This document shows positions 1 to 36,168 of a stretch of DNA of 36,168 bases, in pieces. The notes beneath the pieces are model-generated. The model was not told where the DNA came from. It saw only the letters and a list, made by a program, of their open reading frames with translations, and searched no databases. Source of the DNA: Microscillaceae bacterium (GTDB lineage Bacteria > Bacteroidota > Bacteroidia > Cytophagales > Microscillaceae). The position numbers and the translations under genes are program-made. Position 1 is the stretch's first letter; the number at the start of each line of letters is the position of its first letter. Where the stretch lies: the NCBI GenBank assembly GCA_025455045.1, contig JALONJ010000008.1, positions 1 to 36,168 of the forward strand. The letters run 5' to 3'.

Positions 1-36
1 TATCAAGAGTTTCAGATTCTTCGCTTCGCTCAGAAT
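1..36. repeat. Left copy of window-terminal inverted repeat
   Basis: The first 36 bases are the exact reverse complement of 36124-36159. Both copies are followed inward, in inverted orientation, by a second shared word (CCTGAAAAGTGGTGAAGAACC-like, 74-95 and about 36072-36093). The GAGCGAAGCGAAGAATCT core is a dispersed repeat of this genome, with a divergent pair at 4937-5066. The window edges may therefore be contig ends that stopped in repeats. Confidence 0.85.
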
Positions 37-154
37 CACTGAAATTGATAAATTTCAGAAAAAAAATTCTCATTCCTGAAAAGTGGTGAAGAACCAACTA
101 TCCGACTTAGATTCCAAACCTTGCATTTCGTTTTGGAATTCAAGATTTATAAAT

Positions 155-2017
155 TTACTTATACAAAATCGGCAAAGCAATATGCGCCTGAAAACCTTTA
201 CCCAAATGGAGTTTGCCAAAATTAAAACTGGCTTGGGCGCGGTGCGATTTATTCAACAAAAATATTCTATCCTTGATAATTTCGGTCGCCCGCGAAGGGT
301 AAATTTTGACCGGCTGACTGCTTATCGGCTCCGAACCGTTATCTATCACCTTGATTATCAATTGATTAGCTTCTAAATGGAAATTAATCTGAATATGCCC
401 TATATAATTGATATTTTTGAAACCGTGTTCAATTGAGTTCTCCACAAAAGGCTGAATAATCATTGAAGGGATTTGCAAATCCTCAATTTCTAGGGATTTA
501 TCCATTTGAAATTCAAAGGTAAATTTGTGGGGAAAACGCAAAGATTGCAATTCTAGGTAATTTTGTAAAAAATCGATTTCTTCGGCTAGACTTACTAAAT
601 CTTGGTACGAACTTTCCAAAATTTGGCGCATCAGTTTGGCATATTTTGCCAAATAAATCGGCACTTTTTCGGCGTTTTCGGGCTGTAAAGCAAAGGATTG
701 TAAGGAACTCAAAATATTAAAAAAGAAATGCGGGTTGATGCGCGCTCTTTGCAATCTTTGTTCGGTTTCGAGGATAATTTGCCGATTTTTTAAATTGTTT
801 TGTCGATACAAAAAAACCAATAACAAAACCACCAACACACTCAAAGCAATGCCCCCAATCAGCAAACGAATCCTTAAATGACTGATTTCTTGCTCCTGTC
901 CCAGCTCTCGAATGGTTTTTTCGTTTTGGGCTTTGTTGTATTTTTGTTCCAAATCATTCACAATTTCGGTTTGTTCGGCTTTGAAAATACTATCTTTCAG
1001 CACCGTCGATTTTTTGAAGGCTTGCAAGGCTTTTGGGTGATTGCCCAAGGCTTCTTCACAATCCGAAATTTGTTCCCAAACTGCCGAAACCGTAACAATA
1101 TCGCCGACTTTTTGGGCGTATTTCATTGCCGAGTCCGCGATTTGGCGGGCTTTGGGGAAGTCTTTGAGCATCAAGTAGTTATCGCATTTTTTGTAATAAG
1201 TGGAGAATAATTGATGAGTATTTTTTTGGGGATTGGCAATGGCCAGAGCCGAATCACAATAGACGAGGCTTTTTGGATAATTTTTGCGGATATAATGCAC
1301 GCCCGCCAAGGCACTATAAGCCGAAATCAAGAAATTGGTATTTTTGACGGCTTTTAACAAAGGTAGATTTTGATTGCTCAGGTTTTCGGTAGTATCGAGA
1401 TATTTCAGGTTTTTGGTTTTGTCATAAATTTGCCCGTATTGTCCGGCTAAATTGGCGATGGCTTTGGCGAGGGCGTTTTTATCTTCATTTTTTTGAGCAA
1501 GTTGTACGATTTTTTGGTTGTAATGAATGGCTTTTTCGGTTTGTCCCATTCGGCTAAAAACCAAAGAAATACCACTCAAAGCCGGAATTTGGCGTTTTTC
1601 GTCTTTAAGTTCCTCGGCGAGCGTTTGGGCTTGGAGATAATAATGCGAAGCACTGTCGTACTGGTTTTTGACAAAGTAAACGCGACCTCGCAAAAATGCT
1701 TGGTCAAAATCAAAATCTTTACATTTCAATTTTTTGAGTATAAGTGTTTGATTATCAAGGCTTTGCCTTGCCTTCTGCCAATTTTTTTCAATCAAAAAAT
1801 GCCAAGTTTGCCATTTTAGAAAATAAGCTTGACAAATGGCTTCTTTTTGATTGATTTTTTGGGCAAGTTTTAAGACATCTGAAGCATTATTTTCAGCTAC
1901 GGCTTTTTCTAAATCCTTGACAATCAAGCTCTCTGAGGGGCATTGACAAGCCGCTTGCGCCCAAGTTTTGCTGGCTAAAAAATTTAAAAATAAGACAATT
2001 AGTACAATTTTTTTCAT
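155..2017 (-). CDS. TPR-containing sensor histidine kinase, LytS/YehU type
   Basis: This is a membrane sensor kinase of the His_kinase (PF06580) plus HATPase_c type. I start it at the ATG at 2017 (MKKIVLIVLFLNFLASKTWA, a signal peptide) rather than the in-frame ATG at 2032, which would put five extra residues before it. In order it has a signal peptide, a periplasmic array of TPR-like helical repeats (roughly residues 40-370), one membrane segment (GIALSVLVVLLLVFLY, about 380-400), and a cytoplasmic kinase. The kinase H-box reads INPHFFFNIL (usual INPHFLFNSL) with the phospho-acceptor His near residue 430, and the N-box reads PFVENSIEHG. Such kinases normally pair with a LytTR response regulator, often the next gene; that position lies beyond the left edge. 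The ligand is unknown. The alternative start changes only the signal-peptide n-region. Confidence 0.9.
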   Translation of the reverse strand: MKKIVLIVLFLNFLASKTWAQAACQCPSESLIVKDLEKAVAENNASDVLKLAQKINQKEAICQAYFLKWQTWHFLIEKNWQKARQSLDNQTLILKKLKCKDFDFDQAFLRGRVYFVKNQYDSASHYYLQAQTLAEELKDEKRQIPALSGISLVFSRMGQTEKAIHYNQKIVQLAQKNEDKNALAKAIANLAGQYGQIYDKTKNLKYLDTTENLSNQNLPLLKAVKNTNFLISAYSALAGVHYIRKNYPKSLVYCDSALAIANPQKNTHQLFSTYYKKCDNYLMLKDFPKARQIADSAMKYAQKVGDIVTVSAVWEQISDCEEALGNHPKALQAFKKSTVLKDSIFKAEQTEIVNDLEQKYNKAQNEKTIRELGQEQEISHLRIRLLIGGIALSVLVVLLLVFLYRQNNLKNRQIILETEQRLQRARINPHFFFNILSSLQSFALQPENAEKVPIYLAKYAKLMRQILESSYQDLVSLAEEIDFLQNYLELQSLRFPHKFTFEFQMDKSLEIEDLQIPSMIIQPFVENSIEHGFKNINYIGHIQINFHLEANQLIIKVIDNGSEPISSQPVKIYPSRATEIIKDRIFLLNKSHRAQASFNFGKLHLGKGFQAHIALPILYK

Positions 2018-2245
2018 TGGTTTATTTTGCATTGCGTGATTGTTAAATAAAATCTTTCAAACCTTCCCAGACAATACTCTATATTTTACCTTTCTGTTAC
2101 AGTTGTTGGTGCATAAAATACGGCTATTGGCTACAACCCTTCACTTATTAAGTTAGCAATCTTTGCTTATTCTATCCTCGTATTTTTGATTATAAATAAT
2201 TTTTCAAAATGCTGAGATTTGATTATTTCAAAATTATTTTCCTCT

Positions 2246-2270
2246 TAAATAATTGATTATCAGGCATTTA
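2246..2270. repeat. TGATWATCA palindrome copy
   Basis: Full match to TAA-N5-TGATTATCA-N5-TTA, 36 bp upstream of the 2307 start in the divergent gap 2018-2306. The same gap holds a possible Bacteroidota -7 element (TATTTTTG at 2181-2188), but no convincing -33 box at the right distance. Confidence 0.8.
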
Positions 2271-2306
2271 CAAAAATAATAAATTTAAACCCAATTAATT
2301 AAAAAT

Positions 2307-3536
2307 ATGAAAAAAAGCCTAAAAATCGTAATTCTTGGTTGTTTAATCGGCTTTTCTATGAATCAAGTTTTTGCCCAAATTGATTTGAAAAAAGCCCGTG
2401 ACCAAGTGAAAAAACAAGTTCCAACTAACCAGACTAAGAAAGAAACCCCCAATTTACCCAAAAAAAATACGGAAATGAATAAAAACTCAACATCAAACAA
2501 TAATTCTCAAAATCCGGCAGATACCACCAGCCCCGCCAAAGGTTTTATCAAGCAATTTTGGGCAAATATTGAGAAAATGGAAAATATGCCCGAAGAAAAA
2601 CGCAATGTGGTCAGCATTGGCAACTACTCTCGCGCGGCGCAAACGGCTATCAACAATATCAAGATGAAGGATAAGAGTTATAATACTGCGCCTTTGGAGT
2701 CGGAACTTCAAAAATGGAAAGACAAATACGAGGAAGCCAATGCCGCTAGAGGTAAAACCCGCGAAACGCGCACTGATGCTGTAAAGATTTACTCAAAACT
2801 TTTTGATTCTTCCGAACCTATCCCTTATTATGGACATAAGCCGGAGCAAATAGCCCAATGTAACCAAAAAATTGAGGAATACAATGCCGAATTAGCCAAA
2901 TACCTTGCCGGTGATAAAGACCAAGCCACGATAGATGGTTTTATAGAACGAGTTGAAACTCGTTTTTTTAAAAGTTTGGATAAATTTATTGCCGAATATG
3001 AAGATTGTTTGAAAAACGGTAGCGAATTGCGACCGATGCTGGGTTGTTTGCAAGAACTCCGCATCCGCGAAGCCATCACCAATGCGGCAAAGCAAGTATA
3101 TCCCCAAAACTCGGCTTTTGCCGAAGGGCATCAAAAAGTACAAGCCGCTATCAATCGCGCCGAAAATTTAGATTTAGAAGCGATTGCCAAAGCCAATGCC
3201 GAAAAACAGTTGCGCGAAGCTCGCGTACCCGCCGCCGTTACGAGTAATCCGGCCATTGAACAAGAATTTAGAAATGCCTTTGCCAAAACCGGCTGGGGCG
3301 AGACTATCCTCAAAATCAATTTATTGAGCCACGATTGGAATATCAATCGCAATGAACTGACGAGTGTAATCGAGAATCGGACTCAAACCGCCGCCATTGT
3401 TACCAAAAATGCGAATGGCAAATGTATCGTCTATGGATTTACCATTGCCCAAGATTATATGGGTGGCGGAACTTATGGCGGCTCTTACCGATTTAGGCAC
3501 AATGGCTACGAAGTACTTTGCGAAAATGTGAAGTAG
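2307..3536 (+). CDS. Secreted protein of unknown function
   Basis: I do not recognise this 409-aa protein. It begins with a clear Sec signal peptide (MKKSLKIVILGCLIGFSMNQ, cleavage probably after VFA-Q), followed by a low-complexity K/N/T/P-rich linker (about residues 30-75) and then a long charged, mostly helical region (about 80-320). The C-terminal part (about 325-409) has a more globular look, with ILKINLLSHDWNINRNELT and QDYMGGGTYGGSYRF. That ending resembles the C-terminal domain of uncharacterised secreted Bacteroidota proteins (recollection, not a search). Cysteines in the helical part (for example QCNQK, EDCLKN, LGCLQE) could form disulfides. The ATG follows an A-rich leader and a TGATWATCA palindrome. 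The following TPR gene is 115 bp away on the same strand, so co-transcription is possible. Confidence 0.85.
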   Translation: MKKSLKIVILGCLIGFSMNQVFAQIDLKKARDQVKKQVPTNQTKKETPNLPKKNTEMNKNSTSNNNSQNPADTTSPAKGFIKQFWANIEKMENMPEEKRNVVSIGNYSRAAQTAINNIKMKDKSYNTAPLESELQKWKDKYEEANAARGKTRETRTDAVKIYSKLFDSSEPIPYYGHKPEQIAQCNQKIEEYNAELAKYLAGDKDQATIDGFIERVETRFFKSLDKFIAEYEDCLKNGSELRPMLGCLQELRIREAITNAAKQVYPQNSAFAEGHQKVQAAINRAENLDLEAIAKANAEKQLREARVPAAVTSNPAIEQEFRNAFAKTGWGETILKINLLSHDWNINRNELTSVIENRTQTAAIVTKNANGKCIVYGFTIAQDYMGGGTYGGSYRFRHNGYEVLCENVK

Positions 3537-3651
3537 AATAAGAGGAGTGAGGAGTGAGAGTTAATACATTGACAATCAACACTTTACAAAATCTATGTGT
3601 TTCTATGTGCCTATGTGGTGGAAAAATTGAAAAATATAAACAAAATAATTT

Positions 3652-4185
3652 ATGAATATCGAGGACTTGAATTTAGAAGGTAAAAATGTCCATATTGAAG
3701 AAGACAATGACAGCATTACGGTCAGTGTTTTTGTTAAAGGGAATAATTCCCCCACCATCAAGGGTGAATCTTTGAGCAAAGAAGAAATAAAAGCCCTGCG
3801 AAATAAGTTTTTGGCGGAGTTTGAAGGTAATATGAAAGACGAAGACCAAGCCATCAATTTTGCCGTCCGCTTGATGGACAGTGAGCAATACAATCAGGCT
3901 ATTGCGTATTATTCGGCAATTGCCATTCAATATCCGCACGAGCAAGGTTTATGTGAATGTCAAATTGGGGCAGCATATTACTTCTTGGGCGATTATGAGC
4001 AAGCCATTGAATACTATTTGGCGGCGCGCGAACACGGAATGAACGAGGATATGATGGACGATAATATATGGGAAGCCTGCGAAACTATTTTCCAAAAAAC
4101 CAATGATTTAGCCGCAATTGAGCAATACCTCAAGCTTTGCCCCGCCGGAAAATATATAGAAGATGCTAAAATTTTATTGGGGTAA
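3652..4185 (+). CDS. Small TPR-repeat protein
   Basis: 177 aa, no signal peptide, probably cytoplasmic and acidic. The N-terminal 60 residues look like a short beta-rich segment (DSITVSVFVKGNNSPTIKG) followed by a helix. Residues about 70-175 contain TPR-type helix pairs, best seen in NQAIAYYSAIAIQYPHE and GAAYYFLGDYEQAIEYYLAA, where the usual A/Y/A/P spacing is visible. TPRs bind protein partners and the partner here is unknown. The start MNIEDLNL resembles MNLEDLKI of the orphan at 8541, perhaps by chance. The gene sits in a run of same-strand orphan genes. The fold is fairly sure; the function is not known. Confidence 0.82.
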   Translation: MNIEDLNLEGKNVHIEEDNDSITVSVFVKGNNSPTIKGESLSKEEIKALRNKFLAEFEGNMKDEDQAINFAVRLMDSEQYNQAIAYYSAIAIQYPHEQGLCECQIGAAYYFLGDYEQAIEYYLAAREHGMNEDMMDDNIWEACETIFQKTNDLAAIEQYLKLCPAGKYIEDAKILLG

Positions 4186-4208
4186 TCAATAGGGGATTAG
4201 GAATCAGA

Positions 4209-4233
4209 TAAATATTTGATAATCAAATACTTA
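4209..4233. repeat. TGATWATCA palindrome copy
   Basis: TAA-ATATT-TGATAATCA-AATAC-TTA, with complementary arms, between the TPR gene and the next orphan. A second copy with only the right arm intact follows at about 4276-4293. Confidence 0.8.
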
Positions 4234-4323
4234 CAGAAGCAATTTAATCACCTTTATTTTTAATAAAATATTAAAAATTGATAATCAGGTAATTAAAAAA
4301 AGAATTGATATTTTCGATAAATT

Positions 4324-4893
4324 ATGGCAAATCGTGTTTATTTATACGCTACCAATGAAGAGCGAACTAAAATCAACAGCCTTTCGGAGTGGCGGTCAGA
4401 AATACCCTTGACCTACAAAATATTGCTTTCGGGCAATCCCATTTTACAGCAATCAATCATTTGGAATGGTGAGGATTTGATTGCCTTGCGGGGCGATTTT
4501 GCGGAAGGCTATCATCGCTTGAAACAATTTTTGATTTTGTTATATGACCAACCCGATATGGTAAAATTTGGTAAATACGGCACGAGCCTAGAAGCTGAAA
4601 TCTCCCAAACCATTCTATTTTTGGAAGATGCCGAACAAAACTTACCCTATTTTTGGCTTGAGCCCAGTGAAGCGTTTTTGTTGTATGCTTCTGAAAATGA
4701 ACTGGAAGTTTTGACCAAATCGCTTTGGCGCGAGTGTATTCATACCGGACAATTGATAGACAAGTTGTTAGAAGCAAAGTCTAACAATCTATTTGCCCAA
4801 GACTTACCTGATTATATTTTGAATTTAAAAGATAATTGGGAAAACTCATTAGGCTTGTATTGGTCAAAGGTTTTGTTTTTTCAGTTTAAATAA
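4324..4893 (+). CDS. Hypothetical protein, immunity-protein-like
   Basis: 189 aa, soluble, acidic, no signal peptide. The opening MANRVYLYATNEE resembles a group of bacterial hypotheticals that begin MANR-x-YLY and occur near polymorphic toxins or as orphan immunity-like genes; this is recollection, not a search. The middle is helical (GYHRLKQFLILLYDQPDM) and the C-terminus is rich in W, L and N. No catalytic motif is visible. No toxin gene lies next to it, so an immunity role is only a suggestion. The start ATG follows a palindrome copy and an A-rich stretch. Confidence 0.8.
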   Translation: MANRVYLYATNEERTKINSLSEWRSEIPLTYKILLSGNPILQQSIIWNGEDLIALRGDFAEGYHRLKQFLILLYDQPDMVKFGKYGTSLEAEISQTILFLEDAEQNLPYFWLEPSEAFLLYASENELEVLTKSLWRECIHTGQLIDKLLEAKSNNLFAQDLPDYILNLKDNWENSLGLYWSKVLFFQFK

Positions 4894-5394
4894 AGCCCCC
4901 TAGAAGCCCCCTAGCCCCCGGAGGGGGAATTTTGCCTTTGTCATTCTGAGCGAAGTGAGGAATCTTAGCCATTCTCTACTCAAAATTGAGATTCCTCAGA
5001 GCTTCGCTCGGTATCTTCGCAAAATATTCATTTTGCTTGATAATGGTTGGAATGACAAATTAAAACCTACCAAAGGTAATTCCTGAAAAATAGCGAAGAA
5101 CCAAAAATATTGTTTACACGATTTTGGACTTGTTACTTAGCTGAAATTTATAATCGTACAATTTAATTCATTCATAAAAAAATAACCAAATAACATCAAA
5201 AAAACATAAACAAAAGGCGTAGATAATTAAAAACCCGAATTTTATAAATGCGGATAGTAGAAAAATCAGATTTCTACGAAGGGGAATTATTTTGCCTAAA
5301 AAATTATAAATATTTGATAATCAATTATTTATAAAAAAATATTTATCAAAATCAATCATTTTAAATTCAATTAAATTAAATAAAACCAATTTGT
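4894..5394. other. Repeat-rich intergenic region
   Basis: No gene is seen. At 4895-4930 there is a C-run/G-run inverted repeat (CCCCCTAG and CCCCCGGAGGGGG words). At 4937-5066 a divergent inverted pair of the GAGCGAAG dispersed repeat faces itself, starting TTTGTCATTCTGAGCGAAG and ending GGAATGACAAA. A CCTGAAAAATAGCGAAGAACC word lies at 5082-5102. A palindrome copy lies at 5307-5331, and the rest is AT-rich. Confidence 0.7.
5307..5331. repeat. TGATWATCA palindrome copy
   Basis: TAA-ATATT-TGATAATCA-ATTAT-TTA, 63 bp before the lipoprotein start at 5395. Confidence 0.8.
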
Positions 5395-6489
5395 ATGAAA
5401 ATTAGACTTAAATCTTATGGAAGATTGAGCCAAACTTTAGGCTTTTTCTTATTATTAAATATTGCTTTTACCGCTTGTAAAAATGACAAAGACGAACCTG
5501 CGCCCCTGCCTACCGCCAAAGTATATATTGCCGGAGCTTCCCAAAATACCACTACGGAGTGGTTCACTACCTACTCTTGGGTAGATAGTACCCCTACCCA
5601 ACTTGGAACTACGGGTGGTTTTAGTCAGGCTACCGACAATTTTGTGGTCGGTAATGATGTGTATGTTTGCGGCTCAGTTTATGATGCCGAAACCGAAAAA
5701 TTCAAAGCGGTTTATTGGAAAAACGGAGTGATAACCGAACTCACTAATGGAATCAATATGGCTTTTGCCAATGCCATTTATGTATCGGGCAATGATGTGT
5801 ATGTAGCCGGAAATGAAAGAAGTGGCTTTGTCAGAATTGCCAAATACTGGAAAAACGGCGTTGCTGTGGCACTATCTGATGAAAACTCTGATGCTTTAGG
5901 CATTTTCGTAGTGGGCAATGATGTGTATGTCAGCGGTTACAATGTTGCCAATTCTACTGTCACGGTTACTGCCCGATATTGGAAAAACGGCCAGCCTATC
6001 ACCTTGGGTTCGAGTGAAAATTGCTACGCTACTTCTATTGTAGTCGTGGGCAATGATGTCTATACCGCTGGATACATTGGCACCAATGCCCAGCCAAGAG
6101 CCTATTATTGGAAAAATACCACGCGGTTTTCGCTGGGTACCGGCAACACCGCGGCGGTAGCTAATGCCATTTTTGTCGAAAATAATGATGTATATGTAGC
6201 CGGATATGAGCAGGCAAATGACAGCAATGGCTATCAAGTAGCTAAGTATTGGAAAAACGGCTCGGCAGTAAATCTTAGTAGCAACGGGCAAAGAGATGCC
6301 GAAGCCAAAGATATTGTGGTTTCGCTAGGCGAAGTTTTCGCGGTGGGCTATGTGGATAATAACCAAAACCAACCCATCATTACCCTTTGGAAAAATGGCG
6401 TTTCGGGCAATCTGGTAACCAATCTCGCCAGTAGCTTTAACCAAACGAATGGAGAAGCCACCAGTATTGTTGTGGTGCGCGAGCCGTAA
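5395..6489 (+). CDS. Lipoprotein with YWKNG beta-repeats, copy 1
   Basis: 364 aa with a type II signal peptide ending in FTAC (lipid-anchored Cys at residue 28), followed by the acidic linker KNDKDEP. The mature part consists of about seven tandem units of about 45 residues. Each carries a strand-turn signature of the form VVGNDVYVAGY, then variable residues, then (A)KYWKNG, then a variable strand. The repeat phrasing suggests an all-beta propeller-like fold on the cell surface or periplasmic face; the fold is inferred. No catalytic residues stand out. A paralogue lies 111 bp downstream, and the two differ mainly in repeat number and variable loops, consistent with tandem duplication. The biological role and ligand are unknown. 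Confidence 0.88.
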   Translation: MKIRLKSYGRLSQTLGFFLLLNIAFTACKNDKDEPAPLPTAKVYIAGASQNTTTEWFTTYSWVDSTPTQLGTTGGFSQATDNFVVGNDVYVCGSVYDAETEKFKAVYWKNGVITELTNGINMAFANAIYVSGNDVYVAGNERSGFVRIAKYWKNGVAVALSDENSDALGIFVVGNDVYVSGYNVANSTVTVTARYWKNGQPITLGSSENCYATSIVVVGNDVYTAGYIGTNAQPRAYYWKNTTRFSLGTGNTAAVANAIFVENNDVYVAGYEQANDSNGYQVAKYWKNGSAVNLSSNGQRDAEAKDIVVSLGEVFAVGYVDNNQNQPIITLWKNGVSGNLVTNLASSFNQTNGEATSIVVVREP

Positions 6490-6535
6490 CTCAATTTTTA
6501 AAATATTAAATCCATTTCAATAAAGGAATAATTTT

Positions 6536-6560
6536 TAACTCATTGATAATCAATAAGTTA
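6536..6560. repeat. TGATWATCA palindrome copy
   Basis: TAA-CTCAT-TGATAATCA-ATAAG-TTA between the two lipoprotein paralogues. Confidence 0.8.
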
Positions 6561-6600
6561 TTTAATTCCAAAGTCTCAATTCTTAAAATAAAATTTAACA

Positions 6601-7647
6601 ATGAAATCATTTAAAAGTATCTTAAAAAACCTCGCCTGCTTGGGCTTGATGGTATTATTTTTCACGGCTTGTAAAAGCAATGATGATGAACCTTTGCCCG
6701 ACCCGATAGTGTATGTATCCGGTTCAACTTATAGCAACAGTAGCGAGATAGAAAGTGCCATTTATTGGAAAGATACGGTTGCTACCAACCTTGATGCCAA
6801 TAAAATCGGGGCTGGATTTAGCACCTTTGTCGTAGGCAATGATGTGTATGTGGCTGGTTATGAGTATGTTAACAGCACTGGCGGCACTATTGCCAAATAT
6901 TGGAAAAATGGCGTAGCGACCAACCTCACCGATGGCAATTTTCGGGCTTATGCCAATGGCATTTTTGTAGTGGGCAATGATGTATATGTTGCCGGTACTG
7001 AGATGGATTCCAACGGTGATCGAGTAGCCAAATACTGGAAAAACGGCACAGCCGTTAATTTAAGCTCAGTCAATGGTTTGGCAGAAGCCAACGCTATTTT
7101 TGTATCGGGCAATGATGTCTATGTGGTAGGGGCGGTTTTCAACAACGGTGTTTCAACGGCATTGTATTGGAAAAACGGCACAACGGTCAATTTGGGTTCT
7201 AAAATAGAGTTAAGATCGATTTTCGTGTCAGGCAACGATGTCTATGTAGCCGGAAGTGATTATAATAATAATAACAACTACGATGCTGCCGCTTATTGGA
7301 AAAATGGCAATAAAACGGCAGTAAGTACCCCTAATGAATCTGCCGAAGTTTCTTCAATTTTTGTGGTGGGCAATGATGTATATGTAGCCGGATCTGACTA
7401 CACGAATGATGATAGTATTGCCAAATATTGGAAAAATGGTACTGCCGTTTCTTTAACTAACGGAACGCTTGACGCAGAGGCAAAAAGTATTTTCGTATTT
7501 GAAAATGATGTATATGTAGCTGGTTATGAGGAAAATGCCCAAGGTGCGCGCCAAGTCAAATATTGGAAAAACGGCGTGGCTAAATCTCTCAAAAACGGAG
7601 CTAATCAAAGCTCTGGGCAAGCCTATAGTATTTTTGTAAGTCGGTAA
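6601..7647 (+). CDS. Lipoprotein with YWKNG beta-repeats, copy 2
   Basis: 348-aa paralogue of the gene at 5395. The lipobox is FFTAC with Cys at residue 24, followed by KSNDDEP. The repeat signature is even more regular (VVGNDVYVAG ... AKYWKNGTAVNL), with about seven units including a final one ending YSIFVSR. Several repeat units are closer to each other at DNA level than to copy 1 (for example repeated GGCAATGATGTATATGT words), so internal homogenisation is likely. A strong hairpin terminator follows at 7669-7703, which supports the two paralogues ending a transcription unit. Inferred location: outer face of a membrane via the lipid anchor. Function unknown. Confidence 0.88.
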   Translation: MKSFKSILKNLACLGLMVLFFTACKSNDDEPLPDPIVYVSGSTYSNSSEIESAIYWKDTVATNLDANKIGAGFSTFVVGNDVYVAGYEYVNSTGGTIAKYWKNGVATNLTDGNFRAYANGIFVVGNDVYVAGTEMDSNGDRVAKYWKNGTAVNLSSVNGLAEANAIFVSGNDVYVVGAVFNNGVSTALYWKNGTTVNLGSKIELRSIFVSGNDVYVAGSDYNNNNNYDAAAYWKNGNKTAVSTPNESAEVSSIFVVGNDVYVAGSDYTNDDSIAKYWKNGTAVSLTNGTLDAEAKSIFVFENDVYVAGYEENAQGARQVKYWKNGVAKSLKNGANQSSGQAYSIFVSR

Positions 7648-7668
7648 TTTTTAGAAGTTTTTATCAGC

Positions 7669-7703
7669 AAAATCCTTTGAGTTGCCAAATTCTCAAAGGA
7701 TTT
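7669..7703 (+). terminator. Hairpin terminator after the lipoprotein pair
   Basis: AAATCCTTTGAG and CTCAAAGGATTT form a perfect 12-bp stem with a 10-nt loop, 22 bp after the lipoprotein stop. The right arm ends in TTT but no long U-run follows. Confidence 0.65.
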
Positions 7704-7713
7704 ATAACCGAAT

Positions 7714-7738
7714 TAACTCATTGATAATCAACTGTTTA
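7714..7738. repeat. TGATWATCA palindrome copy
   Basis: TAA-CTCAT-TGATAATCA-ACTGT-TTA. The N5 arms are not complementary, while the outer triplets and core are kept. Confidence 0.78.
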
Positions 7739-7836
7739 TAGTTTATGATTTAAAAAATGTTATACTACGTATGGTGGAATAATAGTTATTGGGTCATTGG
7801 ACAATACATCAAAAAGCTAAATTGCAAGTAAAAAAA

Positions 7837-8295
7837 ATGATACCGTCTGACTATACATTCACTTACCAAGACTTTTCCTGTGAGGTAGCACTATTGGAAG
7901 GGGCAGAAATGACAGAATTCGAGGAGAATAGCGACTATACTCTCTGTTACGTTCGCAAAGAGAAATTGTTTATGGCAAGATTTTATGCACGCAATCGAGA
8001 GCATAAGGCTGAGAAAATCGCTGATTATGTATCGGTAAGCCCCAGCTATGGATACCTAAGCGCGAAAATTAAAACCGTAGAAACTGCTAACTATACCAAT
8101 GAAGGTGTATTGGAAAAGGAATACCAGCAAGGAGGCGGTTTAGTCAGTGGATTTTTGGACGAGCGCGTATTCACAAGTAAGGAAATGGTGAGCGCGGCTG
8201 TAAATTTTGTGATGGACATTGTGGGAGATAGCGGCTACTACTACAACATTTCTTTAGTAAAAGCCACCGATTTTGTAGAACATAATGGAGAATAA
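7837..8295 (+). CDS. Orphan protein, possibly 5'-frameshifted
   Basis: 152 aa from the ATG at 7837 (preceded by GTAAAAAAA); the frame is open back to a TTG at 7789. I do not recognise the family. Visible features are DYTLCYVRKEKLFMARFYARN, a conserved-looking GGGLVSGFLDERVF stretch and an aromatic tail (DSGYYYNISLVK). In another frame an ATG at 7757 starts MLYYVWWNNSYWVIGQYIKK and hits a stop at 7829. Adding one A to the A5 run at 7811-7815 would fuse that segment in frame to KAKLQVKKMIPSDY. The native gene may therefore start at 7757 and carry a one-base deletion or sequencing error. Otherwise the downstream ATG gives a shorter, intact protein. Confidence 0.65.
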   Translation: MIPSDYTFTYQDFSCEVALLEGAEMTEFEENSDYTLCYVRKEKLFMARFYARNREHKAEKIADYVSVSPSYGYLSAKIKTVETANYTNEGVLEKEYQQGGGLVSGFLDERVFTSKEMVSAAVNFVMDIVGDSGYYYNISLVKATDFVEHNGE

Positions 8296-8424
8296 ATAAA
8301 ATTTAATTAATTAGATGTGCTAAATGCCGACCCTTACAGGGCAAGTTTATTAAAATGCTAATGTGCTAATTATCAATGAATTACAAAGAAAATAATATAA
8401 ACTAATTTTTTGGGGATTGAGTCC

Positions 8425-8457
8425 AAACCCTAAGGGTTTTTAAAACCCTTAGGGTTT
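8425..8457. repeat. AAACCCTAAGGG inverted repeat
   Basis: AAACCCTAAGGGTTTT, one T, then its near reverse complement AAAACCCTTAGGGTTT. The hairpin and the flanking words (TCC before it, AAATAA...CTTGAAAAAT and CCAAATTAACGATAGA after it) recur inverted at 13271-13389, so this is a second copy of that small element. Confidence 0.8.
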
Positions 8458-8540
8458 AAATAATCTTGAAAAATTACTATGAATTAACCAAATTAACGAT
8501 AGAGCCGAAAATAATATAAACTAATTTTGAACAAGTACTT

Positions 8541-8945
8541 ATGAATTTAGAAGACTTAAAAATAGACCTGAGCACTTTTCGCACGCCGATTGTAGTGGAG
8601 GAAGAAGGTATGTTTGTAACCGATGATGCTATTTATACCAATAATGTAGGCTACTTACAAACCGAAGAAGGTGTTTTTTTCACCGGCACGGTTTTTAATC
8701 CTTGGGGTTTTTGGCTAAAAGAATACCAAGACGGCTTAGAACACGGGAGGAGCGTGTTTTTTTTTGAGAAAGATAGAACTGTCTTTTATGAAAAAATTTA
8801 CATAGAAGCCAGATTTATCGCGGGGATTGATGCTGAAGGTAAACTCATCAAACACTTTATTTTTGAACGAGATTTGTTCCTAGCTTGGCTGGATGCAGAT
8901 GGTTATATGCTCAAAGAAAGGTGCTATCAAGCCAATAATTTTTAG
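8541..8945 (+). CDS. Orphan protein with MORN-like strands
   Basis: 134 aa, soluble, acidic. The segment GVFFTGTVFNPWGFWLKEYQDGLEHGRSVFFF has the G-x-x-F/W-x-G-x-x-x-x-x-W/Y-x-x-G-x-x-x-G spacing seen in MORN-like and YwqK-type repeats, followed by a further weak copy (IAGIDAEGKL). These repeats form beta-hairpins and occur in antitoxin-like and surface proteins, but no partner is seen here. Function unknown. The stop codon is the first base triplet touching a tandem hairpin repeat (8945-9050). Confidence 0.78.
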   Translation: MNLEDLKIDLSTFRTPIVVEEEGMFVTDDAIYTNNVGYLQTEEGVFFTGTVFNPWGFWLKEYQDGLEHGRSVFFFEKDRTVFYEKIYIEARFIAGIDAEGKLIKHFIFERDLFLAWLDADGYMLKERCYQANNF

Positions 8946-9050
8946 AAACCTGTCAGGTTTTATAAACCTGACGGGTTTGAAAATAGAAACCTGTCAGGTT
9001 TTATAAACCTGACAGGTTTGAAAATAAAGAAACCTGATAGGTTTGAAAAT
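8945..9050. repeat. Tandem AAACCTGTCAGGTTT hairpins
   Basis: Two 41-bp units plus a shorter third. Each carries AAACCTGTCAGGTTT, then TATAAACCTGAC(A/G)GGTTTGAAAATA. Each half is self-complementary, and the halves also pair with each other. The array begins at the stop codon of the preceding gene and could act as a transcription or RNA-stability barrier (inference). Confidence 0.85.
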
Positions 9051-9066
9051 TCCTAATTGATAAACA

Positions 9067-10218
9067 ATGAATAGTTCCTCTGAAGATTTTTATCACACTC
9101 AAGAGGCGGTTCACGCATTTTGCAAAATCGATAACCTTGGTTCTTCAGAAATCGAAGCGCAAGAAATAGCCTTGCGCGAATTACTTGCCAGTGATTGCTT
9201 GGAAAAGGCTCATCAGCTAAGATTTGGACAAATGCTTAATTTACACCTCGATAGACTGCGAAAAGGACAAACTTTTGCCGAATTTCAAAATCAAATCCTG
9301 CCCGCGCCCCAAGTGCGAATGGGCTTGTTGATTTATACTTTGCAAGTGCCTGATTATGAGTTTATTAGGCTGATTGCCGAAGCCAACCAAATCTCAGTCC
9401 AAGCCTGTACCGATTTAATATTTGGCAATGAATATACGGAACATTGCACCGAAGACGGCTATATCGCCGAAATGTGGATTAGCTTTAAAGAATTGCAAGC
9501 CCCCGAAAATTTGTTTAGCCATTTTAATTTACAAAAACTTAATCTCCTCTGTATCAGTCAGTTCCCGCAAGCAAGGCTGGATTTGAGTGGTTTAAAAAGG
9601 CAATTTTTAAAAGAATTGGTAATCCAAGGCTCTGATTTTATTCAGGAACTAAAGCTCGCCGGTTCTCCGCAAAAATTAGCAGTTCATTTCTTAAAAAATC
9701 TCCAAAAAATTGATTTTAGGGCGATGGATGTCAGTGATTTAGCGGAGGTTTCAGTGCGTTGGTGTAGCCAAGATTTGAGCTTGACAATGAGCGAGGTGCA
9801 ACAACAGTACTCCGCCGACTTGCGTAAAATCAAAGGCAAAAAAGCGATTTTACCCACTACTACTCTGGAATTAGATTTTTATGCCAAGCAATATGACTGG
9901 GATGGGGGCTTTAAATTCTTGCTTTGGTTGGTCAAACACCCGCTTTGCGATTGGGGGACGGCTTTGTGGGCTTATTGGTACGCCAATCCCGAGTTTTTTG
10001 CGGAGTTTAGCCACCAAGAAAATTTGGCTTCCAGCCAGTCGGAAGTGTATCAACTCATCAAGACAATTGAAAAAAAATTTGCCAAAAACTTTTATCAAAC
10101 TGCACAAATTGCGTTTGACCCTGCCTATTATTATCAAAAACCTCATTTCAAAATGCCCGAGAAAGTGCTGAGTCCGATTCCGGCAAGGATGTACGAAAAG
10201 GTGGAAGGAGTTTCTTAA
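9067..10218 (+). CDS. DUF4274-like protein with LRR-like middle
   Basis: 383 aa, no signal peptide. Residues about 150-250 show leucine-rich strands (LQKLNLLCISQFPQARLDL, FLKELVIQGSDFIQELKLAG), which resemble LRR-like repeats. Residues about 262-315 match the layout I know for DUF4274, with L-D-x-x-A-x-x-Y-x-W-D-x-G-F, then LLWLVKHPLCDWGTAL and WYANPEFF. DUF4274 proteins are uncharacterised, and several sit in toxin/immunity neighbourhoods. This assignment is from motif memory, not a search. The gene closes the 2307-10218 run of orphan genes. Confidence 0.82.
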   Translation: MNSSSEDFYHTQEAVHAFCKIDNLGSSEIEAQEIALRELLASDCLEKAHQLRFGQMLNLHLDRLRKGQTFAEFQNQILPAPQVRMGLLIYTLQVPDYEFIRLIAEANQISVQACTDLIFGNEYTEHCTEDGYIAEMWISFKELQAPENLFSHFNLQKLNLLCISQFPQARLDLSGLKRQFLKELVIQGSDFIQELKLAGSPQKLAVHFLKNLQKIDFRAMDVSDLAEVSVRWCSQDLSLTMSEVQQQYSADLRKIKGKKAILPTTTLELDFYAKQYDWDGGFKFLLWLVKHPLCDWGTALWAYWYANPEFFAEFSHQENLASSQSEVYQLIKTIEKKFAKNFYQTAQIAFDPAYYYQKPHFKMPEKVLSPIPARMYEKVEGVS

Positions 10219-10236
10219 AGAGTTTTTAATTAAACA

Positions 10237-10261
10237 TAAAATTTTGATAATCAATTATTTA
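10237..10261. repeat. TGATWATCA palindrome copy
   Basis: TAA-AATTT-TGATAATCA-ATTAT-TTA, 19 bp after the 9067 gene stop. Confidence 0.78.
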
Positions 10262-10646
10262 TAATATTGCATTTCGTTTTGGAATTTAAGCGTGAATATT
10301 TTGATAACTAATTGATAATCAGTTAGTTGTATTTTAAAAATGGAGTATTTTGACAAATAAGTGTTTTTTATTAAAAATAAAATTGTATAATTTTTATATT
10401 TTTAGAAAATATATAATTGTCAGACCTGCGGTACAAACAATTATTTATTTTCTAGAAATGATTTTAACTAATTGATAATAAACATTTTATAAAAATTAAA
10501 TAACTTTTATTTCTAAAATAAATTTTTTAGATTTATGAATAAAATTTGTATTTTTTTAATAATATTTCAAAATATTCACGTTAAATTAATAGTTCGGACA
10601 GTTTCTAAGCCCCGGCCCTCGGAGGGGGTAGTTCCCAATTGTTTGC

Positions 10647-10671
10647 TAAGTGTCTGATAATCAGCTAGTTA
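10647..10671. repeat. TGATWATCA palindrome copy
   Basis: TAA-GTGTC-TGATAATCA-GCTAG-TTA, inside the MITE-like element at 10588-10738. Confidence 0.78.
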
Positions 10672-10692
10672 TATAAAATACTTAATATAGTG

Positions 10693-10717
10693 TAACTTGT
10701 TGATTATCAATTACTTA
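10693..10717. repeat. TGATWATCA palindrome copy
   Basis: TAA-CTTGT-TGATTATCA-ATTAC-TTA, inside the same MITE-like element. Confidence 0.78.
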
Positions 10718-10785
10718 CAAAAAACTGTCCGAAGTATTGTAATAAGGGTAGAAATCATTTATCAATTCAAATTTATTGTATCAAA

Positions 10786-11385
10786 ATGCTCATTTATGGT
10801 GCCGGAGGACACGCCAAAGTTGTTTTGGATTATTTACAAACCTTGAAGATAGACTTAGCCGGGGTTTTTGACGATGATTTATCCAAACATTTTTTTTATC
10901 AATATGCGATTCGGGCTTATGATGCGGATTTTTTGCCCGAAGTCCCCCTGCTGATAACGGTGGGCGATAATTTTTTGCGCCGACAAATAAGCCAAAAAAT
11001 CAAACACTCATTGGGCAAACTGATACACCCTTCGGCGATTGTTTCGCCCCAAAGCCGGCTTGCAGTTGGTACGGTAGTATTTGCCGGAGTTATAGTGCAA
11101 TCCGAAGCCCAAATCGGTAAAAACGTGATTCTTAATACTACCGCCCTAGTCGAACACGACTGCCAAGTGGCTGATTATGTGCATATTGCTCCGCGTGCGA
11201 CCCTTTGTGGGGCGGCGCAAGTCGGCGAAGGCACTTTGATAGGGGCAGGGGCAGTGGTTTTGCCCCAAGTAAAAGTAGGAAAGTGGAGCAAAATTGGGGC
11301 AGGGGCAATCGTTAACCAAGATATTCCTGACTACGCTATCGCCGTGGGTAATCCGGCAAAAATCATTCAAATTCAAAATTTCTAA
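10786..11385 (+). CDS. NeuD/PglD-family sugar O/N-acyltransferase
   Basis: 199-aa two-domain acyltransferase. Residues 1-75 form the small Rossmann-like PglD_N domain with IYGAGGHAKVVLDYL. Residues about 80-199 form a left-handed beta-helix of hexapeptide repeats (IGKNVILNTTALVEHDC, VGEGTLIGAGAVVLPQVKVG), ending in the family signature YAIAVGNPAKII. The His in VEHDCQV (H124) matches the proposed catalytic base of PglD. Such enzymes use acetyl-CoA or another acyl-CoA on nucleotide-linked amino sugars or sialic-acid precursors. No partner aminotransferase or glycosyltransferase is adjacent, so the substrate stays open. Full length for the family. Confidence 0.92.
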   Translation: MLIYGAGGHAKVVLDYLQTLKIDLAGVFDDDLSKHFFYQYAIRAYDADFLPEVPLLITVGDNFLRRQISQKIKHSLGKLIHPSAIVSPQSRLAVGTVVFAGVIVQSEAQIGKNVILNTTALVEHDCQVADYVHIAPRATLCGAAQVGEGTLIGAGAVVLPQVKVGKWSKIGAGAIVNQDIPDYAIAVGNPAKIIQIQNF

Positions 11386-11610
11386 AAACCGGCGAAATAT
11401 CCTATTTTTGCCCAAAAAATCAGTGATTTTTAAATTATAATAGTCCCTAGAGTTTCTTTTCGGCGTTGAAGGCTAAGTAATTGATAATCAACTAATTTAG
11501 CATTTCAATTGCAAGGAATAAATAAAAAATAGGATTAAAACAATGATTTTTAATTGTTTTTTTTAATATTATTTGTATTAGGTTAGCATAAAAATAAATT
11601 GGGTTTTGGT

Positions 11611-12963
11611 ATGGAAAAAGTGCAAGAAAATGGGGCAGCTACTCATCTTACAATTGAAAACGGGGCTATTGTAACAAAAAAAGTTCGCGCCAAAAAAAGT
11701 CTGCCCCTTGAAAAAGCTACAGCTACCGAAGCAATAAGCAATATAAGCCCAGAGCCATCGCTCACTCCGGCTTTGGCGGCTAATACCGTAATTTTTTTCG
11801 AGTTTTTCAACTTAGAATATGCCCAAAGCCTTGCCAAAAATGTATTGACTCCGATTGAAAAATACTATTTTCGAGCAGAGTTTGTCGGTTTTACCGGCGA
11901 GGAGTTTCCCCAACGCAACGACCCCAAACGCCCTCTGATATTTGCCAGCAATCATTCAGGAATGGCTTTTCCTTGGGATGCTGTCATATTTGCGGCGGGT
12001 TTGTTGCGCCGCAATCAATTTGATATGAGCCGAGCGGTGCGGGCTTTGGCTTCGCCCTTGCTTTCGCGCTCGACTTTGATGAATCCTTTTTTAATCAAAA
12101 ATTTTTGGAAACGTGCCGGAGGCATCGATGCCACTACACTCAATTTTGAGACAATGATGCACTTTTCGGAGGCAAATATTTTGATTTATCCCGAAGGAAT
12201 TGAAGGCATCGGCAAAGGGTTTGATAAAAAATATCAGATTCAACGCCTCTCTACTTCGGCTCTGCGAATGAGCCTCAAGTACCGCACCGATATTATTCCT
12301 TTTGCTACCGTCAATGCCGAATATGTCAATCCGTTTAGCTATAGCATTGATTGGCTCAATGATGTGGTGCGCCAAGTCGGGATTCCATTTTTGCCCATTG
12401 GCATTACTACACTGTTGATTTTGGCGCAACCGTGGATGTTTTATTTCGGTTTTCCGGCGAAATTGGTTTTTGTGCGGGGACGGCGCATCAAACCTTATGA
12501 GATGCTCAACAAACCTTTTGAAGAAATCACCCGCGAAGATTTGTATTATTTGCGCGATAGGATTCATTGGATGATGCAAACCGAACTCGACCAAGCTGTC
12601 AAAGAATATGGACAACAACCTTATGATTGGACTAATTTTTTGAATACTCTTCGGCAAAATTGGCGCAAAGCCATTTATTTTTCGCCTTTAGCTTGGCCCT
12701 TTCTATTTGTTGAACACGAGCGACGTTGGCAATCCATTCAAAAACAATTGGCGCAATATGCCAGTCCTAATCCCGAAAACGAGCAAAAACGCCAAGAAAT
12801 TTCAAAAAGCATTGACTTTGAGCAAGATGAAGAAGATGAAACCATTTTTTCATTGGTACAAACCGCCTACGATATGGTAAGCCACAATCTAAAAGTGCTT
12901 ACAATGTATATTCCGATTGCCGGTTGGATTCCCACGCTTTTGAATGGGTATAGCAAAGATTAA
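11611..12963 (+). CDS. PlsC-like acyltransferase family protein
   Basis: A 450-aa membrane-associated acyltransferase related to 1-acyl-sn-glycerol-3-phosphate acyltransferase. I take the ATG at 11611; an in-frame TTG at 11599 would add four residues. After an about 80-residue N-terminal tail the acyltransferase motifs appear: motif I ASNHSGMAFPWD (N114-H115 ... D123, the NHX-type block with longer spacing than H-X4-D), and motif III IYPEGIEGIGKGF near residue 195. Hydrophobic segments near 250-275 (GIPFLPIGITTLLILAQPW) suggest membrane association. A C-terminal extension of about 130 residues is beyond the usual PlsC length. The substrate could be a lysophospholipid or another lipid acceptor. 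No operon partner; flanking gaps are repeat-rich. Confidence 0.85.
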   Translation: MEKVQENGAATHLTIENGAIVTKKVRAKKSLPLEKATATEAISNISPEPSLTPALAANTVIFFEFFNLEYAQSLAKNVLTPIEKYYFRAEFVGFTGEEFPQRNDPKRPLIFASNHSGMAFPWDAVIFAAGLLRRNQFDMSRAVRALASPLLSRSTLMNPFLIKNFWKRAGGIDATTLNFETMMHFSEANILIYPEGIEGIGKGFDKKYQIQRLSTSALRMSLKYRTDIIPFATVNAEYVNPFSYSIDWLNDVVRQVGIPFLPIGITTLLILAQPWMFYFGFPAKLVFVRGRRIKPYEMLNKPFEEITREDLYYLRDRIHWMMQTELDQAVKEYGQQPYDWTNFLNTLRQNWRKAIYFSPLAWPFLFVEHERRWQSIQKQLAQYASPNPENEQKRQEISKSIDFEQDEEDETIFSLVQTAYDMVSHNLKVLTMYIPIAGWIPTLLNGYSKD

Positions 12964-13085
12964 GGAATTAGGAATTATATAATTGCCTGACTATCAATTG
13001 ATTATGTATTTGCAAATTTATATCTTATTTTATAATTGTTCCTAAAATCAATACTTCGGACAGTTTTTATAAATAATTGATTATC

Positions 13086-13252
13086 AGCTACAATATGTGT
13101 GACAAAATTATTTTTTCAATTATCAAAAACAGCTAACTGTCTAATTATCAATGGTTTATGTTTTTTAATCAAAATCTCATAACTATCTGATTATCAATAG
13201 GTTATGAATTTTGACAAACTGATTTTTAAAAACTGTCACACATATTGCAGCT
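13086..13252. mobile_element. MITE-like element with CAATATGTGTGACA ends
   Basis: 19-bp terminal inverted repeats with one mismatch: AGCTACAATATGTGTGACA (13086-13104) and TGTCACACATATTGCAGCT (13234-13252). It is 167 bp long, non-coding, and carries two palindrome copies. It is nested within 13050-13465. Confidence 0.6.
13180..13204. repeat. TGATWATCA palindrome copy
   Basis: TAA-CTATC-TGATTATCA-ATAGG-TTA, inside the element at 13086-13252. Confidence 0.78.
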
Positions 13253-13270
13253 AGTTATGTTATTTTAAAT

Positions 13271-13389
13271 ATTTGGTTCTATTGTGAAATTGGGGAAAAC
13301 CTTGTATTTTTCAAGTTTATTTAAACCCTAAGGGTTTTGAAAACCCTTAGGGTTTGGATTCGATTACCAAATTAACGATAGAACCAAAT
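13271..13389. mobile_element. MITE-like element with ATTTGGTTCTAT ends
   Basis: 119 bp with 23-bp imperfect terminal inverted repeats (left 13271-13293, right 13367-13389, three mismatches). The centre is the AAACCCTAAGGG hairpin also found at 8425-8457. The 8.4-kb copy shares the centre and one flank in the opposite orientation. Confidence 0.65.
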
Positions 13390-13397
13390 ATCTCTTG

Positions 13398-13422
13398 TAA
13401 CTGACTGATTATCAAGAATTTA
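13398..13422. repeat. TGATWATCA palindrome copy
   Basis: TAA-CTGAC-TGATTATCA-AGAAT-TTA. The arms are not complementary but the triplets and core are exact. Confidence 0.78.
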
Positions 13423-13530
13423 ACAAAAAAATCGGAACTAGAAACCAGAAACTGTCCGAACTATTGTAAGATATATCGCTCATCTGCAAAATTTGAACCG
13501 AAAAACCTCAGGCTTATAATCCATAACCGA

Positions 13531-13618
13531 GGGTGCATTTCAAATTTATTCCTTCAATTCCTTCTATCAGAGGAGAGGGCAGGGGTGAGGTCTTAAAGCG
13601 TAAATTTGAAATGCACCC
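13531..13618. repeat. Perfect 18-bp inverted repeat around an 52-bp centre
   Basis: GGGTGCATTTCAAATTTA at 13531-13548 and its exact reverse complement at 13601-13618. The centre includes AGAGGAGAGGGCAGGGG. Non-coding and MITE-like; only one copy is seen in the window. Confidence 0.75.
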
Positions 13619-13854
13619 ATAGCCAATAGGCTTGATGATTTTCCAATCCCCAAAGCGATTGCCTTGCCAACTCAGAAAAATAATTGTGGAAGTAGAATTT
13701 AAAAAATACTATTTCATAACTTTGCAACCTGATTTTTTTAAAAAAAATTATAAAATCAAACTATCATAGACATCTGCGTAAATAATCAATTGACTGTCAA
13801 GGAATTGTGGTTTGATTTTTTCAAAATTATGGCTATTTACACCCCTAAATTATT

Positions 13855-14202
13855 ATGTTGGTTGAGGTTTTAAAATCCAAAATTCATCGTGTGCGCGTTA
13901 CCCAAGCCGAGTTGCACTATGTAGGCAGTATCACCATTGACGAAGATCTGTTAGACGCTTCGGGAATGTTTGAAGGTTTAAAAGTCCAAATTGTCAATAT
14001 CAACAATGGCGAGCGTTTTGAAACATATATCATCAAAGGAGCGCGAGGGAGCGGGCAAATTTGCCTCAATGGACCGGCGGCGCGCAAAGTACAACTAGGC
14101 GACATTATCATCATTATTGCTTATACTTTTTTGGCAGAAAGCGAAGCCCGCCAATTTGTTCCCAAAATTATTTTTCCTGATGCCGACAATCGCTTGGTGT
14201 AA
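13855..14202 (+). CDS. panD: Aspartate 1-decarboxylase
   Basis: 115 aa, close to the usual family length. It converts L-aspartate to beta-alanine for pantothenate and CoA synthesis in the cytoplasm. It is made as a proenzyme that cuts itself between Gly24 and Ser25 (HYVG-SITI), turning Ser25 into the pyruvoyl cofactor; that site is intact. The family sequences [15 protein letters not shown] at the N-terminus and GERFETYII and [18 protein letters not shown] further on are present. The adjacent downstream lysylphosphatidylglycerol-synthase-like gene is a common Bacteroidota neighbour of panD (recollection). No panB or panC is visible in the window. Confidence 0.97.
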
Positions 14203-14284
14203 GACAAAACAAGGCAAATAACGTCTGCCACCTACCTCTCAAATCACCATAAATTAACCCATCTAAATTGAGATTAAATTTATA

Positions 14285-14309
14285 TAACTAATTGATTATC
14301 AATTAGTTA
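14285..14309. repeat. TGATWATCA palindrome, best-formed copy
   Basis: TAA-CTAAT-TGATTATCA-ATTAG-TTA, a fully symmetrical copy whose symmetry extends to ATA/TAT outside the triplets. It lies between panD and the membrane protein gene, 34 bp before its start. Confidence 0.85.
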
Positions 14310-14343
14310 TAATTTTAATCTTCATCACAAAAAATCCAAATTA

Positions 14344-15330
14344 ATGCGTTTTTTTGCCCAATTGCTCAAATATTTATTGCCACTTATCTTATCGATAGGC
14401 TTACTGGGGTATGCTTTTCAAAAAATATCATTTCAGGCAGTTGTCGAGCCTTTTATGCGTGCCAATTATTTTTGGATAGGTATTTCGGGTATCTTGGCAA
14501 TAATCAGCCATTTGGCGCGGGCGGCGCGTTGGCAATTGGCAATCGCGCCTTTGGGCTACTCTATGCGCTTGTTTCCGGCATTTATTGCCGTAATGGTCGG
14601 TTATTTTATGAATTTTGTAATCCCTCGTGCGGGCGAGTTTGCGCGTTGTGCGATGATTCAAAGGCTGGAGAAAGTACCCGCCGACAAAGCCTTTGGTACA
14701 GTAGTCATCGAGCGCATCATTGATGTATTGATGTTGGGGGTACTGTGTCTAGTACTTTTATTGGTTGAATTTAGTCGTTTGAGCAAGTTTTTTCTTGATT
14801 TTTTTGAAACCAAAATCGGTTCTTTGCTGGGTTTGTGGTATTTGGGTTTGTTGGCGGTAATTTTGGCTGGGTTGTTGGCGGTACTTGCTGTTGTGTATTG
14901 GCAAAACATCAAAAAATGGCGTTTTTTTCCTTTTTTTCAAAAACTTTTCTTGAATATTTGGCAAGGAATGGTCAGTATTCGCCGAGTAAAAAATCCGCTT
15001 CTGTTTATTGCCTACACCCTATTGATATGGCTGATGTACTATTTGATGGCTTATGTATTGTTTTTTTGCTTTCCCGAAACCTCAAATTTGGATATGTGGT
15101 TTGCTTACCTCATCTTGATTATGGGAACTATCGGAATGGCAACACCCGTACAAGGCGGTTTTGGGGCTTACCACCTACTCGTGGGTAGTGTATTTGCCCT
15201 GCGCGGCTTGAGTGCCGAACAAGGAGTGGTTTTGGCAACTTTTATGCACACTGTCCAAACAGTTTTTATTTTGATCATTGGAGGACTGTGTTTTGGCGCA
15301 AGCTGGTTTTGGCAAACCAAAAAGAGCTAA
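14344..15330 (+). CDS. Lysylphosphatidylglycerol synthase TM region-like (UPF0104/YbhN-type) protein
   Basis: 328-aa polytopic inner-membrane protein with about eight hydrophobic segments, the typical size of the stand-alone LPG_synthase_TM family. Family signatures are visible: ARAARWQLAIAPLGYSM near residue 60, the VIPRAGEFARCAMIQR stretch near residue 95, FGTVVIERIIDV, and near the C-terminus MATPVQGGFGAYHLLVG. These proteins correspond to the flippase half of MprF without the synthetase, and are thought to move lipids across the membrane; the substrate is unknown. It follows panD by 141 bp and may share its transcript, with a palindrome between them. Confidence 0.9.
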   Translation: MRFFAQLLKYLLPLILSIGLLGYAFQKISFQAVVEPFMRANYFWIGISGILAIISHLARAARWQLAIAPLGYSMRLFPAFIAVMVGYFMNFVIPRAGEFARCAMIQRLEKVPADKAFGTVVIERIIDVLMLGVLCLVLLLVEFSRLSKFFLDFFETKIGSLLGLWYLGLLAVILAGLLAVLAVVYWQNIKKWRFFPFFQKLFLNIWQGMVSIRRVKNPLLFIAYTLLIWLMYYLMAYVLFFCFPETSNLDMWFAYLILIMGTIGMATPVQGGFGAYHLLVGSVFALRGLSAEQGVVLATFMHTVQTVFILIIGGLCFGASWFWQTKKS

Positions 15331-15357
15331 ATTTTCCGATTTTTACATCGTCATATC

Positions 15358-15440
15358 AAAAATTGTAACGCAGGCTGTCTAGCCTGTCTGCGTAAATGCG
15401 TTCGGGCTCAAAAGAAAGCTAGAACTTCCTCAAACTAAGC
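15358..15440. repeat. GCAGGCTG-family hairpin repeat
   Basis: AAAATTGTAACG, then CAGGCT-GTCT-AGCCTG (15371-15386), then TGCGTAAATGCG. Related copies occur inverted at 31156-31247 and direct at 33907-34000. This one lacks the GGTTCTTC end. Confidence 0.75.
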
Positions 15441-15456
15441 AAATAATCTTTCAAAA

Positions 15457-15567
15457 GAATCTTCGGCATTTTTCAGGAAAAATTGTAACGCAGGCTTCCA
15501 GCCTATGTGCATAAGTGGCTTTAGGCAATTTCTAAACTAAACAATTTCTAAAAAGTACTGAAGAACC
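15457..15567. mobile_element. 111-bp GAAGAACC-family element
   Basis: It runs from GAATCTTCGGCA to GTACTGAAGAACC, and the two ends are imperfect inverted repeats. It includes TTTTCAGG, AATTGTAACGCAGGC and AGGCT-TCC-AGCCT. The element at 23684-23794 is the same sequence inverted and also 111 bp long, which fixes the boundaries. Non-coding. Confidence 0.75.
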
Positions 15568-15579
15568 TTTCAAAAATTT

Positions 15580-15604
15580 TAAATATTTGATAATCAATTA
15601 GTTA
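15580..15604. repeat. TGATWATCA palindrome copy
   Basis: TAA-ATATT-TGATAATCA-ATTAG-TTA, 8 bp before the small ORF start. Confidence 0.8.
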
Positions 15605-15612
15605 CGAATAAA

Positions 15613-15750
15613 ATGACTGATGAACTCAAAGCAAAAACGCTGAATTTTCTCGAAAAATGGGAGAAATTTCAGGACAAAACCCTTGAAATAAAATCAGCTT
15701 TGTCGAGTAATCCATTAAATTTTGACCGCACCTTCCCCAAAGTCGATTGA
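15613..15750 (+). CDS. Possible 45-aa orphan protein
   Basis: ATG at 15613, TGA at 15748-15750. The protein begins MTDELKAKTLNFLEKWEKF, is charged and helical, and ends FDRTFPKVD. Codon choice looks like that of neighbouring genes and the ATG follows an A-rich leader, which favours a real gene. It has no recognisable domain and could also be the N-terminal remnant of a longer gene, since non-coding AT-rich DNA follows. Confidence 0.45.
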   Translation: MTDELKAKTLNFLEKWEKFQDKTLEIKSALSSNPLNFDRTFPKVD

Positions 15751-16017
15751 AAAGTTATTTTTCAAAATTTTATAACTTTAAAAGCAGGTTTATTTAATAA
15801 ATCAATTATTTTTATTAAAATAATTTTTATAATAACATTTTATTTCTTTTTTTACCTTGTATTTTCTTAATCACTGAAATGCTAAATTATTGATTACCAG
15901 CACTTTGCGATTTAGCGTCTGTATGCGAAAATGTAATTGTATAGTGGTATTTAAAATAACACTCCTAAGCGAGTTACATAGCTTGGCAAGTGGCGGAGTA
16001 GGAGGGGAGAGGGCAAT

Positions 16018-16047
16018 AAAAAAGGGAGCTTATGAGTTCCCTTTTTT
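16018..16047 (-). terminator. Terminator of the 936-aa gene
   Basis: AAAAAAGGGA and TCCCTTTTTT form a 10-bp stem with a 9-10 nt loop. Read on the minus strand it is a GGGA hairpin running into a T6 tract 32 bp after the stop. It is symmetrical enough to work in both directions. Confidence 0.75.
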
Positions 16048-16048
16048 G

Positions 16049-16073
16049 TAATAATCTGATTATCAATAAGTTA
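16049..16073. repeat. TGATWATCA palindrome copy
   Basis: TAA-TAATC-TGATTATCA-ATAAG-TTA, squeezed between the terminator and the stop of the 936-aa gene. Confidence 0.8.
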
Positions 16074-16078
16074 TGAGT

Positions 16079-18889
16079 TTAATTCAATACAAAACCTGCA
16101 ATTTCTTCGCCAGCCAATGCTTTTTTGGTCAATTGCTCAATTGCCCACTCGCGGTCAAGTTTGGTACCGGTTTGCGCCAACTCCAGCAAAGTCGATAACT
16201 CAACATTCAAGGTTTGTTCAATTCTTTCCTTGACATTTTCTTTGGCTTTGCGGCTTCGATTTTTCATTCTAAGTATCTCTTTATCAAAGCGTTGCACAAA
16301 AGGTTTTTTTACTTTGTGTTTGGCAATTTCTTCCGAGACAAATTGTTGGACAAATTTATCGGCGTGTTCGGACAAAAACTCCAAAATTTGTTCGTTGTCG
16401 GGGAAGTTTTCTTTGCGAAGGGCGGCATATTCCAAGCCAAAATCACGGACAGTGCGGTTGGGGCTGTCGCACATTGCCAAAACCGCCTCTAGCTCTCGGT
16501 TTGATTTGGCAGGCAAAGCATTGAAATAATGTTTGGCTTCGGCAACGGCATCGGGCAAATCGGATTCAAACAATTGCAAACCAAAAGGCAGGCTGATACC
16601 TGTACTACGGGCAAAGTTTAATCCCCAATGCCGCAATTTGGGCAATTTATGAATACAAACTTTGAATAATTCTCCCGAACCCATAGCAAAATATTGCGGA
16701 TTTGCTTCCAACCAACTCAATAAGAAATCTTCAAATTCGGGCTGGCTAATATCCAAAATACTCAAATCTTTTTGTTGTTGAAATAAAGCAAAAAACTTGG
16801 CATCTTGAATCAAACGCGCCCCCAATTGACTATCGGGCGAATTGATAACTAATTCCAAAATACTTTTCCAAAAACCGATTTCATTAGATTTTGCCAACAA
16901 TTGTTCATAGACCACTTCGCTTACCATTGCCCAGTTTTCGTCAGATACTGAGCCGGTCATCTCGAGCAGACTGTCTAATGATTGATTGCGAATGGCTTGC
17001 AAAATCATCGTTTTGGGGAATTTAGCCGCAAATTCTTTGACCAAGCTATAGTTATTGGCTAGGGCTTGCACAAAAGGTTCTTGGCGTTTTTCGCTTAGTT
17101 GGGCGAGCCATTGCATTACCTTATCGCCCATGGTGCCGCCTACGTAGCGCAAGGCGGTATTTAAAATATTGCTTGCTGAATTGACATCTATTCGGCAAGC
17201 TCCCATTATTTTCAAAATAGCTGAGGCAATCCATTCATCGGTGTTGGCGTTTCGAAAAGCATTTTCAACGTACCAGCTATAATCAAAAACCACTCTATTT
17301 TGAATGTTCGGGAGTGCTTCTTCGAGTATTTGGTTTTTGATTTCTAGCGAAAATTTGGAGATTTTGGACAAGTTATAAATTGGCTGACTAGATAAATTAG
17401 AAACAAACTGCCTTATCACAAAGTTTTTGACTCGTTCCAAAGCATTATCCATCAAAAATCCCAAAGCAGCATCGGAATAATAATTCAAATAATATTGATT
17501 TTTTTGATAATACCGAATAAACGCATCAGCCCCCGCCATAGAAGTAATGGCATTTAAAAACGGTTTTTCAAATTTGCGGCGATATTCGTAACGACTCAGT
17601 TTGTTCCACAAATAATACAATTGATACTCGTATTGCACTTTGGCACTCAACCGCCAGCCAAAATCGCATACTGCCATTGCTTGATGAAATACATAAGGCT
17701 CAATTTCATCTCGTTGCATATTGCCTTTAAACTTAGGAAATAAAATGCTTGCCAAGCGGTCATACATCGGCATTTTTAAAGCCACTTTGCCATTGTCCAA
17801 CGCAACCAGCCATTGCATAGCTTGGTCTTTGGTAGCTTTTTCAGCCCCCAAAAATGCCAATTCCTGCAAAGATTTGTAAGGCGAATGAAACAAAGCCTCT
17901 GCCATCGGCAATAAATTATCGGTGGGAATGGCTTTGCCAAAATTGGTTTGCAAATATTCTACACTTTTCAAAATCCGTTTGGAGCTATTGCCGGCGGTCA
18001 GTTCTTTAAAGGTGAGTTTTGCCAGATTTTCGGCAAATTCATCTTGCCAAACTTTGGCAGGTTTGGGGCGTTTGCTCTCAATTTCTTGAATTTTTTGGCG
18101 CAAACCGGCAGAGGCATATAGCCACATTCCGGCATACAAACCGGCTTTGGGGTTTTGGTAAGTAAATTTTTGATAGACACTGGTTACGGCCACACTTCTC
18201 AAAACGGTGGAAGTAGAATTGAAAAATTTTTGCAATACTTCTTCGCTTACTTCTGGTAGCGGTAAGTTGTTGCGTTTCAAGACCTTGACCGCAAACTCGT
18301 GAATTTGCCAAGGCATATCTTTGATCAAAATATCTTGCAAAAACTTGCTTTGCTCGTCCCAAACTGCCGGAAAGCGTTCTTCTTGGTGATGGTTTTGCAG
18401 TTTGGATTTGTCTAAAACATAAGCTCCGTGACCGTGACTTTTTTGATAAAATCTTCGAGAGTTACCATAAATAATATCAAGGCTAACCCATTGATTATCA
18501 AGGTCTAAACTCTGAGCGTTTTCATTAGCAACAATAGTTTTGCTTGCTAATTTGAAATACACTTCGGGGCTAATGTCGCCCAATTTGCGCAACAAGCGGC
18601 GGGCGCGGCGTTTCATATAGCGCAAAGTGGCGTGGGTAGGATATTCGCTGGTGATTTCCTGAATTTTGACTTGGTCAAGTCTATAGATTAAATTGCCCAA
18701 CAAATTGATTAAAACATCATTCAATTCGGGATATTCGGCTTGCATCAAGGCTACTTCACTTCGTTTGTAAAGTGATTTAAAAACCTTCCAATAATCTTTG
18801 GCAAACGGCGATTTTTTGACAAATTGCAGGGTGTCAAACAAATCTTTATCGTTGCGAGGCGGAAATTTATCAAGCAATTCTAAGCTCAT
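16079..18889 (-). CDS. Large helical-repeat orphan protein
   Basis: 936 aa, no signal peptide and no membrane segment, so probably cytoplasmic. Nearly the whole length is predicted by eye to be alpha-helical, with repeated helix pairs typical of HEAT/ARM-like solenoids (for example SVAVTSVYQKFTYQNPKAG, SLQELAFLGAEKATKDQAMQWL and the C-terminal NRTVRDFGLEYAALRKENF). The N-terminal part carries a very basic stretch, RYMKRRARRLLRKLG (about residues 89-103). The C-terminal part carries another (KHKVKKPFVQRF, RMKNRSRKAKENVKER). Either could contact nucleic acid. I recall similar N-terminal sequences in large WGR/MolR-like proteins but cannot confirm it and see no WGR motif. Function unknown; it stands alone with its own terminator. 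Confidence 0.85.
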   Translation of the reverse strand: MSLELLDKFPPRNDKDLFDTLQFVKKSPFAKDYWKVFKSLYKRSEVALMQAEYPELNDVLINLLGNLIYRLDQVKIQEITSEYPTHATLRYMKRRARRLLRKLGDISPEVYFKLASKTIVANENAQSLDLDNQWVSLDIIYGNSRRFYQKSHGHGAYVLDKSKLQNHHQEERFPAVWDEQSKFLQDILIKDMPWQIHEFAVKVLKRNNLPLPEVSEEVLQKFFNSTSTVLRSVAVTSVYQKFTYQNPKAGLYAGMWLYASAGLRQKIQEIESKRPKPAKVWQDEFAENLAKLTFKELTAGNSSKRILKSVEYLQTNFGKAIPTDNLLPMAEALFHSPYKSLQELAFLGAEKATKDQAMQWLVALDNGKVALKMPMYDRLASILFPKFKGNMQRDEIEPYVFHQAMAVCDFGWRLSAKVQYEYQLYYLWNKLSRYEYRRKFEKPFLNAITSMAGADAFIRYYQKNQYYLNYYSDAALGFLMDNALERVKNFVIRQFVSNLSSQPIYNLSKISKFSLEIKNQILEEALPNIQNRVVFDYSWYVENAFRNANTDEWIASAILKIMGACRIDVNSASNILNTALRYVGGTMGDKVMQWLAQLSEKRQEPFVQALANNYSLVKEFAAKFPKTMILQAIRNQSLDSLLEMTGSVSDENWAMVSEVVYEQLLAKSNEIGFWKSILELVINSPDSQLGARLIQDAKFFALFQQQKDLSILDISQPEFEDFLLSWLEANPQYFAMGSGELFKVCIHKLPKLRHWGLNFARSTGISLPFGLQLFESDLPDAVAEAKHYFNALPAKSNRELEAVLAMCDSPNRTVRDFGLEYAALRKENFPDNEQILEFLSEHADKFVQQFVSEEIAKHKVKKPFVQRFDKEILRMKNRSRKAKENVKERIEQTLNVELSTLLELAQTGTKLDREWAIEQLTKKALAGEEIAGFVLN

Positions 18890-19034
18890 TTTAATTTGTT
18901 GATTTTTTGATTTGGAGATTTTTTGAGTTGCTAATATTTCAATATGCCAATGTGCTGTTTTTCAAATACATAGCAAATTAAAATAATTGCAACTCTCAAC
19001 CATTTCACATTTAACCATTCAAAAAAATTTAATT

Positions 19035-19242
19035 ACTTCTAACCGATACTAAGGGGCATCACTGTAGGCGTAGCGGTTGCACCAGGTACATATCTGGATA
19101 ACTACCAAGTTGAGCTTGCTCATTCAGCGACTTTTGTTGTCCAGATATGTACCTGGTGCAACAAGCACGCTGAATGATATGCGCCTTTAGTGAAGTATGG
19201 GGAGCTTAAAAACGACTTTGGCGAAACACCAAAAAGATGCTA
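19035..19242 (+). ncRNA. Structured array unit 1
   Basis: P1 pairs 19048-19059 (ACTAAGGGGCAT) with 19179-19191 (ATGCGCCTTTAGT). Arm A at 19076-19102 (begins GTTGCACCAGGTACATATC) pairs with 19136-19162 with 23 perfect base pairs, then a U.G wobble and three more. Box B TCATTCAGC is at 19120-19128 and box B' GCTGAATGA at 19169-19177. The 3' hairpin TTTGG-CGAAACA-CCAAA is at 19217-19233. RNA status and + orientation are inferred from pairing. Confidence 0.6.
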
Positions 19243-19329
19243 ATTAAATTTTTATTCTACTGCTACAACTATTTGATTATCAATAAATTATAATAACAAA
19301 TCTGAATCTGAATTTTGAATCTTCTAATC

Positions 19330-19535
19330 ACTTCTTGCCAATAACAATGGCAATCACTGTAGGCGTAGCGGGTTAAGGTAGGTAGATACCTTAATTTTTA
19401 AAAGAGGCTTGCCCATTCAGCTTTTAGGAATAAAGGTATCTACCTACCTTAACCTTAGCACGCTGAATGACATTGACATTTGTTGAAGTATGATAGACTT
19501 GACAACAACTCCGGCGAAACACCGGAAAAATGCTA
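19330..19535 (+). ncRNA. Structured array unit 2
   Basis: P1 pairs 19343-19354 (AACAATGGCAAT) with 19472-19484 (ATTGACATTTGTT). Arm A 19371-19404 (begins GGTTAAGGTAGGTAGATACC) pairs with 19421-19454 over 34 positions: 22 perfect pairs at the base, then 31 Watson-Crick pairs overall, two U.G and one A/A mismatch. Box B is CCATTCAGC (19413-19421), box B' GCTGAATGA (19462-19470). The 3' hairpin TCCGG-CGAAACA-CCGGA is at 19510-19526. Confidence 0.6.
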
Positions 19536-19624
19536 ATTAGAAATTTTTGTTCGTTTAGATTCAAAATTCAGCTTCAAAATACAAATCTAATCTTTGCGGA
19601 TTGGAGTTTCAAAATATTTTTACT

Positions 19625-19832
19625 ACTTCTTACCGATAACAATGGCAATCACTGTAGGCGTAGCGGGGCGCAGTACTGTCGCTACCTTTATTCAATAAAC
19701 GGAGCGAGCTAATTCAGCCTTTTTGAGTAAAGGTAGCGACAGTACTGCGCCTTAGCACGCTGAATGACATTGACATTTGTTGGGGTATGGCGGGCTTGAC
19801 AACAACTCCGGCGAAGCACCGGAAAAATGCTA
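19625..19832 (+). ncRNA. Structured array unit 3
   Basis: P1 pairs 19638-19649 with 19769-19781, same sequence as unit 2. Arm A from 19667 (begins GGCGCAGTACTGTCGCTACC) pairs with the arm ending at 19751: 24 perfect pairs, a U.G, four more pairs and a U/U mismatch. Box B is reduced to ATTCAGC (19712-19718) with B' at 19759-19767. The 3' hairpin is TCCGG-CGAAGCA-CCGGA (19807-19823). Confidence 0.6.
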
Positions 19833-19874
19833 GTAAAAAATTTTGATTGAAAAAACGAAATGTAATGCTTTTTG

Positions 19875-19899
19875 TAAATAATTGATTATCAGTCGTTTA
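19875..19899. repeat. TGATWATCA palindrome copy
   Basis: TAA-ATAAT-TGATTATCA-GTCGT-TTA, in the spacer between array units 3 and 4. A weaker copy (outer CAA) lies between units 1 and 2 at about 19266-19290. Confidence 0.78.
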
Positions 19900-19934
19900 C
19901 CGATAATTTGTTTTTTTAATACTCGAAATCCACT

Positions 19935-20140
19935 ACTTCTTGCTGAAATCAACGCTAATCACTGTAGGCGTAGCGGGGGTACTACTGCTCCCCCAAAATT
20001 TTAGAAAGGGAGCTTGCTCATTCAGCCATTTTAAAACTTTGGGGGAGCAGTAGTACCCCTAAGCACGCTGAATGATATTGGCGTTTGATGAGGTGTGGGC
20101 GGCTTGAATACAACTTCGGCGAATCACCGAAAAAATGCTA
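19935..20140 (+). ncRNA. Structured array unit 4
   Basis: P1 pairs 19948-19959 (ATCAACGCTAAT) with 20077-20089 (ATTGGCGTTTGAT), a different sequence that keeps the pairing and the bulged U. Arm A from 19976 (begins GGGGTACTACTGCTCCCCC) pairs with the arm ending at 20059: 22 perfect pairs, then one A/C mismatch, five pairs and a G.U. Box B TCATTCAGC 20018-20026, B' 20067-20075. The 3' hairpin TTCGG-CGAATCA-CCGAA is at 20115-20131. Confidence 0.6.
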
Positions 20141-20275
20141 GTAAAATTTCTTAATACAAAGATAAAAATATTTGCAAAAAAAGTCAAGAATTTTATCAAA
20201 AATATTTTAAAATTAACTGGCGGTGATAGGTAATGATGTTTCGGGTTTTGGTTATTAGGTCATTGGCTTTGTCGA

Positions 20276-20384
20276 TTATTTCCGTTTGGCTTTTACTTGC
20301 TCAATAGGGCATTTGTCAAGGGCTTTATCTACTTTTTCAAATAGTTTTTCGTTGAGGACTATATCTTTCGTAGATTCCAAACCT
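20276..20384 (-). pseudogene. Decayed gene remnant
   Basis: On the minus strand an open stretch without an ATG reads KDIVLNEKLFEKVDKALDK, then CPIEQVKAKRK and a stop at 20276. The codon pattern looks like real protein. A second open frame just downstream (TEIIDKANDLITKTRNI) may be the frameshifted continuation. The 5' side is cut by the inverted repeat at 20368-20408. Family not recognised. Confidence 0.35.
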
Positions 20385-20421
20385 TACATTTCGCTTTGAA
20401 ATCTACGAAGCTATAAATTTG

Positions 20422-20446
20422 TAATTGACTGATTATCAAATATTTA
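20422..20446. repeat. TGATWATCA palindrome overlapping the glyQS stop
   Basis: TAA-TTGAC-TGATTATCA-AATAT-TTA. The right-hand TTA (20444-20446), read on the minus strand, is the TAA stop codon of glyQS. Confidence 0.8.
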
Positions 20447-21946
20447 CCCCAATTTCTCCCAAACCTTCCGCAAACTCACGGCTTCGCCAATGATTTTCGG
20501 TAAATCTGAAATCAAAACTCTTTCTTGCTCAGTAGTATCGCGGTAGCGAATCGTAACGGTCTGGTCTTCAAGCGTTTGGTGGTCAACTGTGATGCAAAAA
20601 GGCGTACCAATCATATCCATTCGGGTATAATTTTTACCGATTGCGCCCCGTTCTTCATACATAGCATCAAAATCATAACGCAACATTTCAAAAACTTCGC
20701 GGGCTTTTTCCGGTAAACCACTATTACGTACCAAAGGAAAAACCGCGACTTTGATAGGCGCAATGGCGGGGTGGAGTTTTAAGAAAATCCGCGTTTTGGT
20801 TTCGCCTTTGGCATCTACACCTTCGGTTTCGGTGTAGGCATTGCACAAAATCGCCAAAAACAGGCGGTCAGCCCCAATCGAGGTTTCGACTACATACGGA
20901 ATATAGCGTTGTTTTTCTTTGTCTTGTACTTCCTCATCAAAGTAGATTTGCTTGGTTTTGGAGTATTCCTGGTGATTTTTCAAATCAAAATCGGTTCTTG
21001 AGTGGATTCCTTCCAATTCTTTGAACCCAAACGGAAATTCGTATTCAATATCCAAAGCGGCATTGGCGTAGTGGGCAAGTTTGGTATGGTTGTGAAAACG
21101 TAGTTTTTGAGCGGGCAAGCCAATCGCCTGCAAAAACTTCATTCTTTTTTCTTTCCAATCATTATAAGTAATCATTTCCTCGCCCGGGCGCACAAAATAT
21201 TGCATTTCCATTTGTTCAAATTCGCGCATTCGGAAGATAAATTGCCGCGCAACTATCTCATTTCTAAAAGCTTTGCCAATTTGGGCAATGCCGAAAGGGA
21301 TTTTCATTCGTCCGGTTTTTTGCACATTCAAAAAATTGACAAAAATCCCTTGGGCAGTTTCGGGGCGCAAGTATATTTTATTGGATTCATCGGAAACCGA
21401 ACCAATTTCGGTCGAGAACATTAGATTAAATTGGCGCACTTCAGTCCAATTGACCGTGCTGGAGATTTCGCAAGCGATTTTTTCGCTGACAATCAACTCA
21501 TATAAAGTTTTGAAATCTTCTTTTGCCAACAAATCGTCCATTTTTTGTAAAAGAACTTCCGCTTCGGTTTTTTTACCTTCGGCAATCATTTTTTCGGCGT
21601 GGCGTTCAATCAAATGGTCGACTCGGTAGCGTTTTTTGGAGTCTTTGTTATCAATCATTGGGTCATTGAAGCCGTCCACGTGTCCCGAAGCCTTCCAAAC
21701 AGTCGGGTGCATAAAAATGGCGGCATCAATGCCCACAATATTTTCATTCAATTGGGTCATTGCTTTCCACCACACTTGCTTGAGGTTATTTTTCAACTGC
21801 ACACCATTTTGACCATAATCATACACGGCTTGCAAACCATCATAAATTTCGGAAGATGGGAAAACAAAACCGTATTCTTTGGCGTGCGAAATGATGGTTT
21901 GGAATAATTTATTTTCTTGCGCGTCTTTTTTTTCTTTATTTGCCAT
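20444..21946 (-). CDS. glyQS: Glycine-tRNA ligase, alpha2 type
   Basis: 500 aa, the single-chain homodimeric class II enzyme (not the alpha2beta2 glyQ/glyS pair). It charges tRNA-Gly with glycine in the cytoplasm. The N-terminus SSEIYDGLQAVYDYGQNG is the family's opening block. Motif 2 is visible as GKAFRNEIVARQFIFRMREF followed by EQMEMQYF, which binds ATP and the acceptor end, and motif 3 as ETSIGADRLFLAIL. LRPETAQGIFVNF is the adjacent glycine-site block. The C-terminal anticodon-binding domain (APIKVAVFPLVRN onward) is complete. It is a single gene with repeat-filled gaps both sides, and the stop codon lies within a palindrome repeat. Confidence 0.96.
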   Translation of the reverse strand: MANKEKKDAQENKLFQTIISHAKEYGFVFPSSEIYDGLQAVYDYGQNGVQLKNNLKQVWWKAMTQLNENIVGIDAAIFMHPTVWKASGHVDGFNDPMIDNKDSKKRYRVDHLIERHAEKMIAEGKKTEAEVLLQKMDDLLAKEDFKTLYELIVSEKIACEISSTVNWTEVRQFNLMFSTEIGSVSDESNKIYLRPETAQGIFVNFLNVQKTGRMKIPFGIAQIGKAFRNEIVARQFIFRMREFEQMEMQYFVRPGEEMITYNDWKEKRMKFLQAIGLPAQKLRFHNHTKLAHYANAALDIEYEFPFGFKELEGIHSRTDFDLKNHQEYSKTKQIYFDEEVQDKEKQRYIPYVVETSIGADRLFLAILCNAYTETEGVDAKGETKTRIFLKLHPAIAPIKVAVFPLVRNSGLPEKAREVFEMLRYDFDAMYEERGAIGKNYTRMDMIGTPFCITVDHQTLEDQTVTIRYRDTTEQERVLISDLPKIIGEAVSLRKVWEKLG

Positions 21947-22082
21947 AATTCTAAGGAATTAGAAATTGATAATTAGGAATTAGCAAAAAGTATAATTGCC
22001 TGATTATTAATTAGTTATATTTTAATTTTGAATTTATTGTAAATTAAATTAGGAATTATTTATTAAGAATTAAGGTTTATTG

Positions 22083-22107
22083 TAATATATTGATTATCAG
22101 TAAATTA
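22083..22107. repeat. TGATWATCA palindrome copy
   Basis: TAA-TATAT-TGATTATCA-GTAAA-TTA. Confidence 0.78.
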
Positions 22108-22153
22108 AATAACTGTAATTCAGCCTGAGCGAGTAGTGATTCACAAAATATTT

Positions 22154-22456
22154 TCAAAACTCCAAAGTTTTCAAATCAATTTCTTCGATAAAACCTTCGA
22201 CAAAAAAAAGTTTATGTACCCAACGCTTCAAAATCGTAGGACTTAAGCGTATTTCGCCATTGGTTTTTTGCAAAGTTTTGCCCACCAAAAAATCCAATCA
22301 ATCGCGTTGAAAAACCGGCGGCAAACTAGACAAGGCGATAGGCTGGTCAAGATTTTTGAGTCGCCGTAGTTCATTGACCAATTCTCTAAAGGTTCTTATT
22401 TTTTTGACTTTTTCTCTTTTGCAAATATAGTTGGGAATTAGCTTTTTGAGAAATTT
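22154..22456 (-). pseudogene. Pseudogene with one in-frame stop
   Basis: One minus-strand frame is open for about 100 codons apart from a single TGA at 22298-22300. It reads EKVKKIRTFRELVNELRRL, then KNLDQPIALSSLPPVFQRD, the stop, then LDFLVGKTLQKTNGEIRL and SPTILKRWVHKLFFVEGF, ending TLEF. A TGG-to-TGA change would explain the stop (RD-W-LDFL). There is no ATG in the frame before an upstream stop at 22457-22459, so the 5' end is lost as well. Family not recognised. Confidence 0.6.
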
Positions 22457-22459
22457 TTA

Positions 22460-22484
22460 TAACTAATTGATAATTAAGTATTTA
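22460..22484. repeat. TGATWATCA palindrome, variant core
   Basis: TAA-CTAAT-TGATAATTA-AGTAT-TTA, one core mismatch. Confidence 0.7.
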
Positions 22485-22652
22485 TACAAATATTTTGAAT
22501 TTTATTGGGGTTTGGTTTTTTTGATTGGTTGATATTTGAAAAAAATAAATACTCGGCATACCGAATATATGCGCGAAATGGTTTTATTTTACATTCTGCA
22601 ATCGTTTGTGGATTGTTTAAAATCAAATTTTTATTTAAAACTAAAATAACTT

Positions 22653-23477
22653 ATGTCCAGATTCAAAGGAAAAACTGTCTTCATTACCGGCGCAAGTCGC
22701 GGAATTGGCAAAGCGATTGGTCTCAAGCTCGCGCAAGAAGGCGCAAATATAGTCATTGCCGCCAAAACCGCCGCGCCCCACCCCAAACTCGCCGGTACTA
22801 TTTTTACCGCCGCCGAAGAAATGGAACAAGCCGGAGGCAAAGCCTTGCCCTTGGTGGTAGATGTGCGCAATGAAGAGGAAGTAAAAAATGCGGTGGACAA
22901 AACCGTCGAAACCTTTGGCGGAATTGATATTTTGGTCAATAATGCCAGTGCTATCCAACTTACCGGCACGCTCCAGACCGATATGAAACGCTACGATTTG
23001 ATGCACCAAATCAATACGCGGGGTACGTTTATGACTTCCAAATACTGTATTCCCCATTTGCTCAATTCAGAAATTGCCCACGTATTGAATCTTGCTCCAC
23101 CTTTGAATATGGAAACCCGTTGGTTTGCCCCTCACGTAGCCTATACAATGGCAAAATTTGGAATGAGTATGTGTGTATTGGGAATGGCGGGTGAGTTTAA
23201 GGGTAAAATTGCTTTCAATGCCCTGTGGCCCAAAACCCTGATTGCCACGGCTGCAGTCGATATGCTCAATGGGGAGGCTTTTATGAATAAATCGCGTAAT
23301 GTGGATATTATGGCGGATTGCGCCCACATTATTTTTAGCAAAGACAAAACCGAATGTAGCGGCAATTTTTTTGTAGATGAAGAACTTTTGCGTGCCGAAG
23401 GCGTGAGCGATTTTGGCAAATACGCTTATATCCCGGGAACCAAAGACGAAGATTTATTGGTTGATTTTTTTGTATAA
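22653..23477 (+). CDS. HSDL2-like SDR family oxidoreductase lacking the catalytic Ser
   Basis: 274-aa short-chain dehydrogenase/reductase very similar in layout to the SDR domain of HSDL2, without its C-terminal SCP2 domain. The nucleotide-binding loop TGASRGIGKAIGLKLAQEG is at residues 12-30, then NNASAI at 96-101, INTRGT around 120-125, and the active-site YTMAK (Tyr164, Lys168). Typical HSDL2 traits follow: AAKTAAPHPKL, FNALWPKTLIATAA and the C-terminal VDFFV. The usual catalytic Ser (ISPPLN in the animal proteins I recall) is Ala148 here (LNLAPPLN, codon GCT). The enzyme may therefore have altered activity or use another residue. HSDL2 is linked to lipid metabolism; the bacterial substrate is unknown. 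Its TAA stop is the outer triplet of a palindrome repeat. Confidence 0.92.
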   Translation: MSRFKGKTVFITGASRGIGKAIGLKLAQEGANIVIAAKTAAPHPKLAGTIFTAAEEMEQAGGKALPLVVDVRNEEEVKNAVDKTVETFGGIDILVNNASAIQLTGTLQTDMKRYDLMHQINTRGTFMTSKYCIPHLLNSEIAHVLNLAPPLNMETRWFAPHVAYTMAKFGMSMCVLGMAGEFKGKIAFNALWPKTLIATAAVDMLNGEAFMNKSRNVDIMADCAHIIFSKDKTECSGNFFVDEELLRAEGVSDFGKYAYIPGTKDEDLLVDFFV

Positions 23478-23499
23478 ATCATTGATAATCAATTAGTTA
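23475..23499. repeat. TGATWATCA palindrome supplying a stop codon
   Basis: TAA-ATCAT-TGATAATCA-ATTAG-TTA. The left TAA (23475-23477) is the stop codon of the HSDL2-like gene. Confidence 0.82.
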
Positions 23500-23683
23500 A
23501 AGAATTAGGAGTTAATAATTAGGAATTAAGAATTATACAAATCATTGACTGTGTCTGCATCTGGTAGATTATTCGCCGGAGGCGAGACGCAGTCAATAGC
23601 TTATGTTCTTTAAGTAGTAAATAACCACAAATTGGTTAAAATATCATAAAAATCAATTCATAAGAAAATTTGTAGCTTCATTT

Positions 23684-23794
23684 GGTTCTTCAGCACCTTT
23701 TAGGAATTGTTTAGTTTAAAAATTGCCTAAATCCACTTACTCGCGTAGGCTGGCAGCCTGCGTTACAATTTTTCCTGAAAAGTAGCGAAGATTC
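23684..23794. mobile_element. 111-bp GAAGAACC-family element, inverted copy
   Basis: GGTTCTTCAGCACCTTTTAG at one end and TTTTCCTGAAAAGTAGCGAA then GATTC at the other. It is the reverse complement of 15457-15567 with scattered substitutions and the same length. Confidence 0.75.
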
Positions 23795-23806
23795 AGAAAA
23801 ATTTTA

Positions 23807-23831
23807 TAACTAATTGATTATCAATTAGTTA
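23807..23831. repeat. TGATWATCA palindrome copy
   Basis: TAA-CTAAT-TGATTATCA-ATTAG-TTA, fully symmetrical, directly after the GAAGAACC element. Confidence 0.85.
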
Positions 23832-23893
23832 TGATTTTAAAATCCTTGGCTTAACGGCATTGGGGCAGGAGGGGAGAAACTCCCAAACTTTTA

Positions 23894-26800
23894 TTACTCA
23901 CTCTTTTTCATAAACGAAATATTGGGAACAAGACGCATCAGTGTTGGCAAACCCGTCGAGAAAGCCGTAGCCAAAGCCACCAATCGATTGAATACATCTT
24001 GTTGATTGACAAAGACAAACAAGGCAATAGAGGACAAAATCAAAAAGAAAGGCAGGCGCACAGTTTCCCAAAAGCCTACTACTTTGATGGTTTCTTCAAT
24101 CTGTAGCGCATCTTCGGGCTTCACAATAGAAAGAATAAAATTTTGGAAACTTTCATTAAAAATTCGCACTGTTCCCAAATCTCCGTCATATTCAATCAGA
24201 CCTTTGCTGTATAATCGGCGAATGATTTCGCGGTTGCGGGCATTTACCAAGCTATCTTCGGCTAGGTCGTACAAAATAAATTTTTCTTCTATGCTACACG
24301 AGTTCCACAATGATTGGTAATAGTTTTGGGCTAGGCTTTGGATTTTGAGCAATATATTTTCGCGGATTTCGCCTTTGGCATCCAGCTTTTGTTCAGCTTC
24401 CACAATAGTTTTGGGCAAAATACGGTTTTTCAAATCTTGCAAATATCCATTAAAATTACACTCATTATTAACTAAGTCTTTGACAGTCAATGGATTGTGA
24501 ATATGATTGAGGTTTTTGAGACGCACATACATTTTGGTAAAACCACACAAAACCAACTCCCAACGCTGGGCAATGAGTTCGCTTTCGGCACTTTTGTCGG
24601 GGGGCGACATTGCCTTAAAATTTTCAATCATTTGCTCAGGGTGCTGGGTAGTCGTAATGATTACCTTGTCGAAAGCCGGTTCATTCAAAAGATACTCAAG
24701 CAAAAAAAGTTTTTTCAAATTAACACTGGGGTCTTCTACCTGATAATCAAAATGATCAAGGATAAAATACGGGTGCGCCGTGGCAGTTTGGGCTTCGTAT
24801 TGCTTGATTTGTTGCACGAGGGTTTCTTTGTCGGCTTCGTAATCTAGAGCTGCCATCGGGATAAAAATGGGCTGGGTAGGAATCAATTGGCGAATTTTCT
24901 CGCTTTTGCCCACAATTGGTACGCCAATCAATACCAACCGAATGGGTTGGTTGGCTTGTAACACTTCGCCCAAATGCTCATTAAATTCATTTAACTCATC
25001 GGGCGCATCAAATCCGGCAAACATATCTAAACTGAATATTTTGATGGCAATGTAGCGCAACAAAAAAAACAAAATAGGCAACAATACCAACATCAAACCA
25101 ATGGGAATAAAAAACTTCAAACTCGCAAAGCGATTCAAAATATATACCGGCACCAAGGATTCTATAATCAACAAATCATTGTTTTGGCGCGTAGTTTCGT
25201 CAAATAAAGGGCGAACCGCCGCTATAAACTGATAATACGCAGCGTTTTTGGGTAAATCGTACAATGCCAAACGGGGCGAGTTGGAGGTATCATACAGATA
25301 AATCCCCAATTGATTGTGGGCTTGGAGGAGGTTTGATTTGGCGGCAATTTTTATATCTCGATAATCGGTGGTTTGAAAATAATGCGCTCTTTGTTTGAGG
25401 TCTTGATGGAGTTCAAATTTTTGTTGTTTTGCCAATAAGCCCGTTTCTTGTTGATAATTGACCTGATAAATAAAATAAATGGGAATCAGACTGGTAGTCA
25501 AAATCAAACTCAATAAAAAACTCACATAATAGGTGATATAAGCCTCTTTTTGTTGTTTGCGCGATACTGCCCACTCTGCCGGTAATAAAAACACAATAAT
25601 CAGCCCCAATAACAAACCCCACGAATACCACACTTGCCAAAAAATCATCAAAAAAATCAAAAACAAACCCGCCAACAGCAATAAAATCCGCAAAAACCAA
25701 ATTCCGACAAATACATTGAAGCGCGTGCGCCCACGATACATATATGTAAACAGTAATTGCAAGACCGGCAAAGTTATCGACAAACCCATTGAATAAGCGT
25801 AGGGGGCTTGGGTAATAAGCAAAGCCAGCAAAACTGTGGTGATGGTCAGCCCCAAAACCGAATTAAGAACAAAATTTGCCAAATATGCTTGAGCTTTGTC
25901 GTGGCGAGGCTTGAGCCAATCAAAGGTGAAAGTTTTGATTTTGAGTTTGCTGGGGGTTTGGTCAGCCAGCCACACCACCGTCAAAAACAAAATAATCAAT
26001 GAATAGGCAATCAAATAAGCTACTAAACACAAAGTAGTGATAATCGCACTGCTGCCGTCATAACTAGAACGCTCGAGATAAGTAACCAAAAACAAAGGCA
26101 CTTTGCCGTATTTTTTATTGACCAAAGGGCGAATGTAAGCACTGCATATTTTGCCTCGATAATCTAAATCCAAATGGGCGATAGATTCGGCATACAAGGC
26201 AGCAAACAATTGATTGTCGCGGTCGGTTTCTTCCAATAAATTTTCGCGCAGGCTTCGGTCTTTGTCGGAGTGAAACCACACTTTGCCGGTTTTGTCCACT
26301 ACGGCAAAACCAAAACCAAAAGGCATAATCGGATTCATCAAAGAATACAAATTGCTCGACAAAGCTACTACTTCAATTTTGGTGGGTTGGGGCGGCGTTT
26401 TGGTTTTGTCTTTGATGTTGCGCGGAATAAAAATTGGGCTTTGGATTGGTTTGGCAATTACGGCATCTATTTCGCCGGTATTGTAAGAGGCAATGGCTTC
26501 CAGAGAAAAATCTGCCGAGTCCTTTGCTGTCCATTTGATTCGCCAAGGTTCTTTTTGAATGATTTTCTGAAAGTAATTGCGCCCCCGCACCGAGACTGCA
26601 TAGCCGTTGTTTTTCTCCACTGTCCATTTAATTTGTTGTTGCCCGTTTTTGTCTGCCCAATTGATATATTTGAAATAAGGATAAACTTTAGGATAGAGAT
26701 TGAGAGAGACCGGCCGCCCGTTTTGCTCGTAGCGGGCGGTTTCGTCGAGCAAATTAACCAAGCTGTAATCATTCAAGGTTTCTCGATTGACGGTGGTTTG

Positions 26801-27865
26801 CACATTCTGTTCATATTGTTTCAATTGGGTCAAAATATCGGTCAGTTCTTTGGTAAAATTTTCACTGATTTGATTGGACAAATTGCCCAAGTGATTTTCG
26901 CGCTCGCGGCGGTCAAACACATAATAATCGGCGGCATTGAGAATAAACAAAGTCAAGATTGCCCCGCCCAAAGTAAGCGAAACTATTACCCACACAATAT
27001 CGGCATTGGAAATGCGCTCCAAAGAACTTAACAAAATCACCTTGAGCAAGGGGGTGAGCAAAAACAAAAACACAAAGCCAATGCTAATCAATAAAATAGT
27101 TGCCGATGAGCCACCCGATTTTAATAAGTTGAATTTTTCGGTTGGAATTAAGCCATAAATAATGCCCGTATTGTCAATAAAAGGAAAGGAATGGGTAAAT
27201 ACTCGGTAGGCTACGCCGGCAATCTCAATACTCCGCACTTGATTACTGGGGAGAGCCAAAATTCGTTTGGTCAAAGAATCTCTATCGGGCTGGTTATCAT
27301 TCAAAATAAGGTTGGAATACACAATTTCGGCTTTGCCCGAAGCAAACCGATTGAATAAAATGAAATCCGAAAACAAATCTTCGCGCAGTATTTTGTGCAA
27401 GGCTTTGGGTACATCTACCTGATAGCTGATTTGATAAAGGCTGTCGAGTGCCAACTGAAGGGTATCGTGGTAAATGATTTTTTGGTTTACTTTATCAAAA
27501 TCAATACTGAGTCTTTTTTCTTTGGAGTCTTTGATAAATTGGGGGCTGGCAATAAACTCTACTTCATCATTAAAAGTTTGACTTCGGAGTTTAAAGCCCA
27601 GCGTATCAGCTTTGCGTTTTTGTTGGGCTAAGTGGTTGTCTTCCAGCCATTTACGGGCTATGTTTTTGGCACTGCTGTTGTTTTCGCGGTTGCGTTTGAT
27701 GATATTTTCCGAAATCCGATTCAGCACTCGAAATCCTCGCTCGCGCAAGCGGTCTTCTTTCATCGGAATATAGACAAAAAAGTAATAGCTAAACAACAAA
27801 CCCAAAAGCAAAAGGGTAATAAAAGTAAAATAATATTGTTGACGACGTGGGGCTTTGGTTTTCAT
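23894..27865 (-). CDS. Giant membrane protein: Cache-like sensor plus P-loop NTPase-like region
   Basis: 1323 aa from the ATG at 27865 (a TTG one codon earlier would add one residue). Layout by eye, in order: an N-terminal membrane segment (about 12-34), an extracytoplasmic region, two membrane segments (about 255-312), and a second extracytoplasmic region (about 315-605) with Cache/PAS-like features (AIASYNTGEIDAVIAKPI, GFGFAVVDKTGKVWFHSD). A block of about seven hydrophobic segments follows (610-800), then a third extracytoplasmic segment (800-910), another membrane segment (918-940), and a cytoplasmic part with a Walker-A-like GVPIVGKS (about 982-989) and a Walker-B-like YFILDHFD. A winged-helix-like end (LVNARNREIIRRLYSKGLI) and a final membrane hairpin close it. 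This suggests a membrane receptor coupled to an AAA/STAND-type module. No kinase or cyclase motif is seen and the ligand is unknown. Confidence 0.88.
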   Translation of the reverse strand: MKTKAPRRQQYYFTFITLLLLGLLFSYYFFVYIPMKEDRLRERGFRVLNRISENIIKRNRENNSSAKNIARKWLEDNHLAQQKRKADTLGFKLRSQTFNDEVEFIASPQFIKDSKEKRLSIDFDKVNQKIIYHDTLQLALDSLYQISYQVDVPKALHKILREDLFSDFILFNRFASGKAEIVYSNLILNDNQPDRDSLTKRILALPSNQVRSIEIAGVAYRVFTHSFPFIDNTGIIYGLIPTEKFNLLKSGGSSATILLISIGFVFLFLLTPLLKVILLSSLERISNADIVWVIVSLTLGGAILTLFILNAADYYVFDRRERENHLGNLSNQISENFTKELTDILTQLKQYEQNVQTTVNRETLNDYSLVNLLDETARYEQNGRPVSLNLYPKVYPYFKYINWADKNGQQQIKWTVEKNNGYAVSVRGRNYFQKIIQKEPWRIKWTAKDSADFSLEAIASYNTGEIDAVIAKPIQSPIFIPRNIKDKTKTPPQPTKIEVVALSSNLYSLMNPIMPFGFGFAVVDKTGKVWFHSDKDRSLRENLLEETDRDNQLFAALYAESIAHLDLDYRGKICSAYIRPLVNKKYGKVPLFLVTYLERSSYDGSSAIITTLCLVAYLIAYSLIILFLTVVWLADQTPSKLKIKTFTFDWLKPRHDKAQAYLANFVLNSVLGLTITTVLLALLITQAPYAYSMGLSITLPVLQLLFTYMYRGRTRFNVFVGIWFLRILLLLAGLFLIFLMIFWQVWYSWGLLLGLIIVFLLPAEWAVSRKQQKEAYITYYVSFLLSLILTTSLIPIYFIYQVNYQQETGLLAKQQKFELHQDLKQRAHYFQTTDYRDIKIAAKSNLLQAHNQLGIYLYDTSNSPRLALYDLPKNAAYYQFIAAVRPLFDETTRQNNDLLIIESLVPVYILNRFASLKFFIPIGLMLVLLPILFFLLRYIAIKIFSLDMFAGFDAPDELNEFNEHLGEVLQANQPIRLVLIGVPIVGKSEKIRQLIPTQPIFIPMAALDYEADKETLVQQIKQYEAQTATAHPYFILDHFDYQVEDPSVNLKKLFLLEYLLNEPAFDKVIITTTQHPEQMIENFKAMSPPDKSAESELIAQRWELVLCGFTKMYVRLKNLNHIHNPLTVKDLVNNECNFNGYLQDLKNRILPKTIVEAEQKLDAKGEIRENILLKIQSLAQNYYQSLWNSCSIEEKFILYDLAEDSLVNARNREIIRRLYSKGLIEYDGDLGTVRIFNESFQNFILSIVKPEDALQIEETIKVVGFWETVRLPFFLILSSIALFVFVNQQDVFNRLVALATAFSTGLPTLMRLVPNISFMKKSE

Positions 27866-28040
27866 CAATTTGAATTATTAGGTAAACTAATGACAACGGA
27901 TTGACCAATCAAATTTAAACCAAAAAAAATGAATTTTTAGTAGTTTGTCGAATATTACTCGTCTATGTTGCGCTTGAGTATGGAGGTTGAAGCTCAAAAG
28001 ACAATTTTTTTGAAATTTGCAGAAAAAATCTATTTTTACA

Positions 28041-28065
28041 TAAGTATTTGATTATCAATTACTTA
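28041..28065. repeat. TGATWATCA palindrome copy
   Basis: TAA-GTATT-TGATTATCA-ATTAC-TTA, in the gap 27866-28152 between two minus-strand genes. Confidence 0.8.
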
Positions 28066-28107
28066 TATAAAAATGTGAATGGAATGAAAAAATAAAATTC
28101 TAAAAAA

Positions 28108-28134
28108 AAAAGGTAGATTTGCCTTCTACCTTTT
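28108..28134 (-). terminator. Terminator of the dienoyl-CoA-reductase-like gene
   Basis: AAAAGGTAGA and TCTACCTTTT form a 10-bp stem with a short loop. On the minus strand the hairpin is followed by a run of about ten T, 19 bp beyond the stop codon. This is the cleanest intrinsic terminator in the window. Confidence 0.85.
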
Positions 28135-28152
28135 CAAATGTAATGAACTTTA

Positions 28153-29034
28153 TCAACCGCGTTTGTTGGCGGCTCTGACCATTTGCTCAATTTCATTCCA
28201 CATTTCTGCCGGAATTTTGTCCAAATAATTCATTGTACCATCAACCAATACTGCTCCGCCATCGAGCGTGATGCACTCGCCATTGACAAAGCCCGAATAG
28301 TCGGATACTAAATAAGCCGCCAAATTTGCCAATTCTTGAAACTCTCCGGCGCGTTTGACCGGTGTGTTGGCAGTAGGGTCGAGCATTTTTTGCAAATTTT
28401 CGGGAAATAATCTATCTACCATACCTTTGGTTGGAAAATAGCCCGGGGCAATGGCATTGAAGCGCATTCCGTATTTTGCCCACTCAACGGCTAGAGATTT
28501 GGTCATTGTCAAAACCCCCGATTTGGCGCAGGCAGACGGTACTACATAGCCCGAGCCGGTCCACGCAAAGGTTGCCACAATGTTCAATACTTTCTTGTTG
28601 GTTTGTTTGGTTTCAATCCAATGCGTACCTACGGCATAAGTACAATTGTAAGTGCCTTGTAAAACAATGTTCATCACCGTCGAGAATCCCTTAGGATTTA
28701 CCTTTTCGGTGGGGCTGATAAAATTACCGGCAGCATTATTGACCAAAGCGTCAATTTTGCCAAAATGTGCCAGAGTATCCGCTACCATTTGCTCTACTTG
28801 GTGGTATTCGCGCACATCACATTGCACCGGCAATACTTTACCTCCGGTTTCGTGCATTAATTCCTCGGCAGTTTTTTCCAAAACATCTAATTTTCGGCTT
28901 GAGATGACACATTTTGCCCCCAATTCTAAAAAATATTTGGTCATTGCGCGCCCCAATCCGGTACCGCCGCCGGTTACAATGATTACTTGGTCTTGCAAAG
29001 CTCCTTCGCGGAGCATAGGTTCTTGATAAAGCAT
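28153..29034 (-). CDS. SDR oxidoreductase, 2,4-dienoyl-CoA reductase-like
   Basis: 293-aa NAD(P)H-dependent SDR of the DECR subgroup, likely reducing 2,4-dienoyl-CoA esters during beta-oxidation of unsaturated fatty acids. Evidence: TGGGTGLGRAM (residues 21-31), NNAAGNFISPTE (99-110), and above all the subgroup-specific active site FAWTGSGYVVPSACAKSGV. There Lys171 is kept but the classic YxxxK is replaced by the S-x-x-x-K arrangement of mammalian DECR (GSGFVVPSASAK as I recall it). The block AVEWAKYGMRFNAIAPG follows. Length fits the family. It has its own terminator. The other SDR at 22653 is only distantly related. Confidence 0.9.
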   Translation of the reverse strand: MLYQEPMLREGALQDQVIIVTGGGTGLGRAMTKYFLELGAKCVISSRKLDVLEKTAEELMHETGGKVLPVQCDVREYHQVEQMVADTLAHFGKIDALVNNAAGNFISPTEKVNPKGFSTVMNIVLQGTYNCTYAVGTHWIETKQTNKKVLNIVATFAWTGSGYVVPSACAKSGVLTMTKSLAVEWAKYGMRFNAIAPGYFPTKGMVDRLFPENLQKMLDPTANTPVKRAGEFQELANLAAYLVSDYSGFVNGECITLDGGAVLVDGTMNYLDKIPAEMWNEIEQMVRAANKRG

Positions 29035-29564
29035 TTTGATAATGATAAAAAGTTTGAATTGATAAAAATGATAATTTCCTAGTTTCTAGTTCCGAGTTTC
29101 TGGTTTCTAGTTCCGAGTTGCTAGTTCCTATTTCCGAGTTTCAATCTCCAAATTTTTAGTTAAGGAGCAAGAAAAAAATAATGCGTACAATATTTTTTGG
29201 TAACATATTGGCTTTCAGGTAATTACAAAATTATTCACACTATTCATTCCTAATGCTACTATACAAACTCCAAATTAATTAAATTAATATAAATCGCTGA
29301 TAACCAATGCTTTGCGCCTTAACTTCTTTGCGTGAAAATCAGAGATATATAGTAAGTGTCTGACAATCAATTAATTATTCTAAAATGAAAACTTGGGAAT
29401 GTTTGACCGCGTTCCGCCAAAGGCGAATTATCAACTATTTATTTAATTTCTAATTACCTGATTTTCAATTACTTATTTCTCAGTCAGAAGCTCGGAACAA
29501 GAAACCAGAAACTCGGAACTTGACGAACTATTGTAAGAGTAACTAATATTGGTTCGGCTTGTTT
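29035..29564. other. Repeat-rich intergenic region
   Basis: No gene. 29084-29142 holds a degenerate tandem repeat of TTTCTAGTTCCGAG-like phrases, echoed in inverted form at about 29482-29530 and at 13430-13460. Variant palindromes (TGATAACCA, TGACAATCA and TGATTTTCA cores) lie near 29298, 29359 and 29460. A TTCGCC/GGCGAA word at about 29410-29432 recurs near 35970. Confidence 0.65.
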
Positions 29565-29699
29565 TTAGCCATTCAAAATTGCCAAAATATTTTGTCGGTA
29601 GGAGCTACTTACTTTGAGTTTTTGTCCGCCTTGTCGTTTGGGGATATATTCACCATTGAAATAGGGTTCTAACTCGCTAATGTATTGATTATTAAGCAT
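29565..29699 (-). CDS. Possible 44-aa orphan protein or gene tail
   Basis: The minus-strand ORF begins ATG CTT AAT AAT (MLNNQYISELEPYFNGEY) and continues IPKRQGGQKLKVSSSYRQN, ending ILAILNG. The sequence is protein-like. However, the first six codons lie within a variant palindrome repeat (core TGATTATTA, 29685-29693 region), so the start could be supplied by the repeat and the ORF could be the tail of a lost gene. It lies 70 bp beyond the recX stop on the same strand. Confidence 0.4.
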   Translation of the reverse strand: MLNNQYISELEPYFNGEYIPKRQGGQKLKVSSSYRQNILAILNG

Positions 29700-29769
29700 T
29701 TATGATTTATGGATTCGCAAAAACAAATCTTGGGGTAGTTTTTTTCTAAAGTTTTGAGGCTGGCTCGCA

Positions 29770-30270
29770 TCAAGTAAAATTTGTCTTGCCATCGAGCATT
29801 TGTTTGATGGTTGTCCACACCATTTCGCTTTCGTAGCCTTTTTGAATGGCATATTGGGCAATTTTGTGCTTGCGTTCATAAAGGCTTTCGGCTTCGATGG
29901 TAGTCCATTTTTTGGCAAGTAAACCCTCAAGCGTTTTTTGATAAGCCTCATCTTCTATCTCGGCTAAACCCTTGCGAATACAGTATTCGGTCAGCCCTTT
30001 TTGCCGCAAAGCATATTCAATTTTGACTTTGCCCCATTTTTTGAGGCGAAATTTGCCTCCGGCAAAGGTTTGCGCAAATCGTTCTTCATTGATAAAATTA
30101 TCTTGAATCAACAAACAAATCACTTCTTCGGCTTCGTCGCCATACATTCGCCACTCGCGCAGTTTTTCTCGAACTTCTTGCTGGGTGCGCTCTTGATAGG
30201 CACAAAAACGGGCGGCTTTGACAAAAGCTTGTTTTACAGTATATACTTGAGTCTTCAAAAGATTTGGCAC
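29770..30270 (-). CDS. recX: Regulatory protein RecX
   Basis: 166 aa, the usual RecX length, all-helical with three tandem three-helix repeats. Typical sequences are AARFCAYQERTQQEVREKL (repeat 1), VICLLIQDNFINEERFAQTF followed by RLKKWGKVKIEYALRQKGL (repeat 2), and KHKIAQYAIQKGYESEMVW in the third. RecX binds inside the RecA filament groove and limits recombination and strand exchange. recA is not in the window. The start ATG at 30270 is preceded by AATCTTTTGAAGACTC with no strong Shine-Dalgarno, as usual in this phylum. A symmetrical palindrome sits 13 bp upstream. Confidence 0.93.
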   Translation of the reverse strand: MPNLLKTQVYTVKQAFVKAARFCAYQERTQQEVREKLREWRMYGDEAEEVICLLIQDNFINEERFAQTFAGGKFRLKKWGKVKIEYALRQKGLTEYCIRKGLAEIEDEAYQKTLEGLLAKKWTTIEAESLYERKHKIAQYAIQKGYESEMVWTTIKQMLDGKTNFT

Positions 30271-30637
30271 GATTAATATTTGTAACTAATTGATAATCAA
30301 TTACTTATAAAAATATATTAATTTAGATTAGCAATTGTAAATAAATTGCGAGAAAAAATTAATTTTTTTAGAATTTTTATTAAAAATAAACAATTTTTAA
30401 AAATAATCAGCCTTATTTTGAAGATAATTTTGTGTTTTTACCATTAAAACTCTTTAGGAGTGAAATCTATGGTCAAACTAAGTGGGTTAAGATGCCACCG
30501 GTACGCGGTTTTTAAAATAAAATCGCTATATTGATACAAAGGAGTTGATACGAAATAAAGTAAACCTTTAAAAAACATAATCCATTGAAAACCCTCCAAA
30601 GGCGGACACGGTCAGACAATTAAATAATTCCTAATTC
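30271..30637. other. Intergenic region upstream of recX
   Basis: Apart from the palindrome at 30283-30307, this 367-bp gap is AT-rich up to about 30460 and then of mixed composition (GGTTAAGATGCCACCGGTAC at about 30485). I see no gene, hairpin or known riboswitch. Confidence 0.6.
30283..30307. repeat. TGATWATCA palindrome copy
   Basis: TAA-CTAAT-TGATAATCA-ATTAC-TTA, immediately upstream of recX. Confidence 0.82.
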
Positions 30638-31102
30638 CTAGCTTTGGCTTGCCAAATACGCTTGGAGTTTTTGTTTAATCCATTCATAAGCCGCCTCAAA
30701 ATCATTGAAATTCTGTGCCGTGTAGCCCAAATGTTGCGGAATATCTTGGGCTTCCTCAAGTGCAAGCTGGGCATAAAAGTCCTTGGGACGCACAGTTGCC
30801 GTAAATTTAAAACCATATTTGACTGCACGGGGTAGGTACTCGGTCGACAACCAATCTCGCACGCCATCAAAACTGCCATCTACTCCCTGCAAATTATTGA
30901 TAGAAGCCACAATCAATTGTTGGTGCTGGAAAGCATATTGTGCCATATATTGGTAAATGGCAATAATATTCTCATCAGGAATGTAATTTTGCCAAGTTTG
31001 AATTGCAAGTTTGTATTCGGGTTCATATTTGTAATGAAAAATATTTTCTTTCATCGCATTATAAACGCGAAAATTGTATTCATTTTCAATGATATATTCC
31101 AT
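30638..31102 (-). CDS. Hypothetical protein, STAS/SpoIIAA-like fold suspected
   Basis: 154 aa, soluble. The pattern resembles a group of uncharacterised Bacteroidota proteins that I remember as having an alpha/beta STAS/SpoIIAA-like layout. An early W-x-x-Y/F (IQTWQNYIPDENIIAIYQYM) is followed by a strand (HQQLIVASINNLQGVDGSF). Then come a W-containing helix (DWLSTEYLPRAVKYGFKF) and a final strand-helix pair (FTATVRPKDFYAQLALEEAQ). No phosphorylatable Ser in a STAS context is evident. Role unknown, perhaps a signalling or stress-sensor scaffold (inference). It lies in the same direction as recX, 367 bp away. Confidence 0.8.
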   Translation of the reverse strand: MEYIIENEYNFRVYNAMKENIFHYKYEPEYKLAIQTWQNYIPDENIIAIYQYMAQYAFQHQQLIVASINNLQGVDGSFDGVRDWLSTEYLPRAVKYGFKFTATVRPKDFYAQLALEEAQDIPQHLGYTAQNFNDFEAAYEWIKQKLQAYLASQS

Positions 31103-31542
31103 AGTACAATGATAATTGATAGACTGACATAAGTATTGATTCTTTACCCATATTCAGGAAATTCTAACTTTATTCTAAGCCTAAACGCATTTACGCACGC
31201 AGGCTAACAGCCTGCGTTACATTTTTTCTGAAAAGTGGTGGAGAACCTAAATAGTTTTACAACTAATTGATAGTGAATTAGTTATATTTTTAAAAAATAA
31301 AATGTTTTGATGATCAACTATTTTTATTAAAAATAATTGACTTTCTCGATTTTTGGGCGAGTAGGCTTGCTAATAAGGACAAAAATAAGCGCAAAAATTT
31401 GTATAAGCCATTCATTATCAGCCGATTATCACTCAGGCAAATTAATCCATTGATTGATTGAAAAATATTTCTATGCTTAAAATTTTTAAGAATTAAAATC
31501 CTGCCTACTTTTACAGTTTGAGCGACCCTAATTCAAGACATT
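31103..31542. other. Repeat-containing divergent intergenic region
   Basis: It holds a GCAGGCTG/GAAGAACC-family element at 31156-31247, a variant palindrome (TGATAGTGA core) at about 31259-31283, and a degenerate pair near 31410-31430. The last 100 bp before nuoH has no obvious promoter match. Confidence 0.65.
31156..31247. repeat. GCAGGCTG/GAAGAACC-family element
   Basis: GGAAATTCTAACTTTATTCT at the left, GCAGGCT-AAC-AGCCTGC in the middle and CTGAAAAGTGGTGGAGAACC at the right. It is the reverse complement of the 33907-34000 element. Confidence 0.75.
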
Positions 31543-32646
31543 TTGCTGAGTTTAGTTTTTTTTCTGCTGTTTATTCCTTTGTTTGCCTTGGCAGGTGTGT
31601 ATGCCGAGCGCAAAGTATCGGCATTTATTCAAGACCGACTGGGTCCTATGGAAGTAGGGCGTTATGGACTTTTGCAAACCCTAGCCGATATTATCAAGCT
31701 ACTTTTGAAAGAAGATATTATCCCTAGCCTTGCCGATAAGCGACTTTTCAAACTAGCTCCACTCATTATTTTTGTGGCGGTTTTTGCCGGTTTTGCGGCT
31801 ATTCCTCTTACGCCTACGCTGATAGGTTCGGGCTTGCAGGTAGGTGTATTTTTTATTTTGGCAATTGTATCGCTCGATGTGGTAGGTATTATGATGGCGG
31901 GCTGGTCATCTAACAGCAAATATCCTTTGCTGGGAGCTATGCGGGCGGTAGCCCAAATTATATCTTACGAAATACCCACGGGGTTGGCAATTTTAGCGGT
32001 CGTGATGATTTGCCAAACCCTTGATTTACAGAGTATTAGCTATCAACAAGGTATTTGGATTAACCACTACCAACATCTCGAGGCTGACCAAAATTATTTG
32101 TTTGGTTTAAAACCACTCGGTATTGACATTACTTTGGTAGGCGGATTTTTGACTTGGAATATTGTCAGAATGCCTTTTTTGAGCATTGCTTTTGTCATTT
32201 ATTTTATTGCATCTTTGGCAGAGTGCAATCGTGCGCCTTTTGATATTCCCGAAGCCGAGTCGGAGCTGATTGGCGGTTATCATACCGAATATTCGGGCTT
32301 ACGCTGGGCTTTTATAATGTTGGCAGAGTATGGAATGATGCTTTTGGTGAGTTTTTTGGGGGTCATATTATTTTTGGGCAGTTGGAATACGCCTTTGCCC
32401 AATCTTGGCTATCTAGCTTTGGCAGATTGGACAAGCGGCAAACCCGACACGCTTTGGGGGCAATTGACCAGCATTTTTTGGTTGTTTAGCAAAACTTTTT
32501 TACTCATTTTTGCTCAAATGTGGATACGTTGGACCTACCCGCGCCTGCGAATAGATCAATTGATGTATCTCTGCTGGAAGGTTTTGGTACCGTTTGCTTT
32601 GGCAATCGTGTTGCTGTGTGGCGTGTGGCGATTGTGGATGGTGTAG
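31543..32646 (+). CDS. nuoH: NADH-quinone oxidoreductase subunit H
   Basis: 367-aa membrane subunit of respiratory complex I, at the junction of the quinone site and the proton-pumping arm. The most conserved blocks are all present: AERKVSAFIQDRLGPMEVGR (E-R-K quinone-chamber loop), LLKEDIIP, SYEIPTGLAIL, and AECNRAPFDIPEAESELIGG followed by YHTEYSGLRWA. About eight membrane segments fit the family. There is no ATG before the AERK block: the first in-frame Met is inside it (GPMEVG) and a TGA lies at 31519-31521. Translation must therefore begin at a rare start; I chose TTG at 31543. No other nuo gene flanks it, although nuoH usually sits between nuoG and nuoI. Confidence 0.93.
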   Translation: MLSLVFFLLFIPLFALAGVYAERKVSAFIQDRLGPMEVGRYGLLQTLADIIKLLLKEDIIPSLADKRLFKLAPLIIFVAVFAGFAAIPLTPTLIGSGLQVGVFFILAIVSLDVVGIMMAGWSSNSKYPLLGAMRAVAQIISYEIPTGLAILAVVMICQTLDLQSISYQQGIWINHYQHLEADQNYLFGLKPLGIDITLVGGFLTWNIVRMPFLSIAFVIYFIASLAECNRAPFDIPEAESELIGGYHTEYSGLRWAFIMLAEYGMMLLVSFLGVILFLGSWNTPLPNLGYLALADWTSGKPDTLWGQLTSIFWLFSKTFLLIFAQMWIRWTYPRLRIDQLMYLCWKVLVPFALAIVLLCGVWRLWMV

Positions 32647-32681
32647 ATTATGAGTTATGAATTGGTTTTTTATAAATACTT

Positions 32682-32806
32682 GATTATCAATGAATTGTAA
32701 AAATTGTACCACAGCCTGCCTAGGCTGTGAGACATTCTATTTGTCAAAAGTCAAAGATTATCAATGAATTATAAAAATTGTACCACAGCCTGCCTAGGCT
32801 GTGAGA
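32682..32806. repeat. Direct duplication of a 51-bp hairpin block
   Basis: 32682-32732 and 32756-32806 are 51-bp direct repeats with one difference (GTAA versus ATAA). Each starts with half of a palindrome repeat (GATTATCAATGAATT) and contains TTGTACC then CACAGCCT-GCCT-AGGCTGTG. A further palindrome core follows at about 32822. Confidence 0.88.
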
Positions 32807-32888
32807 TAATTTTATAAATACCTGATTATCAAGATGTTGCGAAAAAATCACATATTTTTACTGTAAAATATTGCGCAATGCCAAACTT

Positions 32889-33692
32889 TTAGACTGCGAC
32901 TGGGGCTTTAATCAAAGGGTGAGGGTTGTAATGCTCGAGGGTAAAGTCTTCATATTTAAAATCAAAAATATTTTTTACCTCCGAATTTATTTTGATAGTC
33001 GGCAGTGGGCGCGGCTCGCGGCTGATTTGGGTTTTTACTTGTTCCAAATGATTCAAATAAATATGCGTATCAACGGTAGAAAGCACCAGTTCGCCCACCC
33101 CCAAATCGCAGACTTGCGCTATCATCATCGTCAAAAGAGCATAACAAGCAATGTTGAAGGGCATTCCCAAAAAACAATCCACACTGCGCATAAGCAAATG
33201 GCACGACAGTTTTTGGTCTGCTACGCCAAACTGAAACATCAAATGACAGGGGGGGAGCTTCATTTTGGGAACTTCGGCTACATTCCAAGCACTCACAATC
33301 AGGCGGCGTGAATCGGGATTGCTTTTAATTTGTTGGATCAATTGGCTGATTTGGTCAATTTTGCGCCCATCGGGAGCTTCCCAAGCCCGCCATTGCGAGC
33401 CATATACGGGACCGAGTTCTCCGTTTTCGTCTGCCCATTCGTCCCAAATGCTTACGCTGTTTTCTTGCAAAAACTTTACATTGGTTTCGCCCCGCAAAAA
33501 CCACAACAATTCATAAATAACGGACTTGAGATGCACTTTTTTGGTCGTGAGCAAGGGAAAACCTTCGTTCAAATCGTGGCGCATTTGGTAGCCAAACAAG
33601 CTCAAAGTACCCACGCCGGTACGGTCGGTTTTTTGATTGCCTTTTTCTAAAATATTTTTTAATAAGTCTAAATATTGTACTTCTATGTTCAT
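32889..33692 (-). CDS. thyA: Thymidylate synthase
   Basis: 267 aa, full length. It methylates dUMP to dTMP using methylene-tetrahydrofolate. Visible motifs: [14 protein letters not shown] near residue 21, the double Arg of [12 protein letters not shown] (129-130) that grips the phosphate, catalytic Cys149 in [30 protein letters not shown], and [11 protein letters not shown] near the end. Compared with the consensus I know (SCQLYQRSAD and FNIASYALLTHM) the loop reads [10 protein letters not shown] and ACYALLTMM. The QR pair is thus changed, although Arg and Asp remain and activity is still expected. No folA neighbour is visible. A variant palindrome lies upstream at 33737-33761. Confidence 0.95.
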
Positions 33693-33906
33693 TTTCTGTT
33701 TTAAAATCTAGGCTTTGATGATTGTGAAAAAAAGTATAAATATTTGAAAATCAAATAGTTATGATTTAAAAAACAAATTATTATTCTTTGATGGTCAAAA
33801 ATAATATTTTGTAATCGTATTGCAATATTAATTAAGAACGATGCCAAAAAAAATAAGCTGAAAAAATACTAAGTAATTGATAATCAGATATTTGTGTGAT
33901 TTTTAA

Positions 33907-34000
33907 GGTTCTTCACCACTTTTCAGGAAAATTGTAATGCAGGCTGTCTAGCCTGCCCGCGTAAATGAGTTGAGGCTTAGAATAAAGCCATAATTTCCTC
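33907..34000. repeat. GAAGAACC/GCAGGCTG-family element
   Basis: Starts GGTTCTTCACCACTTTTCAG, then AATTGTAATG and CAGGCT-GTCT-AGCCTG, ending AATAAAGCCATAATTTCCTC. It matches 31156-31247 inverted and 15358-15440 directly. Confidence 0.75.
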
Positions 34001-34138
34001 AAAATTGCCAAAAGGCTGATTTTTTCAGTATCTAAAAATATTCAACTATTTTTACAGATGATTGATTCAATTTTTGGTTGAGTAATCAATCAATTGGTTA
34101 ATTAGATAAATTGCGAATGATTGATTCTAATTGATTCG

Positions 34139-34163
34139 TAATTCATTGATTATCAGATATTTA
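34139..34163. repeat. TGATWATCA palindrome copy
   Basis: TAA-TTCAT-TGATTATCA-GATAT-TTA, 52 bp before the 34216 start. Confidence 0.8.
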
Positions 34164-34215
34164 ATAAATAATACAAGCATCGTAAATTAAATTTTTCATC
34201 ATTCATTATTGAGCA

Positions 34216-34845
34216 ATGCGTTCACTCCTTACAGCCGTTCTTTTATTGGTGGCGATAGTTTTACTGTATTTTTATATTTTTCAAAACCGACCCAGCGACC
34301 CAATCAGCCTGATGGAAGCCAACTACGCCGCCGAAATTGAGGCAGTTTGCGAAGAAATGGATTTGTCGGCTGAGTATTTCAAAGCCCTCGTGATACTGGA
34401 ATCTTCGGGCGAAAAACCCGCCGGTACACGCTTTGAAGACCACGTTTTTAAGCGTTTGAAAGAAGTCAGAGACGGCAAATCGGAGCGTTATGGAAGGTTT
34501 ACGCCCAAACAATTGCAGATTCTTTCGGAAAACACCCTCAAAAAAATGGCTACTTCGTGGGGACCTTTGCAAATTATGGGCTACCATTGTATTCCTTTGG
34601 GCATTAGCTTGGAGCAATTACAAGGTGATGAAGCTATCCGCTATGGTATTTTGTGGGCAGACAAAAACTACGGTTCGTATTTGCGGAGGGGCGATTTTGC
34701 CAATTCTTTTCATATTCACAACGCCGGACAACCTCTGCCCGCCAACGGCATACCCAAAACCCACGACCCCGATTATATCCGCAAGGGTTTGGATTATATC
34801 AAATTATTCAAAGAGAAAAAACGCAATTCAAAAATAGAACAATGA
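34216..34845 (+). CDS. Membrane-anchored lysozyme-like / N-acetylmuramidase-like protein
   Basis: 209 aa with an uncleaved-looking N-terminal membrane anchor (SLLTAVLLLVAIVLLYFYIF), so the domain faces the periplasm. The body resembles the lysozyme-like fold of peptidoglycan hydrolases: KALVILESSGEKPAG provides a candidate catalytic Glu62 in the ES-S-G context, followed by TRFEDHVF and the signature ATSWGPLQIMGYH (112-124), as in SLT/DUF3380 muramidases (S-x-G-x-x-Q-I-M-G). Expected substrate: the glycan strand of peptidoglycan. It is the first of three same-strand genes and its stop overlaps the next start (ATGA at 34842-34845), so the two are translationally coupled. Confidence 0.8.
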   Translation: MRSLLTAVLLLVAIVLLYFYIFQNRPSDPISLMEANYAAEIEAVCEEMDLSAEYFKALVILESSGEKPAGTRFEDHVFKRLKEVRDGKSERYGRFTPKQLQILSENTLKKMATSWGPLQIMGYHCIPLGISLEQLQGDEAIRYGILWADKNYGSYLRRGDFANSFHIHNAGQPLPANGIPKTHDPDYIRKGLDYIKLFKEKKRNSKIEQ

Positions 34846-35264
34846 AATATATTTTAAATTTAATTATCGCCCTGATAATCAGCCACTTAGCCTATAGCCA
34901 AAACAACGAACAAACCATTCGCCAAATATTTGCCAAACAGCAAAAGGCTTGGAACGAAGGCAATATTGAGGTTTTTATGGAAGATTATTGGCATTCGGAA
35001 AATTTGAAATTTATTGGCAAAAATGGCATTACCAAAGGCTGGCAAGCTACGCTCGACCGCTACAAAAAAAGCTATCCCAACCGCGAAGCAATGGGCGTTT
35101 TGACGTTTGAAATTATCGAAATCAAAATAATTGGTGGCAAAAATGCGTTTGTCATAGGCAAATGGCATTTGAAAAGAACTCAAGATGAGCTGGGTGGACA
35201 TTTTACCTTGCTTTGGGAAAAAATCAAAGGCAAATGGGTGATTGTTGCCGACCACTCGAGCTAA
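34842..35264 (+). CDS. Secreted NTF2/SnoaL-like (DUF4440-type) protein
   Basis: 140 aa from the ATG at 34842, which overlaps the stop of the previous gene by four bases. An open frame extends further upstream but only in the shadow of that gene. The signal peptide is MKYILNLIIALIISHLAYSQ. The mature part has the cone-fold pattern of DUF4440/SnoaL-like proteins: IRQIFAKQQKAWNEGNIEVF (helix with W-N-x-G-x), MEDYWHSENLKFIGKNGI, WQATLDRYKKSYPN, and the strands VLTFEIIEIKII, NAFVIGKWHLKR and GHFTLLWEKIKGKWVIVADH. These domains are usually small-molecule binding pockets; no specific ligand or enzyme activity can be assigned. A palindrome core within the signal peptide (CTGATAATCAG) is coding here. 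Confidence 0.85.
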   Translation: MKYILNLIIALIISHLAYSQNNEQTIRQIFAKQQKAWNEGNIEVFMEDYWHSENLKFIGKNGITKGWQATLDRYKKSYPNREAMGVLTFEIIEIKIIGGKNAFVIGKWHLKRTQDELGGHFTLLWEKIKGKWVIVADHSS

Positions 35265-35326
35265 ATTATGACTCAAATCATTCATAATCAGTTAGTTATG
35301 AAAAATATAATCGGAAAAATAATACA

Positions 35327-35884
35327 ATGAAGATTGGCAAAAAATTATTGATTTTTATATTACTTGTTTGGACAAGCCCGAGTTGGGCGCAGAAGTACTT
35401 TACCAAAGTAGGGCAATTGACCCTGCGCATTGAGACTAGTGCAGGCGGAGTTGTGGCGCACAATGAGCAAACCTATTGTACTTTGGATTTTGCTACCGGC
35501 GAGATAGTGTTGATGGCTTTGGTTAAGGGTTTTGAATTTCGCCGAGCCGCCGTCAAAGAACGCTTCAATTATACCTATGCCGAATCCGACAAGTTTCCTA
35601 AGATTATTTACAAAGGCAAAATCAAAGATTTTGATAAAATAAATCTGCGTAAAAACGGTTCATACTCGGTACAAGTGAACGGCAATCTCAATTTTCACAA
35701 TATCAATCAAACTATCCAACAAACCGGCACTGTAGAAGTGAAAGGCAAGCAGGTAATTGCCCAAGCTACATTTCGGCTCAAAGTTGATGATTTTAAATTA
35801 AATATCTCCAAAGCTGAACGCCAACAAATCAAGGATTATTTTGAGGTCAAAGTATCGGCAATTTGCAATCCGGTGGCTAAATGA
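35327..35884 (+). CDS. YceI-like secreted protein
   Basis: 185 aa with a signal peptide (MKIGKKLLIFILLVWTSPSW, cleavage near AQ). The mature part is all beta and follows the YceI/polyisoprenoid-binding lipocalin-like pattern. It has an early ETSAGGVVAHNEQTYCTLDF, then FEFRRAAVKERFNYTYAESDKFPKI (the YAESDKFPK block resembles YceI M-x-S-x-K-F-P), KGKIKDF, the strand VQVNGNLNFHNINQT and a final FRLKVDDFKLNI. YceI proteins bind long lipids in the periplasm; the ligand here is not known. It is the third gene of the cluster, 62 bp after the NTF2-like gene, with a partial palindrome (about 35276-35300) in between. Confidence 0.85.
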   Translation: MKIGKKLLIFILLVWTSPSWAQKYFTKVGQLTLRIETSAGGVVAHNEQTYCTLDFATGEIVLMALVKGFEFRRAAVKERFNYTYAESDKFPKIIYKGKIKDFDKINLRKNGSYSVQVNGNLNFHNINQTIQQTGTVEVKGKQVIAQATFRLKVDDFKLNISKAERQQIKDYFEVKVSAICNPVAK

Positions 35885-36168
35885 GATAAGTGTTGAGTTG
35901 AAGTAATCAAGATGCTTAGGAATGAATAGTGAATAATGTAAAATGGATAATTTTGTAATTACCTGAAAATTCGCCTTTGGCGGAACACGTCCACCAGAGG
36001 CGAACACGTCAATAGGTTATAAAAAAATATTGTCTATATTATTTTTTTCTTATTTCTTAATGAATAAAAAAGGTTCTTCACCACTTTTCAGGAATTGCCT
36101 TTGGCAATCCCTCTCGCTTTGTCATTCTGAGCGAAGCGAAGAATCTGAAACTCTTGATAATCAATGCT
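35885..36168. other. Repeat-rich right edge of the window
   Basis: No gene. A TTCGCCTTTGGCGGAA hairpin word at about 35970-35985 and a related GAGGCGAACACGTC word follow. The GGTTCTTCACCACTTTTCAG element is at 36072-36092, then GCCTTTGGCAATCC, then the terminal inverted repeat and a palindrome core (TGATAATCA) at 36155-36163. Confidence 0.65.
36124..36159. repeat. Right copy of window-terminal inverted repeat
   Basis: Exact 36-bp reverse complement of 1-36 (begins ATTCTGAGCGAAGCGAAG, ends AACTCTTGATA). The same second word (CACCACTTTTCAGG) lies inside both copies. Confidence 0.85.

What the first reader, a model, noticed from the sequence alone, without database searches (positions are those of the whole stretch)
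19035..20140. Four-copy array of an unrecognised structured element with covarying helices
Seen directly: four about 207-nt units at a 295-310 bp period share a conserved frame (core ACTGTAGGCGTAGCGG, AGCACGCTGAATGA, 3' ATGCTA). Two helices vary by compensation. Outer P1 is ACTAAGGGGCAT/ATGCGCCTTTAGT in unit 1, AACAATGGCAAT/ATTGACATTTGTT in units 2-3 and ATCAACGCTAAT/ATTGGCGTTTGAT in unit 4. Each has 12 nt facing 13 nt, with a bulged U after the fifth pair. The 3' hairpin stem is TTTGG/CCAAA, TCCGG/CCGGA or TTCGG/CCGAA. That is the signature of selected structure, most simply an RNA. Nothing in the neighbourhood (936-aa orphan, glyQS) explains it and it matches no class I know.
Basis: partly seen in the sequence, partly recalled or inferred. 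Interest (0 to 1): 0.93.

Follow-up and report, generated by a model that had tools for sequence, protein, structure and literature searches.

The report
Retron RNA array with swapped tips
The four repeated elements are four complete retron RNAs (templates from which a reverse transcriptase makes small DNA hairpins for anti-phage defence), and although their frames are conserved, each has a completely different but perfectly paired hairpin tip, as if one defence system carried several interchangeable DNA baits.

Summary
Each unit is a complete retron ncRNA on the MINUS strand: a1, TAGC priming motif, msr hairpin, msd long hairpin, a2. The "orphan" 936-aa neighbour matches PADLOC HEAT-ARM_XIII/WGR_XIII, and the genome encodes RT_XIII and SWIM_XIII on other contigs. 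Of the ncRNA-bearing genomes in the order, all 13 tested have SWIM_XIII and all 12 tested have the RT; two family members without the ncRNA lack RT, SWIM and HEAT. This is a type XIII retron. Unusual are (i) tandem arrays of 3-4 ncRNAs served in trans by an RT encoded elsewhere, and (ii) hypervariable msd tips: in a sister array two frames are identical over 134 nt while their 23- and 27-bp tips differ. Tips are not random: 13 of 27 contain GTAC (2.1 expected), within an RGGTACTAT-like motif. The likely role is a set of msDNA baits feeding one effector. The identity is firm; the bait role is inferred. No phage-derived origin of the tips was supported.

The parts
20157..20164 (-). Promoter-like -7 element TATCTTTG upstream of unit 4, the first unit transcribed; units 1-3 have none
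19925..20152 (-). ncRNA unit 4: a1 20139-20152, TAGC priming motif 20140-20137 (predicted branch G at 20138), msr hairpin about 20114-20130, msd, a2 19925-19935
19610..19845 (-). ncRNA unit 3: a1 19831-19845, predicted branch G at 19830, msr hairpin, msd, a2 19610-19625
19317..19548 (-). ncRNA unit 2: a1 19534-19548, predicted branch G at 19533, msr hairpin, msd, a2 19317-19330
19023..19253 (-). ncRNA unit 1: a1 19241-19253, predicted branch G at 19240, msr hairpin, msd, a2 19023-19035 (13 bp perfect a1/a2)
19076..19162 (-). Hypervariable msd tip of unit 1 (27-bp perfect arms 19076-19102 / 19136-19162)
19371..19454 (-). Hypervariable msd tip of unit 2
19667..19751 (-). Hypervariable msd tip of unit 3
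19976..20059 (-). Hypervariable msd tip of unit 4
16079..18889 (-). 936-aa HEAT-ARM_XIII/WGR_XIII relative downstream of the array on the same strand; putative accessory/effector subunit of the retron
   Evidence: (E 1.5e-23 and 2.3e-19)

Best explanation
The array is the ncRNA part of a type XIII retron. Shown by sequence: four complete msr-msd units on the minus strand, each with its own a1/a2 stem, a TAGC priming motif and msr hairpin, in a genome that also encodes RT_XIII, SWIM_XIII and a HEAT-ARM_XIII/WGR_XIII relative. Inferred: one transcript starts upstream of unit 4; each a1/a2 stem presents its branch G; the RT, made from another locus, copies each msd into an msDNA whose shaft is shared but whose duplex tip is unique to the unit; RT-msDNA complexes hold the SWIM/HEAT effector inactive. 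Different tips are different baits: a phage protein that binds, methylates, cuts or unwinds one tip releases the effector. An array thus gives one RT and one effector several triggers, and tips turn over quickly under selection while frames are kept uniform.
For: Retron identity: RT_XIII E 1e-145 to 1e-158, Ec86 RT as best PDB match E 2e-43, YADD, NAxxH and VTG in 12/12 RTs (motifs per PMC6868368); TAGC beside a1 in nearly all units (PMC6868368); compensated a1/a2, msr and msd helices; strand asymmetry; promoter motif on the same strand in 11 of 17 first/single units and 0 of 10 internal ones; co-occurrence with RT, SWIM and HEAT; operon ncRNA-HEAT-SWIM-RT in the complete genome G018 and in Aureivirga. 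Bait role: frames 98-100% identical with different tips in G003 and 73-99% versus near-shuffled in other arrays; constant inner length 95-97 or 105-106 nt; perfect pairing of tips; recurrent RGGTACTAT/GTAC motif. Precedents: msDNA as sensor, with methylation of a GATC motif in msDNA linked to triggering (PMC12548924), SSB binding (PMC13158370), trigger binding at the msd stem loop (PMC13405049).
Against: No msDNA, transcript or defence has been measured. In the home genome the RT and SWIM genes lie on other contigs, so it must work in trans. One sister unit (G012, L060) has lost its whole tip and one (G006, L056) is broken, so some copies may be dispensable. Tips share a motif, which could mean a common host or retron partner rather than different triggers.
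Confidence: 0.7

Rival explanations
1. Retron array, but the tips are neutral filler: any perfect duplex of the right length serves as an msDNA shaft. Multiple copies give dosage, and template switching (quasi-palindrome correction) keeps arms complementary while sequence drifts.
For: Constant length and perfect pairing with free sequence; a tipless copy exists (L060).
Against: Tips are non-random: GTAC 13/27 versus 2.1 expected, motif LLR 68 versus at most 32 in shuffles. Drift does not explain two frames identical over 134 nt with unrelated tips unless frames are homogenised by conversion.
Confidence: 0.22
2. The array is a degenerate family of duplicated or retrotransposed msr-msd copies, as proposed for Nannocystis Retron-Nex1.
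For: Tandem copies away from the RT; one broken copy (L056) and one tipless copy (L060) in sister genomes.
Against: All four units keep compensated a1/a2, msr and msd helices and TAGC; RT, SWIM and HEAT are retained in all or nearly all carriers.
Confidence: 0.05
3. Tips are captured invader sequence, a spacer-like memory.
For: Cassette-like replacement in G003; the unit 2 20-mer occurs exactly in 8 related viral contigs, all within one gene.
Against: Those 8 contigs are one phage clade and the match does not extend beyond 20 nt; three other tips have no exact viral match; all tips together have no phage match at E up to 10; the shared motif argues for selection on content.
Confidence: 0.02
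4. A + strand structured RNA of a new class.
For: P1 also pairs as + strand RNA.
Against: G.U/A.C asymmetry, promoter position, TAGC with compensated a1/a2, and linkage to retron genes.
Confidence: 0.01

Closest known systems
Type XIII retrons (PADLOC RT_XIII, SWIM_XIII, WGR_XIII, HEAT-ARM_XIII)
   Same: RT_XIII, SWIM_XIII and HEAT-ARM_XIII/WGR_XIII relatives; retron-type ncRNA; in G018 and Aureivirga one contiguous locus
   Different: 3-4 tandem ncRNAs with different tips; RT and SWIM encoded at other loci; the HEAT protein of the window gives no match to a WGR domain
Retron-Nex1 (Ne160) msr-msd repeats of Nannocystis exedens (Lampson and Rice 1997, as described in PMC6868368)
   Same: Several duplicated msr/msd copies without an RT close by
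Single-ncRNA retrons Eco1, Eco8, Asa1, Squ1, Kva2
   Same: TAGC or related priming motif, a1/a2, msr, msd; msDNA as sensor of phage proteins or methylation
   Different: One msDNA per system as described; here up to four per RT
Retron-Mxa1 (Mx162) and Sau1 (Sa163)
   Same: Retron RTs with an extended N-terminus and long msd hairpins (PMC6868368)
   Different: Described with CAGC rather than TAGC; assignment to type XIII not tested here

Membership tests
Retron | Reverse transcriptase with YADD, NAxxH (region X) and VTG (region Y) | tested here: met
   12/12 RTs including the home genome RT on C75; best PDB match is the retron Ec86 RT
Retron | Priming G in TAGC at the inner end of an a1/a2 stem | tested here: met
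   TAGC in 24 of 25 units (CGGC in ES-bin-17); all 10 a1/a2 pairs tested have double changes
Retron | msr hairpin followed by a long msd hairpin | tested here: met
Retron | Production of branched msDNA | not testable with these tools
   needs nucleic acid from cells
Type XIII retron | RT of the XIII clade | tested here: met
   PDLC02956 E 1e-154 for the home RT, far above other RT types
Type XIII retron | SWIM_XIII partner | tested here: met
   home genome C439, E 2e-171; 13/13 ncRNA-bearing genomes tested
Type XIII retron | HEAT-ARM/WGR_XIII partner | tested here: met
   window 16079-18889, E 1.5e-23 to WGR_XIII (profile positions 253-488) and 2.3e-19 to HEAT-ARM_XIII
Type XIII retron | WGR domain itself in the partner protein | tested here: not met
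   no WGR match in the window protein at E up to 1; the ES-bin-17 relative has an extra N-terminal stretch that looks WGR-like by eye
Type XIII retron | ncRNA in one locus with the RT | tested here: not met
   home genome: array and HEAT on C108, RT on C75, SWIM on C439; met in G018 and Aureivirga
Rfam RNA family | Match at gathering score | tested here: not met
   0 matches in the window
CRISPR-like memory array | Variable parts match invaders | tested here: not met
   single chance-level match

The most novel reading that the evidence does not exclude
Type XIII retrons keep a repertoire of msDNA baits: arrays of ncRNAs whose tips are replaced wholesale, both arms at once, by an unidentified process while frames stay identical, so that one RT and one effector sense many phage triggers, a diversifiable innate receptor made of reverse-transcribed DNA.
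Probability: 0.3. Interest if true: 0.95.

Novelty: new variant of a known kind. Interest (0 to 1): 0.82.

Why it matters
Characterised retrons are described with one msDNA each. Natural arrays of several retron RNAs with cassette-like, hypervariable but perfectly paired tips would show how retron sensing can diversify, make trigger specificity directly testable by swapping tips in one frame, and offer natural multiplex templates for retron DNA production. How both arms of a hairpin are replaced together with no change in the flanks is an open and testable question.

Tried and rejected
Rfam: only generic hairpins. Pattern search of viral contigs with conserved blocks: chance hits in coding DNA. 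Whole array against phages and plasmids: no tip hits. Pfam/NCBIfam for the 936-aa protein: nothing above cut-offs; PADLOC gave the answer. PDB profile search of that protein: nothing. Relatives of the protein in viral contigs: none. Spacer hypothesis: exact 20-22-mers of four tips in viral contigs, one hit in a single phage clade judged chance-level. Tips as palindromic operators: significant overall but carried by five tips (Fisher P 7e-4), so not used as a main argument. A pseudoknot between the apical GCTGA and basal TCAGC is conserved in sequence but was not tested for covariation. Class relatives G608, G665, G669 and G692 have RT_XIII and a long hairpin upstream of it, but their frame is not found by model R1. 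Literature: Mestre 2020 and the Khan retron census were not held; full-text searches found no report of natural hypervariable retron arrays, which does not prove absence.

Full report
WHAT IS THERE. The window holds four units at 295, 295 and 310 bp spacing, as described. The genome is a 6.8-Mb assembly of 697 contigs with no further copy. Folding is much stronger than in shuffles. BLAST over the order found relatives in several genomes of the same family and one of another family, often also in arrays. A degenerate pattern scan of about 85,000 species genomes added true members in Cytophagales MAGs, the isolate Aureivirga sp. CE67 and a MAG labelled Chlorobiales; the rest of those hits are chance matches in genes.

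THE NEIGHBOUR. All-against-all comparison of flanking ORFs showed that homologues of the 936-aa 'orphan' sit beside the elements in six other loci (aligned). Pfam and NCBIfam are silent, but PADLOC matches it to WGR_XIII (E 1.5e-23) and HEAT-ARM_XIII (E 2.3e-19), proteins of type XIII retrons. Every array-bearing genome then examined has a reverse transcriptase of about 460 aa, best matched by RT_XIII at E 1e-145 to 1e-158 in the five scanned, with YADD, NAxxH and VTG in 12 of 12. In Aureivirga and G018 the genes beside the RT are SWIM_XIII, giving the order ncRNA, HEAT, SWIM, RT on one strand.

THE STRAND AND THE ANATOMY. Read on the minus strand, the strand of the HEAT gene, each unit is a textbook retron RNA: a1, TAGC (the usual priming motif, PMC6868368), msr hairpin, long msd hairpin, AGAAG, a2. 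In unit 1 a1/a2 is AAAAATTTAATTA / TAATTAAATTTTT. Each unit has its own a1/a2 sequence and keeps it paired. On 21 distinct units (alignment A4) the four helices give 89.6% paired cells, 24 pairs with double changes and covariation 0.517 against 0.183 in shuffles and at most 0.135 when slid; all 10 a1/a2 pairs have double changes. I chose the structure after looking at these sequences, so the slid control leans towards it, but the size of the gap and the double changes do not depend on that.

STRAND TEST. Wobble pairs tell the strand. In a1/a2 and the msr hairpin, G.U on the minus strand occurs 19 times and A.C 4 times. In the lower msd stem the ratio turns round: 1 against 6, i.e. the wobbles there are G.T on the + strand. 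That is what a retron predicts: msr and a1/a2 act as RNA, msd acts as its cDNA, which has the + sequence. The msd numbers are small. A Bacteroidota -7 motif TAnnTTTG lies within 45 nt upstream of TAGC in 11 of 17 first or single units and in 0 of 10 internal units, against 2 of 27 on the other strand. This suggests one transcript for the whole array, starting upstream of unit 4.

CO-OCCURRENCE. A covariance model of the 5' half finds the ncRNA in 14 of 390 genomes of the order. All 13 of these tested have SWIM_XIII, all 12 tested have the RT, and 12 of 13 have the HEAT protein. Family members G004 and G005 have none of the four. G001 has RT_XIII but no ncRNA match, perhaps because its ncRNA is divergent. 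Copy numbers: 4 (G000, G008), 3 (G003, G006, G007), 2 on different contigs (G009, G012), 1 elsewhere. In this family the system is scattered: in the home genome array and HEAT are on C108, RT on C75, SWIM on C439; in G006 array and HEAT lie inside a 101-kb contig while SWIM and RT lie inside a 116-kb contig, so assembly breaks do not explain it.

HYPERVARIABLE TIPS. The msd tip is a perfect duplex of about 17-29 bp in a stretch of nearly constant length, 95-97 nt, or 105-106 in some. Within arrays the frames are 73-100% identical while tips are at or slightly above the identity of shuffled tips. In G003 units a and b the frames are identical over 84 + 50 nt, with tips GCGTACATACTGCTATAATGCGT and GCGTATAGTACTTGACGGTAATTAAAT. 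So tips are replaced as blocks, or frames are homogenised while tips are not. G006 has a chimeric unit in which part of one tip comes from the neighbouring unit, pairing being partly broken, which shows recombination between units. G012 has a unit with no tip.

TIPS ARE NOT RANDOM. Among non-redundant tips GGTA/TACC occurs in 16 of 22 (3.3 expected) and TACTA/TAGTA in 10 (1.2 expected). Motif search on 27 gives RGGTACTAT-like sites with log-likelihood ratio 68 against at most 32 in 12 shuffled sets. GTAC is in 13 of 27 (2.1 expected; 0 of 4000 shuffles). Shuffles were mononucleotide. The motif varies in place and partly in orientation, so it is not simply a fixed part of the frame. Internal palindromes are present in some tips but carried by five of 22.

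ORIGIN OF TIPS. No tip has a phage match at E up to 10. Of four tips searched exactly in viral contigs, one 20-mer (unit 2) occurs in eight contigs, all the same place in one gene of one phage clade, with no extension. I treat this as chance.

HOW IT PROBABLY WORKS. Known retrons hold an effector inactive in an RT-msDNA complex until a phage protein disturbs the msDNA: by methylation, as inferred for Asa1 and Squ1 with GATC in the ncRNA (PMC12548924), by SSB in Eco8 (PMC13158370), by trigger binding at the msd stem loop in Kva2 (PMC13405049). I infer the same here, with the tip as the sensing surface and the array as a set of baits for one RT and one effector. The shown steps are the anatomy, the linkage, the strand and the tip variability; msDNA synthesis, the effector role of SWIM/HEAT and the bait role are inferred. 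I would put about 0.95 on 'type XIII retron ncRNA array' and about 0.5 on 'tips are baits with different triggers'.

WHAT IS KNOWN. Duplicated msr-msd repeats without a close RT were reported for Nannocystis Retron-Nex1 (Lampson and Rice 1997, via PMC6868368), so tandem copies as such are not new. I found no report of arrays with hypervariable tips in the open-access full text, but the main type XIII papers were not available to me. I class this as a new variant of a known kind.

Noticed in passing
L060 (G012 C150) around 6148-6300: A unit with intact a1, msr and lower msd but no tip: CAGCGTGCTAAGCAAGCTTACAG, a natural tip deletion.
   Followed up: partly
L056 (G006 C34) 7700-8200: Compared with the sister array in G007, one unit is broken and its neighbour has a tip arm partly replaced by the other unit's tip, i.e. 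recombination between units.
   Followed up: partly
L109 (G018) 5308-5459: A 34-nt perfect inverted repeat with an 84-nt loop between the RT and SWIM genes, rich in CTACCCC like some tips; unexplained.
   Followed up: no
All units; e.g. window minus strand CATTCAGCG and apical GCTGAATG: The apical loop of the msd carries a GCTGA(AT) complementary to (AT)TCAGC at the msd base in most units; possible pseudoknot or msDNA multimer contact.
   Followed up: no
L057 (G008 C178) 1311-3347; L093 (G006 C51): A second, unrelated 600-680 aa reverse transcriptase-like protein near the G008 array, with a relative in G006.
   Followed up: no
L103-L106 (G665, G669, G692, G608): Class-level type XIII loci with a single long hairpin upstream of the RT, order hairpin-RT-large protein-SWIM-sized protein; hairpin arms share GAGAAA/GTGAAA bases and differ in tips that again carry GGTACTAT-like sequence.
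   Followed up: partly
window 23894-27868 minus: 1324-aa ORF with no Pfam or NCBIfam match.
   Followed up: no
L134 and L123 downstream of the unit: Single units are followed by a terminator-like hairpin and T run after a2, consistent with a free-standing ncRNA gene on the ncRNA strand.
   Followed up: no
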